A program made the translations under genes and the position numbers. A stretch of 64,000 nt of DNA from positions 1 through 64,000 of the forward strand of contig CALMZX010000076.1 in NCBI GenBank assembly GCA_937870685.1. Direction: 5' to 3'. Source of the stretch: an uncultured Alphaproteobacteria bacterium (GTDB lineage Bacteria; Pseudomonadota; Alphaproteobacteria; Rhizobiales; Aestuariivirgaceae). The notes beneath the pieces were generated by a model. The model saw only the letters and a program-made list of their open reading frames with translations. It had not been told where the DNA came from and did no database searches. Shown here one piece after another: positions 1-64,000 of this stretch. Every line of letters starts with the position of its first letter. Within the stretch, counting starts at the first letter, position 1.

Positions 1-118
1 GGACGAGACGCCAGGGGGTGTCGGCGGCATTCAGGGTCTGTGTCTGCGCCATGGCGCTGTGGGTTGTCAGGGCAAGCGCCAGCAGGCCAGCAGGCCCCCG
101 CATCAGAAGTCGTTGCAT
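1..118 (-). CDS. Truncated CDS, N-terminus of a secreted protein (signal peptide); runs off the left window edge
   Basis: Reverse complement from ATG at 118 reads MQRLLMRGPAGLLALALTTHSAMAQTQTLNAADTPWRLV..., a typical signal peptide with an AMA cleavage motif, open to the window edge. Confidence 0.55.
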   Translation of the reverse strand, partial: MQRLLMRGPAGLLALALTTHSAMAQTQTLNAADTPWRLV

Positions 119-476
119 GAAATCTTCCCATTCTGCCGGTTTTTTGGTGTTGCCCGGCGCAGTGGCGGACTGCTTGGCAAAGGTCATGCCAAGATGGCAC
201 CGCAGCGGGCGCATTGATTTCCATGGGGTTTTTCGGCCCTTCTGAATTGCCCCCGTCAGTCCTGCCCAGATAACAGGCAGGCCCTTCTGCGTTTGCACGA
301 AATTCAGTCAAGCCTCAGGCCGCCTGACCCGGGCGCCACAAATTGGCCACCCCCCAAGCCCATTGACGATGGCCTTGCCGCCAGGCGGGCGCTGTCCCTT
401 GCGGGGCAGACGGCAACACACTATTCCACTGCCGATTGCAGGTGAGAGTCCATTGGCCAAGCTGCCGACCCGGTTC

Positions 477-2777
477 ATGATTATCCGCACGGTGTGGAAG
501 AGCGATGCCGCCTTCTCCAGCACCATGTTCGAGATCTGGGACGGCCTGAAACGCGCCGGTTCTGCCTATTCCTCTTTCCTCTACCGCTATTTCAAGCTGC
601 CGAAGCCGCTGCGCCCGTTGATCGACATTCTCGACGACATGGCGACCTTCGGCACGGTGGCGGCCTTTGTGCTGCTGGCCTATGCGCTGCCGCCTTTCTC
701 CGGCACTGGCGACTGGTGGAACCGGGGGCGCGAATATGCCGTCACCTTCACCGACCAGAACGGCGAGATCGTGGGCCAGCGCGGCATCCGCCAGGACGAC
801 GCGATACCGCTGGACGAGATTCCGCCGCAGCTGATCAAGGCCGTGCTGGCGACGGAGGATGCGCGCTTCTTCGACCATTTCGGCGTTGACGTATTCGGCA
901 CGCTGCGCGCCGTGGTGCGCAACGCGCGTGCCGATGGCGTGAAACAGGGTGGCTCGTCGATCACGCAGCAGGTGGCGAAGAACCTGTTCCTCTCGCCCGA
1001 GCGCACCATCCGCCGCAAGGTGCACGAGGCCTTCCTCTCGCTGTGGATCGAAGCACGCATGAGCAAGGAGGACATCCTCAAGCTCTATCTCGACCGCTCC
1101 TATCTCGGCGGCGGCTCCTATGGCGTGGAAGCGGCCTCGCAGTTCTATTTCGGCAAATCGGTGCGGGACATCAACCTCGTCGAGTCGGCGACGCTGGCCG
1201 GCCTGTTCAAGGCACCGACGAGTTATGCCCCGCATGCCAATCCGGAGGCTTCGCGGGCCCGCACCAACGTGGTGCTCTACCGCATGCTGGATTCAGGCTT
1301 CATCACCCAGGGCGAACTGCTGCAGGCGCGGCGCGAGACGCCCACCATCCTCGCCAAGCGCGGCGGGGCCGCTCCCGACTGGTTCCTCGACTGGGCTTAT
1401 GAAGACACGCTGGCAGTGCTGCAGGAACACCGCCTCACCAGCGAGTATGTGATCGAGGTCAAGACCACCATTGACCGCAAGCTGCAGGACGAGAGCCAGA
1501 AGGTCATCAACGAATTCATCGCCATGGAAGGCACGCTGGGCAAGTTCAACCAGGGCGCTTCGGTGACCATGGCACCGGATGGCGCGGTGCGGGCCATCAT
1601 CGGCGGGCGCGACTATGATGACAGCCAGTTCAACCGCGCCACATCGGCCAAACGCCAGACGGGCTCGGCCTTCAAGCCCTTCGTGTACATGGCGGCGCTG
1701 CTGGAAGGCTACAAGCCGGATGATGCCGTTGTCGATGGCCCTGTCTCCATCGGCGGCTGGGCCCCCAAGAACTATAAGGGCGGCTGGGTCGGGCGCACCA
1801 CGCTCACCAGCGCACTGGCGCATTCCTACAATTCGGTGCCGGTGAAGCTGTCGATCGTCACGGGCCGTCCCGCCATCATCAAGGCGGCGCATGATGCCGG
1901 CATCCAGGGAGAACTGGAAACCTGGCCGCCCATGGTGCTGGGCACCAGCGCGCTGACGCTGATTGATCTCACCACCGGCTATGCGACCTTCGCGGGCGGC
2001 GGTCGGCAGGCCAAGCCCTATTCGGTTCTCGAAATCCGCAGGCCCACGGGTGAAGTCATCTACAGCCGCGCCCGCAGCGGCAGCGATGCACCCCAGACAC
2101 TGCCCTACGACAAGGTCGCCGATCTCAACCTGATGATGGCGCAGGTGGTGAAAGGCGGCACGGCGCGGCGCGCCGACCTGCTCACCGAGCCCCAGGCCGG
2201 CAAGACCGGCACCAACCAGAGCTACCGCGATGCCTGGTATGTGGGCTTCACGGCCCACAATGTCACGGGCGTGTGGGTGGGCAATGACGACTTCACGCCG
2301 ATGAACAACATCACCGGCGGTGCCGTGCCCGCGCCCATCTGGAAGCGCATCATGGAAGTGGCGGATGCAGGCAAGCGCCCGACCGGATTGCCGGGCATTC
2401 CGCTGGATGCCTCCTTTGTCCAGGTGGCGCCCGCCGAACCGGCTGCTGGCGAAGCGCCGGTCATTGAGGAAACACCGGACGTTTCGCCCGAATCACTGCC
2501 CGAGCAGCCGGATGAGGTGCGGGACGTGCTGAACGGCATGTTCACCCTGTTCGAAAAGCAGAAATCAGAACCCCTGCAACCGGGCAAGGCCACAAAGAAG
2601 GCCACTGCGGAAGTGCAGCCTGCCAAGGCCGAAAAGCCTGCCGCGCCGAAACCGCCGAAGCCCGCAATCAGCAAGGCCGCACCGGAGGTTGAGCGCAAGA
2701 CCCTGTTCGACCGCCTGTTCCGAGCCAAGAACCGCGACGACAAGGCGAAGAAGAAGAAAACCCTGTTCAATTTCTGA
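477..2777 (+). CDS. PBP1-type bifunctional transglycosylase/transpeptidase penicillin-binding protein
   Basis: Transglycosylase motifs (ATEDARFFDHFGVD, GGSSITQQVAKNLFLS, KEDILKLYLDRSYLGGGSYGVEAA) and transpeptidase motifs (TGSAFKPFVY, SYN, KTGTNQSYRDAW). Start could also be 525 (MFEIWDGL). Confidence 0.93.
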   Translation: MIIRTVWKSDAAFSSTMFEIWDGLKRAGSAYSSFLYRYFKLPKPLRPLIDILDDMATFGTVAAFVLLAYALPPFSGTGDWWNRGREYAVTFTDQNGEIVGQRGIRQDDAIPLDEIPPQLIKAVLATEDARFFDHFGVDVFGTLRAVVRNARADGVKQGGSSITQQVAKNLFLSPERTIRRKVHEAFLSLWIEARMSKEDILKLYLDRSYLGGGSYGVEAASQFYFGKSVRDINLVESATLAGLFKAPTSYAPHANPEASRARTNVVLYRMLDSGFITQGELLQARRETPTILAKRGGAAPDWFLDWAYEDTLAVLQEHRLTSEYVIEVKTTIDRKLQDESQKVINEFIAMEGTLGKFNQGASVTMAPDGAVRAIIGGRDYDDSQFNRATSAKRQTGSAFKPFVYMAALLEGYKPDDAVVDGPVSIGGWAPKNYKGGWVGRTTLTSALAHSYNSVPVKLSIVTGRPAIIKAAHDAGIQGELETWPPMVLGTSALTLIDLTTGYATFAGGGRQAKPYSVLEIRRPTGEVIYSRARSGSDAPQTLPYDKVADLNLMMAQVVKGGTARRADLLTEPQAGKTGTNQSYRDAWYVGFTAHNVTGVWVGNDDFTPMNNITGGAVPAPIWKRIMEVADAGKRPTGLPGIPLDASFVQVAPAEPAAGEAPVIEETPDVSPESLPEQPDEVRDVLNGMFTLFEKQKSEPLQPGKATKKATAEVQPAKAEKPAAPKPPKPAISKAAPEVERKTLFDRLFRAKNRDDKAKKKKTLFNF

Positions 2778-2823
2778 GCCCCGCGTTGGACGCCCCGCCA
2801 TGAACCGTGTATCTGACTGAAGA

Positions 2824-3360
2824 ATGCGCGGTTTTCTCCACATGATCTTTGCCATTGTCGCAGGCGTTGCTGCTGGCTGGATCAGTGCCGTGAGCCTGAT
2901 CGAGAACTATGGCTTCGAGGCCGCCGCGGGCCAGCCGCAATGGAAGGAGCGGCGCAGTGCCGCCGACCATCCCGCGGCACCCTATGCCTTCGGGTATTTC
3001 ATCAACCAGGGCCAGGTGCCGCCGCCGCTCACCGCGCGGCATTTCGTGCGCGGCACCGATGATGAGGGCAGCAACCTGCGGCCCGAGTGCCTGTATGAAG
3101 TCTCCGGCACCATGCCTTCGGCACGGCGCTGGTCGATGGCGGTTTCAGGGGGTGAGGGTTCTGCCGCCACGCTCGGCGCGGGCGAAGCCATCTATGAACC
3201 GGATGGCAGCCTGCGCGTCTTCCTCTCGGCGCAACCCGTGCCCGGCAACCGCCTGGCGATCCCTGCCGTGTCCGCTCCCATTCTCTCGCTCACCATCCAC
3301 GATCCGCAGGATGCCGGAAAGCCGCTCGCTCTGCCGGGTGTCAAACGGGTGAGGTGCTGA
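2824..3360 (+). CDS. DUF1214 domain-containing protein
   Basis: Translated sequence (ECLYEVSGTMPSARRWSMAV...) and position directly before a DUF1254-type protein. Confidence 0.75.
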   Translation: MRGFLHMIFAIVAGVAAGWISAVSLIENYGFEAAAGQPQWKERRSAADHPAAPYAFGYFINQGQVPPPLTARHFVRGTDDEGSNLRPECLYEVSGTMPSARRWSMAVSGGEGSAATLGAGEAIYEPDGSLRVFLSAQPVPGNRLAIPAVSAPILSLTIHDPQDAGKPLALPGVKRVRC

Positions 3361-3361
3361 G

Positions 3362-3922
3362 ATGGGGCGCCTGTACTGGCTGCTGCTCTTCATGGCGACG
3401 GCGATCGCCACACACGCCGCCTATGTGCTTTATTATCCGGGCTACAACTTCGACAGCAAGGTTGCCGCCGCCATGGGAGACGGCAGCCACAACAAGATGA
3501 TGATGCTGAGTGCCGCACAGGTCGCCAGGCTCTTCCCCGCCTACTCGGCCAATGATGTGGTGGCCATGTGCCGCTATGACCTCACGCAGGGGCCCATGCA
3601 GATTTCCGCCAGGCTGCCGCGCGGCTACTGGACCTTCTCCATTTTCACCGTGAAGGGACGGCAGGTCTATTCCCTGACCGACGCACAGGCAGGCGAAAGC
3701 AGCTTCACCGTGGACCTGTCGCAATCGCCGGACATTCTCGCCAAGATCAAGGGCGCGCTTGATGACGGCGGCGAAGCGGAAGCGATCAGCGAGGTGGGCT
3801 GGAAGGTGGAAACACCGGAAGAAAAGGGAATAGCAGTGATCTGGGTTCCGGTTGCCGACCCGATCTTCCGCGGTACCACGCTTGCGGCCGTGCGCAACAG
3901 CACCTGCCAGCGGGTGAAGTGA
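3362..3922 (+). CDS. DUF1254 domain-containing membrane-anchored protein
   Basis: N-terminal TM; MCRYDLTQGPMQISARLPRGYWTFSIFTVKGRQVYSL motif; adjacent to the DUF1214 gene. Confidence 0.75.
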   Translation: MGRLYWLLLFMATAIATHAAYVLYYPGYNFDSKVAAAMGDGSHNKMMMLSAAQVARLFPAYSANDVVAMCRYDLTQGPMQISARLPRGYWTFSIFTVKGRQVYSLTDAQAGESSFTVDLSQSPDILAKIKGALDDGGEAEAISEVGWKVETPEEKGIAVIWVPVADPIFRGTTLAAVRNSTCQRVK

Positions 3923-3928
3923 TTCGTA

Positions 3929-4129
3929 TCAGCTCTTGCCGGCGCGGTGGCGGGTCATGCTGTGGCCGGCGTGGGGCGAGTTCGGCCCTGCCGGTTCAAA
4001 GATGTCTTCGTCTTCGCAGAGGCGTTCGAAGCGCACGCCTGGAAAGATGATGATTTCGGCGCTGCTGCCTTGCGGTGCCGCAGTCTTTCTGTCCTTCGGA
4101 CGCAGTGCAAATTCCAGTACCGATGACAT
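3929..4129 (-). CDS. Small hypothetical protein (66 aa)
   Basis: Intact ORF MSSVLEFALRPKDRKTAAPQGSSAEIIIFPGVRFERL...; on the same strand as downstream-conserved genes; convergent to the DUF1254 gene. Confidence 0.55.
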   Translation of the reverse strand: MSSVLEFALRPKDRKTAAPQGSSAEIIIFPGVRFERLCEDEDIFEPAGPNSPHAGHSMTRHRAGKS

Positions 4130-4214
4130 GACGAAAGCCTCATTCCCCAGGTTGAGTGGTTCACCCCGTTGGCCTGATTAAGTCCAGTCATGGTTAACAA
4201 ATGGCTAAGCGATT

Positions 4215-4556
4215 TCACGCTTCGGCAACGAGCCCGGCGAGACCGGAGCGGTCTTCCACTTCCACAAGCCAGAGATCGGGATCGGCTTTCTTGCGTTTCT
4301 CCATGCGCGCGGCGACATCTTGCCACGGCACGGGTGCGGCGAAATCCTTCACGAAGCGGCGCTCGCCTTCATCATCATGGGATGCGCCCGGCGCCGGAGC
4401 CAGCAGATCGTGCGTGCCATCGAGATGATTGATCACAATGTAGAGCGCGCCCGCCTCCTCCGCCCCCTTCTTCACCACGGCACCGAAGTGTCCGCCGATG
4501 TCGCAGCGGCGCAGGAAGGCCTGGACCCAGAAATTGGTCTTGAGCCGCGGTGTCAC
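4215..4556 (-). CDS. DUF1491 family protein
   Basis: MTPRLKTNFWVQAFLRRCDIGGHFGAVVKKGAEEAGALYIVIN... matches the remembered DUF1491 pattern; overlaps the upstream CDS by 4 bp. Confidence 0.8.
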   Translation of the reverse strand: MTPRLKTNFWVQAFLRRCDIGGHFGAVVKKGAEEAGALYIVINHLDGTHDLLAPAPGASHDDEGERRFVKDFAAPVPWQDVAARMEKRKKADPDLWLVEVEDRSGLAGLVAEA

Positions 4557-5353
4557 CGCTGGGCTGCGGCGGTCGCTGCTTCCGCCACTTTCAGGCCCGC
4601 CAGCAGTTCCTTGCTGATCGTGCCATCCATGGCGAGGCCGAAATCCATCTGGAACTTCAGGATGGCGGCGCGCGTCACCTCGTCGGGTTCGCCGTTCACG
4701 GCGGGAATGTCATAGCCGAGCTTGCGCAGCTTCTGCTGCACGTCGCGCACGCGGGCAAGCCCTTGCGGCCTTGGCGCGGCCGGTTTCGCTAGCGGCTTTG
4801 CGGCCTGTTTCAGTACGCGTGGCTTGGCTTGCGGAAGATCAGGGACTTCTGCCTTTGGCGCGACCGAGCCCGTGAATTCCGATGCGGCCGCCACTTTCCG
4901 CGTGTAGCGGATGTGGTCCAGAAGCTGGCGGGTGATTTCGCCCGTGACCGGCAACTGGTTGTCCTGCTGGTAGCTCTTGATGGCAATCGCCGTCTGCTTT
5001 CCCGCGACACCATCCACAAGCCCGCGATAGTGGCCTGTGGCCATCAGTTCGCGCTGCACGTCCTCGACCTGCGGATCATATTTGATGGTGACGGTTGTGA
5101 GGGGCTTGGCGGGGACAGCGACTTCCACATGGGTGCTGGCACCCTTTGGAATCTGCGTCAGCAGCGTGCGGGCGCCAGTTGCGGCGTGCGGCCCGAGGAA
5201 GGCGTTCCAGACGATCATGCCGCCAAGGCCGAGGGCAAACACGGCCAGCGCCGCCGCACCGGGGCTGACACCACCCCCATGCTCCTCCGGCACTTCACGA
5301 ACCCTGGCTTTCGACGAACGACCCATACGCAACTCACTCAACTGGGATGCCAC
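4553..5353 (-). CDS. Membrane-anchored peptidoglycan-binding (PG_binding_1) protein
   Basis: Single N-terminal TM (AALAVFALGLGGMIVW) and two PG-binding repeats (VQRELMATGHYRGLVDGVAGKQTAIAIKSYQ; VQQKLRKLGYDIPAVNGEPDEVTRAAILKFQ). Confidence 0.8.
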   Translation of the reverse strand: MASQLSELRMGRSSKARVREVPEEHGGGVSPGAAALAVFALGLGGMIVWNAFLGPHAATGARTLLTQIPKGASTHVEVAVPAKPLTTVTIKYDPQVEDVQRELMATGHYRGLVDGVAGKQTAIAIKSYQQDNQLPVTGEITRQLLDHIRYTRKVAAASEFTGSVAPKAEVPDLPQAKPRVLKQAAKPLAKPAAPRPQGLARVRDVQQKLRKLGYDIPAVNGEPDEVTRAAILKFQMDFGLAMDGTISKELLAGLKVAEAATAAAQR

Positions 5354-5554
5354 TCTGCCCTGCTCTGGTTAATGCCGCCTTTCCCGTGAGCCGCCCATCC
5401 CCCACAAACGTGGTGAATGAATGGTGACCAGATTGCGCCGCATTTGAATCAAAGCTTCCGCCGCCGCTTCAACGGCTGGAAATGCGGGCCTGCTATGAGA
5501 AGGCGTGGACGGAACACCGGAACAACAACGCGGTGAACGATAACGGGGTTACTC

Positions 5555-5992
5555 ATGGGGATCTTGAGAAACGCAGTGATACTTGGTGCCGTGGCGCTGG
5601 CCATGCCGAGCCCGCCTGTCTCAGTGCAGGGCAATGGCATTGTGGCGCCAACCGCCAGCAGCTTTGCCTATGTCTCGGCTGCGGCGGAAACCTTCGCCGA
5701 CGTGCGCGCCTTCTGTGAACGCAGGCCTGGCGTGTGCCAGACGGCCGGGCATCTCGCGGTCACCATGGAAGCCAAGGCGAAATACAGCGCCAGGCTCATC
5801 TATGAATGGGCCAATGACGCAGGTGCCGCCGAGCCGCGCGCCACAGCCTTGCCGCCCGATCTGGCCGCCGCTGACCCGATTGCCACGGGCAGTGTTGGTG
5901 GTGAACCCAGCCTTGCACAGTCACAATCAACCCTGAAGCTGGAAGACCTGCTGACCGAGTGGAAGGCTCCGCCGAAACCCAAGAAGGGTTGA
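5555..5992 (+). CDS. DUF5330 domain-containing protein
   Basis: FCERRPGVCQTAGHLAVTMEAKAKYSARLIYEWAN core. Confidence 0.7.
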   Translation: MGILRNAVILGAVALAMPSPPVSVQGNGIVAPTASSFAYVSAAAETFADVRAFCERRPGVCQTAGHLAVTMEAKAKYSARLIYEWANDAGAAEPRATALPPDLAAADPIATGSVGGEPSLAQSQSTLKLEDLLTEWKAPPKPKKG

Positions 5993-6025
5993 ACGGCAGC
6001 CGGAAAGCGCTATGTCAGCGGTCGC

Positions 6026-6454
6026 ATGACTGACGCGCTCCAGACCCTCCGCGATGATTTCGCAGTCCTTGATGACTGGGAAGACCGCTACCGCCACGTC
6101 ATTGATCTCGGCAAGGCCCTTCCGCCGATGGACCCCGCCCTCAAGACACCGGCCACCAAGGTGAGCGGCTGCGCCAGCCAGGTGTGGATTCATTCGCGTG
6201 TCGAGAGCCACGGCGGACAGCGGCAGCTTGTGCTGACCGGTGACAGTGATGCCCTCATTGTCAAAGGCCTCATCGCCATCGCCTTCATGATTTTCGGCAA
6301 CCGCAACGTGGCCGACATTCCCGGCATCGATGCTGCCGCCATCTTTGCTGAACTCGGCCTGAGGGAACACCTGACGCCACAACGTTCCAATGGCCTTGCC
6401 TCCATGGTGGCGCGCATCAAGGCAGATGCTGCCCAGGCGATTGCCGCGGCATGA
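6026..6454 (+). CDS. sufE: SufE family Fe-S cluster assembly / sulfur acceptor protein
   Basis: DDWEDRYRHVIDLGKALPPM...KVSGCASQVWIHS (active-site Cys loop) ...GLIAIAFMIFGNR. Confidence 0.9.
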   Translation: MTDALQTLRDDFAVLDDWEDRYRHVIDLGKALPPMDPALKTPATKVSGCASQVWIHSRVESHGGQRQLVLTGDSDALIVKGLIAIAFMIFGNRNVADIPGIDAAAIFAELGLREHLTPQRSNGLASMVARIKADAAQAIAAA

Positions 6455-7190
6455 TTGACGGACGGTAGTCCGAGACGGCCCAATGCCCGATCTGTGACGG
6501 ACCGGCGTGGCGCAGGCGCGGCTTCAGGCCGTAGTGGCGTGCCAGACGCGTGAGCCCGAGCAGCAAGATCGCGCGGGCCGAACGGCGCGGCAGACTCAGC
6601 CTGCGCTCGGCCTCCTCGAGGCCTGCCGTAAGACAGCAGACCTGCAGCAACAATCCCGAGAGTTCGGGACCGACGGCCTCCAGCGCGTCATGCACCAGCT
6701 GGCGCGCTGCCAGTGCGCCGTCGCTCAGACGGGACACGGCATTGTCGCTCATCTGCCAGTGCCGTGACGAGGATGTGGCGGGCACGTAGTTCGTGGTCAC
6801 GCGGGGCGACAGGTGTGCACGTTCATAGTCGCGGCGCAGGCGTTCGGCGGCCTTGAGGTGTTCGGCCTCGAAGCGGCCATCACGGTCCTGCGAGGCCGTG
6901 GCCATGACATGCTGGAGCGGATTTTCCCGGATGTTCCGCACCGCCTGCAGGGCGGCCGCTGCCGGGCGGAACAGGCCATCGTCACCCGCCACAAGTGCTC
7001 CCGCTTCAACCAGCGCGGCAATGACGGGCGCGGATTTCACCGCGAGAACGCGCTGGCTCCCGGCCTGCGGCGACATCACATGCCAGCGCCCGTTGCGCTG
7101 CAGGAGGGCCGCGCCGTTGGCACGCAGGCGCTTCAGGAAGGTTTTTTCGGGCGATTGCGTTTTGGTTTCGGCGAAACAGGATACAGACAT
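6417..7190 (-). CDS. DUF6456 domain-containing protein
   Basis: VTTNYVPATSSSRHWQMSDNAVSRLSDGALAARQLVHDALEAVGPELSGLLLQVCC...RSARAILLLGLTRLARHYGL. Confidence 0.7.
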   Translation of the reverse strand: MSVSCFAETKTQSPEKTFLKRLRANGAALLQRNGRWHVMSPQAGSQRVLAVKSAPVIAALVEAGALVAGDDGLFRPAAAALQAVRNIRENPLQHVMATASQDRDGRFEAEHLKAAERLRRDYERAHLSPRVTTNYVPATSSSRHWQMSDNAVSRLSDGALAARQLVHDALEAVGPELSGLLLQVCCLTAGLEEAERRLSLPRRSARAILLLGLTRLARHYGLKPRLRHAGPSQIGHWAVSDYRPSIMPRQSPGQHLP

Positions 7191-7252
7191 GACTCACTCC
7201 TCTGGCGGAAGTGGTCGCTAGCATATCCTATAATAGGAATCAATACGCAATT

Positions 7253-7756
7253 TCAGGCGATGGCCGCGACCTCGTCGTCCAGCCGGTCCGTGGCGGACAT
7301 GAAGTAGTCGAAACACAGCACCATGCCGACGTCCGTGGCAGCGGTGCGCAGCGGCAGGCGCAGCCAGTATTGCACCATGTGTTCCTTGTGCAGCCGCGGG
7401 CCTTTCACCACGCCCTGGGTGGGCAGGCCTTCGGCAATGGTGCGCTCGAAGGCGGCAAGCCAGTAGTCACGCTTGTCACCCCAATCGAGATCGTTGAGTG
7501 TCAGACCGGTGATTTCGCGGTCGTAGATTTCGCGCAGCCGCGTTCCGGCCAGCCGCACGCGCGAGCAGCCGATGGTGTCCTTCACCTCGACAAGGCTGAT
7601 GCCCGAGAGCATGCGCGGGATTTCGCCGGGGATGATGTCGGCGCGGCAAGGCATGCGGGAAACCCCGGCCTTTGCCAGCCAATAATCGTAAAGTTGGCGT
7701 TGCTCGGGCACAACAAGCTGCGCCCTGAACGCCCTACCGTCCTGACCCCAATCCAC
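7253..7756 (-). CDS. PAS domain-containing protein (PAS_5-like)
   Basis: YDYWLAKAGVSRMPCRADIIPGEIPRMLSGISLVEV...CSRVRLAGTRLREIYDREITG layout typical of alphaproteobacterial PAS_5 proteins. Confidence 0.7.
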   Translation of the reverse strand: MDWGQDGRAFRAQLVVPEQRQLYDYWLAKAGVSRMPCRADIIPGEIPRMLSGISLVEVKDTIGCSRVRLAGTRLREIYDREITGLTLNDLDWGDKRDYWLAAFERTIAEGLPTQGVVKGPRLHKEHMVQYWLRLPLRTAATDVGMVLCFDYFMSATDRLDDEVAAIA

Positions 7757-7859
7757 TGCCGCCCCTTATTTGCCGAATCGGTCGTCCTACCGATTCCCCA
7801 GTGTATGAATCGGCGACTCGTGATCCGCAAGAGTCGGCAACCGCGATGCGGCAAAAAAG

Positions 7860-8270
7860 TCAGCGGCGCTTCTTGCTCTTGCGGCCAAGCCCCATGGACT
7901 TCGCCAGCTTGGAGCGCGTTTCCGCATAGCGCGGCGCCACCATCGGATAATCGGCGGCGAGGCCCCACTTGGCGCGGTACTGTTCGGGCGTGAGACTGTA
8001 CTTCACGCGCAGATGGCGCTTCAAGGATTTGAAGCGCTTTCCGTCTTCAAGGCAGATCAGATAGTCAGGGAAAACCGATTTCTTGATCGAAGACTTCTGC
8101 GGCTTGAGGTCAGGCGAAGCGGCCACGGCCTGTCCGGAGCCGACTGCCTGCAACGCACCGTGCACTTCAGCAACCAAGCGCGCGACATCGGCGCGCGGCA
8201 CTTCATTGCGCGACACATATGCGGCAACAACCTGCGCGGTGAGCGAGAGAAGAGATGTGTCAGTCATCAT
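7860..8270 (-). CDS. mucR: MucR/Ros family zinc-finger transcriptional regulator
   Basis: YLICLEDGKRFKSLKRHLRVKYSLTPEQYRAKWGLAADYPMVAPRYAETRSKLAKSMGLGRK, a MucR/Ros signature. Confidence 0.92.
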   Translation of the reverse strand: MMTDTSLLSLTAQVVAAYVSRNEVPRADVARLVAEVHGALQAVGSGQAVAASPDLKPQKSSIKKSVFPDYLICLEDGKRFKSLKRHLRVKYSLTPEQYRAKWGLAADYPMVAPRYAETRSKLAKSMGLGRKSKKRR

Positions 8271-8373
8271 GTATTTCCTGGTTCCAGAAAGAAAAAAGAG
8301 AGGATGGTGCCTTACGCGCCAATGCAAGACGAAGCAATACGCAACGAGGTTGACGTTTCAACTTGCGATATAT

Positions 8374-10425
8374 TCAGTGGACGGGGGCGTAGGGGCCGGC
8401 CTTGCGCACGGCCCAGTTCCAATAGGTGAGCAGGATGCGCGCCTTGTTGAGCGAGAGCGTGTCAAACATCGTCTGCAACTCGGTGGTGTCGCGCTCCGGA
8501 GCAAGAAGCGCGATTTCACCCCGCTTCAGTGCCGGCAGGAGATCGCCAACACTGGAGCGCGGGAAGCCGGCTGCCTTCAGCATCACAACAAGCGCTTCGC
8601 CCTCGCGATCCATCAGGATGCGGTGGATGGCTGCGGCATCGACATTCAGCGCCTCACCGAGTTTCGCGGCCGCAGTCTCGGTTCGTCCGCGGCAGGCGAC
8701 CTCAAGATACTCCATCACATCACCGGCGCTCGGCAGGTTGACGTCATCCTTGCCCTCGTCGCCAGCCTGCGCCGACAGCGTGATCTTCAGGATCTTCGTC
8801 AGTGTTTCCGAGTCCGTGAGGAAGCGGTGGAGCAGATAGCGGCGCAACTGCGGCGGCGCCGGCCAGAAAAGTTCAAAGGCATGCGGTGCACCGAGGTCGC
8901 CACGCGTCGAGAGCGGGGCCATCAGCTCGTCGTGCCTCGCGGCCTCCTCGATCAGCGCGTTGAATCCGTCGTGCGAAATTTCCGCGTTGGCATTGCGCAC
9001 CAGCGTGAGAAGCACGGAGGCGTCAGCCGTGGCAATCAGCTTGTCGCTGATGGCACGCGACAGCCTGCGGCGGCGGGCCACCATGCGGCGCTTGCCGGGA
9101 TTCTCTTCCGCCACAACCATGGCCAGGTCCTGGTCGGTGATGTGCATGCAATCTTCCAGCAGCGGGCCGGAGACTTCCACGCGGTCATCGCGGATCAGCT
9201 TGGCAACCAGCAGCTGCGGGGGATTGTCCATGATGGCAAGACGCTGGGACAGCATGGCCAGCGGCTTCACGGCGAGCTTGGGCAGGAGGCGCAGAAGCGT
9301 GTCCGCCGCCAGCGCACGTTCGTGCGGCAGGCCGGAACTCGATCCTGACGCCATCATGTCCAGAAGGGAGCGGGCAAGTTCCGCAGTTTCCACCTGCTCA
9401 TCTTCGCTGTAGTCGGCCACGAGTGCTGCAGCGGGCTCCTCCACCACAGGCTCCGCCGATACTTCGATGCGCGAGAGATCATGCTCGGGCGCAAGCATCT
9501 TTGTCACGTCAACACCCTGCTCCGCCGCCATGATCTCGGCAGCCTCGCGCAGGAATTCGGCGCGCTCTTCCAGGGTCGGGGTCGCCAGCACCTGGCGCCA
9601 GATGTTTTCGATGTCGAGCTGCTGCAGGCGGTTGCTGGCGTCTTCGCGCAGGCGCTCCTGCACCGCGTCCATGCTGGGCGGCGCAACGGTGATCTTCTCG
9701 CCATTCTCCTCAATCACCAGCGGTGGTGGCGGAGGCGGCGGTGGCGGAAGGATTTCAGGAAGCGCCACCGGTGCCGCAACCTTGTGTTCGGCGGAGAGAA
9801 TGCGGTCCAGCGGCGAGAGATGCGCCTGTGGCGCGGCAGCAGCAGGCTGTGCCGGGGCGGGCTCGAAGACAGGTTCAATTGCCGGTACCGCAACAGGCTC
9901 CGGCGGAATATCGGGCATGGCCTCCGGCGGGAATTCCGGTGCCACTTCAAGGACAAGTTCAGGCACGACGACAGGTTCCGCTTCGGCCTCGACGGTCATC
10001 ACCTCTTCGGTGCCTGCAGCGTCCTGATCGGGAATGCCGAAATCTTGCGCTGGTGGCGCATGCTGCGGAACTTCAGGATTGTCCTGCGGCAGGATCTCCG
10101 GTTCCGGCGCAAAGCTCACCGGAGCGGTGACATCATACACTTCCTGCGAAACATCAGGAGCAGATGCCAGTTCTGGCGGAGGTGCAACAATGACGGACGG
10201 TTCAGCGTGCTCATCGGGAGGCGGCACGGGTTGAACTTCAATGGGCGGAACGGCAATGGGCTGAACGGTGACAGGCGCCACGGCAATGTGCGGGACCTGC
10301 GCGGACGGATTCTTCAGCCGCTCGGTGAGCGCCCTGAAGCGGTCAGCGCCAATGCGGGGACGAATAGTCCCGGCAGCTGCCATTGCAGCGCCCTCCCCAC
10401 CTATGCCCACGTGTACAGTCATCAT
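8374..10425 (-). CDS. DUF2336 domain-containing protein with Pro-rich N-terminal linker
   Basis: C-terminal helical repeat (ARHDELMAPLSTRGDLGAPHAFELFWPAPPQLRRYLLHRFLTDSETL) as in DUF2336 proteins; long Pro/Val/Glu-rich region including PPPPPPPPP. Confidence 0.75.
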   Translation of the reverse strand: MMTVHVGIGGEGAAMAAAGTIRPRIGADRFRALTERLKNPSAQVPHIAVAPVTVQPIAVPPIEVQPVPPPDEHAEPSVIVAPPPELASAPDVSQEVYDVTAPVSFAPEPEILPQDNPEVPQHAPPAQDFGIPDQDAAGTEEVMTVEAEAEPVVVPELVLEVAPEFPPEAMPDIPPEPVAVPAIEPVFEPAPAQPAAAAPQAHLSPLDRILSAEHKVAAPVALPEILPPPPPPPPPLVIEENGEKITVAPPSMDAVQERLREDASNRLQQLDIENIWRQVLATPTLEERAEFLREAAEIMAAEQGVDVTKMLAPEHDLSRIEVSAEPVVEEPAAALVADYSEDEQVETAELARSLLDMMASGSSSGLPHERALAADTLLRLLPKLAVKPLAMLSQRLAIMDNPPQLLVAKLIRDDRVEVSGPLLEDCMHITDQDLAMVVAEENPGKRRMVARRRRLSRAISDKLIATADASVLLTLVRNANAEISHDGFNALIEEAARHDELMAPLSTRGDLGAPHAFELFWPAPPQLRRYLLHRFLTDSETLTKILKITLSAQAGDEGKDDVNLPSAGDVMEYLEVACRGRTETAAAKLGEALNVDAAAIHRILMDREGEALVVMLKAAGFPRSSVGDLLPALKRGEIALLAPERDTTELQTMFDTLSLNKARILLTYWNWAVRKAGPYAPVH

Positions 10426-10621
10426 ACCCAGAGACTTGTTTCCCCAAGCAATCCATGACGGAGACAGTTTCAAACTTGCTTAATTGCGACCAATCCCGTT
10501 GCCCTCCATGGTTAAGGTTTGAGGTTATGGTGAATGCTTGGTAAATTCCCCGTCATCTGCCGGAGCTGCCATTGGCGTGTGGCCCGATCCCACCTACATG
10601 TTGCGACGGAGGTTTTCAGTC

Positions 10622-11023
10622 ATGGGAAAGATCAGCAAGTCATCCGCGGAATGGAAAGCGCAACTGTCGCCGGAAGCCTATCGCGTGGCGCGCGAACACG
10701 GCACCGAACGGGCCGGAACGAGTCCGCTCAACGGTGAAAAGCGCAAGGGCATGTTCACCTGCGTGTGTTGCGGGAAGCCGCTGTTCTCGTCGGACGCGAA
10801 ATTCGAGTCCGGCACGGGTTGGCCCAGTTTCTACCAGCCCGCCGATGAGGCGGCCGTGGGCACACAGTCCGACCGCTCCTTCTTCATGAAGCGCACCGAA
10901 GTCCATTGCGCCGATTGCGAGGCCCATCTCGGCCATGTATTCCCGGACGGACCCCGCCCCACGGGCCTGCGCTATTGCATCAATGGCGTGGCCCTCGACT
11001 TCAAACCCGAAGGCACAGAATGA
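10622..11023 (+). CDS. msrB: Peptide-methionine (R)-S-oxide reductase
   Basis: [31 protein letters not shown]...[35 protein letters not shown]. Confidence 0.96.
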
Positions 11024-13116
11024 CCGAAACGAAGATGGCTCCGCCCGTGGCGGAGAAACGCCCCGTGACCGAAACCTGGCACGGCCACGCCAAGCAAGAT
11101 GACTACAAGTGGCTGAAGGCGGAGAACTGGCAGGCGGTGATGCAGGACCCGTCCCTGCTGCCGCAGGACATCCGCAGCTACCTGGAAGCGGAGAACGCGT
11201 TCACGAAAACCGCGATGGCAAGCACCGAAGCCTTGCAAGCGGCGCTGTTCGCGGAACTGAAGGGCCGGATCAAGGAGGATGACCAGTCGGTGCCATCGCC
11301 GGACGGGCCCTATGTGTATTCCTCCTCGTTTGTCATCGGCGGGCAATATCCGCTGCTCAAGCGCACGCCCAAGGCGGGTGGTGCGGAAGAACTGCTGTTC
11401 GACTGCAACCAACTCGCCAAGGGCAAGCCCTATTTCAGCCTTGGTGGGGTGGCGCGCTCACCGGATCACCGGCTCGCCGCGTGGTCGCAGGATGACAAGG
11501 GCTCGGAGTTCTACGAGATGCGCATCCGCGAGTTTGCGTCGGGCAAGGACCGGGACGAGGTTTTGCAGAACACCAGCGGTGGCGCCACCTGGTCAGCGGA
11601 CGGGCAGTATATCTTCTACACATTGCAGGATGAGCATCATCGCCCGCTCAAGAGCTACCGCCACAGGCTGGGCACGCAACAGGCCGATGACGTGCTGGTG
11701 TTCGAGGAGAAGGACACCGGCATGTTCACCGGGCTGGGCTCCACCCATTCCGAGCGCTTCATCATCATCAGCGTGCACGACCACGACACATCGGAATGCT
11801 GGCTGATCGATTCCGAAAAACCGCTGGAACAGCCCAAGCTGGTGGCCGCGCGGGTGCCTGGCATCGAGTACGAGATGGAGCACCACGGCGACCGCTTCAT
11901 CATCAAGACCAACATCAATGGTGCAGAAGACTACAAGCTGGTGACGGCTCCCGTCTCCGACCCCTCGCCCGGCAACTGGGTTGATCTTGTGCCACACCGC
12001 CCCGGCATTTTCCTTGTGGGATTTGCCGTGTTCAAGGACTGGCTGGTGCGACTGGAGCGCGAAAATGCGTTGCCGCGCATCATCGTGCGCAACATGACGA
12101 ACGGCGAAGAACACGCCATCGCCTTTGCTGAAGAGGCCTACTCGCTGGGTTTCGGTGACATGCGCGAGTTCGAGACCGACACCTTGCGCTTCAGCTATTC
12201 GTCTCCGACAACGCCATCGCAGGTGTTCGATTACAACATGCGCACGCGCGAGCGTGTGCTGCGCAAGACGCAGGAAGTTCCGTCTGGCCACGATCCCTCA
12301 CAATACGTGGCGCGGCGGTTGTTGGCGCCCGCCCATGATGGCGAACAGGTTCCGGTGACCCTGCTCTACCGCAAGGACGTGGCGCTGGACGGTTCCGCAC
12401 CGCTCTGGCTCTACGGGTATGGCTCCTACGGCATTTCCATGCCCTCCGGCTTCAACACCAACATCCTCTCGCTGGTGAACCGCGGCTTCATCTATGCCGT
12501 GGCGCACATTCGTGGCGGCCAGGAAAAGGGCCGCCGCTGGTACAAGTCCGGCAAGCTCGACAAGAAGATGAATACCTTCCGGGATTTCATTTCCGTGGGC
12601 GAACATCTGGTGAAACAGGGCCTGACGCGCCGGGGCGAGATCGTGGCGCAGGGCGGCAGTGCCGGTGGCTTGCTGATGGGTGCTGTTGCCAACATGGCGC
12701 CGGACCTGTTCAAGGCCATCGTGGCGGAGGTGCCTTTCGTCGACGCGCTCACCACCATGCTGGATGACACGCTGCCGCTCACTCCGCCCGAATGGCCGGA
12801 ATGGGGCAATCCGATTGAAGACAAGGCCGCCTACGAAACCATTGCCGCCTATGCGCCCTATGAGAATGTGCGGGCGCAAGCCTACCCCCACATCTTCGCG
12901 CTGGGTGGCCTCACCGACCCGCGGGTCACCTATTGGGAGCCGGCGAAGTGGATGGCGAAGCTCCGTATACTGAATACCTCCGCAAACATGCTGCTGCTCA
13001 AGATCAACATGGGGGCCGGCCACGGCGGTGCTTCAGGGCGTTTTGACAGGCTGAAGGAAGTGGCAGAGGTCTATGCCTTCGGCCTGATGGTGACGGGTAA
13101 GATGAATGCTGCTTGA
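11020..13116 (+). CDS. ptrB: S9 family peptidase (prolyl oligopeptidase / protease II)
   Basis: [12 protein letters not shown]...[22 protein letters not shown]...[15 protein letters not shown] (Ser) ...[13 protein letters not shown] overlap with msrB. Confidence 0.93.
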
Positions 13117-13651
13117 TTCCTCCAAAGCCTCGCTGCTGGTGATTGACATTCAGGAACGGCTTCTGCCCGCCATGGCGGAAGCGGACCGGGTGGTGGCGAA
13201 GGCGTCGATTCTTATGACGGCGGCGCGGGAACTGGGCCTGCCCATCACTGTGTCGGAGCAGTATCCGAAGGGTTTGGGGCGCACCGTGCCGCAGCTTGCA
13301 GCCAATGATGCCGAGGTGTTCGAGAAACTCACCTTCTCCTGCTGGCGCGATGAGGCGATGAAGGATCATCTCATCAAACTGCATGAAGGCGGGCGGCCGC
13401 TTGTTGTGGTGGCGGGGATCGAAGCGCATGTGTGTGTTCTGCAAACCTGCGTGGACCTCGCCAGTGCGGGCTTCGGGGTGTTTGCCGTGACCGATGCCAT
13501 GTCGTCACGCGCGCCCGCCTCCGCCGACCTCGCCTTCTCGCGCCTGCGCCACGCCGGGGTGGAAGCCGTGAACACCGAAATGGCGCTGTTCGAACTGCTA
13601 GAAAAAGCGGGCACGCCGCAGTTCAAGGCACTGAGCGGGTTGATCCGGTGA
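13106..13651 (+). CDS. Isochorismatase family hydrolase
   Basis: LLVIDIQERLLPAM...VVAGIEAHVCVLQTCVDLASAGFGVFAVTDAMSSR. Confidence 0.92.
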   Translation: MLLDSSKASLLVIDIQERLLPAMAEADRVVAKASILMTAARELGLPITVSEQYPKGLGRTVPQLAANDAEVFEKLTFSCWRDEAMKDHLIKLHEGGRPLVVVAGIEAHVCVLQTCVDLASAGFGVFAVTDAMSSRAPASADLAFSRLRHAGVEAVNTEMALFELLEKAGTPQFKALSGLIR

Positions 13652-13653
13652 GA

Positions 13654-14835
13654 TCAGCAAGCTGGTGCGGCAGGCAGGTTCGCAAAACGATCTGACGTCC
13701 ACTGCGCCAACGCGGAAGACAACGGCGAATCCGGAGCCACCAGCGATATGTGGTCGCGGCCCGCAATGACGCGATAGTCGATGGGCTGACCTTCCGCGCA
13801 GCGCGCGGTGGCGTAGGATTTCTGCACGGATTCCAGCACGAGGTCATCCTTTTCGCCTTGCGCCAGCAGCACGGGAACCGGGAACGGCCCGTCGGGCGTG
13901 TTTTCGCCGAGTCTTTTCCCCATCGCACCCTGCAACAGCTCGTTGTCGAAAATGCCCGCTGCAGGCAAAAGTGCCGTTTCAGCAACGGAGTACAGCGTTT
14001 CAAGACCACCAACACAGCGACCTGCGATGTCCGCCGTGAGAAGCGCCGGCAATCCTGAAACGAGTTCGTTGCGTTTCACATCAGGATAGGTGGCGGCATA
14101 GGCATACAGCAGATAGGACGAGACAATTTTTCCGAACACGCCCTTCTGCGAAGAATTGAGCAGCGCCTTCAGATCACTTGCCGGTGCGAGGGCAGCAATG
14201 CCCAGCACATTCACGTCCGGCGCGTAGCTGGAGGCAATCATTCCCGTCCACAGGGCGCTGTTGCCACCCTGCGAATGGCCCCAGACGACAACGCGGTTGT
14301 CGAGCGCCAGGCTATCCACCGTCCGCGCGGCGCGCACGGCATCCAGCACATTTCGGGCGGCGTCAGCGCCGACGAGATAGGCATGGCCGCCGTCCGTGCC
14401 GAGCCCCACATAGTCGGTGGCAACATAAGTCCAGCCCCTGTCCTGCAATTCACCGAGGGCTGGTACATTGGCAAAGGGCATGGTGACGGATGGAGCACAG
14501 CCGGGGGCCACGCCCGTGGTGCCATGGGCCCAGGCCACAACGGGTGATGGCGCTGCCGTCTGGAGGGGCTGCATGATGATGGCACTTGCAACTGCGGGTC
14601 GGCCGTCCAGCCGCGTGGTGGCGTAGAGAATGCGCTGGGCTTGCATGCCGCGTGGCACATCAAGTCCATAGGGCTCGGCACGCAGGAGTTTGCCCGGGTC
14701 GCCCGGTGCACCATTCCATGTGTAGAAGTCATCCGGTTTTACCGGGCGCGCTGCCCACCAGGCAATGCCAGCGAGAAGCGCCGCGGTCGCGCAAGTGACA
14801 AGTGATGCTTTGAGCAGTGCATTGCGCCAGGACAT
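13654..14835 (-). CDS. Secretory lipase-like alpha/beta hydrolase
   Basis: Signal/TM N-terminus; [31 protein letters not shown] nucleophile elbow. Confidence 0.82.
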
Positions 14836-15010
14836 GAAACCGCTCCCTCTTTCACTCGCCCCCCTGGATCACCATAAGCAAAGGGCCGGAGGCCGCAAGC
14901 CTTTGTCCCGGATGATGTGTGCCCCGTGCAACGCCCTCATTCGTTCCGCTGATTTGACTTTGGGCTGTGGCGGGGCTTCAATGGTGCATTGCAAACACAT
15001 TGGGACAATC

Positions 15011-16192
15011 ATGGCCAAACTCGCTGATTTCAACTGGGAAGACCCGCTCGATCTGGAAAGCCTGCTCTCGGAAGACGAGCGCATGATCCGCGACTCGGCC
15101 CGCGCCTTCGCGCAGGACAAGCTGATGCCGCGGGTGAAGTCGGCCTTCCGCGAGGAGCGCTTTGACCGGGAGATCATGAGCGAGTTGGGCGAGATGGGCT
15201 TCCTCGGCGTGATGACCTCGGACGCCTATGGCGGCTCGGGCCTCGGCTATGTGGCCTATGGCCTTGTGGCACGCGAGGTGGAGCGGGTCGACTCCGGCTA
15301 CCGCTCGGCCATGAGCGTGCAGAACTCGCTTGTCATGCACCCGATCGAGGAATTCGGCAGCGAGGCGCAGAAGCAGAAGTATCTGCCGCGCCTGGCCACG
15401 GGTGAGATCATCGGCTGCTTCGGATTGACGGAGCCGGATGCGGGCTCTGATCCCGGCGGCATGAAGACCCGCGCCGCCAAGGTGCAGGGTGGCTATGTTC
15501 TGAACGGCGCCAAGATGTGGATCACCAATTCGCCGATCTCCGACATCGCCGTCGTCTGGGCGAAGGACGAGGCGGGCGATATCCGCGGTTTCATTGTGGA
15601 GCGCGGCATGAAGGGTTTCTCGACGCCGGAGATCAAGGGCAAGATTTCGCTGCGCGCCTCGATCACCGGCGAAATCGTGCTGCACAATGTTGAAGTGCCT
15701 GAGGATGCCATGCTGCCCAAGGCCAAGGGACTGGGTGGACCGTTTTCATGCCTGAACAAGGCGCGCTTCGGCATCGCTTGGGGTGTGATGGGCGCGGCTG
15801 AGGATTGCTGGCACCGGGCGCGCCAATACACGCTCGACCGCAAGCAGTTCGGCAAGCCGCTCGCCGCCAACCAGCTGGTGCAGAAGAAGCTGGCGGACAT
15901 GCAGACGGAGATCGCACTCGGCCTGCACGGCTGCCTGTCGCTGGGGCGCGGACTTGAACGCGGCACCATCGCACCGCCGGCCATTTCGCTGATGAAGCGC
16001 AACAACTGCGGCAAGTCTCTGGATGTGGCGCGGGCCGCTCGTGACATGCACGGCGGCAACGGCATCTCGGACGAGTATCACGTCATCCGCCACATGGTGA
16101 ACCTGGAAACGGTGAACACCTATGAAGGCACCCATGACGTGCATGCCCTCATCCTCGGCCGGGCGCAGACGGGATTGCAGGCGTTCATGTGA
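15011..16192 (+). CDS. gcdH: Acyl-CoA dehydrogenase, glutaryl-CoA dehydrogenase type
   Basis: [83 protein letters not shown]. Confidence 0.92.
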
Positions 16193-16228
16193 GTGCAATC
16201 CCGGGCAACTTGCACGTCGAAAGGCGTG

Positions 16229-17005
16229 TCAGAAATACGCCCACAGCGGATTGGATGAATCGAAGAGCAGCCTGATCGCCATGGCGATGCAGACGAGGAC
16301 CAGCAGCGGGCGGATGATGCGTGCGCCGTTGCGGATCGCCACATGCGCGCCGATGTAGGCACCCACAAGCTGGGCCAGCCCCATCACCAGTCCGATGACC
16401 AGCACGATCTTCGCGGTGAAGGCGAAGATCAGCAGGGCCGCCAGGTTTGAGGTGAAGTTAAGAAGCTTGGTGCGGGCCGTGGCCTCGATGATGCCAAGGC
16501 CAAAGATGCTGACCAGTGCCAGCATGAAGAACGAGCCCGTGCCGGGGCCGAAGAAGCCGTCATAGAAGCCGATGACGGGTGCGAGCCCGAAGGCGAAGGC
16601 GGCCATGGGGAAGACGGGTTCGGAGGCTTCATCGGTGAGGCGCGGCGACAGGGCGAAATAGAGCGCCACGGCGAGCAGCAGCACCGGCATGATGATGGAG
16701 AGCAGCGCGCGCGGCGCGGCGGACACCATCAGCACGCCCAAGGCAGCGCCCACGAATACGAGCGCCACGGTTTTCCAATGGGCGCGCGGATCGAGCAGGC
16801 CCTTTTTCCAGAACGTGTAGGTCGCCGACGCCGTGCCGAAGGTGCCTTGCATCTTGTTGGTGGCAAGGGCCGTCAGCGGATCGAGCCCGGCCAAGAGCAG
16901 CGAGGGCAGCGCCAGCATGCCGCCGCCGCCCGCGATTGAATCGATGAAGCCCGCCACGAGACCGACGAGGGCGAGCAGCGCAAGGGTGAAAATGTCGACG
17001 TCCAT
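16229..17005 (-). CDS. TSUP/TauE/SafE family membrane permease
   Basis: GLVAGFIDSIAGGGGMLALPSLLLAGLDPLTALATNKMQGTFGTASAT and PVIGFYDGFFGPGTGSFF repeats. Confidence 0.92.
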   Translation of the reverse strand: MDVDIFTLALLALVGLVAGFIDSIAGGGGMLALPSLLLAGLDPLTALATNKMQGTFGTASATYTFWKKGLLDPRAHWKTVALVFVGAALGVLMVSAAPRALLSIIMPVLLLAVALYFALSPRLTDEASEPVFPMAAFAFGLAPVIGFYDGFFGPGTGSFFMLALVSIFGLGIIEATARTKLLNFTSNLAALLIFAFTAKIVLVIGLVMGLAQLVGAYIGAHVAIRNGARIIRPLLVLVCIAMAIRLLFDSSNPLWAYF

Positions 17006-17010
17006 TCAGC

Positions 17011-17607
17011 CTATGTATCGGATTGCAGGCCGGCAATCACCAGCCGCGTGATGGCCTCCACAGCCTGATCGGGATCGATGTGGGGCGGTGTCGCTTGGTC
17101 GAGCAGCAGCATGGAAAAGCCATGGCAGGCCGACCAGACCATGAGGGCGCCCGTTGGCGCGCGCTGGGGACCGGCCAGGGCGATCACCTCGCGCTCCAAT
17201 TGCTGCCAGGCGGCGAAGGCGGCATGCATCATGCGAGGCGTGCGTTCTACCCCTGCCCGTTTGCCGAACATGAGGCCGTAGGTGGCGCGGTTCCCTTGTG
17301 CAAAGCGCACATAGGCGCGGGACATGTCCTGCAACCGGGCGGCGGCGGACTGGTCGTTGCCCCGGCCTGCCGCCTCGTCCAGGGCGGTCACGAAACGCTC
17401 GAAGCCACGGCCCGCCAGTTCGCCATAGAGTTCTCCGACAGTGGCGAAATGGTGCTTGGGGGCGGCATGGGAGACCCCGGCGCGGCGGGCGATCTCGCGC
17501 AGCGAGACCTTTTCCAGCGGCAGATCGGCCAGCGCATCCTCGGCGGCATTCAGCAACGCGTCGCGCAAGTCTCCGTGATGATACGGTTTTTTCGTTTCCC
17601 CGGACAT
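17011..17607 (-). CDS. TetR/AcrR family transcriptional regulator
   Basis: YHHGDLRDALLNAAEDALADLPLEKVSLREIARRAGVSHAAPKHHFATVGELYGELAGRGF. Confidence 0.93.
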   Translation of the reverse strand: MSGETKKPYHHGDLRDALLNAAEDALADLPLEKVSLREIARRAGVSHAAPKHHFATVGELYGELAGRGFERFVTALDEAAGRGNDQSAAARLQDMSRAYVRFAQGNRATYGLMFGKRAGVERTPRMMHAAFAAWQQLEREVIALAGPQRAPTGALMVWSACHGFSMLLLDQATPPHIDPDQAVEAITRLVIAGLQSDT

Positions 17608-17655
17608 ATGGCGGAAGCTAGGCGAGTCGCCACATCTTTACAACGTCAAAATATC

Positions 17656-17668
17656 TTGACGGCGTCAA
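17656..17668. promoter_or_regulatory. Candidate TetR operator: perfect 13-bp palindrome TTGACG-g-CGTCAA, AT-rich flanks
   Basis: aaaatatcTTGACGgCGTCAAtatttt in the divergent TetR / ABA4-like intergenic; further CGTCAA half sites at 17644 and 17692. Confidence 0.6.
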
Positions 17669-17713
17669 TATTTTGAGTCAGATGTTGCCACCGTCAACAT
17701 TGAGGCGCATTCC

Positions 17714-18148
17714 ATGACAGCCGAGCAAGTCTTTGCCATTGCCAACCCTGCCGCTCTCGCGGGCTGGCTGGTGCTGGCTTTTGCCGTGATCCACAGAAAC
17801 GCGCACCTGCGTGACGCGGTTGCCGGGCGCTGGTGGCCGTTGGGCTTCGCCGCGCTCTACTCGCTGCTGATCCTGCTGTTCTTCGGCCGGTCGCCCGGCG
17901 GCTTTGACACGCTGGCCAACGTGCAGCTGCTCTTCACCTCCCCCTGGGCGGCGCTGGCGGGGTGGATCCACTATCTGGCCTTTGACCTGTTCATGGGTGC
18001 CCTTGTGGCACGGCGCGTGATGGAGGCAGGCGCCAGCCGCTGGTGGCTGGCGGGACTTCTGCCCGCCACCTTCCTGTTCGGTCCCATGGGCTTTCTCGCC
18101 AGCGAGATCGTCCTTCTCCTCACCCGCTCGCAACCCCACACCGCCTGA
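17714..18148 (+). CDS. ABA4-like (DUF4281) membrane protein
   Basis: GWIHYLAFDLFMGALVARRVMEAG...LPATFLFGPMGFLAS. Confidence 0.85.
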   Translation: MTAEQVFAIANPAALAGWLVLAFAVIHRNAHLRDAVAGRWWPLGFAALYSLLILLFFGRSPGGFDTLANVQLLFTSPWAALAGWIHYLAFDLFMGALVARRVMEAGASRWWLAGLLPATFLFGPMGFLASEIVLLLTRSQPHTA

Positions 18149-18157
18149 GGCCCTGCC

Positions 18158-18964
18158 ATGACAACGCTTTCCGTTTCCGCCACGCCATCCCTGGGTGCCG
18201 ACATTCTCGCCCGCATCCGCAACAGTTCCACCTTCCTGTGGTGGACGGTGCTGGCCATGCTGGGGCTCGCCTTGGTCTGTGTCGCCCTGCAGTTTGTGGA
18301 CACGCGTGAAGTGAATGGCGTGAGCACTTGGCTGAAACCCGCCAAGTTTTTCTCTTCGCTTGCCATCCAGTTCGCCACGGTGGGCTGGGCGCTGAGCTAC
18401 CTGCCTGCCGCCGAACAAAAAGCGCGGATGATGCGCATGGCCATTCCGCTCATGCTGCTGATGGGCTGGGGCGAGATGGCCTACATCAGCTTCCGCGCGG
18501 CGCGGGCCGAGGCCTCGCACTTCAACATCTCCACACCCACCACGCAGCTGCTCTACAGCCTCATGGGCGTGGGCGCGGTGCTCATGCTGGTGATCGCAGG
18601 CACTGTGGGGGCGCGGCTGTGGCGGCACCGCCGCGATGGCGTGATGACAGAAGCGGCCGCCGTGGGGCTGATCGCAGGGGCGGTGCTGGGCGGCTTTGCA
18701 GGTGCCTATGTGGGGGCGCAGTTGAGCCACAGCGTGGGCGGTGACCTGAGCGATGCCACGGGCACGGGCTTCTTCGGCTGGTCCACCACGGGTGGCGACC
18801 TCAGGATTGCGCATTTCATCGGCATGCACGCAGCGCAGATCGTCCCCCTTGCCGCGCTTTCCGGGCGCCGCAGCCTTGTGTGGGTGGCGGCCCTGCTCTG
18901 CGCGCTCATCACGGGCGCGGTGTTTGCGCAGGCCGTCCTGGGGGTGCCGCTGTTCAGGACATGA
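18158..18964 (+). CDS. Multi-TM integral membrane protein of unknown function
   Basis: At least 6 hydrophobic segments; conserved-looking polar/His motifs (WLKPAKFFSSLAIQ, RIAHFIGMHAAQIVPLAAL); 9 bp downstream of the ABA4-like gene. Confidence 0.75.
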   Translation: MTTLSVSATPSLGADILARIRNSSTFLWWTVLAMLGLALVCVALQFVDTREVNGVSTWLKPAKFFSSLAIQFATVGWALSYLPAAEQKARMMRMAIPLMLLMGWGEMAYISFRAARAEASHFNISTPTTQLLYSLMGVGAVLMLVIAGTVGARLWRHRRDGVMTEAAAVGLIAGAVLGGFAGAYVGAQLSHSVGGDLSDATGTGFFGWSTTGGDLRIAHFIGMHAAQIVPLAALSGRRSLVWVAALLCALITGAVFAQAVLGVPLFRT

Positions 18965-19042
18965 CGGGGGTGAATTGTCTCTTCCTTGCAGGCCCGCTGC
19001 GCAGCGACTAGATAAAGCCTCCACAACCCAAGGAGAGAACCA

Positions 19043-19642
19043 ATGGCCCTTGAACTTCCTGCCCTGCCTTATGCCTACGACGCGCTTGGCCCCTACATGT
19101 CGAAGGAAACGCTTGAGTTCCACCACGACAAGCACCACCAGGCCTATGTGACCAACGGCAACAACCTGCTGAAGGATTCGCCGCTGGCTTCGGCCTCCAT
19201 CGAAGAGATCTGCAAGAAGGCCTTCGCCGACAAGAACGCCGGCCTCATCAACAATGTGGGCCAGCACTACAACCACATCCACTTCTGGAACTGGATGAAG
19301 CCCAATGGCGGCGGCAAGAAGATTCCGGGCAAGCTGGAAAAGGCGATCGAGAGCGATCTCGGCGGCTACGACAAGTTCCGCGCCGACTTCGTGCAGGCGG
19401 GTGTGACGCAGTTCGGTTCCGGCTGGGCCTGGCTTTCGGTGAAGGATGGCAAGCTCGCCATCTCCAAGACGCCGAACGGCGAGAACCCGCTGATGCACGG
19501 CGCATCGCCCATCCTCGGCGTCGATGTGTGGGAGCACAGCTACTACATTGACTACCGCAACCTGCGCCAGAAGTACCTCGAAGCCTTCGTCGACAATCTC
19601 ATCAACTGGGATTACGTCGCGGAGATGCATTCCAAGGCGTAA
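19043..19642 (+). CDS. sodB: Superoxide dismutase (Fe/Mn)
   Basis: LPALPYAYDALGPYMSKETLEFHHDKHHQAYV...GQHYNHIHFWNWM...GSGWAWL...DVWEHSYYIDYRNLRQKY. Confidence 0.97.
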   Translation: MALELPALPYAYDALGPYMSKETLEFHHDKHHQAYVTNGNNLLKDSPLASASIEEICKKAFADKNAGLINNVGQHYNHIHFWNWMKPNGGGKKIPGKLEKAIESDLGGYDKFRADFVQAGVTQFGSGWAWLSVKDGKLAISKTPNGENPLMHGASPILGVDVWEHSYYIDYRNLRQKYLEAFVDNLINWDYVAEMHSKA

Positions 19643-19658
19643 GCCCCAAATAGCGGAA

Positions 19659-19764
19659 ACACCCCCTCCCCCTTCGGGACCTCCCCCAGCATAGCTGAGG
19701 GAGGGCGATTGCAACACGCTCCCCCAACTTGTTGGGGGAGCTGTCCGGAGGACTGAGGGGGTGT
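19659..19764. repeat. Intergenic inverted-repeat element with two internal hairpins
   Basis: Outer arms ACACCCCCTC (19659-19668) / GAGGGGGTGT (19755-19764), perfect 10 bp; internal hairpins CTCCCCCAGC..GCTGAGGGAG (19681-19703) and GCTCCCCCAAC-TT-GTTGGGGGAGC (19718-19741). Confidence 0.75.
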
Positions 19765-19775
19765 CTTGAGTCTTC

Positions 19776-20822
19776 ATGACCCTCCCCATCATTGACGGCC
19801 ACAACGACGTTCTCCTGCGCCTGCACGAGACGAAATCCCCTGATGCCGCCCGGCACTTCGTGCAGGGTGATGGCGCGGGCCATCTTGACCTGCCGCGCAT
19901 GCGCGAGGGTGGCATGGCGGGCGGCTTCTTCGCGATCTTCTCGCCGGGCGCGCACGAGACGGTTCCCGATGCGGATGAAGACCTGAACCCGCCCTATGCC
20001 GGCGCCCTCTCACAGCGCGCGGCGGAGCGCTCGGCCCTTGCCATGCTGGCGTTGCGCGATGCGATCTTCACCGAAGCGCAAGGGGCGGTCACGGCCTGCA
20101 CCACGGTGGCGGAGATGCGCGCCGCCATGGCGGCGGGGTCGCTCGCCTTCATCACCCACATCGAAGGGGCGGAGGCCATCAAGCCCGACCTTTCGAACCT
20201 GCAGGATTATTATGCGCGGGGCTTGCGCTCCATCGGGACAGTGTGGTCGAGACCCAATGCCTTTGGCGTCGGCGTGCCCTTCCGTTTTCCCGCCTCGCCC
20301 GACCAGGGCCGGGGCCTGACGCCCGAGGGTGAGGCGCTGGTGCGGGAATGCAATCGGCTTCGCATTCTTATTGATTGTTCGCACATCACCGAGCGCGGCT
20401 TCTGGGACATCGCCAAGGTGAGCAAGGCGCCCTTGGTGGCGACACATTCCAATGCGCATGCCGTCGCCGCCTCGTCACGCAACCTGACGGATGAACAGTT
20501 GCGCGCCATCGGCGCCACGCGCGGCATGGCGGGGCTCAACTTCGCCACGGGCTTCCTGCGACCGGACGGGCGCTGGACCACGGACACAAGCCTGGACGTG
20601 ATGCTGCGCCACCTCGACCATATGATCACGCTGGCGGGCGAAGATTGCGTCGGGCTCGGCAGCGACTTCGACGGCGCCCGCATCCCCGCCCCCATCGGCG
20701 ACGCAAGGGGATTGCCGAACCTGGTGCAGGCGATGCGCGATGCGGGATATGGCGAGATGCTGATCGGCAAGATTACCAGCGGGAATTGGTTGCGGGTGCT
20801 TGAGGAGACGTGGGGGGCGTGA
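19776..20822 (+). CDS. Membrane dipeptidase (M19 / renal dipeptidase family)
   Basis: IIDGHNDVLLRL, HIEGAEAI, ILIDCSHITERGFWDIAKVSKAPLVATHSNAHAV, VGLGSDFDG. Confidence 0.93.
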   Translation: MTLPIIDGHNDVLLRLHETKSPDAARHFVQGDGAGHLDLPRMREGGMAGGFFAIFSPGAHETVPDADEDLNPPYAGALSQRAAERSALAMLALRDAIFTEAQGAVTACTTVAEMRAAMAAGSLAFITHIEGAEAIKPDLSNLQDYYARGLRSIGTVWSRPNAFGVGVPFRFPASPDQGRGLTPEGEALVRECNRLRILIDCSHITERGFWDIAKVSKAPLVATHSNAHAVAASSRNLTDEQLRAIGATRGMAGLNFATGFLRPDGRWTTDTSLDVMLRHLDHMITLAGEDCVGLGSDFDGARIPAPIGDARGLPNLVQAMRDAGYGEMLIGKITSGNWLRVLEETWGA

Positions 20823-20827
20823 GGGGG

Positions 20828-22588
20828 CTAAGGCTTCTTGTTTGCAATACGGTAAGACGCCAGCAGCATGATCAGCGCCGACAATATCTGAAACGCTTCC
20901 ACGTGTTGCGCCAGCCACAGAAATGCCTGATCAAATCTTTGGATGAATTCGAGCAGTTTCGGTCCGTGTTGACCGGCGACTGAAATCACAAGTTCAAGTG
21001 TGGGTTGCGCAAGACCCTGCCTTTCCGCTTCCCGCGCGATGCGCCAGCCAACTTGCAGAACCGCCATGGCAAGATTTTCGTTCTGCTCAGCCACGCGCAC
21101 CACGGCCTGATCGCCATGAATATCCCGCGATGCATTCGTGACGGCGTTATTGTCGCTAAGAATAATGTTGACTACGGCTGCATCCCCCACATCACCGACG
21201 TTGATGACAACGGGCCGCAACGCTGTGTTGATCGCCTCAGCGCGGGAACGTGCTTCCGGACCATGTTGCAGGCTGTTGAGTTCTCGCCCCCGCTTGTCAA
21301 AGGCCATGACGAGATTGAACTGCTTGACGCAGGCCGACAGGCGAACGGCGACTTCCTCTTGCAGGACCAGCGAGAGATCACGATCCTCAATCGGTTTTGC
21401 CATTTGCTGTTCGTGTAAGTACACGCGGTCGCGCAGGGATGAGAGCTTGGCATGCAGACGGTTGACACGAACCAAAGCAAAGTCCTCTGGCGCATTGGTC
21501 AGTACCTGCTCCAGTGGATCATGACAGGGGCCCAGCATGTTGCGACCGAGACTTTGTGCCGCCAGCGCCTTGTCCCGTGCCTCTTCGTAGAGTTCGCGTA
21601 AGTCCTGCATTGCCCGATCCGCTGCCGGTTCAAGAGGATCGGCAATGGCGGTGACCAGGCCTGTTTCACCCTGTGCGAACTGTGTGACACTAGGATTGGG
21701 CTGCGCGACTGCTGACTCCGGTGCCAAAGGAGCTTTTGACTGCGTTGAATTGGAGCGATCCGCCGCCCGCGCCTCCTCCACCCAGCGCTTGATGTCGGCG
21801 TTGATTGCAGCGGGGTCGCGGTTCCAAAAATCTTTGTCGAAAGCACCATCCGTCGACCCAAGTATTATGTCCCTGGCTAGTCTGTCGCGCAATTCATCAG
21901 AGCGGATGCGAAAGGCGGGAAGGCCGAAGGCAACGGTTTCATACCATTCAACCCAAATATCGAAACCAAATTGCCTGAATTCTCTGCCAATGAGCCTTTG
22001 CCTAAATGCGTGGAGTTCATTTAACCACCAGGCAGATGAATTTGTCCACAATGGCCTTGCCAGTAGAACCTCAGGATCGCCACCGAGTTCAATAAACGTA
22101 CTGTCAGATAGTACTTCATTCCAGATCACGGGCGGTGCAATAGACAATTCCAATGCATTCTGAGTGGCGGAGAAGGCTACATGAGCATCGTTCGCGGCGG
22201 CAGTAGCAGCACCGATGTATATGACGAGAGACTCTTCGTAGGCGGTACATGCTGTTGTAGCCGCCGATGCTGTCGCAATAAATGCAGCATTGGCTGCAGG
22301 ATTGTCCGCGACATGGAACCCATCAAGGGCCTGAGCGGCTTGGATGAACTCTCCTGTTGGCACAATGCCTTTGCCACGCGAGATTATGCACTGGCGAAAT
22401 GCTAGACCAAGCAACGAGACTTCTTCTTTGAAGGCCAAACTGTTCCATCGCCGCAATATGGGAAGCGTCCGCATGGCAGACCGGTGCGCAAGAGCTATGG
22501 TGGCTAATTGCCTCCACTTAGTTGGACGTGACTCAAGCCATGTACGAAAACTCTCCCGATCCCTTATGTCCGCCGCCGTCATTGCCAT
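20828..22588 (-). CDS. Hypothetical protein (586 aa), no recognised family; C-terminal hydrophobic segment
   Basis: Long ORF; proposed start MAMTAADIRDRESFRTWLESRP at 22588. Coding supported by length and absence of a competing ORF; no confident family assignment. Confidence 0.75.
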   Translation of the reverse strand: MAMTAADIRDRESFRTWLESRPTKWRQLATIALAHRSAMRTLPILRRWNSLAFKEEVSLLGLAFRQCIISRGKGIVPTGEFIQAAQALDGFHVADNPAANAAFIATASAATTACTAYEESLVIYIGAATAAANDAHVAFSATQNALELSIAPPVIWNEVLSDSTFIELGGDPEVLLARPLWTNSSAWWLNELHAFRQRLIGREFRQFGFDIWVEWYETVAFGLPAFRIRSDELRDRLARDIILGSTDGAFDKDFWNRDPAAINADIKRWVEEARAADRSNSTQSKAPLAPESAVAQPNPSVTQFAQGETGLVTAIADPLEPAADRAMQDLRELYEEARDKALAAQSLGRNMLGPCHDPLEQVLTNAPEDFALVRVNRLHAKLSSLRDRVYLHEQQMAKPIEDRDLSLVLQEEVAVRLSACVKQFNLVMAFDKRGRELNSLQHGPEARSRAEAINTALRPVVINVGDVGDAAVVNIILSDNNAVTNASRDIHGDQAVVRVAEQNENLAMAVLQVGWRIAREAERQGLAQPTLELVISVAGQHGPKLLEFIQRFDQAFLWLAQHVEAFQILSALIMLLASYRIANKKP

Positions 22589-22778
22589 CACGCGCTTCCC
22601 TTCGCGACGCGCAATATGGTGTCGTGGGGAAGGTTGCGCAACCTGAGATATCTGCCGCTGCTGCCGTCGTTGCCTGCACTTACCTGCACCACCACCAAAC
22701 CCCACCCCGCTCGCAAGCTCGCCCCCACAAGGGGGAGGGAGAAGTGTATGGGGATTGAACGTGGGGGAGACCCGCCTC

Positions 22779-23882
22779 TCACGCGTATTGCGTTTTGAAC
22801 TGGCGGAAGGAGATGAGTTTGCGGGTGGTTTCGTCCCAGAGGGCGAGGCGGGCGGAGGCGATGGCTTGGCCGAGGGTGAGATGGGGCGAGATGGTTTGCA
22901 GGGCGGGCAGTGCGTCGAGGCATTCGCGCAGGCGGTAGTTGGGAATGCGGCTCGACAGGTGATGCACATGATGGATGGCGATGTCGCAGGTGAGCCAGTT
23001 CAGCGCGCGCGGCAGGATGAGGTGTGAGCTGCCCTTGAGTGCTGCCACTTTCACGTCCCACACGTCAGCCGAATCCCACAGCGTCTCCTCGAACTGGTGC
23101 TGCACATAGAACAGCGCGCCGCCGATCCAGGCGCCCATCAGCACCACCGGCAGCACCACCTGCAACACAGGAACAAGGCCGAAGGCGTAGATCAGCGCGC
23201 CATAGAAAACGATGAGAGCCGCGTTGTGGGCGGCAATGCTTTTCAGGCTCGCGGCGATGCCGAGCCTGGTGTTGAACATGACGCGCTGCAGGAAGAGGAA
23301 ATAGACCGGCGGGCCGATGAGCAGCGCCACCAGCGGATGGCGCATGGCGCGGTAGCGCAGGCGGCCCCAGAAACCGAGGCTGGCAAACTCGCGCACCGTC
23401 AACGTATCGACATCGCCGATGCCGCGACGGTCGAGATTGCCGGAACCGGCATGATGCTGGGCGTGGGAGCGACGCCAGTAGTCATAAGGCGTGAACGTCA
23501 GCACACTGATGAAACGCCCTGCCATTTCGTTGGCGGCGCGCGCGGTGAAGAACGAACCGTGGCCGCAATCATGCTGGAGGGCGAAGAAGCGGGTGAGCAG
23601 GCCGCCCGCCGGAATGGCCAGCAGCAGGGCCAAGGCATAATGCGTTTCCGCCAGCACGAACATGAGGGCGACGAGCGGGAAGAACAGCAGCGCGGTTGAC
23701 AGCAGCTGCCAGGCGGCGCGGCGATTGTCGGCGTCATTGAAGGCCTTGCTGGCCTCCGAAAGATCGCGCGCCAGTGCGCGGAGCGCGGCAGGATACTGCG
23801 TGCCGCCGTGGTTTGCCGGTGAAGATGTGTTCAAGATTTGCCCCGATTCGCCTGTGGCGGATATTTGTCCGCTGCCTACCAT
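22779..23882 (-). CDS. Fatty acid desaturase family protein
   Basis: His boxes HDCGHGS, RRSHAQHHA, HHVHHLSSRIPNYRL; start reassigned to ATG 23882. Confidence 0.9.
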   Translation of the reverse strand: MVGSGQISATGESGQILNTSSPANHGGTQYPAALRALARDLSEASKAFNDADNRRAAWQLLSTALLFFPLVALMFVLAETHYALALLLAIPAGGLLTRFFALQHDCGHGSFFTARAANEMAGRFISVLTFTPYDYWRRSHAQHHAGSGNLDRRGIGDVDTLTVREFASLGFWGRLRYRAMRHPLVALLIGPPVYFLFLQRVMFNTRLGIAASLKSIAAHNAALIVFYGALIYAFGLVPVLQVVLPVVLMGAWIGGALFYVQHQFEETLWDSADVWDVKVAALKGSSHLILPRALNWLTCDIAIHHVHHLSSRIPNYRLRECLDALPALQTISPHLTLGQAIASARLALWDETTRKLISFRQFKTQYA

Positions 23883-24029
23883 CCCTTCCCCCGGAAACCT
23901 AGGACACAAACGGTGCACGCGGCATTTGCACGCTGGGGATGATTGCGGCGCGGCTTGCCTTTCTGGCGCGCATCCCATTGAATGTGAGGCATTGGCGCTG
24001 CACATGCGCCGCGATGCAAGAGGACCTCC

Positions 24030-25070
24030 GTGATGCGTGCCGTATTCTATGAGCAGTTTGGCGTGGTGCCCGTTGTGGCGGCGGTGCCTGATCCCACGCC
24101 GTCTCCCACGGGTCTTGTGGTGAAGGTGGAGGCGACGGGGCTGTGCCGCTCGGACTGGCATGGCTGGATGGGGCACGACCCCGACATCAAGCTGCCGCAT
24201 GTACCGGGGCACGAGTTGGCGGGAACCGTCGCTGCCGTGGGCCGGGACGTGAAGCGCTGGAAGGTCGGCGACCGGGTGACGGTGCCGTTTGTTTCCGGCT
24301 GCGGGGCCTGCGGGGAATGCGCGGCGGGGCACCAGCACATCTGCGACAACCAGGTGCAGCCGGGCTTCACCATGTGGGGCTCGTTCGCGGAGTTCGTGGC
24401 GCTGGAACATGCCGACCTCAACGTGGTGCGCCTGCCGGACGCCATGGCTTTCGGCACGGCGGCTGCACTGGGCTGCCGCTTTGTCACCTCCTTCAGCGCT
24501 GTGATCGACAAGGGCCGCTGCGCACCGGGTGAATGGGTGGCGGTGCATGGCTGCGGTGGTGTCGGGCTTTCGGCCATCATGATCGCCGCCGCCATGGGGG
24601 CGCAGGTGATCGCCGTTGATCTCACAGACGAGAAGCTGGCGCTGGCCAAGGCGCTGGGCGCGGCCGTCACCATCAATGCCTCCGGTGGTGTGAAGGTCGC
24701 GCAGGCCATCCGCGATGTGACGGGGGGTGGTGCACATCTTTCCATCGATGCGCTCGGCCATGCGGTGACGGCGATGAATTCGGTGCGCTCATTGCGCAAG
24801 CGCGGGCGGCATGTGCAGGTGGGGCTGATGCTGGCCGAACATGCGCGCGCAGCGATGCCCATGGATCGCGTCATATCCTATGAACTCGAGATCAAGGGCA
24901 GCCACGGCATGCAGGCACACCGCTATCCCGAAATGCTGCGGATGATCGAAGCGGGCGTGCTGCAACCGGAGAAGCTGGTGGCGAAACACATCCCGCTGGA
25001 CGAGGCGCCGGCTGCGCTGGCGGCGATGGACAGGTTCGAAGGAACAGGCATCACCATTATCCGGCCGTGA
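24030..25070 (+). CDS. Zinc-dependent alcohol dehydrogenase family protein (MDR)
   Basis: [73 protein letters not shown]. Confidence 0.93.
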
Positions 25071-25111
25071 GGGATTTGGCAGAATCCGGCGTGCTGCTGT
25101 AAGCAAAGCCC

Positions 25112-25555
25112 ATGACCACTCTTCCCCGCCCCACCATGTTCCTCCTGCCGCAGGCGGGATGGAAGGAGCATGTGCGCATGCCCAAGCTGAAGCTGGGGCC
25201 GATCGTGGCGAAGCTCGATACGGGCGCGCGCTCGGCGGCACTGCATGCCGACGAGATCCATGTGAGTGGCAGGCGGGTTACCTTCGTCATCATCGACGAG
25301 GGCCGCAGGCGCACCTACAAGGCCCCGCTGGTGGGCCAGAAGCGCATCAAAAGTTCCAATGGCATCAGCGAGATGCGGGCCGTCATTCGCGCGACACTGG
25401 AAGTGGGAAAGTCGGTGTTCAAGGCCGAAATCACACTCACCGACCGCACCGACATGGACGTGCCCATGCTCTTGGGCCGCAACACCTTGAAGGGCCGCTT
25501 TCTCGTCAATCCGGCCCGCACCTTCCTCCTCGACCGCAAGACACGACAGCCATGA
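25112..25555 (+). CDS. RimB-like / ATP-dependent zinc protease family (PF05618-type, retropepsin-like) protein
   Basis: [23 protein letters not shown]...[25 protein letters not shown]; stop overlaps rimK start (ATGA). Confidence 0.85.
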
Positions 25556-26457
25556 AAATCGCCCTGCTCACCCGCAATCCGAAACTCTATTCGCACCAGC
25601 GCATCATCGCCGTGGCGCAGGAACGCGGCCACGAGATCGTGCCCGTGGACTACTTGCGCTGCTACATGAACATCTCTTCGCGCAAGCCGGAGCTGCGCTA
25701 CCTCGGCGAGAAGCTGGAGGGCTTTGATGCGGTGATCCCGCGCATCGCGGCGTCACACACCTTCTATGGCCTCGCGGTGCTCCGGCAGTTCGAGATGATG
25801 GGCGTCTATCCGCTGAATGAATCTGTCGCCATCGGGCGCAGCCGCGACAAGCTGCGGGCGCTGCAACTGCTGTCGCGTGATGGCGTTGGGCTTCCGGTCA
25901 CAGCCTTCGCCAACTCGGCGGGCAGCACCGATGACGTGTTGCAGATGGTGGGAGGTGCGCCTGTCGTCATCAAGCTTCTCGAAGGCACGCAAGGCATCGG
26001 CGTGGTGCTGGGCGAAACACAGAAATCGGCGAAGTCGGTGATCGAGGCGTTTCATGGTGCCGACATCCACATCCTGGTGCAGGAGTTCATCAAGGAGGCC
26101 GAGGGCCATGACATCCGCGCCTTCGTGGTCGGTCGCAAGATCGTCGCCACCATGGAGCGGGCCGGGCCGGAGGGCGAGTTCCGCTCCAACCTGCACAGGG
26201 GCGGATCGGCAGTGAAGGCGGAGTTGTCGGCGGCGGAAAAGGCAGCGGCGCTGAAGGCCTGCAAGTCCATGGGCCTCAATGTGGCAGGGGTGGACATGCT
26301 ACGATCGAAGCGCGGGCCTGTTGTGATGGAGGTCAACTCCTCGCCGGGGCTGGAAGGCATCGAAGGGGCAACGGGTAAGGACGTGGCCCGCGCCATCATC
26401 ACGTTCCTTGAAAAACACGCCAAACCGAACAAGACAAAGACGCGCGGCAAGGGCTAG
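25552..26457 (+). CDS. rimK: RimK family ATP-grasp alpha-L-glutamate ligase
   Basis: [18 protein letters not shown]...[17 protein letters not shown]...[20 protein letters not shown]. Confidence 0.95.
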
Positions 26458-26481
26458 TCTCTGCGGCGGGGAAAAGGGGCA

Positions 26482-27486
26482 ATGCGCATGGGCGGATTCG
26501 AGATCGGCGAAAGGATCGTCGCGCAGGGCACGCGCGAGACGGTGAACCTTGGCGTCTCGACGCTGGCCAATGCCAGCCCCATGAACCTGCCGGTGCATGT
26601 GGTGCATGGCGGCCCGGGACCGGTGCTGTTTCTTTCCGGCGCCGTGCATGGCGACGAGATCCAGGGCATTGAGATCGTGCGGCGGGTGCTGGGGCATGAG
26701 GCGCTGAAGTCACTCAGCGGCACGCTGCTCGCCATTCCCATCGTCAATGCCTTCGGCTTCCTCAACCACTCCCGCTACATGCCGGACCGGCGCGATCTCA
26801 ACCGCTCGTTTCCGGGTTCAGACCAAGGCTCACTGACATCGCTGCTGGCCGACCTGTTCTTCCGCGAGGTGGTGCTGCGCTCGCAATACGGCATCGACCT
26901 GCATTCGGCGGCCCTGCACCGCACCAACCTGCCGCAAATCCGCATCGCCCCCAAGGACGACGACCTGATGACTCTGGCGGAGGCCTTTGCTCCTCCTGTC
27001 ATCATGACTTCGAAGCTGCGCGACGGTTCGCTGCGCCAATGCGCCAAGGACGCGGGCGTGAAGGTGGTGCTTTTTGAGGGCGGCGAAGCGCTGCGCTTCG
27101 ACGAGGCATCGATTGAAACGGGCGTCAAAGGCACGCTGCGGGTGATGAAATCGATCGGCATGATCGGCACTGCGCCAGCCGTTCCGGGCCATGCCGTCAC
27201 GGTGCATTCGACGTCGAGCACCTGGACGCGCGCTCCCGAGGGCGGAATCTTGCACTCCGTGCGGCAGGTCGGCGACAAGGTGGGCAGGCGCGAGCCCATC
27301 GGCATCATCACCGATCCTCTGGGTCAGGTGCGCGTGCCGGTCTTCGCGGAAGACGATGGCGTGATCATCGGCAAGACCAACCTGCCCATCGTCAACCGCG
27401 GAGACGCCCTGTTCCATGTGGCGCGCATCAAGGCCAAGGCCTCCAGCAAGGTGGACGCCATGCCCGACGAGGACGAAATCATCTGA
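26482..27486 (+). CDS. Succinylglutamate desuccinylase/aspartoacylase family (M14-like) protein
   Basis: FLSGAVHGDEIQGIEIVRRVL, NRSFPGSDQGSLTSLLADLFF, IDLHSAALHRTNLPQIR. Confidence 0.9.
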   Translation: MRMGGFEIGERIVAQGTRETVNLGVSTLANASPMNLPVHVVHGGPGPVLFLSGAVHGDEIQGIEIVRRVLGHEALKSLSGTLLAIPIVNAFGFLNHSRYMPDRRDLNRSFPGSDQGSLTSLLADLFFREVVLRSQYGIDLHSAALHRTNLPQIRIAPKDDDLMTLAEAFAPPVIMTSKLRDGSLRQCAKDAGVKVVLFEGGEALRFDEASIETGVKGTLRVMKSIGMIGTAPAVPGHAVTVHSTSSTWTRAPEGGILHSVRQVGDKVGRREPIGIITDPLGQVRVPVFAEDDGVIIGKTNLPIVNRGDALFHVARIKAKASSKVDAMPDEDEII

Positions 27487-27514
27487 TCGACTCTGGCGCG
27501 AGACCTCCTGCCGC

Positions 27515-27528
27515 TTGACGCGGATCAA
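27515..27528 (+). promoter_or_regulatory. FNR/FixK-type box TTGAC-GCGG-ATCAA
   Basis: Exact 14-bp motif; centre about 65 bp upstream of the DUF2892 gene start. Confidence 0.7.
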
Positions 27529-27551
27529 GGTTGCGCACGGCGCCTTCTGAC

Positions 27552-27567
27552 AATATATTCGCATATT
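27552..27567. promoter_or_regulatory. AT-rich imperfect palindrome AATAT-ATTCGC-ATATT overlapping the expected -10/TSS region
   Basis: caatatattcgcatattctaATGG; also a direct repeat ATATTC-GC-ATATTC. Confidence 0.4.
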
Positions 27568-27586
27568 CTAATGGAAAGGATTTGCC

Positions 27587-28474
27587 GTGGCCAACATTCG
27601 TTCTCCCGACAGGTTCGTGCGCATGGTGCTGGGCATTGGGCTCCTGCAACTCGCCTACTTCTGGCTGGGCAGTCCGTGGAACTGGGTTGCTGCCGCCGTG
27701 GGCGTCATCCTTCTCGTGACGGCGGCCTTGCGCTTCTGCCCGCTGTACCGGGTGATTGGCGTGAAGGCCTGTCCTGCAGGCACGAGCCGTCCCTGGCAGC
27801 GCGCCGTGGTGGCGCTGCTTCTCTTGGGACTCGCTGCGGGCGGCAGCTACGCCAGCATGTTCTTCTCGCGCAAATTCTTCCTCGAAGACTTCAACGCGAT
27901 GAACCATTTCTACAAGCAGACACTGTTCCTGACCGGCAAGGCGCAGCGCGACGAAGCGGTCGCGAACCTTGACCAGTTGAAGCCGGCGTTTGCGGCCTTT
28001 GTGGCCAAGTACTCAGGATACCGGCCTCATGACCTCAAGGGGGATGGCAAGCTGGTGTCCGACTTTGAGACCGTGAATGGCATTCTTGCGGCCGTTGAAC
28101 CGCTGGTCCGCAGCGGTGACCTGCATCAGGCCCATCTTGACCTCGAAAAGGTCCGGCCGGTGTTCCAGGACATGTTCAAGCGCAACGGCTTCTCGATGCT
28201 CGCCGTGGCGCTGGTCGATTTCCACGATGCCATGGAAACGATCCTTGCGGCCGCCAATGCCAAGGACGCGGCCAAGCTGGCGTCGCTCTATCCCGGTGTC
28301 AGCGACAAGCTGAAGGTGGTGGAGGCAGAGGCCAATGATCCGGAAATCCTGGCCATCCGGCAGGCTCTTGAAGATGTGCATGCGGCGGCGCAATCGGGTG
28401 CAAGCGAAACGCTTCCCGCCAAGGGCGAAACGCTGAAGAGCAGCTTCGTCAAAGTCTATCTGAAGCGGGGATGA
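27587..28474 (+). CDS. DUF2892 (YgaP-type membrane domain) protein with long helical C-terminal domain
   Basis: IRSPDRFVRMVLGIGLLQLAYFW...ALRFCPLYRVIGVKAC typical of DUF2892; roughly 200-aa extension of unknown type. Confidence 0.8.
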   Translation: MANIRSPDRFVRMVLGIGLLQLAYFWLGSPWNWVAAAVGVILLVTAALRFCPLYRVIGVKACPAGTSRPWQRAVVALLLLGLAAGGSYASMFFSRKFFLEDFNAMNHFYKQTLFLTGKAQRDEAVANLDQLKPAFAAFVAKYSGYRPHDLKGDGKLVSDFETVNGILAAVEPLVRSGDLHQAHLDLEKVRPVFQDMFKRNGFSMLAVALVDFHDAMETILAAANAKDAAKLASLYPGVSDKLKVVEAEANDPEILAIRQALEDVHAAAQSGASETLPAKGETLKSSFVKVYLKRG

Positions 28475-28532
28475 GCAACACACTCTCCCACGCTCCACAA
28501 ACAGAAGATCATCTCAACAACCGGACAAACCC

Positions 28533-28940
28533 ATGCGCCTTGCCCCGCTCCTGACAGCAGCCCTCCTCTTCATCTCACCCGCCTTCTCGGCGGAACGCAT
28601 GTCGCCGGTGGATGTGGCGGCGCAGGTGGCGGCGGGTCAGGCCGTTCTTGTTGATGTCCGCACGCCGGAGGAATGGGCGGAGACGGGTGTGGCCAAAGAC
28701 GCAACACCGATCGACATGACCTCGCCCAGCTTCATGGACGAGGTCCACAAACTTGCGGGCGACAATCCCGGCAAGCGGCTGGCCTTTATCTGCCGCAGCG
28801 GCAACCGTTCAGGCCAGGTGACGCAGGCACTCGAAGCGCAGACGGACCTCGCGGACCTGATTGATGTGGCGGGTGGCATGCTGGGCAAGGGCGCCGACAT
28901 CGGCTGGATTGCCGCCGGATTGCCGGTCAGGGCGCCGTAA
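28533..28940 (+). CDS. Rhodanese-like domain protein, exported
   Basis: Signal peptide; VLVDVRTPEEWAETG...LAFICRSGNRSGQVTQAL (active-site Cys loop CRSGNR). Confidence 0.92.
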   Translation: MRLAPLLTAALLFISPAFSAERMSPVDVAAQVAAGQAVLVDVRTPEEWAETGVAKDATPIDMTSPSFMDEVHKLAGDNPGKRLAFICRSGNRSGQVTQALEAQTDLADLIDVAGGMLGKGADIGWIAAGLPVRAP

Positions 28941-28942
28941 CA

Positions 28943-28982
28943 AGAAAACGGCCTGCACTCGCTGCAATGCAAGGCAGGCCGC
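28943..28982 (-). terminator. Rho-independent terminator for the PotF-like gene
   Basis: On the minus strand CGGCCTGC...GCAGGCCG followed by TTTTCTTG, between convergent genes. Confidence 0.6.
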
Positions 28983-29005
28983 ACAGATGTTGAAGGTGTT
29001 GGACG

Positions 29006-30040
29006 TTACCGCAGCACTTCCTTCCAGATGGCGCCGTAGAGTTCAGTGACTTCCGGCGCGCAGGCATCGATGAACTTGCCCTTGTCCTGCAGTTCGGCGG
29101 GAATCATGATCTCATTGGCGGTCTTCATGTCATCCGGCATGAAGGCTTCCGAACCGAGGACGCCGTTGGCGTAGCGGGCAAAGGTCGAATTCAGGCCAGC
29201 CGCTTCCGGTGTCATCATGTAGTTCTGGAAGAGCTTGGCGTTCTCGACGTTCTTGGCGTCCTTCAAGACCACCACGTTGTCCATCCACAGGATGTAGCCT
29301 TCCTTGGGATAGCCATAGCGGATATCCGGGTTCTCAAGACGGGAGCGGAAGGTGCCGCCGTTCCATTCGAGGCTGGCGAGATAGTCACCCTTGGCCAGTT
29401 TCTCGACCGAGCTGTAGTCCATCGACAGCCACTTCGGCTTGGCTTCCACCAGCTTGTCGCGCACCTTCTTGAGCACCTCCTTGTCGCCGGTGCAGATGTC
29501 ACCGCCCATGTACATGATGGCGAGCGCCATCACGTCGCCCATCTCGGGCACGACGTTGATCTTGCCTGCGAGTTCCGGCGGCGGATCGAAGATGATGGCA
29601 GAGGTGTTCACGTCACCCTTGTAGACCTTGCTGTTGGCGGCAACGCCAGTTGAGCCCCAGAGCCACGGCACCGAATACTTGCGACCGGGATCATAGGGCA
29701 CGTCCTTCCAGCGCGGATCGACGTTCTTGTAGTTCTCCATCTGGCTTGGGTTGGTTTCCAGCAGCAACCCCTCCTTGATCCAGATCGACAGGAAGTTCGA
29801 TGTCGGGATGGCCACGTCAAAGCCGTGCCCGCCGGCGCGCACCTTGGCAAGCGCCGTGTCGTTCGAGTCGAAGTCCGTGATGGTGACCTTGATGTCATAG
29901 GCCTGCTCGAACTTCTTGATCATATCCATATTGGTGTAGTCGCCCCAATTATAGATATTGAGTTCGCCTGCCGCGTTGGCAGAACCACTCCACAAGGCCA
30001 TGGCAAGGCCACATGCCGCCGTCAAAAACCTGAATTTCAT
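29006..30040 (-). CDS. Polyamine-type (PotD/PotF) ABC transporter substrate-binding protein
   Basis: Signal peptide; ELNIYNWGDYTNMDMIKKFEQAYDIKVTITDFDSNDTALAKVRAGGHGFDVAIPTS. Confidence 0.9.
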   Translation of the reverse strand: MKFRFLTAACGLAMALWSGSANAAGELNIYNWGDYTNMDMIKKFEQAYDIKVTITDFDSNDTALAKVRAGGHGFDVAIPTSNFLSIWIKEGLLLETNPSQMENYKNVDPRWKDVPYDPGRKYSVPWLWGSTGVAANSKVYKGDVNTSAIIFDPPPELAGKINVVPEMGDVMALAIMYMGGDICTGDKEVLKKVRDKLVEAKPKWLSMDYSSVEKLAKGDYLASLEWNGGTFRSRLENPDIRYGYPKEGYILWMDNVVVLKDAKNVENAKLFQNYMMTPEAAGLNSTFARYANGVLGSEAFMPDDMKTANEIMIPAELQDKGKFIDACAPEVTELYGAIWKEVLR

Positions 30041-30183
30041 TGACCACCTCTTGGGGTTCATTGGACTGCGTTTTCTCCCTGCCATCCGCCCGTTCAACGG
30101 GTCTCTTGGCATGGCAACACAATCCCCAAGAAGGGTCGGCGGCGCAAGTCCAAATGCCGGACGGCGGGCAGGCCAGCGGCGGC

Positions 30184-31209
30184 TCAGAGACCCCTGGATG
30201 CCAGCAGCGCCCGGGCGGTTTCCTCGTTGGTGATGAGGACGTTGGCATCCGACAGTTTCAAGCCTGCGAGAAGTGCCGGAACCTTGTCGTTGCCACCAGA
30301 GATCATCACCCGTCGCGGCACCTTGCGCAGGCGGTCCGCCGGCATGGACATGACGCGTTCGTTGATGGGATGATCGACGATGCGGCCCTGGTCGTCGTAG
30401 AAATTGTAGAGCAGGTCGCCGACCGCGCCGGCCGCAAGCAGTGACTGGCGCTCCTCTTCTCCGAAGAATCCGAAGCGGAACGACGTGGACATGGCGGACA
30501 TGGTGCCGACGCTGACCAAGGCCATGTCCATCTTCTCCACCCGGTTCAACACACTGTCGAGGCCGCATCGTTCGATGAGGGCACGGCGGGTCTCGGGTGA
30601 GTCAACCACGGCCGGGGCCGTGAGCAGGTAGCAATCGGCGCCGACCGTATTGGCAAACTGCCAGGCGAATTCCGCCGGATTGAAGCGGCGTGCCTGCACG
30701 ATGCCGCCCAACAGCGACACCACTTCGACATTGTTCAGTTCCTTCGGCGAGAGGGTTTGCAACGACTCGTAAAGTGTCGCGCCCCAGCCCACGCCGAGAC
30801 AGAAATTGTCGGTGAGCTGGTCGGTGACATACATGCCTGCGGCAAATCCGATGGCCTTGTTGACGTGGGTGGGCTCTGCCGGCTCCGGCACCACCACGGC
30901 ATCGGCCAGTCCGAACACCGTCTTGAGTTGCGCCTCAAGGTCCAGGCACTCGGCCACGCCGCCCGTTATCCAGATCTTGACTTCGCGCTGCTTGAGCGCC
31001 TCGTTGATGTTGCGGACCACCGTGACGCGGCCAATGCCGAGCCGGTCGGCGATCTCGTTCTGCGTGAGGCCCTCGACATAATACATCCAGGCAATGCGCA
31101 TGCGGTTGCGGGCAACGCGACCGGCGGTGCGCTCGGGAAGCGGCTCTGTGGCAGGGGCGGGAGGTTTTTCGCGGGGCAAGTCAGTTTCCTTACTACGGTC
31201 CACAGCCAT
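30184..31209 (-). CDS. SorC family sugar-binding transcriptional regulator
   Basis: RIAWMYYVEGLTQNEIADRLGIGRVTVVRNINEALKQREVKIWI; C-terminal sugar-binding domain (GVGWGATLYESLQ). Confidence 0.93.
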   Translation of the reverse strand: MAVDRSKETDLPREKPPAPATEPLPERTAGRVARNRMRIAWMYYVEGLTQNEIADRLGIGRVTVVRNINEALKQREVKIWITGGVAECLDLEAQLKTVFGLADAVVVPEPAEPTHVNKAIGFAAGMYVTDQLTDNFCLGVGWGATLYESLQTLSPKELNNVEVVSLLGGIVQARRFNPAEFAWQFANTVGADCYLLTAPAVVDSPETRRALIERCGLDSVLNRVEKMDMALVSVGTMSAMSTSFRFGFFGEEERQSLLAAGAVGDLLYNFYDDQGRIVDHPINERVMSMPADRLRKVPRRVMISGGNDKVPALLAGLKLSDANVLITNEETARALLASRGL

Positions 31210-31680
31210 TCGGGCGCGCTCGGGGCGATGGATACATCTGCTTGTCCATAGCACAATTGTAGCGAAATACAGACGTTATCCCGGTTTTCGGGCCCTTGGG
31301 CGGGTGAGCCGGTCCAAGATTGGCCCTCATTTGCACTGATGCTGGCTTATCCCCACCCAAAACGAAACATTTGCATCCTGAAAAGACATTTAGTAGTCTA
31401 ATTGAAATGACAACAATGACGGCCCCTCGAAGGACCGTCCCGGGAGGATCGACGCGATGCCTGTCACAGGTATCTCCAGATTTGCCGATGTGCCTTGCGT
31501 GCCGCCTGGCGGCCTTCGCAAGCGCGTGGATGCGTCGCGTGCTCCCATTCCCTGCCCGTCATTCCCGCTTTCGCGCCTGACCTTTTTCCCTGGAGGGCAG
31601 GCTCCGAAAAACCCGTGCCGCGGCTGGCCTGCCGCAGCCCATGGGTTCATACATCCAGGCCACACCAACGGAGGAAAGTG

Positions 31681-33249
31681 ATGATTTCAAAGAAGTCGGG
31701 TCTCGTCACCCGCCGCTCGCTGCTCAAGAGCACGGCGGCCACGGGTGCGGCGCTCAGCGTGGGCGGCGTGAACCTGTTCAACGTCAACCGGGCCTTTGCC
31801 GACATGGCAAACCCGGCCGACGTTCTCGCCAAGATCAACGTGGCGAACTACGTCAACAAGGACTACCAGAAGCAGTACGGCCTGAACGGCGACGAACTGA
31901 TGTGGGATCCCAACAAGGACTGGATCCGCACCGCTGACTGGGAAGCCATCCGCAAGGAACACGGCGGCAAGACCGTCCGCTTCCTGATCTCCTCGGACGA
32001 CCGTGAATCGGCACTTCAGGGCACGCAGCCCTTCAAGGATCTCTCGGGCATCAACATTGATCTCGTGGCCATCCCTGACGGCGACATGAAGAACAAGATT
32101 GTCTCGGAAGCCATGTCGGGCAACCCGTCGTTCGACTGCATGCAGTTCTTCTCTCCGTGGCTCGGCGACTTCGCCGCCCAGGGCCTGCTTGCCAAGCTTG
32201 ACGACTATGCCGCCAAGTGGAAGCTGCCGCTCGACGATTTCTATGACACCTACCGCCTGAACTACGCCAACTTTGGCGACAAGGGCATGTTCGGCATTCC
32301 GTTCGACTGCGACATCCAGCAGGTTCACATCCGCAAGTCGATCTTCAAGCAGGTTCTCGGCAAGGATCCGGACTCCACCACCACCATCCCGACCTACGAG
32401 GAAATGGTGCGTCTGGCTCCTGAGCTGAACAAGGCACAGAAGGGCGTTGCGGGCATCGGCATGATGGCTGGCCGCGGCTTCTGGGCGACCTACCTGTGGG
32501 AGCATGTTGCCGCCCAGCACGGCATGATGCTGTTCGACGACAAGTGGGAACCGATCTTCAACGGCGACGCCGGCATGAAGGGCCTGGAAACCATCCTCGC
32601 CCTGTCCAAGCACGCCATTGAAGGCGTTGCCGCTGCCGACTGGCCGACCAACCGTGGCGCTTTCCTCGGTGGCCAGATCGCCTGCAACATCTCGTGGCAG
32701 GACTCGGGCACCCAGGCCACGCGCCCTGACCAGTCGAAGCTCGGTGACGACATCCTGACGATCTATGAACCGCGCGTTGCCGGCGGCACCTATTGCCCGC
32801 CGAACATCGCAGGCTCGACCTCGTCGGTTGCCGCGACGTCGCCGGAACCGGAAGCAGCCTTCCTGCTGCTCTCGTTCCTCACGACCTCGTCGATCATGGC
32901 CATGAACGAAGCCAACGCCAACGGCGTTGCGCCCGGCTACCGCTCGGTGCTCAACAACGAGAACCTGCGCAAGGTTTCGCAGCCGGCCAAGATCTGGGCC
33001 GAGTCGCTGGACTACGCCTGGTGCTCGCCGCGCCTGCCGTCGGCCTTCGACATGGAGCAGGAAATCGGCTTCCAGATCAACGACGCCATCGTCGGCAAGG
33101 TCGGTGCGAAGGAAGCACTCGACAACGCTGCCGCGAAGGTCAAGGAGATCATGACGAAGTCCGGCTTCTATGCTGGCAAGGACCCCGTGTCCTACGCCTC
33201 CATGGCACCTGGCCTCAACCTGGGCGCCGGCAAGAAGGCCCCCATCTGA
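31681..33249 (+). CDS. ABC transporter substrate-binding protein (carbohydrate type, 522 aa, Tat-like signal)
   Basis: TRRSLLKSTAATGAALSVGG signal; downstream permeases; extracellular solute-binding layout (IPTYEEMVRLAPELNKAQKGVAGIGMMAGRG). Confidence 0.9.
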   Translation: MISKKSGLVTRRSLLKSTAATGAALSVGGVNLFNVNRAFADMANPADVLAKINVANYVNKDYQKQYGLNGDELMWDPNKDWIRTADWEAIRKEHGGKTVRFLISSDDRESALQGTQPFKDLSGINIDLVAIPDGDMKNKIVSEAMSGNPSFDCMQFFSPWLGDFAAQGLLAKLDDYAAKWKLPLDDFYDTYRLNYANFGDKGMFGIPFDCDIQQVHIRKSIFKQVLGKDPDSTTTIPTYEEMVRLAPELNKAQKGVAGIGMMAGRGFWATYLWEHVAAQHGMMLFDDKWEPIFNGDAGMKGLETILALSKHAIEGVAAADWPTNRGAFLGGQIACNISWQDSGTQATRPDQSKLGDDILTIYEPRVAGGTYCPPNIAGSTSSVAATSPEPEAAFLLLSFLTTSSIMAMNEANANGVAPGYRSVLNNENLRKVSQPAKIWAESLDYAWCSPRLPSAFDMEQEIGFQINDAIVGKVGAKEALDNAAAKVKEIMTKSGFYAGKDPVSYASMAPGLNLGAGKKAPI

Positions 33250-33263
33250 TTTCTCGTAACAAC

Positions 33264-33289
33264 GATGGCCGGGGGAAACCCCGGCCATC
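33264..33289 (+). terminator. Strong hairpin after the substrate-binding protein gene (attenuator / 3' stabiliser)
   Basis: GATGGCCGGGG(gaaa)CCCCGGCCATCTTT. Confidence 0.65.
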
Positions 33290-33299
33290 TTTGCCTGTC

Positions 33300-33389
33300 G
33301 CCTCCACCCATCCCTTTCCCCTCCCATCGAGAAGGGGATAACCGCAGTTCACCCCTCCCAGACAGGGAGGAGCAGGGGTGGGTGGAGGC
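33300..33389. repeat. Intergenic inverted-repeat element with internal hairpins
   Basis: Outer arms GCCTCCACCCA (33300-33310) / TGGGTGGAGGC (33379-33389), perfect 11 bp; internal hairpins CCCCT..AGGGG and CCTCCC..GGGAGG. Confidence 0.7.
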
Positions 33390-33429
33390 AACAGTTGCCA
33401 CCGTAGCAGAATAGCGACACACTCAGCCC

Positions 33430-34332
33430 ATGACCGCCGTCACCCTCGAAGCTCCCCGCCGCCGCCGCAGCCCCCTGGCGCGCAAGCTGTTCCCCTATTT
33501 GCTGGTGATGCCGGCCGTCGTCTACCTGCTGTCAATCACGCTCTATCCCGGCATCTATGCGCTCTACCGCTCCTTCTACGGCGGCAAGTTCAAGCTCGAA
33601 TGGGCAGGCCTCGACAACTACAAGCAACTCCTCACCGACTATGAGTTCTTCAACGCCCTGTGGAACACGATGTTGCTGGGCTCCATCACGCTGCTTGCCG
33701 AATTCGCCCTCGCCATGCTGCTGGCGGCGCTTGTTTACCGCGACCCCTGGGTCAAGGGCTTCCGCATCATCTTCCTGCTGCCCATGTTGTTGATGCCGTC
33801 TGCCGTCACCTTCATCTGGAAACTGATGTTCAATGACGGACGCATCATCAGTGACCTGATCAAGCGGATCGGCCTCATTGACTTCAATATTGATTGGATG
33901 TTTTCGCCCGCGCTGGCGCGGTTTGTGGTCATTTTCACTGATGTCTGGCAGTGGACACCCTTTCTCTTCATCATCTTTGTTGCCGGCCTGCAGGGGCAGG
34001 ACAAGGAGGTCGAAGAAGCGGCCAGGCTTGATGGCGCATCGTGGTGGTCGACCTTCTTCAATGTCTCCCTGCCGATGATGCGACCCATCATCGCCGTTGC
34101 CCTGATCTTGCGCGGCATCGACATTCTGAACATGTTCACTCCCATTCAGCTCATCACCCACGGCGCCCCCGGCGGTGCCACGGAAACCCTGAGCTACTAC
34201 ATCAACCGCGTGGCCTGGGACGGACCTGATTTCGGCTATGCCTCCGCAATCTCGGTTGTGGTGTTGATCCTCACGGTCATTCTGGCGCAGGTTTTGGTGC
34301 GCCGTTACTTCAGGTCTGGAACTGAATCATGA
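33430..34332 (+). CDS. Sugar ABC transporter permease (MalF/UgpA-type)
   Basis: EAARLDGASWWSTFFNVSLPMMRPIIAVALILR (EAA loop); multiple TMs. Confidence 0.93.
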   Translation: MTAVTLEAPRRRRSPLARKLFPYLLVMPAVVYLLSITLYPGIYALYRSFYGGKFKLEWAGLDNYKQLLTDYEFFNALWNTMLLGSITLLAEFALAMLLAALVYRDPWVKGFRIIFLLPMLLMPSAVTFIWKLMFNDGRIISDLIKRIGLIDFNIDWMFSPALARFVVIFTDVWQWTPFLFIIFVAGLQGQDKEVEEAARLDGASWWSTFFNVSLPMMRPIIAVALILRGIDILNMFTPIQLITHGAPGGATETLSYYINRVAWDGPDFGYASAISVVVLILTVILAQVLVRRYFRSGTES

Positions 34333-35150
34333 AGTCGAAGCGCTCCATCATTGGCACCATCATCCTGTTGTCCTGGGCTGTCGTCTCGATTTGGCCCATC
34401 TGGTACTTTGCGACAATCGCATTGCGCCCCCGGGTCGAAATCATCGCGCCCGATCCCATCTACTGGCCAACCTTCACAATGGAGACCTGGGCCAAGATCT
34501 GGGAGGAATGGCCCATGATGAAGTATTTCTTCAATTCAATCGCGGCTGTCGCCGGAAGTGTCTTCATCTGCCTCCTGCTTGGCATTCCTGCTGCCTATTC
34601 ACTGGCGCGCTATCGCTACAAGGGCCGCGAAGACATCGGCAACTACATCCTGTCCACCAAGATGATGGCCCCCGTGGTGGTTGCCATCCCGCTCTACGTC
34701 CTCTTCGCCCAGATGCGGATGCTCGACACCGTCTGGGCGCTCATGCTCGTGTACGCCGCGATCAATCTTTCCATCGTCGTCTGGATCATCCGTTCCTACA
34801 TGATCGACATTCCCCATGAAATCGAAGACGCCGCCCGCACTGACGGCGCTTCCGATTTGCGCATCCTCTGGGAAATCATCATACCCATGTGCCTGCCCGG
34901 CATCATCACGGCTGCTGTCATCGCATCCGTCTTTGCCATGAATGAATATTTGCTCACCCTGATCATTGGCCGCAAAGAGGCCTACACAATGTCCATTGCC
35001 CTGGCCAACTTCAAAGGCGGCTCGGACGGCATCATCTACAATGCCATTGCGCTGATCGCCTTCATGGCATTCTTTCCGATCCTGCTGCTGATCATCCTGA
35101 TCCAGAACCACCTGTCACGTGGCCTTACCATGGGCGCGGTGAAAGGGTAG
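34329..35150 (+). CDS. Carbohydrate ABC transporter permease (MalG/UgpE-type)
   Basis: EIEDAARTDGASDLRILWEIIIPMCLPGIITA (EAA loop); ATGA overlap with the previous permease. Confidence 0.93.
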   Translation: MKSKRSIIGTIILLSWAVVSIWPIWYFATIALRPRVEIIAPDPIYWPTFTMETWAKIWEEWPMMKYFFNSIAAVAGSVFICLLLGIPAAYSLARYRYKGREDIGNYILSTKMMAPVVVAIPLYVLFAQMRMLDTVWALMLVYAAINLSIVVWIIRSYMIDIPHEIEDAARTDGASDLRILWEIIIPMCLPGIITAAVIASVFAMNEYLLTLIIGRKEAYTMSIALANFKGGSDGIIYNAIALIAFMAFFPILLLIILIQNHLSRGLTMGAVKG

Positions 35151-35249
35151 CGCGGCCTCATTCCGCAACAGCAGATGAACGTCCCCGTCAGGGGCCGTTC
35201 AGCCTTGTGGCCCTATTGTGCCGGCAACCGGGCGCAGAAAGAGGCACAC

Positions 35250-35666
35250 ATGCTGGACCCCCACAAGGAGCGGCCCATCGATTTCCGCATCTTCAAGGAT
35301 CTCAACATCCCTGAAGTCACCATCAAGGCCGGGCAAACCATCGTCTCAGAAGGCGATGACGGAACCCTCATGTACATGATCCGCAGCGGAAGCGTGGAAG
35401 TGCAGGTGAACGGCATTCCCGTGGAAGAGATTTCGGACGGCGGCATCTTCGGCGAGATGGCGCTCCTCGAGCGAACCACGCGCAGCGCCAACATTGTCGC
35501 GAGGACCGACGTTCAGGCGGTGCCGCTCGACGAAAAGCGCTTCATGGTGCTGATGGGCAAGGTGCCGCATTTCAACCTGATGATCATGCGGCTGCTGGCG
35601 CGGCGCATCCGCAAGATGAACGCCAAACTTGCTGTGCTGCAGGCGGTCTCGACGGGCCCGGCCTAA
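35250..35666 (+). CDS. Cyclic nucleotide-binding domain protein, stand-alone
   Basis: AGQTIVSEGDDGTLMYMIRSGSVEVQVNGIPVEEISDGGIFGEMALLERTTRSANIVARTDVQAVPLDEKRF. Confidence 0.9.
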   Translation: MLDPHKERPIDFRIFKDLNIPEVTIKAGQTIVSEGDDGTLMYMIRSGSVEVQVNGIPVEEISDGGIFGEMALLERTTRSANIVARTDVQAVPLDEKRFMVLMGKVPHFNLMIMRLLARRIRKMNAKLAVLQAVSTGPA

Positions 35667-36826
35667 ATCAAGTCACGCCCGGCCAAATTGCGCATCAGGT
35701 GCGAGACGCCGAAGGTCCACGGCGGGCAGTCTGCCGTGGAGCGCACCGTGTTGACCAACGCACCGAGCTTCGGGTTGGCAACGCTCACCACATCACCATG
35801 TTTGTGGGTGAAACCGGAGCCCGGAGCGTCTCGATCCTGGGTGGGCGCGAACACCGTGCCGCAGAAGAGCACGAAGCCGTCCGGATATTGGTGGTGCGGG
35901 CCGATGGTGCCCTCCACCAGCTTCAGCGGCGGGCGGCTGATGCGGCGCATGTTGCTGCCGCCTGTCAGGTGGAAGCCATCCGGGCCATCCACTTCAAGCG
36001 CGACATCCATGGCATTCACGTCTTCAATCCCGTAACTGGCATCAAACAACCTGATGAAGGGTCCGAGCGCGCAGGAGGCATTGTTGTCCTTGGCCTTGCC
36101 AAGCAGCAGTGCCGAGCGGCCTTCCACGTCGCGCAGGTTCACGTCATTGCCGAGCGTGGCCCCCACGATGGCACCCCTGCTGTTCACCACCAGCACGCAT
36201 TCGGGTTCAGGATTGTTCCACTTCGACACCGGATGAATGCCCACATCGGCGGCAAAACCCACGGCGCTCATCACCTGTGACTTGGTGAAGATTTCCGCAT
36301 CCGGGCCGATGCCCACTTCGAGATACTGCGACCACGCCCCCTTTTCGATCAGGGCCTGCTTCAGGGTCATGGCTTCCGGCGATCCCGGCACGAGTTTCGA
36401 GAGATCATCACCGATGAGGCGGGTGATGTCGCGGCGGATGCCATCGGCCAGCGCCGGGTTGCCACGGGCCTTCTCCTCGATCACGCGCTCCAGCATGGAG
36501 GTGGCGAAGGTGACGCCTGCCGCCTTGATGGCTTGCAGGTCAATGGGCGCCAACAGGCGTACCGGACCTTGCCCGCTCGCGGTCGCTTGCAGGATGTCCG
36601 CCAACGCACCGAGGTCTTCGCCTGTTGCGGCAGCCGCCACCTGTGCGGGCGCATCGGCCTCGCAGAGGTCGCGCATGCTGGTGATGGCGCGCGAGGTGAT
36701 GTCGATGACGCGGCCAGTGCGCAGCGTGACGACACAGGGCCCCACACCATCGCGCCAGACGCGGCCGGCAAAGATGCCTTCGCGGGTTGCGGCGACCGTC
36801 AGTTGAATGGCCTGTTCCGTGTTCAT
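35663..36826 (-). CDS. Fumarylacetoacetate hydrolase family protein
   Basis: EIFTKSQVMSAVGFAADVGIHPVSKWNNPEPECVLVVNSRGAIVGATLGNDVNLRDVEGRSALLLGKAKDNNASCALGPFIRLFD. Confidence 0.88.
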   Translation of the reverse strand: MNTEQAIQLTVAATREGIFAGRVWRDGVGPCVVTLRTGRVIDITSRAITSMRDLCEADAPAQVAAAATGEDLGALADILQATASGQGPVRLLAPIDLQAIKAAGVTFATSMLERVIEEKARGNPALADGIRRDITRLIGDDLSKLVPGSPEAMTLKQALIEKGAWSQYLEVGIGPDAEIFTKSQVMSAVGFAADVGIHPVSKWNNPEPECVLVVNSRGAIVGATLGNDVNLRDVEGRSALLLGKAKDNNASCALGPFIRLFDASYGIEDVNAMDVALEVDGPDGFHLTGGSNMRRISRPPLKLVEGTIGPHHQYPDGFVLFCGTVFAPTQDRDAPGSGFTHKHGDVVSVANPKLGALVNTVRSTADCPPWTFGVSHLMRNLAGRDLI

Positions 36827-36831
36827 GGGCG

Positions 36832-38391
36832 TCACACCATCAATTCGATGAGGAAAGGGGTATCCTGCCGGAAGGACACCTGCATCAGGCGGGCGCAATC
36901 CTCCAGCGTATCAACGCGTGCCGCCTCGACGCCGAGGCCATTGGCAATCTTGACGAAATCCATGTCCGGGTTGCCGAGGTCGAGCATGTTGAGGGCAGTC
37001 GGCCCGGGATTGGCGCCCACGCCCGCATATTCACCGATGAGGATCTGGTACTTGCGGTTGTTGATGATGACCGTGGTCACGGGAAGTTTCTCGCGGGCCT
37101 GCGTCCACAGGGACTGGATGGTGTACATGGCCGAGCCATCGGCCTGGATGTTGAGGACGCGGCGTCCGTTGCCAGCCAGTGCAGCACCCGTGGCGGCTGG
37201 CATGCCGTAGCCGATGGCGCCACCTGTCACCATCATCCAGTCATGCGGGGCGGCGGCATAGGAGCCGGGGAACATGAAGGTGCCAAAGGTGATGGCTTCA
37301 TCGACGACGATGGCTTGCTCGGGCAGCACGGCCCCCAGCAGCTGGCCGAAGCCTTCCGACGAGGGCAGGCCTTTCGGCATGGCGGGCTTGCGGCCAGAGT
37401 CAAACACGGCGGTGCGGGGAGCGGCCACTTCCTGTGCCAGTGCATCCAGTGCTTCCAGCATGTCCTGCCCCGGCTGGGCCAGAACCGTGACCGTGGCGCT
37501 CTCCGGCGCGTGGTGGCTGGGCACGCCGGGATAGGCGAAGAAGCCCACGGGCGCGCGCGAGCCCACACAGATGATGTGTTCGACGTCTCTCAATCGGTCC
37601 ATGGCCATGGCGGCGGGATAGGGCACGCGCTCCAGGGGAATGCGCCCCTGTCCGCGTGCTTGCAGGCCGTTGATCGATTCCGCCATGAGGCGGCAGCCAG
37701 TCTTTGCCTGGATGCGGGCGGCATGCTGCTGGGGGCCGTGTTCCAGCGCGCGGTCGCCGAGCAGGATGAGCACGTTCTTCTTCTCGCGCAGGATGGCGGC
37801 AGCCGTGCGCAATTTGGCCATGTCGAAGGGACGCGCCGCGAAGGGTGGCAAGCGGCCTGCGGGAACACCACCGGCATTCCACGAGGCATCCGACGGCAGG
37901 ATCAGCGTGGCGATCTGGCCGGGGGCGCTGCGGGCGGCCCGCACCGCTTCGGCTGCATCACGGCCGACGGTTTCTGCCCGTGTGGAGGTGCGCACCCAGT
38001 CCGACACGGTTTCGGCCAACGTCTGCGTGGCCATGGCGAGCGGCGGCGCGAAGCCTGCGTGATAGGTCGCCTGATCACCCACGATGTTGACGACAGGGGA
38101 GCGGGCCTTGCGGGCGTTGTGCAGGTTGGCAATGCCATTGGCAAAGCCGGGGCCACAATGCAGCAGCGTGGCGGCGGGTGCCTGCGCGATGCGGCCATAG
38201 CCATCGGCCATGCCGGTGACGACGTTCTCCTGCATGCCGGGAACGCAGCGGATGCCGGGAATACGGTCCAGCGCTGCGACGAAGTGCATTTCACTGGTGC
38301 CGGGATTGGCGAAACAGACGGAAATGCCGTTGGCAACGAGGGTGTGCACGAGGCTTTCGGCGCCATTCATGGTGATCGGTTGTGTGGTCAT
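36832..38391 (-). CDS. Thiamine-pyrophosphate enzyme, acetolactate synthase large-subunit-like
   Basis: CFANPGTSEMHFVAALDRIPGIRCVPGMQENVVTGMADGYGRIAQAPAATLLHCGPG; C-terminal NIQADGSAMYTIQSLWTQAREKLPVTTVIINNRKYQIL. Confidence 0.9.
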   Translation of the reverse strand: MTTQPITMNGAESLVHTLVANGISVCFANPGTSEMHFVAALDRIPGIRCVPGMQENVVTGMADGYGRIAQAPAATLLHCGPGFANGIANLHNARKARSPVVNIVGDQATYHAGFAPPLAMATQTLAETVSDWVRTSTRAETVGRDAAEAVRAARSAPGQIATLILPSDASWNAGGVPAGRLPPFAARPFDMAKLRTAAAILREKKNVLILLGDRALEHGPQQHAARIQAKTGCRLMAESINGLQARGQGRIPLERVPYPAAMAMDRLRDVEHIICVGSRAPVGFFAYPGVPSHHAPESATVTVLAQPGQDMLEALDALAQEVAAPRTAVFDSGRKPAMPKGLPSSEGFGQLLGAVLPEQAIVVDEAITFGTFMFPGSYAAAPHDWMMVTGGAIGYGMPAATGAALAGNGRRVLNIQADGSAMYTIQSLWTQAREKLPVTTVIINNRKYQILIGEYAGVGANPGPTALNMLDLGNPDMDFVKIANGLGVEAARVDTLEDCARLMQVSFRQDTPFLIELMV

Positions 38392-38513
38392 GCCCCGGTT
38401 ATTGGCGATTTGCGGCACGGCTTCAACCCCGACCCTTTGAACATGCTTGCCACCGCGTTGAATGCAACGGACAGTGGTGCGATAGTGCAGCCTGCATTTG
38501 AAAGGCCTCCGCT

Positions 38514-39338
38514 TTGCCCACCCCCACCATCCCCCTCATCAATGGCATTCCCGCACTTGGACTTGGCACCTATCCGCTCTCGAGTGCCACCTGCATCGAC
38601 ACCATCCGCATGGCGATCGGGCTGGGCTACCGCCACATCGACACCGCACAGATGTATGGCAATGAACGCGAAGTGGGTGAGGCCATTGCTGCCTGCGGTG
38701 TGGCGCGGGACCAGTTGTTCATCACAACGAAGGTTGATCCTTCGAATCTGGGCCAGGCGCGCTTTGCGGAGTCCGTGAAGCGCTCGGTCGATGCCCTGGG
38801 CGGCTCGCCGGACCTGCTGCTCATCCATTGGCCACCGCCTGACGCGGAGATTGACGCGGCACTCGATCTTCTCGCGGCCGAGCTTCAGGCCGGCCGGACG
38901 CGGCGCATTGGCGTCTCCAACTTCACGCCGCGCATGCTGCGGCAGGCGGTGAATCGGCTGGGCAAAGTGATTGCCTGCAACCAGGTTGAATTCCACCCGC
39001 TGCTGGACCAGACGGCGCTGAAGGCCACTGCTGACGAACTGGGGCTGCCGCTGGTGGCCTACAGCCCGATCGCGCGCGGCAAGACCTTTGCCATTCCCGC
39101 CGTGCAGGCAGCGGCGGCGCGGCACGGCTGCTCCGCAAATGAGGTGGTGTTGCGCTGGATCATCCAGCAGGGCGTTGTCGCGATCCCGAAAACCGACAAG
39201 CGCGCCCATGCCGAATCCAACCTGCGGGCCCTCAGTCTTGAGTTGTCGGCGGACGAGATGTCAGCCACCGCCTCGTCTGCCACGCGGAGCGGGCGCACCA
39301 TCAATGGCTCGTGGATGGCGGGGCGCTGGGATGACTGA
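38514..39338 (+). CDS. Aldo/keto reductase
   Basis: GYRHIDTAQMYGNEREVGEAI, LLLIHWPP, RRIGVSNFTPRMLRQA; TTG start. Confidence 0.92.
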   Translation: MPTPTIPLINGIPALGLGTYPLSSATCIDTIRMAIGLGYRHIDTAQMYGNEREVGEAIAACGVARDQLFITTKVDPSNLGQARFAESVKRSVDALGGSPDLLLIHWPPPDAEIDAALDLLAAELQAGRTRRIGVSNFTPRMLRQAVNRLGKVIACNQVEFHPLLDQTALKATADELGLPLVAYSPIARGKTFAIPAVQAAAARHGCSANEVVLRWIIQQGVVAIPKTDKRAHAESNLRALSLELSADEMSATASSATRSGRTINGSWMAGRWDD

Positions 39339-39837
39339 GATCCGGCTCTCGCCCGCACCTCTGACCGCACAGGCCTTCAAGCCCTATGGCGGTGTGATCG
39401 AAACGGCTGCTTGCGCGCCGCGCAGCATCAACCAGGGCTATGCCCAGCGCTTCAACGACCTGTGTGGCGTTGACGCCGCGCGCGAAGGCGGTGCCGTGAA
39501 TGTCAGCCTGTTCACCGCCAATCCGCGCCCGCACCCCATCGCCATCCAACTGATGGAGCGGCACCCACTCGGTTCGCAGGCCTTCATCCCCATGCAGGAG
39601 CGGCCATGGCTGGTGCTGGTGTGCGATGACCCGCTCGATGTCTCGACCTATCACCTCTTTTCCGCCACGGGTCGGCAGGGTGTGAATTACGCCTGCAATG
39701 TCTGGCATCATCCCCTGCTGGTGTTTGACGCGGACAGCCATTTCCTGATCATCGACCGCAAGGGGCCGGGCGAGAACCTCGAAGAGGTCTGGCTGCCAGA
39801 GGCGTGGCGCGTCGAGGCGTTTGCAAATCAGCCGTGA
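39331..39837 (+). CDS. allA: Ureidoglycolate lyase family protein
   Basis: AFKPYGGVIE...NVSLFTANPRPHPIAIQLMERHPLGSQAFIPMQERPWLVLV...GVNYACNVWHHPLLVF. Confidence 0.9.
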   Translation: MTEIRLSPAPLTAQAFKPYGGVIETAACAPRSINQGYAQRFNDLCGVDAAREGGAVNVSLFTANPRPHPIAIQLMERHPLGSQAFIPMQERPWLVLVCDDPLDVSTYHLFSATGRQGVNYACNVWHHPLLVFDADSHFLIIDRKGPGENLEEVWLPEAWRVEAFANQP

Positions 39838-39856
39838 GGCCGTTAGCCTTGCTGCC

Positions 39857-40693
39857 ATGACCAAAACGCCCACGTATTTCGCGCCCCACGGCGGCCTGCC
39901 GCCGCAGGCCGAGCTTCTCACCGGACGTGCCATCTTCACCACGGCCTATGCCGTCATCCCCAAGGGGGTGATGCGCGACATCGTGACGAGCTTCCTGCCG
40001 GGCTGGGACAAGACGCGGGCCTGGATCATCGCGCGGCCGATGACCGGCTTTGCCGAGACCTTTTCACAGTACATCATGGAAGTGGGTCATGGCGGGGGCA
40101 GCAACCACCCGGAGCCGGACCCGCAGGCAGAAGGCGTGCTCTTCTCGGTCGAAGGGTCTTTCGGCCTGATGCTCAATGGCAAGGTCCACATCATGAAGCC
40201 GGGGGCCTACGCCTTCATTCCGCCCGGTGCCTCATGGGCGGTGCGCAACGAGGGGGCTGAGCCCGCGCGCTTCCACTGGATCCGCAAGCGCTACGAACCT
40301 GCGCCGGGGCTTGCAGCGCCGGAGGCCTTTGTGGTGAACGAGCAGGACATTGCCCCCAGCGTGATGCCCGACTGCAACGGCGTGTGGTCAACGACGCGCT
40401 TTGTCGATCCCGCCGACCTGCGCCACGACATGCATGTGACCATCGTCAATTTCGAGCCGGGCGGCGTCATTCCCTTCCTCGAAACCCATGTGATGGAACA
40501 CGGGCTCTACGTGCTGGAAGGCAAGGCCGTCTACAAGCTGAACGGTGACTGGGTGGAGGTGGAGGCAGGCGACTTCATGTGGCTGCGCGCCTTCTGCCCG
40601 CAGGCCTGCTACGCGGGCGGACCAGGCCGTTTCCGCTACCTGCTCTACAAGGACGTGAACCGCCACGCGAAGCTGGATCTGTTCGGGCGGTGA
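39857..40693 (+). CDS. allE: (S)-ureidoglycine aminohydrolase-like bicupin
   Basis: RAIFTTAYAVIPKGVMRDIVTSFLPGWDKTRAWIIARPMTGFAETFSQYIMEV; C-terminal cupin with THVMEHGLYVLEGKAVYKLNGDWVEVEAGDFMWL. Confidence 0.88.
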   Translation: MTKTPTYFAPHGGLPPQAELLTGRAIFTTAYAVIPKGVMRDIVTSFLPGWDKTRAWIIARPMTGFAETFSQYIMEVGHGGGSNHPEPDPQAEGVLFSVEGSFGLMLNGKVHIMKPGAYAFIPPGASWAVRNEGAEPARFHWIRKRYEPAPGLAAPEAFVVNEQDIAPSVMPDCNGVWSTTRFVDPADLRHDMHVTIVNFEPGGVIPFLETHVMEHGLYVLEGKAVYKLNGDWVEVEAGDFMWLRAFCPQACYAGGPGRFRYLLYKDVNRHAKLDLFGR

Positions 40694-40830
40694 GGTGCCA
40701 GAAATCGTATCTGACGCCTGACATCCGGCCATCACAGCCTCCGTCACCCCGACGTCAAGAGGCTTGACGGGTGAAAGAATATTTCGTCGCGGTGCGTGAT
40801 CCCGCTGTCCCGACAACATCCCAACGCGTC

Positions 40831-40900
40831 GTCATGGCCCGCTTCACGCGGGCCACCCATATCCGGCCCAATGGTTGGCCCGCCTGAAGCGGGCCATCAC
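40831..40900. repeat. Intergenic 30-bp inverted repeat, 10-bp spacer, each arm itself a hairpin
   Basis: GTcATGGCCCGCTTCAcGCGGGCCAcCCAT (40831-40860) vs reverse complement of 40871-40900 GTgATGGCCCGCTTCAgGCGGGCCAaCCAT: 27/30 identical. Confidence 0.85.
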
Positions 40901-40932
40901 GGGACTCTGGGAAGCCGCGCGCCCGGCGGGTG

Positions 40933-42033
40933 CTAGGCCCCGCTCACCTGATACTTCGCCTTGTCCAGCCAATCCGGGCTGATCTCCACGCCCCAGCCGG
41001 GGGCGTCGGTCACGGTGACATGGCCGTTTTCCACCGTGTACGGATCATTCTTGAAAAGACCGTACTGCCACGGGTAGTAATCCGCCTCCTCGATCGAGAG
41101 CTCGAGATACTTGCCCGCGTTGGGAATGGCGCGCAGCAGGTGCATGGTGCAGAGCGTCACCAGCGAGAGGTTGGCGGCGTGCGGGGTGCAGGGAAGGCCT
41201 GCTTCCGCGCCCATGCGTGCCACTTCCATGGTGCGCAGCATGCCGCCCATGTACATGACATCCGGCTGGACCACATCGACGGCGCGCATGCCGATCATGG
41301 TTTTCCAGGCGGTGAATTCGCAATCCTGTTCGCCACCCGTGACATCGATGGAAAGTGCGTCAGTCACCTGTTTGGTCTGCTCGAACTCCCAGTAGGGGCA
41401 TGGCTCCTCGAAGTGGCCGATGCCGTTCTGTTCCAGCAGGCGGCCCACTTCGATGGCGCGTTTCGGGGAATAGCAGGAGTTGCCATCGACCAGCTTGTCG
41501 ATGCCATCGCCCAACGCTTTCGAGACCACGGGAATGACAGCCTCGGTGCGGCCCGGCCATTCATCCCTGTCACGGCCGCATTCCGCCCCGACGCGCCACT
41601 TGAAGGCGTCGAAGCCATGTTTGTCACGCAGCCTGAGGAAGCGTTTGGCCTCATCCTCCGGCGTGATGTCGCGCTTCATGGAGGAGGCATAGGCGCGGAG
41701 CTTGCCAGGCGTGCCGCCCAGCAACACGGTGACGGGCTTGCCCTCCAGCTTGCCACGCAAATCGAGGAGCGCGGTGTCGAGGCCAGTCATGGCGCGGCGG
41801 AGGTAGGAGCCCGGATATTTGTGCTCGCGCTCACCAATGAGGTTGAGAGTATCGGCAAAATCCAGCGCGTCCGTGCCCAGCGCATGGCGGGCAACCTGGC
41901 GGTGAAAGACCTCGCAGGTGATATCGGCATTGTAGGTGGAGACCTGGCCCCAGCCTTGCGCGCCCGTGTCGGACGTGGCGCGGACGAAGCCCACGAATTC
42001 ATTGCAGAAGGTTTCGAGTTTGCTGATTTTCAT
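40933..42033 (-). CDS. Mandelate racemase/muconate-lactonizing enzyme family protein (enolase superfamily)
   Basis: [81 protein letters not shown]. Confidence 0.92.
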
Positions 42034-42160
42034 GGAGCCTCCGAAGCAGGGGAAACTGGCAAATTCCATCGTCACAGTCACGTGCCGAATGGTCACCACG
42101 GCTGAACCCCCTGAGCCGATTTTCTTGACTTCCCCGCCCTGCCCCGCCACATCTCAGGCC

Positions 42161-43123
42161 ATGTCCAAGCCTGCCCTGAAAATCCTGCTCGCGGCCCCGC
42201 GCGGCTTCTGCGCCGGCGTCGTCCGTGCCATCGACATCGTGGAGCGGGCGCTCGAGGTTTATGGTGCGCCCGTCTATGTGCGCCACGAGATCGTGCACAA
42301 CAAATTCGTCGTTGACGGCCTGAAGGCCAAGGGTGCGGTGTTCGTGAAGGAACTGGACGAGATTCCCGCTGGCGACCACCCCGTGATCTTCTCGGCCCAT
42401 GGCGTGCCCAAGGCCATTCCGGCGGAGGCGCAGCGGCGCAACATGTTCCAGCTGGATGCCACCTGCCCGCTTGTGACCAAGGTGCATCTGGAGGCGCAGC
42501 GCCACCATGAGGATGGCATGGAGATCATCCTCATCGGCCATGCCGGACACCCGGAGGTGATCGGTACCAAGGGGCAGTTGCCCAAGGGTGCCGTCGTGCT
42601 GATCGAGACGCCCGAAGATGCGGAAGCCCTGCAGGTGCGCGATCCATCGAAACTTGCCTACATCACGCAGACCACACTGTCGGTGGATGACACCGCTGAC
42701 GTGATCGCGGTATTGCGCCGCCGATTCCCGATGATCCGCGGGCCGGTGAAGGAAGACATCTGCTACGCCACAACCAACCGGCAGGAGGCGGTGAAGTCCA
42801 TCGCGGAACAGATCGATATGCTGCTTGTGGTGGGGGCGCCCAACTCATCCAACTCCAAGCGGCTGGTGGAAGTGGGTGTGAAGAACGGCTGCCCGCGTGC
42901 CCTTCTGGTGCAGCGGGCCAGCGAACTGAACTGGGACGAGATGCAGGGCCTGCGGTCGATTGGACTCACGGCAGGCGCCTCCGCCCCGGAAGTGCTGGTC
43001 AACGAGATCATCGATGCTTTCCGGGCGCACTACGACGTCACGGTGGAAAAGGTGACGCTTCGCGAAGAAAACGTCTCCTTCAAGCTGCCACGCGAGTTGC
43101 GCCAGGACCAGCCCGCGGCATGA
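42161..43123 (+). CDS. ispH: 4-hydroxy-3-methylbut-2-enyl diphosphate reductase
   Basis: [73 protein letters not shown]. Confidence 0.97.
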
Positions 43124-43566
43124 GCAAGGGCAAGGTCGTCATCCATACCGACGGGGCCTGTTCGGGCAATCCCGGCCCCGGCGGCTGGGGCGCGATCCTC
43201 GACTACAACGGCACGCGCAAGGAACTGTTCGGCGGCGCGCCCGAGACCACCAACAACCGCATGGAACTGCAAGCGGCCATCGAGGCGCTGAACGCCCTGA
43301 AGCGCCCCTGCGCGGTGGAGATGCATGTCGATTCCAACTACGTGAAGGATGGCATCACCAAGTGGATTTTCGGCTGGAAGAAGAACGGCTGGAAAACCGC
43401 CGACAAGAAGCCGGTGAAGAATGTGGAGCTGTGGCAGGCGCTGGATGAGGCGATCAAACGCCACGAGATTTCCTGGCACTGGGTGAAGGGCCACGACGGA
43501 AACCCCAACAATGAACGCGCCGACGAACTGGCGCGCATGGGGATTGCCGAGGTGCGCGGGCGCTGA
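43120..43566 (+). CDS. rnhA: Ribonuclease HI
   Basis: [61 protein letters not shown] overlap with ispH. Confidence 0.97.
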
Positions 43567-43574
43567 CTGCCACT

Positions 43575-44033
43575 TTACCGCAACAGACGGCCATCAATGG
43601 CAAAAGGTTTTGCACCCACGATGCGCACACGGCGCATGTCGCGCGCAGCAACATTGACCACGTAGTTCCATTCCTGCGGCACGAGGATTGAAGGCACGCG
43701 CAGCACGGCTTCCTTCTCTGCAGCCAGCCACTTCCCGCCCGCCGCACGGCACCAGTTCTGAAGCCGGTCGCCCAAGAGCTTGCGCGGCAGCATATCGATG
43801 GATCGCATGGGCAGATCGTCAGGCCATTCAATTTCAACGGCCACGCGCGGCGGCAGTGAGTCACGCAGGATGGCCGGCAGATGGGCGAGGGTTTCCAGCA
43901 GGGCCAGCGACAGGTGGCTTGACGTGTAGAGCACGGCGTGGCCGGGGGCATTCCAGCGGCCACCGGCGATGCGGCTGCCCTCGCCGGAGAGGTCGCGGGC
44001 ATAGCGTGCATCAGCCAGACGCCATACCCTCAT
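43575..44033 (-). CDS. RES domain toxin (NAD+ phosphorylase type)
   Basis: MRVWRLADARYARDLSGEGSRIAGGRWNAPGHAVLYTSSHLSLALLETLAHL: Arg/Glu/Ser RES signature; paired with a DUF2384-type antitoxin. Confidence 0.92.
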   Translation of the reverse strand: MRVWRLADARYARDLSGEGSRIAGGRWNAPGHAVLYTSSHLSLALLETLAHLPAILRDSLPPRVAVEIEWPDDLPMRSIDMLPRKLLGDRLQNWCRAAGGKWLAAEKEAVLRVPSILVPQEWNYVVNVAARDMRRVRIVGAKPFAIDGRLLR

Positions 44034-44042
44034 GGGCGCATT

Positions 44043-44429
44043 TCAACCGGGAATGCCATGAACGAAGCGCACCAGCAGGGCTTCCACATCCCGGGCGCCA
44101 GCATCGGTCTGGGCCATGTTCCACGGCACATGATTGCCCAATGCAGGATTGGCGGTTTCGAGAAAAACCCGCGCCTTTGCCTTGTCACGAAAGGCCCACG
44201 CCGCCATTTCGCTGACGCGCAGGAGGCGCGCGATGGCGTCGGCCTCGGCTGTTTTGAGAACGGCGCCTTCGGACAGCCTGCGCTTGAAGGTGCGCTCAGG
44301 AACCACGCGATAGACATCGGCCCAGGAGATGTCGCCATCCTTCACGCGTTTCGCCACCTGCCGGGCGGAGACGCCCCTGGCAATCTCGGCATAGCCCATG
44401 CCGGAAGGAATGGCCTCGTGAATGTTCAT
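44043..44429 (-). CDS. Xre/MbcA/ParS-type antitoxin (DUF2384 toxin-binding domain)
   Basis: Directly upstream of the RES gene; C-terminal AWAFRDKAKARVFLETANPALGNHVPWNMAQTDAGARDVEALLVRFVHGIPG. Start uncertain (44429 or 44438). Confidence 0.88.
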   Translation of the reverse strand: MNIHEAIPSGMGYAEIARGVSARQVAKRVKDGDISWADVYRVVPERTFKRRLSEGAVLKTAEADAIARLLRVSEMAAWAFRDKAKARVFLETANPALGNHVPWNMAQTDAGARDVEALLVRFVHGIPG

Positions 44430-44444
44430 GCGGACCATATAGTC

Positions 44445-44466
44445 CCTTGCGGCAATTGCCGCAAGG
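44445..44466. promoter_or_regulatory. Perfect 22-bp palindrome CCTTGCGGCAATTGCCGCAAGG, candidate TA autoregulatory operator
   Basis: Located 16 bp upstream of the antitoxin ATG; second partial copy GCGGCAATTGGC at 44471-44482. Confidence 0.7.
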
Positions 44467-44483
44467 TGGGGCGGCAATTGGCA

Positions 44484-46103
44484 CTAAGCCTTCGCCAGCT
44501 CCCGCAGCTTGAATTTCTGGATCTTGCCGGTGCTTGTCTTGGGGATTTCGGTGAAGATCACGTAGTGGGGCACCTTGTAGTGGGCGAGGTGGCCGCGGCA
44601 CCACTGGATGATCTCGTCCGCCGTGGTGGTCTTGCCCGGCTTCAATTCCACGAAGGCGCAAGGAGTCTCACCCCACTTGGCATCGGGCTTGGCCACCACG
44701 CCCGCCGCCTGCACGGCGGGGTGCTTGTAGAGGGCGTCTTCAACTTCAATTGAAGAGATATTCTCGCCACCCGAGATGATGATGTCCTTGGAGCGGTCCT
44801 TGAGCTGGATGTAGCCGTCGGGGTGCAGCACGCCGAGATCACCGGAGTGGAACCAGCCACCGGCGAAGGCTTCCGCACTCGCCTTCGGGTTCTTGAGATA
44901 GCCTTTCATGACAACATTGCCGCGGAACATCACCTCGCCCATGGTCTCGCCATCGGCGGGCACGCGCTGCATGGTTTCCGGGTCCATCACGGTGAGGTCT
45001 TCCAGCGCATGATAGCGCACGCCCTGGCGGGCCTTCTTGGGGGCGCGGGCGGGGCCATCGAGATCGTCCCAGGCTGCCTGCCAGTCGTTCACCACGGCGG
45101 GGCCATAGGTCTCGGTGAGGCCGTAGAGGTGCGTGACGTTGAAGCCCTGCTCAGCCATGGCGGCAAGCACGGCTTCTGGCGGTGGTGCGGCGGCGGTGAA
45201 GAACTCGACCTTCTGCGAGAGGGCGCGCTTCTCCTCGGCGGGCGCATTGAGAATGGTGGACATGACGATGGGAGCGCCGCAGAGGTGCGTCACCTTGTGT
45301 TCATCCAGTGCCGTCCAGATGGCCCCGGAGCGGACCCAGCGCAGTGTGACATGGGTGCCGCCGATCACTGACATGGACCAGGGGAAGCACCAGCCGTTGC
45401 AATGGAACATCGGCAGCGTCCAGAGATAGACGGCATGCTTCTTGACGTTGGCGGTGAGGATGTTGCCCTGCCCCAGCAGTGCCGCGCCGCGATGGTGATA
45501 GACCACGCCCTTGGGATTGCCAGTGGTGCCCGAGGTATAGTTCAGCGAGATGGCGTCCCACTCGTCATCTGGCCAGGCCCAGGCGTAGTCCGGGTCGCCG
45601 GATTGCAGCACGACTTCGTAGTCTTCCGTGCCCACGCGCCTGCCTTCGACCTCGTATTCAGGATCGACGTAGTCGATCACCAGCGGCTTCACCTTGCAGA
45701 GTTGCAGTGCCGCTTCAGCAAGGCTTGAGAACTCCTTGTCCACAATCAGGATTTTGGCCTCGGCATGGTCGAGTGAAAAGGCGATCGTCGGGGCATCGAG
45801 CCGCGTGTTCAGGGTGTTGAGCACGCCCTTGGTCATGGGCACGCCGTAGTGGCATTCCAGCATGGCCGGCGTGTTTGCCAACAGAACCGACACCGTGTCA
45901 CCCTTGCCGATGCCGCGCCTTGCCAGCGCCGATCCCAACTGGCGGCAGCGGGCATAGAAGGTCTTGTAGTCCACGCGGCTGCGGCCATGGATGATGGCGG
46001 TGCGGTCCGGATAGACGGCGGCGGAGCGCTGCAGGAACGAGAGCGGCGTCAGCGGCTGGAAGTTGGCGGCATTCTTGTCGAGGTCGTGGTCGTAGGCAGA
46101 CAT
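44484..46103 (-). CDS. Acyl-CoA synthetase (AMP-binding, medium/long chain)
   Basis: ISLNYTSGTTGNPKGVVYHHRGA, THLYGLTETYGP, GYIQLKDRSKDIIISGGENISSIEVEDALYKHPAV, KTSTGKIQKFKLRE. Confidence 0.94.
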   Translation of the reverse strand: MSAYDHDLDKNAANFQPLTPLSFLQRSAAVYPDRTAIIHGRSRVDYKTFYARCRQLGSALARRGIGKGDTVSVLLANTPAMLECHYGVPMTKGVLNTLNTRLDAPTIAFSLDHAEAKILIVDKEFSSLAEAALQLCKVKPLVIDYVDPEYEVEGRRVGTEDYEVVLQSGDPDYAWAWPDDEWDAISLNYTSGTTGNPKGVVYHHRGAALLGQGNILTANVKKHAVYLWTLPMFHCNGWCFPWSMSVIGGTHVTLRWVRSGAIWTALDEHKVTHLCGAPIVMSTILNAPAEEKRALSQKVEFFTAAAPPPEAVLAAMAEQGFNVTHLYGLTETYGPAVVNDWQAAWDDLDGPARAPKKARQGVRYHALEDLTVMDPETMQRVPADGETMGEVMFRGNVVMKGYLKNPKASAEAFAGGWFHSGDLGVLHPDGYIQLKDRSKDIIISGGENISSIEVEDALYKHPAVQAAGVVAKPDAKWGETPCAFVELKPGKTTTADEIIQWCRGHLAHYKVPHYVIFTEIPKTSTGKIQKFKLRELAKA

Positions 46104-46147
46104 GAGGGGCACCCGTTGGAGAGGCCCCTCTTTAGCAAGACTTGCGA

Positions 46148-47263
46148 TTAAATCGAGGCCAGACCTTCGTTCAGCTTCGTGACCTCCGGACGGGCGTGGT
46201 ACCAGCGGGCGACGATGCCGGCAATCCACCACGAGATGGCGGCGATGGCGAGCCCGGCATAGCCGTCCACGGCGTAGTGCCAACCCAGATGCACCGAGCC
46301 CAAGAAGATGATGACCACATAGATGCCGAAGGCAATGCCCAACCCGCGGGACAGCTTCCATGTGGCAAGCGCGAAGATCAACGCCGAGGCATTGTGCAGG
46401 GACGGGAAGGCGGAGATTCCGATGGGCATGGACTTGCCGGTATAGCCGTCCCAGAGCAGTTGCTGGGTGTCGAGCGCCCAGATGGGCAGGCGCGCGTCCA
46501 CGTCGTAGAGGTAGGCCATCAGCGGCGCGAAGGGATCAGGCGTCAGGCCGAGGTTGCCGTAGTAGACAGGCCCTGCCGACGAGAAGGCCACGGCCAGCAA
46601 CCCGCCGCCCACCCACCAGGCCAGCATGTAGGCGAGGAAGAACTGGGTGCGGTTCACGCTCATGCGCGAGGCAAAGCCAAACCACATGAAGCTGCCGAAA
46701 AGGGCGACGAACCAGAAATTGTAGAAATTGTTGACGGCAAAGGTGACGCCATCGTGGGCAAGCAACGGCTGGAGCAGCTCCCAGGGATTGTAGCCGAAAT
46801 GGAGCGTGCGGTCCCATTCCGCCAGCGTGGTGTCCCATGAAAAGGGGTTCAGCAGCGGAATCATCGGCTTCAGTTCCAGCATGCTCTTGTTGAAGAGCAC
46901 CATGGCCAGCAGAACCGGCCATCCGGTGAACAGCACGGCGGGATTGCGGAAGACGCCGCGGATGTCGGCGATCATCTGGCGCGAGGGACTTTCCGGCTTG
47001 AGCACCAGCACATACTGGCCGATGCGGAAAAAGAAGATGGCGATGAGGCCCGCCGGAATGGTGAGCGTGATCATGCTCCACACGATGGCACGCACGGGGG
47101 CCACCTTGGCTTCCGGCATGTCGCGCAACAGCCAGGCGGTGGTCGCCATATAGAGCACTGGAATGACAAAGAAGATCCATTGGGCGCGGAAGCTCTGCAA
47201 CAGCAGGGCAGCGCGGGCAGCGGACTGGGGACGGGTCTGGGCAATGATGGCGGTGTCAGACAT
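46148..47263 (-). CDS. PAP2 superfamily / inositolphosphotransferase-type membrane protein
   Basis: GISAFPSLHNASALIFALATWKLS...FLGSVHLGWHYAVDGYAG, a PAP2 motif arrangement. Confidence 0.85.
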   Translation of the reverse strand: MSDTAIIAQTRPQSAARAALLLQSFRAQWIFFVIPVLYMATTAWLLRDMPEAKVAPVRAIVWSMITLTIPAGLIAIFFFRIGQYVLVLKPESPSRQMIADIRGVFRNPAVLFTGWPVLLAMVLFNKSMLELKPMIPLLNPFSWDTTLAEWDRTLHFGYNPWELLQPLLAHDGVTFAVNNFYNFWFVALFGSFMWFGFASRMSVNRTQFFLAYMLAWWVGGGLLAVAFSSAGPVYYGNLGLTPDPFAPLMAYLYDVDARLPIWALDTQQLLWDGYTGKSMPIGISAFPSLHNASALIFALATWKLSRGLGIAFGIYVVIIFLGSVHLGWHYAVDGYAGLAIAAISWWIAGIVARWYHARPEVTKLNEGLASI

Positions 47264-47501
47264 GGCGGACCTCGCGGCTGCTGCCCATCACCGGGCCTGC
47301 GCCCATCCGTTTTCCTGCCGTACCCATTGACGCTACTCCCATACCAGCACGGGAAAATGCATGGAAAAGCGCTTAAATCCCGTTAACATCTCCGGGGAAA
47401 TGTCAGACCAAAGTTGGCCTCGCGCCGGGTGCCCCGGACGGGCGAAAATGGGTCTTCACATGGGCTCGCACCGAAGCGGGCCAGCCTCCGGGGAAACCGC
47501 C

Positions 47502-49391
47502 ATGAGCCGCTACACCGAAACCTACGACCGCTGGAAAAACGACCGCACGGGCTTCTGGGCCGAAGCCGCGCAGGCCATGGACTGGGTGAAGCCGTGGGAC
47601 AAGGTCTATGACCGGGTTGCCGACCTCGACCGCTGGTATGTGGGTGCCGAATGCAACACCTGCTGGAATGCCATCGACCGGCACGTCAAGTCAGGGCACG
47701 GTGAACGCACCGCCATCATCTACGACAGCGCGATGACCGGAGCGAAAGCGCATTTCAGCTATGATGAAACGCTGGACCAGGTGGCGCGGCTGGCGGCTTC
47801 GCTGCAAGACCTTGGGGTGCAAAAGGGCGACCGTGTCATCCTCTACATGCCGATGATCCCGCAGGCGCTGTTCGGCATGCTGGCCTGCGCGCGCATTGGC
47901 GCCATTCATTCCGTGGTGTTCGGGGGGTTCGCACCCACGGAACTCGCCACCCGCATCAGCGATGCCAAACCCAAGGTGATCCTCACCGCCTCGTGCGGCA
48001 TCGAACCGGGCCGCATCATCGCCTACAAGCCGCTGGTCGACGAGGCGATTGCGCTTTCCGACCACAAGCCCGACAAGGTGGTGCTTTACCAGCGCCCGGA
48101 AGTCTCCGCAGACATGGGGGCGAATGACCTCGACTGGACCATGCTGGTGGACACGCAAAAACGCCATGCGGACTGCGTGACCGTGCAGGCGACGGACCCG
48201 CTCTACATTCTCTACACCTCCGGCACCACGGGCCAGCCCAAGGGCGTGGTGCGTGACAATGGCGGGCACATGGTGGCGCTGCGCTGGTCCATGGAAAACA
48301 TCTACGACATCAAGCCGGGCGAGGTGTTCTGGTCCGCTTCCGACGTGGGCTGGGTCGTGGGGCACTCCTATATCTGCTATGCACCGCTGCTGGCGGGTGC
48401 GACGACCATCGTGTTCGAGGGCAAGCCCGTAGGCACGCCAGATGCCGGAACTTTCTGGCGCGTTATCAGCGAGTACAAGGTTGCGGCCCTCTTCACCGCG
48501 CCCACGGCCTTCCGCGCCATCAAGAAGGAAGACCCGGACGGCAAGCTGATCGGCAAGTACGATCTCTCGTCCTTCCGCACGCTGTTCCTTGCAGGTGAAC
48601 GCGCCGACCCGGACACGGTGAAATGGGCGGAACACCATCTCAAGGTTCCGGTGATCGACCACTGGTGGCAGACGGAAACCGGCTGGGCCATTGCCGCCAA
48701 TCCGGTCGGCCTCGGCAAGCTGCCCGTCAAACATGGCTCACCCACCGTCGCCATGCCTGGCTATGAAATCCACGTGCTGGATGAAGGGGGCCACGAGGTG
48801 CCGGCGGGGCAGCTGGGCGCCATCTGCGTGAAGCTGCCGCTGCCGCCTTCCTGCCTGCCGACGCTATGGAACGCTGACGAGCGGTTCCGCTCCAGTTATC
48901 TCAGCCACTTCCCCGGCTATTACGAGACAGCGGATGCAGGGTTCATTGATGTGGACGGCTATCTCTACATCATGGCGCGCACTGACGACATCATCAATGT
49001 CGCGGGCCACCGGCTCTCGACCGGCGGGATGGAGGAAATCCTGGCCTCGCATCCGTCGGTCGCCGAATGCGCTGTCCTCGGTATTGCCGACGAGGTGAAA
49101 GGGCAGTTGCCGCTGGGTCTCATCGTGCTCAAGGCGGGTGTCAACACGGCACCGGCACTGATCGAAAAGGAATGCGTCAAGCTGGTCCGCGAGAAGATCG
49201 GAGCAGTGGCGGCGCTCAAGACGGTGATCACCATCAAGCGCCTGCCCAAAACCCGCTCGGGCAAGATCCTGCGCGCGACCATGCGCAAGATCGCCGACAG
49301 GGAAGCCTTCAAGACGCCTGCCACCATCGATGATCCCGCCATCCTCGACGAGATCACGGAAGCGATGAAGGCGCACGGGATCGGGGGTTAG
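47502..49391 (+). CDS. prpE: Propionyl-CoA synthetase-type AMP-dependent ligase
   Basis: IYDSAMTGAKAHFSYDETLDQVARLAASLQDLGVQKGDRVILYMPMIPQA, ILYTSGTTGQPKGVVRDNGGHMVAL, GYLYIMARTDDIINVAGHRLSTGGMEEIL. Confidence 0.93.
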   Translation: MSRYTETYDRWKNDRTGFWAEAAQAMDWVKPWDKVYDRVADLDRWYVGAECNTCWNAIDRHVKSGHGERTAIIYDSAMTGAKAHFSYDETLDQVARLAASLQDLGVQKGDRVILYMPMIPQALFGMLACARIGAIHSVVFGGFAPTELATRISDAKPKVILTASCGIEPGRIIAYKPLVDEAIALSDHKPDKVVLYQRPEVSADMGANDLDWTMLVDTQKRHADCVTVQATDPLYILYTSGTTGQPKGVVRDNGGHMVALRWSMENIYDIKPGEVFWSASDVGWVVGHSYICYAPLLAGATTIVFEGKPVGTPDAGTFWRVISEYKVAALFTAPTAFRAIKKEDPDGKLIGKYDLSSFRTLFLAGERADPDTVKWAEHHLKVPVIDHWWQTETGWAIAANPVGLGKLPVKHGSPTVAMPGYEIHVLDEGGHEVPAGQLGAICVKLPLPPSCLPTLWNADERFRSSYLSHFPGYYETADAGFIDVDGYLYIMARTDDIINVAGHRLSTGGMEEILASHPSVAECAVLGIADEVKGQLPLGLIVLKAGVNTAPALIEKECVKLVREKIGAVAALKTVITIKRLPKTRSGKILRATMRKIADREAFKTPATIDDPAILDEITEAMKAHGIGG

Positions 49392-50608
49392 CCTGCCATT
49401 TTCTTCCGTACACTGACGAACAGGACCGTTGTCAGCAACAACAGTCCTGCAGCGATGTAGAAGGCCATGTCCGGGGAGACGACTGGCGCGCCGGGTGCCA
49501 TGAAGATGGCGAAGACCTGCGAGAAGAACACCGTGCCCACCAGCATGGACACGCTCATGATGGAAGAAATGCCGCCTTGCAACTCGCCTTGGGCGTTTTC
49601 CGGCACCGCCTTCGACATGATGGCGGTGAGCATGGGATGGACGAAGCCCTCCGGGCCGTGGATCACCAGGAAGATCACCACAACGAGCAGTCCCGGTGCC
49701 AGGCCATAGCCGATGGCCGCGATCACCGATGAGACAAGGCCGATCAGGGCCACCTTGCTCTCACCCCAGCGCGCAACCGCCGGGCCGGTGAGCGCCCCCT
49801 GAAACACCGCCGTGATGATGCCAAAGGCGGCGAGTGACACGCCGATCAGCCACGGGTTCCAGCCGAATTTCGCCACACCCCAGAAGGGCCAGATGGCGGG
49901 ATAGACGGAGGAGGCAAAGAAGTAGACGAACATCACCAGCGAGAGCGGCACCACGCCCTGGTAGGTGCGGAAGACCTTGAAGGTGCCCAATGGATTGGCG
50001 CGGGCCCATTCAAAAGCCCTGCGGTTTTGCCGGCCCAGGGACTCCGGCAGCACAAAGAAGCCGTAGATCAGATTGAGGGCGGAAATGGCGGCGGCGGCAT
50101 AGAAGGGCACGCGCGCGCCATATTCGCCGAGCATGCCGCCGAGTGCGGGGCCGATCACAAATCCGAGGCCAAAGGCAGCGCCGATCTTGCCGAAGGCCTG
50201 GGCGCGCTCTTCCGGTCTTGTCACGTCGGCGATGTAGGCATTTGCGATCACGTAAGAGGCGCCACATAGCCCTGCGAAGGCGCGGCCCACAAACAGCCAG
50301 AAGAGGTTTGGCGCAAGTGACATCAGAACGTAATCGATGAACAGCCCGAAGACCGCCAGCAACAGCATGGGCCTGCGGCCAATGGCGTCGGAAAGGTTGC
50401 CAAGCGTAGGGCCGAAGAGGAACTGCGTGATGGAAAAGGCAAAGAACAACCAGCCACCGATGCGCGCGGCATCGGCAATCTCCATGTGACCCACCTCGCG
50501 GATGAGCGCAGGCAGCACTGGCATGATGATGCCGAAGCCCACCATGTCGAGAAACACCGTGACGAGGACGAAGGTCACGGCATGGGGACTGGTGGTGGAT
50601 GCTGTCAT
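49388..50608 (-). CDS. MFS transporter, TCR/Tet family
   Basis: [86 protein letters not shown]. Confidence 0.9.
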
Positions 50609-50744
50609 GGGGCCTTTTCCTGTTGCTGTTCCGCCCGGGACTGACCCGAGGGGCTGACCACCTACCGCAAAGCACTGTCAGTAGCTGTCACCAGCTGGCA
50701 ACACCCTCGCATTGCAGCATGCCGCCATCTCGAAAAACTTGTTC

Positions 50745-50770
50745 TTGCACGTTTGTGCGTGTTTGTGCAA
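50745..50770. promoter_or_regulatory. Candidate DeoR operator: TTGCAC...GTGCAA inverted repeat containing two GTTTGTGC direct repeats at 10-bp spacing
   Basis: TTGCACGTTTGTGCGTGTTTGTGCAA, 12 bp upstream of the DeoR regulator start. Confidence 0.5.
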
Positions 50771-50781
50771 TATTTCGCCCA

Positions 50782-51549
50782 ATGATGCTTGCTGCCGAAC
50801 GCCTTGCCGCCATATCCGACCGTCTGTCGACCTTTCGCCGGGTCCAGGCAGACGAATTGGCGCGGGAATTCCAGGTTTCCGAGGACACAATCCGGCGGGA
50901 CTTGCGCGAACTGGCAGCACAAGGTCATTGCCAGCGCGTCTATGGAGGAGCCCTTGCCACATCGCCCGCCCCGTCACGCGTTCAGGACAGGCGCGGCGAA
51001 GCCACGGGGCGCAAGCAGGCGCTGGGACGCGCTGCCGCTGCCAACCTGAAGAAGGGCCAGTTTGTCTTTCTCGATTCGGGATCGACCAACCTCGCATTGG
51101 CCCAGCACATTCCGCCGGGGCTTGATCTCACGATCGCAACTCATGATGTCAGCATCGCCGCTGCCCTCGCCAACCGGGACGACATGGAGCTGATTGTCAT
51201 TGGCGGTACAGTCGATCCGCGCACGGGAAGCGCCATGGGGGCGCAGGTGCTCTCCGCCATGCAGCGTCTGCGGCCAGATGTGCTTGTCCTGGGGTTGTGC
51301 GCCATTGATGCGCATGCGGGTGTCACGTCATTCCAGCATGAGGATGCGATCCTGAAATCAGTCCTTGTCGAGAATGCCGGTCAGGTGATGGCCGCTGCCC
51401 TGAACGAAAAACTGAGTGCCGCCGCTCCATTCCACGTCGGCCCTGCCGATGTGATTTCAACCCTCGTGACAGAAGCCACCGTCACTGACCAGCAAGTCGC
51501 CAGCCTGCGAGCAGCGGGTATCACCATCACAAAGGCCAGTTCATCGTGA
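50782..51549 (+). CDS. DeoR/GlpR family transcriptional regulator
   Basis: RRVQADELAREFQVSEDTIRRDLRELAAQGHCQRVYGGAL; FLDSGSTNLALAQHIP. Confidence 0.95.
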   Translation: MMLAAERLAAISDRLSTFRRVQADELAREFQVSEDTIRRDLRELAAQGHCQRVYGGALATSPAPSRVQDRRGEATGRKQALGRAAAANLKKGQFVFLDSGSTNLALAQHIPPGLDLTIATHDVSIAAALANRDDMELIVIGGTVDPRTGSAMGAQVLSAMQRLRPDVLVLGLCAIDAHAGVTSFQHEDAILKSVLVENAGQVMAAALNEKLSAAAPFHVGPADVISTLVTEATVTDQQVASLRAAGITITKASSS

Positions 51550-52715
51550 CGTCAGTATCCGCCGGCGCAAGCGGCAACAGCACTCCCTCCACCGCCCGCT
51601 TTGCCCTTCTGGCAATTTTCGTGATGCACGGCATCCTGTTTGGCATCTGGACCACGCAGATTCCGCTGGCAAAGCTGCGGCTCGACGTGTCGCTCACGGT
51701 CTTCGGCCTGGCGCTGCTGTGTGTCGCAATTGGCGCGGTGATCGCTATGCCCATCGCCGGCGTGCTGGTGAACCTGTGCGGCAGCGCCCGCATGACCTGG
51801 GTCACGGGCGCCATGTTCAGCGTGTTTGTGGCAGGCCCCGCACTGGCCCCCAGCCTTCCGCTGTTCATGGTATCCGCCATGCTGATGGGTGCCGCCATCG
51901 GCTCCATGGATGTGGGGATGAACGCCCACGGGTTGCTGGTGGAGCGCGCCTTGCGAAAGCCTGTCATGTCAGGCTTCCACGGCGGCTTCAGCATTGGCGC
52001 GGCGGTGGGCACGATCCTCGGTGCATGGGTGCTGGGGAAGGTGGGCACGCATGCACAGCTGGCCTTTTTCTGCGGCCTCAGCCTTGCGGGCATCCTTGCC
52101 TGCGCCAGCCTGTTGCTGCCCACGGCGCTGGACCGGGGCCTATCGAGCCAGAATTTTGCCTTGCCCACCCGCACCACCATCGGGCTTGGCCTGTTGTGTT
52201 TCCTGGCGCTGATGATTGAAGGCACTGTCGCCGACTGGGGTGCCCTGATGCTGGATGAGCGTTTCGCGGTCGACGCCGCCGTAGCGGCCATGGCCTTCGG
52301 ATTTTACCAGACCGGCATGGCGGTGGCGCGTTTCACTGGCGACTGGCTGCGGGCGCGGGCCGGGGCCGTGCGGCTGGTGGCCTTCAGCGCCGCATTTACG
52401 GCGGTGGGCACGGCAGCAGCCTTGCTGATGCCCGGCGTCCATGCCTCGCTGGCGGCCTTCGCCATTGCAGGCCTTGGCATCGGCAATGTCGCGCCAGTGT
52501 TGTTTGCGGGTGGAGGACGGCTGGAGCCCGACGCGCCGGGCCGCGGCATTGCCGCCGTGACGACGCTTGGTTACGCGGGCTTCCTCGCAGGCCCGCCGCT
52601 CATCGGCATTCCGGCAGACGTCATCGGCTTGCAGGGTGCCCTGTTCGTCACCGTGGCGGCTGCCTTGATCATCGCGCTGTGCGCGCGCATGGTGAAAGCT
52701 GCGGACACCTATTGA
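51546..52715 (+). CDS. MFS transporter
   Basis: 12-TM pattern, GIWTTQIPLAKLRLDVSLTVFGLALLCVAIGAVIAMPIAG; ATGA-type overlap with deoR-like gene. Confidence 0.9.
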   Translation: MTSVSAGASGNSTPSTARFALLAIFVMHGILFGIWTTQIPLAKLRLDVSLTVFGLALLCVAIGAVIAMPIAGVLVNLCGSARMTWVTGAMFSVFVAGPALAPSLPLFMVSAMLMGAAIGSMDVGMNAHGLLVERALRKPVMSGFHGGFSIGAAVGTILGAWVLGKVGTHAQLAFFCGLSLAGILACASLLLPTALDRGLSSQNFALPTRTTIGLGLLCFLALMIEGTVADWGALMLDERFAVDAAVAAMAFGFYQTGMAVARFTGDWLRARAGAVRLVAFSAAFTAVGTAAALLMPGVHASLAAFAIAGLGIGNVAPVLFAGGGRLEPDAPGRGIAAVTTLGYAGFLAGPPLIGIPADVIGLQGALFVTVAAALIIALCARMVKAADTY

Positions 52716-52736
52716 TCCCGCAAGCGGAGCAGAGCG

Positions 52737-53486
52737 ATGGAACACATCAAGGGAAAGCGCGTTTTCATCACGGGGGCGGCACGCGGACTGGGAGCCGCAT
52801 TCGCCGTCGTTCTGGCGGACATGGGAGCAAGACCGGTTCTCACGGCGCGCAACATCGAACCGCTCTCGGCGCTGGCCGAATCGATCCGGCTGCGCACCGG
52901 CACGGCGCCGGAATACCACGCGCTTGATCTCGCCGACGTGTCGCAGGTGACGCTCTTTGCCAAAAAGTGGCGCGACGAAAAGCAGCCGCTCGACATCCTC
53001 ATCAACAACGCGGCGACATGGCTTTCCGGGCCCATGGAATCGCATGATGCCTACGCCATCCAGCAGACGATCACCGCCAATGTCACCGGCACGCTGCTGT
53101 TGACGCGCGGCCTCCTGCCCCTGCTCAAGGCCTCGCCCGCAGCCGACATCGTGAATGTCGTGTCCGTGAGCGGCATGAGCAATGTGCCGCTGCAAGGGGC
53201 TTCCGTGGCCTATGTGGCCTCCAAGCACGGACAGGCAGGCCTCACGGATGCACTCCGCCAAGAACTGCGTGGCACCGGTGTGCGTGTCACGGCGCTCTAT
53301 CCGCCCAATATCGAGGATCTCTCGCCGCTCAACGCAGAGATGTGGAATTCTCCACGTGAATCAACAAGCTGGCTTACCACGAAGGATGTGGTAGGAAGTG
53401 CGCTTGGTGCCCTGTCCCGTGCCCGTCATGTGCATTTCATGTCGGTGCTGATGGAAACGGCGACCAGCAACCTCCACGGCCACTAG
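52737..53486 (+). CDS. SDR family oxidoreductase
   Basis: RVFITGAARGLGAAFAVVLADMGA, ILINNAATW, SVSGMSNVPLQGASVAYVASKHG. Confidence 0.93.
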   Translation: MEHIKGKRVFITGAARGLGAAFAVVLADMGARPVLTARNIEPLSALAESIRLRTGTAPEYHALDLADVSQVTLFAKKWRDEKQPLDILINNAATWLSGPMESHDAYAIQQTITANVTGTLLLTRGLLPLLKASPAADIVNVVSVSGMSNVPLQGASVAYVASKHGQAGLTDALRQELRGTGVRVTALYPPNIEDLSPLNAEMWNSPRESTSWLTTKDVVGSALGALSRARHVHFMSVLMETATSNLHGH

Positions 53487-53495
53487 GAGCAGGTT

Positions 53496-54269
53496 TTGAA
53501 ACTCAAGGATCGCATTGCCATTGTCACCGGCGCCGCACGCGGCATCGGCCTTGCCATCGCCGAACGTTTTGTGGCGGAGGGTGCGCGTGTCGTCATGTGC
53601 GACGTGCTGGATGAAGTGGGCGTGCGTGAGGCAAGCCGCATCCGCGCAACCTATCACCATTGCGACGTCTCCAAGGCCAAGGACGTGAATGCGATTGTTG
53701 CCGCGGTGGCAAAGGATCACGGGTCCATCGACATTCTGGTCAATAATGCCGGCGTCTCGGTCGCCAAGGATTTCTTCGACATCACCGAAGAGGATTATGA
53801 CCGCGTTGTCGATGTGAACCTGAAAGGTTCCTTCCTGATGCTGCAGGCCGTTGCCCGGGAAATGGTCAAGCAGGTGCAGGCGGGCCGCAAGCCGGGCGCC
53901 ATCGTCAACATGTCTTCGGTCAACGACACGCTGGCCATTCCGTCCATCGCGCCCTACGTCATGTCCAAGGGTGGCGTGAAGCAGCTCACGGCGGTTGCGG
54001 CGCTGGCGCTGGCACCGCATGGCGTCCGCGTCAACGGCATCGGCCCCGGCTCCATCCGCACCGACATGCTGACAGCCACCTTGCAGGACAAGGCAGCCTA
54101 TAACCGCGCCATGTCACGCACGCCGCTCGGGCGTCCGGGTGAACCCTCGGAAGTCGCCAGCGTGGCGGCCTTCCTCGCCTCAGAGAACGCCAGCTACGTC
54201 TCAGGCCAGATCATCTATGTGGACGGTGCGCGCATGCCGCTGAACTACACGGTGCCGGTGAAGGAGTGA
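53496..54269 (+). CDS. SDR family oxidoreductase
   Basis: AIVTGAARGIGLAIAERFVAEGARVVMCD, ILVNNAGVSV, PYVMSKGGVKQLT; TTG start. Confidence 0.94.
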   Translation: MKLKDRIAIVTGAARGIGLAIAERFVAEGARVVMCDVLDEVGVREASRIRATYHHCDVSKAKDVNAIVAAVAKDHGSIDILVNNAGVSVAKDFFDITEEDYDRVVDVNLKGSFLMLQAVAREMVKQVQAGRKPGAIVNMSSVNDTLAIPSIAPYVMSKGGVKQLTAVAALALAPHGVRVNGIGPGSIRTDMLTATLQDKAAYNRAMSRTPLGRPGEPSEVASVAAFLASENASYVSGQIIYVDGARMPLNYTVPVKE

Positions 54270-54398
54270 TCCGCCGCGCCGAAACGGGTGATCTTGCGGC
54301 CTGATCCTCACACGTTCACACCCACGATCATTCCGGTGTGTTGCAGCGATTGTGAACGCGCAGTCTGATCCACTTCTATTGAAGCAATCTGTTTCCAT

Positions 54399-54487
54399 CC
54401 GTCTCCCCGGCGCAGGCCGGGGCGGGGCTTGGATTGCGTTCGGAAATCTCAGGCAAAGCCCTGTCCCGGCCTGCGCCGGGATGACGG
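54399..54487. repeat. Intergenic inverted repeat, arms about 32 bp, each arm containing a CCCGGC/GCCGGG hairpin
   Basis: CCGTCTCCCCGGCGCAGGCCGGGGCGGGGCTT (54399-54430) vs AAGCCCTGTCCCGGCCTGCGCCGGGATGACGG (54456-54487): near-perfect inverted repeat. Confidence 0.8.
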
Positions 54488-54564
54488 CGATGGGGTTGGC
54501 TCAGAAAACACTTCAATGGCCGGGATGGGCTTTGTCTGTGGCGCGTCTTTCCAGTGCGCGCGTC

Positions 54565-55164
54565 TCAATCGACAGCTACCACCTGGCCGTTGATGCCGCC
54601 TTCCACGCATTTGGTGAAGGCAAAGCCGACGCGCACGGATGTCACGGGAACATGGCCGGGGAAGAAGCCGTCATACTTCACGGCCGATTCTTCCAACAGG
54701 CCGGGGCTGACGCTGTTGATGCGGATGCCACGAGGCATTTCGATTGCGGCACCCCGCACAAAATCGTCCAGCGCGCCATTCATGGATGAGGCGTTTGCGC
54801 CCTTGCGGATGAAGTCGCGGTTGGTGACGCCGCTGGTGATGGTGATCGAGCCACCATCCTTCACATGGCGCATGGCAATCAGGGCCACGTTGATCTGGCC
54901 CATGAGCTTGTCTTCCACACCCTTGCGGAACTGCTGCGGCGTCATTTCCGCAACAGGTCCGAAATGGCCGTGGCCGGTGGTGGTGATCACGGCATCGACA
55001 GGGCCCAGGGCCTTGAACATGGCTTCGATCGAGGCCTCGTCCATGACATCCACCTTCACGTCACCGCTGCTGCGGCCAGCCGTGATGATCTCGTGGCGCT
55101 TGCGCAGGTCGCTGAGGGCGGCCTTGCCGACGGTTCCGGTTCCACCCACAGCAAGAATGCGCAT
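54565..55164 (-). CDS. Short-chain dehydrogenase
   Basis: MRILAVGGTGTVGKAALSDLRKRHEIITAGRSSGDVKVDVMD; ITSGVTNRD. Confidence 0.9.
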   Translation of the reverse strand: MRILAVGGTGTVGKAALSDLRKRHEIITAGRSSGDVKVDVMDEASIEAMFKALGPVDAVITTTGHGHFGPVAEMTPQQFRKGVEDKLMGQINVALIAMRHVKDGGSITITSGVTNRDFIRKGANASSMNGALDDFVRGAAIEMPRGIRINSVSPGLLEESAVKYDGFFPGHVPVTSVRVGFAFTKCVEGGINGQVVAVD

Positions 55165-55167
55165 GGC

Positions 55168-55890
55168 TTACTCCTGATCGTCCGTCTTGAGGCCCTTGAG
55201 CCTGGCGAACACCGAGTCGGCATCGAGTTCGGCTTCACGTCCTGTTCCTGCGGCGGCAGCCTCGGCCTCGCGTTCTTCCATGGCCATGCGGTGGGCAGTG
55301 GTGCCTTCCACTTCAGAGGCCGGAATCAGCGTGCGCGGCGCTTCCACGTCACCGACAACCTTCTTGCGGTTGGCCGCCTTCTGCACGGCGAAATCAAGCG
55401 CGATCTGCGAGCAGAGGCCAAGCGAGACGGGATCCACAGGCTTGATGGAGGAGATGTTCCAGTGGCTGCGCTCACGCACCGCATTGATCGTGTGCTTGGT
55501 GGTGCCGACGAGTTTCATGATGGCGGCGTCGGGCAATTCCGGGTGATAGCGCAGGAGCCAGGCAATGGCGTCCGGGCGGTCGCCACGGCGCGAGACGGGT
55601 GTGTAGCGCGGGCCTGCCGTCGAAGTCTTGACCTGCACATCCACCTTGGATTCAAGAATGGCGAGTGCGTGGCCGGTGTCGGCTTCCGCCTTTGCGATTT
55701 CCTCGCGGGTCAGCTGGCCGCCGGTGACGGGATCGAGGCCCTTCACGCCAATGGCGACATCGCCATCGGCAATGCCCTTCACTTCCAGTTCGTGGAGGTG
55801 GCAAAAATCGGCGATCTGCTTGAAGGTGAGCGTGGTGTTCTCAACCAGCCACACGGCGGTGGCCTTGGGCATCAGGGGTGCGCGTGACAT
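55168..55890 (-). CDS. DUF1013 domain-containing protein
   Basis: MPKATAVWLVENTTLTFKQIADFCHLHELEVKGIADGDVAIGVKGLDPV...KLVGTTKHTINAVRERSHWNISSIKPVDPVSLGLCSQIALD. Confidence 0.88.
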   Translation of the reverse strand: MSRAPLMPKATAVWLVENTTLTFKQIADFCHLHELEVKGIADGDVAIGVKGLDPVTGGQLTREEIAKAEADTGHALAILESKVDVQVKTSTAGPRYTPVSRRGDRPDAIAWLLRYHPELPDAAIMKLVGTTKHTINAVRERSHWNISSIKPVDPVSLGLCSQIALDFAVQKAANRKKVVGDVEAPRTLIPASEVEGTTAHRMAMEEREAEAAAAGTGREAELDADSVFARLKGLKTDDQE

Positions 55891-55989
55891 AATATTTCGC
55901 TCCTTCGGAACCGTTCCACAGGCTCCAATTGTTTGGACACAACTTGTCGGGGATGGCGCTGCTATAGGCGATTGGTGCCCCAAAAGCAA

Positions 55990-56976
55990 TCAGCTTCCGA
56001 CGGCCAGAACAATCTTGCCGACATGCGTGGAGGATTCCATCAGGGCGTGCGCTTCCGACGCCTTTTCAAGAGGATAGACAGCGTGAATGGTGGGGCGGCA
56101 ACGCCCTTGCGCCAAGAGCGGCCAGACCTTCGCTTCAAGGGCGCGGGCAATCTCCGCCTTCTCGGCCACACTGCGCGGGCGCAGGGTGGAACCGGTGTAG
56201 GTGAGCCTTTTCACCATGATGGGCAGGAGATCAGCCTGGACCCGCGAGCCTTCCTGGAAGGCGATCTGCACGATGCGGCCATACATTGCCGCCACCTTGA
56301 GATTGCGCTCCACATAGCTGCCGCCCACCATGTCGAGGATGACATCGGCTGCAAGCCCCTGCTCTTTCATCACGGCCAAAAAATCCGAAGTGCGGTAGTT
56401 GATGGCGAAGTCGGCACCAAAGATGCGGCAAGCCTCGCATTTCGCATCCGAGCCCGCGGTGGCGATGACCTTCGCGCCAAAGGCCTTGGCCAGCATGATG
56501 GCCGTGGAACCGATGCCGCTGGTGCCGCCGTGGACGAGCAATGTTTCGCCCGCCTTCAATGCGCCTCCGCCAAAGACATTCGTCCAGACCGTGAAGTAGG
56601 TCTCGGGCAATGCCGCCGCCTCAGTCATGGTCATGCCAGCGGGAATAGGCAGGCAATTGTCCGCAGCAGCGATGCAGTACTCGGCATAGCCGCCGCCCGG
56701 CACAAGGGCGCAGACGTCGTCACCGATCTTCCAGCGGTCAACGCCTTCGCCCAGTGCCACAACCTGGCCGGCGATTTCGAGACCCGGTGTTGCCGGTGCT
56801 CCGGCGGGTGGCGGATAGGCCCCCTTGCGCTGCATCACATCGGGACGGTTGACGCCCGCCGCCGCCACCTTCACCAGCACCTGTCCCACACCGGGCGACG
56901 GCCGGTCCAGTTGAGACGGCACCAGAACCTCGGGCCCGCCAGGCGCGCGGATGGCGATCACGTTCATCTTCATCAT
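55990..56976 (-). CDS. NAD(P)H-quinone oxidoreductase (zeta-crystallin / PIG3 type)
   Basis: GVNRPDVMQRKGAYPPPAGAPATPGLEIAGQVV, ETYFTVWTNVFGGGALKAGETLLVHGGTSGIGSTAI. Confidence 0.93.
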   Translation of the reverse strand: MMKMNVIAIRAPGGPEVLVPSQLDRPSPGVGQVLVKVAAAGVNRPDVMQRKGAYPPPAGAPATPGLEIAGQVVALGEGVDRWKIGDDVCALVPGGGYAEYCIAAADNCLPIPAGMTMTEAAALPETYFTVWTNVFGGGALKAGETLLVHGGTSGIGSTAIMLAKAFGAKVIATAGSDAKCEACRIFGADFAINYRTSDFLAVMKEQGLAADVILDMVGGSYVERNLKVAAMYGRIVQIAFQEGSRVQADLLPIMVKRLTYTGSTLRPRSVAEKAEIARALEAKVWPLLAQGRCRPTIHAVYPLEKASEAHALMESSTHVGKIVLAVGS

Positions 56977-57043
56977 TTTTACTCCCTGATCTTGCCCAAG
57001 GTTAACCGCTGCGCCAGAGTTCGTTCAAGCGACGGAGGAAAAA

Positions 57044-57229
57044 ATGGACCTCGATGATTTACCAAAACCGCAGGCGAACCCCGGTGTGGGCGAGCCGCTT
57101 GACAGCATTTCCATCGCGGAACTTGAGCAACGCATCATTGCTTTTGAAGGAGAAATCGCCCGCATCAAGGCCGAGATCGCCAGGAAGCAAGCGTCCAAGG
57201 CCGCAGCAGACGCCTTCTTCAAATCGTAA
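57044..57229 (+). CDS. DUF1192 domain-containing protein
   Basis: LDSISIAELEQRIIAFEGEIARIKAEIARKQASKAAADAFFKS. Confidence 0.88.
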   Translation: MDLDDLPKPQANPGVGEPLDSISIAELEQRIIAFEGEIARIKAEIARKQASKAAADAFFKS

Positions 57230-57309
57230 ACGCGGCGCTCCGGAATGCGGCAAGAAAGACTGAAAACCGGGTTCCGGGTTAACCATTCAGCAAGTTTTTC
57301 CGTTTACCT

Positions 57310-57412
57310 TAATACTCAGTCCGGAGCGATCCGGATTCTCTGAGTGGTTCTGTCCACTCTGTTTGACGCCTCCCTGTTAGAACTCAAGCCGCGGTTTCCG
57401 CGGCTTTTTTTT
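57310..57412 (+). ncRNA. Candidate small RNA with intrinsic terminator
   Basis: Stem-loops CTCAGtccggagcgatccggattctCTGAG and GAGTGGttctgtCCACTC, unpaired GACGCCTCCCTGTTAG (anti-SD-like CCTCCC), then terminator AGCCGCGGtttCCGCGGCTTTTTTTT. Confidence 0.6.
57387..57412 (+). terminator. Rho-independent terminator
   Basis: Perfect 8-bp stem AGCCGCGG/CCGCGGCT, 3-nt loop, 8 T. Confidence 0.85.
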
Positions 57413-57550
57413 GTTCCGCCATCATGGCCCCGGACTTGCTCTCTCTCTTGCGACACAGGCACGCCGCCCCAGAATGGCCCACCACCTCCCGGTGGACAAC
57501 GGAGCGCGGAATGCTAAAACCATAAACAAGTGAGTAAGAGGTTGTTCACC

Positions 57551-58078
57551 ATGGGGAATGCGGCGGGAACAGGATTTGGCAGCCGGGGCACTGTCGATTT
57601 CCTCACGAAATTCACGGGTTCCGACCAGTTCGAGAAAGTCTTCAAGGAAGGCATGGGCCTCGTTGAGGAGACGGCGAATTACCTCGATGGCCAGGGCCGG
57701 GCCGACAGCAAGATTCTCGACCGTTCAGGCGCCATCGCCTATGCTACCGAAAGCATGCGCCTCACCACGCGCCTGATGCAGCTGGCCTCCTGGCTTCTGT
57801 TGCAGCGCGCCATCGCTGCCGGTGAACTGGGCAGCGATGAAGCACGGAAGGAAAAGAACCGCATCAGTCTGAGCGACATCGGCCGCGGCAGTGATATTCC
57901 GGGTGCGGAGCAATTGCCGGAAGGCCTGACCGAGTTGGTGGACCGTTCGCTGCGCCTGCTTGACCGGATCAGGACGCTTGATCTCATGATCTCGCGCCAG
58001 AAGCAGCCGGAGGCCGTCAACGAGAACCCGGTTGCCTCGCAACTGGACCAGCTGGCCCGGGCCTTCGGAACGCGCTGA
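57551..58078 (+). CDS. DUF1465 family protein
   Basis: FKEGMGLVEETANYLDGQGRADSKILDRSGAIAYATESMRLTTRLMQLASWLLLQRAIAAGE. Confidence 0.88.
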   Translation: MGNAAGTGFGSRGTVDFLTKFTGSDQFEKVFKEGMGLVEETANYLDGQGRADSKILDRSGAIAYATESMRLTTRLMQLASWLLLQRAIAAGELGSDEARKEKNRISLSDIGRGSDIPGAEQLPEGLTELVDRSLRLLDRIRTLDLMISRQKQPEAVNENPVASQLDQLARAFGTR

Positions 58079-58098
58079 CACGGTGACCGTACACGGCC

Positions 58099-59406
58099 AT
58101 GACTGAACGCGAAGCGCCACGGCCCGCGCCATCCCGCGCCAGACTGCCGCTCGCCCCGCGCCCGAAGCCGCCGCAGGGCGCCTCCGTCGAGCCGGGCAAG
58201 CCCATGGGTAACCTTCTGGATGACCTGCGCAAGATCATCCTCAACCTCGCCTTCTTCGCGCTCGTCGGACTCCTCGTCTTTGCCGCCGTGAAGGTCCTGC
58301 GCTCCGGCGACATGACCATTGATGCCATTGGCCTGCCCAAGAACATCAAGGAGCTTGGCTACAGCGAGGACGGCGCGGCCCTGATCCTGTCCGACAACAT
58401 CCGCACCATTGCCGAAGCCGCGAAAGCAGACGAGGCGCTGCTCACGGTGAAAACGAACTTCGAAGACCAGGACATCTCCGTCCCGGTGGAAGGCCTTTCG
58501 TTCAGTTCCATCATCCGCCTGCTGCGCCAGACGCTGGGCCTGCCACAGCACAGGCTCATCGCGGATTTTGTCTGTCCCAATGAGCCGTGCACCACCGGCA
58601 ACCTTGAACTCCGGCTGCGTTACCTGAAAGGCACTGGCGCACCCAAAGCGGTGGCGAACGTCAAGGGCGCCTCGCCTGATGCCATCCTGCAGGCCGCCGC
58701 CGAACGCTTCATGGAGCAGCAGGCCCCGATGGCGCTGGCGCTGCATCTCTACAACGAAGAGCCTGCCCGCCGCGCCGAAGCCATGGCCCTGACACAGCGC
58801 ATCGCGCGCTCGGGTTCAGACGAGAAGCTGTCTGCCCTGAACCTGATCGGCGTCGAGTTGCTGGAACGGCCGGAGAAGCGGCCAGAGGACCTCAAGCAGG
58901 CCATCGGCTACTTCGAACAGGTCATCGCCCAGGAACCGGGCCTCGCCATGGCCCATACCAACTGGGGAGCGGCACTGAGCGCGCTTGGCGACAAGGCGGG
59001 CGCCACGGAAAAATACCGCGAAGCCATCCGGCTTGCGCCGGACGAGCCCATGCAGCACCACAATCTCGGCGTCGTGCTGGCGGCGCAGGGCAAGACTGCC
59101 GAAGCCATCGCCTCATTCGAGAAGGCCATCAGTCTCGCGCCGGGCTATGCCGACAGCTACATGGGGCTTGGGGGGGTGCAGATGGGCGCGGGTGACGCGG
59201 CGGCGGCCCTCGGCAATTTCGAGAAGGCGGCCGCGCTCAATCCCTCCAGTGCCGATGCGCAATACAACATCGGTGTCGCGGCGAGCAAAACCGGCAACGC
59301 CACCGAGTCGCGGCAGGCCTTTGAAACCTATCTGCAACTTGAACCCGACGCCTCCGACAAGGTGACGGTGCAGGGGTTCATCGACGAGCTTTCGAAGCTG
59401 CAATAG
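58099..59406 (+). CDS. TPR-repeat protein with N-terminal TM
   Basis: Repeats AMAHTNWGAALSALGDKAGATEKYREAIRLAPDEPMQHHNLGVVLAAQGKTAEAIASFEKAISLAPGYADSYMGLGGVQMGAGDAAAALGNFEKAAALNP. Confidence 0.9.
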   Translation: MTEREAPRPAPSRARLPLAPRPKPPQGASVEPGKPMGNLLDDLRKIILNLAFFALVGLLVFAAVKVLRSGDMTIDAIGLPKNIKELGYSEDGAALILSDNIRTIAEAAKADEALLTVKTNFEDQDISVPVEGLSFSSIIRLLRQTLGLPQHRLIADFVCPNEPCTTGNLELRLRYLKGTGAPKAVANVKGASPDAILQAAAERFMEQQAPMALALHLYNEEPARRAEAMALTQRIARSGSDEKLSALNLIGVELLERPEKRPEDLKQAIGYFEQVIAQEPGLAMAHTNWGAALSALGDKAGATEKYREAIRLAPDEPMQHHNLGVVLAAQGKTAEAIASFEKAISLAPGYADSYMGLGGVQMGAGDAAAALGNFEKAAALNPSSADAQYNIGVAASKTGNATESRQAFETYLQLEPDASDKVTVQGFIDELSKLQ

Positions 59407-59458
59407 CGGCGGACAGCACAGCCGCACGCTGCTGATACGATCCATCATCCCAAACGCA

Positions 59459-59486
59459 AAAACCCGGTCCGCGAGGACCGGGTTTT
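59459..59486. terminator. Bidirectional terminator between convergent TPR gene and rpmE
   Basis: AACCCGGTCC-gcga-GGACCGGGTTTT; poly-T on both strands. Confidence 0.75.
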
Positions 59487-59511
59487 CTGTTTCCAGCCGG
59501 AGCCGGAAAAA

Positions 59512-59733
59512 TTACTTCTTGAGGAAGCCGAACTTCTGGTTGAAGCGCGACACGCGGCCACCGCGGTCCACGAGGCCCTGCTGGCCGCCGGTCCATGCGG
59601 GGTGCGACTTCGGATCGATGTCGAGGTTCAGCGTGTCGCCGGACTTGCCGTAGGTCGAGCGGGTCACGAACTTGGTGCCGTCGGTCATCACAACGGTGAT
59701 CGGGTGGTAATCGGGATGGATGCCGGACTTCAT
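59512..59733 (-). CDS. rpmE: 50S ribosomal protein L31
   Basis: [73 protein letters not shown]. Confidence 0.98.
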
Positions 59734-59885
59734 GGTTCTATCTCTTCAAAACAATGCGGCGTTTTGCCAAACTGGAAAAGCGCCGCCGGGTGACAAGGAA
59801 TGTGGCGGTCCTATATAGGAGGGAGCGGGCGGCTGCAAGGCCCTCAAAACACAAGGGGCTGGCCAGGAGCTGGCAAGGGGCTGGA

Positions 59886-61676
59886 ATGAGCAACGTCTAC
59901 GAACAGGAAGCCAAAAGGCGTGAAAAATCAAGGAATTTGCGCCCCCTGCGGCGGCTCCTGCCCTTTGTCGCCAAGTACCGGCCCCAAGTTGCCATGGCGT
60001 TTGTCGCCCTGCTGGTGGCCTCGCTGGCAACGCTCGCCATTCCGATTGCGGTGCGGCGGGTTTTCGACCACGGGTTCACCGGCGAGAACGCAGGCCTGGT
60101 AGACCAGTATTTCGGCGTGATGCTGGCGGTGGTCGGGCTGCTGGCGCTAGGCTCGGCCGTGCGGTTCTACTTCGTCACCTGGATTGGCGAACGCGTCGTC
60201 GCCGATGTGCGCGATGCCCTGTTCCGCCACCTCACGCTGCTGGCGCCATCCTACTACGAGACGCAGAAGACCGGCGAAGTGATCTCGCGGCTCACCGCCG
60301 ACACCACCCAGATCAAGAGCGCCTTCTCCTCCACCGCGTCCATCGCGCTGCGCAACGTCGTCATGCTGGCCGGTGCGCTGGTCATGATGGTCTATACCAG
60401 CCCCAAACTCTCCGGGCTTGCGGCGCTGGCGATTCCGCTGATCGTGCTGCCGCTGGTGCTCTATGGGCGGCGGGTGCGTTCCCTGTCGCGGCTGGCCCAG
60501 GACACGCTGGCCGACAGTGCCGCCTTCGCGCAGGAGCGGCTTTCGGCCATTGCAACGGTGCAGGCCAATACCCAGGAAAGCGGCACCATGGCAGCCTTCA
60601 GTGCGGCGACCCGCACGGCCTTTGATGCTGCGGCCAAGCGCACGCTGGCGCGCGGCGTGCTGACCTTCCTCATCATCCTCGTGGCATTGGGTGCCATTGT
60701 CGGGCTGTTGTGGTTCGGCGCGCGCGACGTGATGGCGGGGCGGCTCTCCGGCGGCACGTTGAGCCAGTTCTTGCTCTATGCGGTGTTTGCCGCAAGCTCG
60801 CTGGGGCAATTGTCGGAAGTCTATGGCGAGGTGCAATTGGCGGCAGGCGCTTCGGAGCGCATTTCGGAATTGCTGGATGAAAAGCCATCGATCAGCAGTG
60901 CTGCCGGTGCCACGCCCCTGCCCGCCCCTGCCAAAGGCCTGATCACCTTCAAGGGTGTCTCGTTCCACTATCCCTCACGGCCCGGGACGGAGATTCTCGG
61001 CAAGCTCTCCTTCACGGCGAAGCCGGGTGAGGTGGTTGCCATCGTCGGCCCGTCGGGTGCGGGCAAGACCACCATCTTCACGCTGCTGCAACGCTTCCAC
61101 GATCCGCAATCCGGACAGATCTCCGTTGATGGCGTCGCTTTGCCCGACGCGGACCTTGCAAGCCTGCGCGGTGCCATTGCCACGGTGCCGCAGGACCCGG
61201 TGATCTTCTCCGGATCGGTGGAAGACAACATCCGCTTCGGCAGGCCGGAGGCCTCCACGGCCGAAGTTGAGGCTGCGGCCAAGGCGGCCCGCGCCGATGG
61301 CTTCATCAAGGCCCTGCCACAGGGCTACGCCACACTCCTTGGCGAACGCGGTGTCACGCTTTCCGGCGGTCAGCGGCAGCGCGTGGCCATCGCGCGAGCC
61401 ATCCTGCGCAACGCCCCCATCCTGCTGCTCGATGAGGCCACCAGTTCGCTGGATGCCGAAAGCGAACAGCTGATCCAGCAGGCGCTGGAACACGTCACGC
61501 AGAACCGCACGACATTGGTGATCGCCCACAGGCTTGCGACGGTGCGCAATGCCGACCGCATCCTTGTGCTCGACAAGGGCAAGCTGGTGGCGCAGGGCAC
61601 GCACGGCGAGTTGATGAAGAAGAGCCCGCTCTATGCGAAGCTCGCCAAATTGCAGTTCAGCGTTCCGTCAGCTTGA
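59886..61676 (+). CDS. ABC exporter, fused TM and ATP-binding domains (MsbA-like)
   Basis: EVVAIVGPSGAGKTTIFTLLQRFHDP (Walker A), LSGGQRQRVAIARAILRNAPILLLDEATSSLD. Confidence 0.95.
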   Translation: MSNVYEQEAKRREKSRNLRPLRRLLPFVAKYRPQVAMAFVALLVASLATLAIPIAVRRVFDHGFTGENAGLVDQYFGVMLAVVGLLALGSAVRFYFVTWIGERVVADVRDALFRHLTLLAPSYYETQKTGEVISRLTADTTQIKSAFSSTASIALRNVVMLAGALVMMVYTSPKLSGLAALAIPLIVLPLVLYGRRVRSLSRLAQDTLADSAAFAQERLSAIATVQANTQESGTMAAFSAATRTAFDAAAKRTLARGVLTFLIILVALGAIVGLLWFGARDVMAGRLSGGTLSQFLLYAVFAASSLGQLSEVYGEVQLAAGASERISELLDEKPSISSAAGATPLPAPAKGLITFKGVSFHYPSRPGTEILGKLSFTAKPGEVVAIVGPSGAGKTTIFTLLQRFHDPQSGQISVDGVALPDADLASLRGAIATVPQDPVIFSGSVEDNIRFGRPEASTAEVEAAAKAARADGFIKALPQGYATLLGERGVTLSGGQRQRVAIARAILRNAPILLLDEATSSLDAESEQLIQQALEHVTQNRTTLVIAHRLATVRNADRILVLDKGKLVAQGTHGELMKKSPLYAKLAKLQFSVPSA

Positions 61677-62685
61677 GTTCGATGCGGCGGTTTTCGGATT
61701 TGGCGTCTTCGCTGTCGCCTTCCACAAGCGGCTGAAATTCGCCAAAGCCTGCGGCCACGAGGTGCTTGGGTTGCACCCCTTGCGCGACCAGGAAGTTGAC
61801 CACGGTGATGGCGCGCGCCGCCGACAGTTCCCAGTTTGACTTGAACTGCGGGGACTGGATGGGATCGGCGTCGGTGTGGCCGTCGACGCGCAGCACCCAG
61901 GCGATGTCGCCGGGAATTTCGCGCTCAAGCTGGCGCAGTGCGTCGGCCAGTTTCAGCATCTCCACCTTGCCCGCCTCGTTCAGGTCGGCGCTGCCCTTGG
62001 GAAAAAGCACTTCCGCCTGAAAGACGAAGCGGTCGCCAACCACCAGTATGTCCGAGCGCTGCGAGAGAATCTGGCGAAGGCGGCCAAAGAACTCGGAGCG
62101 GTATTTGGAGAGTTCCTGCACCTTCTGGGCCAGCGCCATGTTGAGGCGTTTTCCCAGGTCGGCGACCTGCGCTTCCGAGGCCCTGTTGCGGTCTTCGGCG
62201 GCATCGAGCAACGCATTCAATTGCGAGAGCTGGCGGCGCATGGCGGCGATCTGCTGGTTGAGCAGCTCCACCTTGGCCAGCGCCTCGGAGGAAATCTTCT
62301 TCTCCGCATCAAGCGAGGTTTGCAATGTCGAGACGATGGAACCCGCCGACTGGCCCTTCTCGTTTTCGGCCTGCAGGTCCGCCAGCAGGTTGGCGCTCTT
62401 GGCCTTCTCCTTGTTGAAGTCGTCTGTGAGAGAGAGAAGCTGCGCCTCCACCTCGGCCTTGGCGGATTTTTCCAGATTGAGCAGTTCGGTCAGTTCGGCG
62501 ATCTGCGAACGCAGTTGCCCTAGCGCTGAATCCTGCCCGGTGATCTCGCGCGCCAGCAGGAACTGGGCGATCATGAAGACCGAGAGCAGGAAGGTGATGA
62601 CCAGCAGGAGCTGGGCCATGGCATCGACGAAGCCCGGCCAATAGGGCGCGTCTTCCTGGCGTCTGCGGCGTGAGAGGGAGGGCAT
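61657..62685 (-). CDS. OmpA/MotB-type peptidoglycan-binding protein with TM and coiled coil
   Basis: N-terminal TM (PYWPGFVDAMAQLLLVITFLLSVFMIAQFLL), long coiled coil, C-terminal OmpA motif WVLRVDGHTDADPIQSPQFKSNWELSAARAITVVNFLVAQGVQPKHLVAAGFGEFQPLV. Confidence 0.9.
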   Translation of the reverse strand: MPSLSRRRRQEDAPYWPGFVDAMAQLLLVITFLLSVFMIAQFLLAREITGQDSALGQLRSQIAELTELLNLEKSAKAEVEAQLLSLTDDFNKEKAKSANLLADLQAENEKGQSAGSIVSTLQTSLDAEKKISSEALAKVELLNQQIAAMRRQLSQLNALLDAAEDRNRASEAQVADLGKRLNMALAQKVQELSKYRSEFFGRLRQILSQRSDILVVGDRFVFQAEVLFPKGSADLNEAGKVEMLKLADALRQLEREIPGDIAWVLRVDGHTDADPIQSPQFKSNWELSAARAITVVNFLVAQGVQPKHLVAAGFGEFQPLVEGDSEDAKSENRRIELKLTER

Positions 62686-62691
62686 GGGCAG

Positions 62692-63717
62692 CTATTCCCG
62701 GCCGCGGCCGCCGCTCTGGCGGATGAGGAGGCGCTGGATTTCGCTCTGCTGAACCTGTTGCGTCTGGATCCAGTTGCGCACCATTTTCTGTTCGTCGCGC
62801 ATCTGGGCCACGAGGCTGGCCACGGCATCGGCCAATTGCTCGATGGTTTCGGTGCTGCCGTTGCCACCCGGGGCGGGCAACACCGCACCGCCGTCGCCCA
62901 CCTGCTGGGCGAGGCGGTCGATGGAGCGTTGCAGGCCCTGAAGGTCAATGCGCATGAAGGCGGGCATGCCGCCGGCGCCCGCGCCAGAGTCCGTTGTTCC
63001 GGCCTGCAGGTCGGTGATGGTGGAAAGCCAGTCTTCGAGGTCGTGATAGAAGCGGTTCTGGGCCTGCGAGGCCTTGAGGTCCATGAAGCCGAGGATGAGT
63101 GAACCGGCGAGGCCGAAGAGCGAGGACGAGAACGAAAGTCCCATGCCGGCGAGTGGCCGTTGCAGGCCGTTCTTCAGCTCTTCGAAGACCGAACTGGACT
63201 GGGCCGTCGAGACGTCCAGCCCGCGAATGGCGTCACCCACCGAGGTCACGGTTTCGAGCAGGCCCCAGAAGGTGCCGAGCAGGCCGAGGAAGATGAGCAG
63301 GCCCACCAGATAGCGGATGAGGTCGCGGGCTTCATCAAGGCGCGAGGCCAGCGAATCGAGCAGCGAGCGCATGGTGGAGGGCGTCAGGATGGTGCGGCGG
63401 TCGGCGTCGCCCAGCATGGTGGCCATGGGGCCCAGCAGCACGGGCAAGGGCTGGTCCGAGGTTTCACCGAGGCGGAAATTGTTGACCCAGTTCACCTCCG
63501 GCATGAGCCGCCAGACCATGCGGTAGGCATAGAGCATGCCGAGAACCAGCGTGGCGATGATCAGGCCGTTGAGGAAGGGATTAGCCATGAACGAGGCCTT
63601 GATCCCGGAGTAGAGCACCGCGCCCAGCACCGCCACCACCAAGGTGAACACCGCCATGTGCACCAGGTGCACCATGGGCTGTTCCAGTTGCGGAGAATCC
63701 TGCGCCATACCATCCAC
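62692..63717 (-). CDS. MotA/TolQ/ExbB-type proton channel protein
   Basis: Two or three TMs; YLVGLLIFLGLLGTFWGLLETVTSVGDAI and LSFSSSLFGLAGSLILGFMDLKASQAQNRFYHDLEDWLSTIT. Confidence 0.88.
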   Translation of the reverse strand: MDGMAQDSPQLEQPMVHLVHMAVFTLVVAVLGAVLYSGIKASFMANPFLNGLIIATLVLGMLYAYRMVWRLMPEVNWVNNFRLGETSDQPLPVLLGPMATMLGDADRRTILTPSTMRSLLDSLASRLDEARDLIRYLVGLLIFLGLLGTFWGLLETVTSVGDAIRGLDVSTAQSSSVFEELKNGLQRPLAGMGLSFSSSLFGLAGSLILGFMDLKASQAQNRFYHDLEDWLSTITDLQAGTTDSGAGAGGMPAFMRIDLQGLQRSIDRLAQQVGDGGAVLPAPGGNGSTETIEQLADAVASLVAQMRDEQKMVRNWIQTQQVQQSEIQRLLIRQSGGRGRE

Positions 63718-63791
63718 CCTTTGTCCCGCCCGGCTTGTCGCGCCGTGTTAGGCAGCAAGTTAGACGAGAAAGCGGCGATGGGGAAAGGGTT

Positions 63792-64000
63792 TCAGTCCTC
63801 CGCCCACATGCGTGTGAGATTGTTGCGCACCTTGAACACCCGGTCGGAAACGGCACGGGCCACGCCCGCGCCCTGCAGGCCCGCGATGGCCTGATCCAGA
63901 TCGAAGAGGGTTTCGCGCTGTTCAGGGCTGCGGATAAAGCTCCTGACCCAGCCCACGACCGCCAGACGTTCGCCGCGCGTCACTTCATTGACCCGGTGCA
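63792..64000 (-). CDS. Truncated CDS: C-terminus of PKHD-type Fe(II)/2OG hydroxylase (PiuC family); runs off the right window edge
   Basis: Open frame to the edge reads ...HRVNEVTRGERLAVVGWVRSFIRSPEQRETLFDLDQAIAGL...NNLTRMWAED, a PiuC C-terminal pattern. The ORF-track start is a GTG inside the frame. Confidence 0.8.
   Translation of the reverse strand, partial: HRVNEVTRGERLAVVGWVRSFIRSPEQRETLFDLDQAIAGLQGAGVARAVSDRVFKVRNNLTRMWAED

Follow-up and report, generated by a model that had tools for sequence, protein, structure and literature searches.

The window analysed here, a stretch of 64,000 nucleotides from an uncultured alphaproteobacterium, contains what appears to be a two-gene operon, in which a gene for a DUF2892 membrane fusion protein is followed by one for a putatively exported rhodanese, with a Crp/Fnr-type box and a palindrome resembling an ArsR operator placed upstream (Table 1). 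Directly upstream of the operon lies an AstE/AspA-type hydrolase gene with its 3' end at 27486, preceded by genes for a RimK ATP-grasp ligase and a Zn-protease (PF05618), the series (25112-27486) looking like an ordinary peptide-modification cluster. The active-site loop of the rhodanese is intact in the translation (C87-RSGNR), and its N-terminus, read by eye, bears an apparent resemblance to a Sec-type signal peptide. As the earlier note on this DNA had stated, rhodanese and DUF2892 are separate polypeptides here, unlike in YgaP; the two genes have a Pfam match each and the DUF2892 protein contains no cytosolic rhodanese domain. In the same-genus genome G034 the rhodanese gene does not adjoin the fusion orthologue, and in a further one, G032, the contig ends at this point.

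Table 1. Features of the operon and its promoter region, in coordinates of the window.
Feature	Position	Strand	Description
FNR/FixK/NnrR-type activator box TTGACGCGGATCAA	27515..27528	+	Centre 27521.5, 65 bp 5' of the GTG
Candidate -10 region	27551..27559	+	CAATAT 27551-27556 (box exactly at -41.5) or TATATT 27554-27559; predicted from sequence
Operator-like palindrome AATATATTCGCATATTCTAAT	27552..27572	.	Resembles an element at same-genus SqrR/BigR-type ArsR promoters
Probable ribosome-binding site GGAAAGGA	27573..27580	+	Read from sequence
Fusion gene	27587..28474	+	295 aa, GTG start; DUF2892/YgaP-like TM domain, third TM helix, ~200-aa helical domain
DUF2892 part, residues 1-66	27587..27784	+	Pfam PF11127 (YgaP-like_TM), residues 2-64, E 1.9e-18, above cut-off
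Helical domain, residues 94-295	27866..28471	+	Tandem four-helix bundles, predicted periplasmic; from model, conservation and homology
Rhodanese gene	28533..28940	+	Single domain, 135 aa; Pfam PF00581, E 4.8e-10; 58 bp 3' of the fusion gene

The activator box is the sole match to TTGAY-N4-RTCAA in the window, against 0.09 expected, and its FNR/FixK form, letters and coordinates are as the earlier note gave them. From its centre follows, as also proposed there, a class II start near 27563 inside the palindrome, and transcription is predicted to begin near 27563-27566. The G034 promoter likewise carries CAATAT, 21 nt downstream of its box. Across the 3.29-Mb genome the pattern occurs at 27 sites, compared with 5 in a reversed control, and most of these lie 60-90 bp 5' of genes, with the ccoN site at 214 bp and the ccmE site at 54 bp. 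The spacing of the window box is like that at other targets and is compatible with class II activation. Further targets, which we take from their sequences to be such, are nirK (an NsrR-like gene diverges from it), norC, NnrS, cytochromes c, cytochrome c peroxidase, OmpW, a universal stress protein and a Crp/Fnr gene from which ppk2 diverges.

The earlier note had held that absence of the box upstream of orthologues would count against it; the two orthologues from the same genus, G034 (74% identity) and G032 (66%), each have a perfect box, and among 25 proteobacterial orthologues, which include two near-duplicate groups so that the counts are not fully independent, it is exact in 5 (0.04 expected) and found with at most one mismatch in 11 (0.62 expected). 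Upstream of CPR orthologues, used as a negative control, no excess of boxes was found. The box belongs to a genuine regulon. Its sequence alone would fit FnrL/FixK (oxygen), NnrR (NO) or a DUF2892-linked Crp/Fnr protein alike, and the genome encodes an FnrL with an Fe-S cysteine motif (CxxC...C), adjoining hemN and ccoN, together with two further clear Crp/Fnr proteins, one of them near norC. In Bradyrhizobium, the DUF2892 gene bsr5776, which shares a predicted FixK2-box operon with trxC, was raised 26-fold in anoxia and was lower in an nnrR mutant (PMC6710368).

The palindrome AATAT-ATTCGC-ATATT described by the earlier note is real and lies at 27552-27567, but it does not overlap the box itself. 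It is the only AATAT-N6-ATATT in the 3.29-Mb genome, and a fuller operator-like element extends to 27572. A candidate repressor is encoded elsewhere, on contig C103, as an ArsR of 100 aa whose nearest solved structures, among the matches listed, include HlyU, SqrR, YgaV and BigR, and in which both sensor cysteines (RILC and LFC, aligned to HlyU) are present. Its gene is flanked by a DUF2892 gene on one side and an RND membrane-fusion/pump pair on the other, in a region (L164, about 4100-8950) with several operator-like AT palindromes. ArsRs sensing sulfane sulfur are known to regulate RND pumps as well (PMC12423496), YgaV binds close to the ygaVP start (PMC9774250) and SqrR controls a rhodanese gene in Rhodobacter capsulatus (PMC9995734).

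In relatives, where the ArsR genes are ~70% identical to that of C103, similar elements stand 5' of the ArsR ATG: TAAATATTCGTATATTAGCA (L184), AATATATGCGAATATTAGAA (L185) and CATATATTCGTATATTAGAA (L186, from G034). In C103 itself, TATATATGCGTATATTAGAA lies upstream of the DUF2892 gene and is the best-matching own site. Operators were searched for by a matrix scan over 330 kb and a pattern search over the whole genome. With a matrix built without the window, from training sites chosen by eye, the window palindrome scores 24.6 bits, nothing else in the scanned 330 kb exceeds 12.1 bits once the ArsR locus is set aside, and none of 5000 dinucleotide shuffles reached as high as the window site, including when the AT-rich 34-mer itself was shuffled. 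A matrix from the three relatives alone gives 24.8 bits. If one mismatch is tolerated, the core ATATKCGWATATT, of a length set after the resemblance had been noticed, has three occurrences in 3.29 Mb: one in the window, one at the DUF2892 promoter of C103 and one at a further place, so that two of the three are DUF2892 promoters. The window also has ATTC-N8-TAAT (27557-27572), sharing 7 of 8 letters with the published SqrR consensus ATTC-N8-GAAT; the exact consensus, tried as a finder, returned 24 genome sites, the window not among them. By its sequence, the palindrome looks like an ArsR operator and is read as not just an AT-rich -10 region. In matrix scoring it is absent from the fusion promoters of G034 (2.5 bits) and G032 (-4.0 bits), making the ArsR-type input specific to the window copy. 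The BigR/SqrR-type repression that the earlier note had called speculation thus gains support, because the genome encodes an ArsR of this type with both cysteines, the ArsR-promoter motif matches the palindrome and two of the three core sites are DUF2892 promoters, even with the element not kept at the two nearest orthologues. Altogether, the observation made there is confirmed, and its interpretation is supported, holding up better than it claimed.

To our knowledge, no function of DUF2892 is settled. DUF2892 genes number exactly three in the genome: that on contig C82 stands after a Crp/Fnr gene that has a box upstream, that on C103 adjoins the ArsR gene, and that of the window combines the two promoter elements. 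At the C82 locus (L047, 6470-7500) the FNR-type box is situated between ppk2 and the Crp/Fnr gene, with the stand-alone DUF2892 gene after them. Among 27 loci with a stand-alone DUF2892 gene from other genomes of the order, 15 have a neighbouring homologue of the C82 Crp/Fnr gene and 3 more a similar ArsR gene. Elsewhere, an Azospira gene, comparable as a DUF2892 protein only, had its transcript raised ~10-fold during H2S oxidation, while its deletion merely delayed H2S oxidation slightly (PMC5358917), and a low-oxygen-responsive cluster of Acaryochloris contains DUF2892 with a rhodanese (PMC5295598).

The fusion protein is distinguished by the ~200 residues beyond its DUF2892 part. Domain prediction bears out the earlier reading of an extra helical domain: AlphaFold2, given 53 sequences, yields a confident model (mean pLDDT 91.7 for the full protein and 94.7 for the domain alone) in which this region is entirely helical. 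As read from the model, the order would be two DUF2892 helices, a third TM helix and two tandem four-helix bundles. The domain is probably periplasmic, to judge from the hydropathy and from the positive charge carried by the N-terminus and the TM2-TM3 loop. It is without a model in Pfam or NCBIfam, and fold searches with the whole model and the domain retrieved no solved fold at E <= 1e-3. Its invariant residues are H183, E187, R190, R199, N200, D211, H213, D214, M216, E217, E246 and R258, of which H183, E187, H213, D214 and E217 are identical in all 53 sequences; C51, at the predicted cytoplasmic end of TM2, is kept in 52 of the 53. A heme protein of the cytochrome b562/c' type was considered and rejected, with Cytochrom_B562 matching two relatives only (E 0.2-0.26, far below cut-off), Foldseek giving at best E 0.015 for the domain with a low TM score, and no CxxCH seen.

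A profile built from fusions only recovers secreted proteins in other alphaproteobacteria (E from 1e-18 to 1e-9 for the best, weaker for the rest), and in profile-profile comparison these align across the whole helical domain with a probability of 98.6 (E 5.8e-16). Among ten such loci, five contain soxY, soxZ, soxA, soxB, ccdA and soxW, one further has ccdA and soxW together with genes for an ArsR and a flavocytochrome c sulfide dehydrogenase, and soxW is present in another two. Genes for secreted double-bundle proteins, undescribed and lacking a Pfam model, adjoin ccdA and soxW in sox clusters of alphaproteobacteria at L051 (4079-4888), L050 (506-1228), L126 (4859-5608) and L128 (4756-5487). 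The sox-cluster relatives do not retain H183, E187, H213 and D214, and this set of residues is therefore fusion-specific.

In a scan of species genomes with a three-sequence alignment, 58 fusion loci were found, including the G034 and G032 records themselves. Hosts comprise Betaproteobacteria (Rhodoferax, Limnohabitans, Curvibacter, Hydrogenophaga), many CPR lineages, Chloroflexota and others, mostly represented by MAGs in which bin assignment may be wrong. In the 53-sequence family alignment, most members are 37-62% identical to the window protein along its full length. The window, G034 and G032 proteins form a fully supported clade within the proteobacterial group, placed among Betaproteobacteria, and the fusion occurs in just 3 of 37 congeneric genomes, which together suggest horizontal gain. 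A phage or plasmid origin was examined and rejected; viral contigs held no relatives, and two plasmids gave short stand-alone DUF2892 matches only. Within 5 kb of the fusion, a rhodanese gene is found in 10 of 59 loci (one of them, L084, TrhO-like), most loci being without one, and ArsR genes occur in 9 loci, glutaredoxin-like genes in 8, CsoR genes in 4 and thioredoxin with thioredoxin reductase in a few. Six fusion promoters, several from close relatives of each other, carry an exact TACCC-N2-6-GGGTA palindrome (0.00 expected), whose form is CsoR-like and which may be a CsoR-type operator; the loci are L069, L105, L107, L110, L111 and L114, with a CsoR-family gene directly 3' in L107 and L111. 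That the ArsRs of CPR loci are SqrR-type sensors was considered but found no support, these being closer to CadC/Lmo1102, and they were accordingly left out of the evidence for sulfide.

A tentative reading, which we hold to fall somewhat short of an even chance, is that the helical domain represents an undescribed type of periplasmic domain that binds sulfane sulfur, or a sulfur-linked metal, and exists in two architectures. One would be the secreted Sox-cluster protein and the other the DUF2892-anchored form, which would have spread horizontally (freshwater Betaproteobacteria, Hyphomicrobiales, Chloroflexota, CPR) and been plugged into different host regulators, i.e. a Crp/Fnr box, a SqrR-type ArsR or a CsoR-type operator.

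Compared with known systems, the operon is a variation on the YgaVP/SqrR theme and not a new kind of system, its most interesting parts being the fusion family and the sox-linked domain. With E. coli ygaVP (the ArsR repressor YgaV; YgaP with rhodanese and DUF2892) it shares a DUF2892 TM domain and a rhodanese in one transcription unit and, by prediction, a SqrR/BigR-type ArsR operator over the start region. It differs in that the rhodanese is separate and predicted to be exported, whereas that of YgaP is cytosolic and in the same polypeptide, in the added ~200-aa helical domain and FNR box, and in the location of the ArsR gene elsewhere in the genome. The Bradyrhizobium operon blr5774-trxC-bsr5776, of the FixK2/NnrR regulon and from the same order, likewise joins a DUF2892 gene to a thiol/sulfur partner under a predicted FixK2-type box; however, the partner is a thioredoxin and the DUF2892 gene is short, the bsr prefix denoting a small ORF. 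We know of no ArsR operator in that operon. The R. capsulatus SqrR regulon (sqr, rhodanese rcc01557) is a further alphaproteobacterial case of a sulfide-responsive, two-cysteine ArsR over a rhodanese gene, but neither a helical fusion protein nor an FNR box is described for it in the accessible part of the account. Lastly, the secreted protein encoded between ccdA/soxV and soxW is homologous to the fusion domain but is free, without DUF2892 and without the fusion-specific His/Glu/His/Asp residues.

Taking sequence elements, conservation, homology and genomic context together, we infer a scheme of binding, signal logic, topology and chemistry in which the operon, with a fair degree of probability, handles sulfane sulfur (persulfide, polysulfide or thiosulfate) at the cytoplasmic membrane under oxygen scarcity and in the presence of sulfide or polysulfide. 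There are strong grounds to expect that a Crp/Fnr-family activator (FnrL/FixK, NnrR or the DUF2892-linked protein) would bind its box for class II activation, and good grounds to expect that the C103 SqrR/BigR/HlyU-type ArsR would bind the palindrome over the -10 and start region and block transcription. Repression would end once sulfide or polysulfide joins the two ArsR cysteines. With an activator required and the ArsR block in place until then, the operon would act as an AND gate. Topology, homology and context further suggest that the exported rhodanese mobilises periplasmic sulfane sulfur, while the fusion protein would anchor the double four-helix-bundle domain in the periplasm and act as a carrier, sensor or reductase partner. 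The position of C51 would be consistent with sulfur relay, export or sensing across the membrane.

Part of this scheme would fall away if the operon were a plain microaerobic or denitrification (FixK/NnrR) target, its palindrome merely an AT-rich -10 region and no sulfide repressor involved. The box is indeed conserved while the palindrome is not, the latter covers a -10 region that is AT-rich in any case, and the Bradyrhizobium DUF2892 gene is FixK2/NnrR-dependent (PMC6710368). We nevertheless judge this unlikely, since the ArsR-promoter matrix from relatives finds the window site with 0 of 5000 shuffles as good, the palindrome core is limited to three places in 3.29 Mb and the best own-genome match sits at the ArsR-linked DUF2892 gene. 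The operon could alternatively answer NO or nitrosative stress, the box being used by NnrR and not FnrL, and the rhodanese and DUF2892 protein repairing or relaying NO-damaged sulfur during denitrification. This rather doubtful option draws on the same box at nirK, norC and nnrS, on the third Crp/Fnr protein near norC and on the nnrR dependence in Bradyrhizobium (PMC6710368), but CPR and many betaproteobacterial fusion loci show thiol/sulfur genes without denitrification context, and the ArsR-type operator points toward sulfide.

The chemistry itself is questioned by the idea of a metal or general thiol-stress module, in which the helical domain would bind metal or heme through H183/E187/H213/D214/E217 and the CPR ArsR and CsoR proteins would be metal sensors. 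The invariant His/Glu/Asp set is in keeping with it, as are CPR ArsRs nearest to CadC/Lmo1102, linked CsoR copies placed next to copper-sensor models and several CPR fusions adjoining RND or ABC efflux genes. Against it stand the restriction of the residue set to fusions, to the exclusion of sox-cluster relatives, the rhodanese, Grx and Trx neighbours, and an own ArsR that is SqrR-like, of a kind that likewise controls RND pumps when sensing sulfane sulfur (PMC12423496); we consider it improbable. Under the preferred sulfane-sulfur reading, low-oxygen and sulfide signals would meet at one promoter via two types of regulator that are both well understood, and the AND-gate idea can for that reason be tested directly.

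For DUF2892, the operon adds a regulatory and genomic context pointing toward sulfane sulfur. The comparison furthermore exposes a conserved, unnamed protein family, common to freshwater proteobacteria and CPR, that small-genome CPR keep beside glutaredoxin, thioredoxin and ArsR or CsoR genes. Four loci of CPR or uncultured, small-genome lineages (L089, L090, L106, L115) form compact operons of ArsR, glutaredoxin, in some cases thioredoxin and its reductase, and fusion genes, their ArsRs having an extra cysteine (KKICVSDI) and being more CadC-like than SqrR-like. In Comamonadaceae (L070, L071, L073), the fusion gene adjoins a CcoG-like cbb3-oxidase assembly gene together with genes for YeeE-like and SulP-like transporters.
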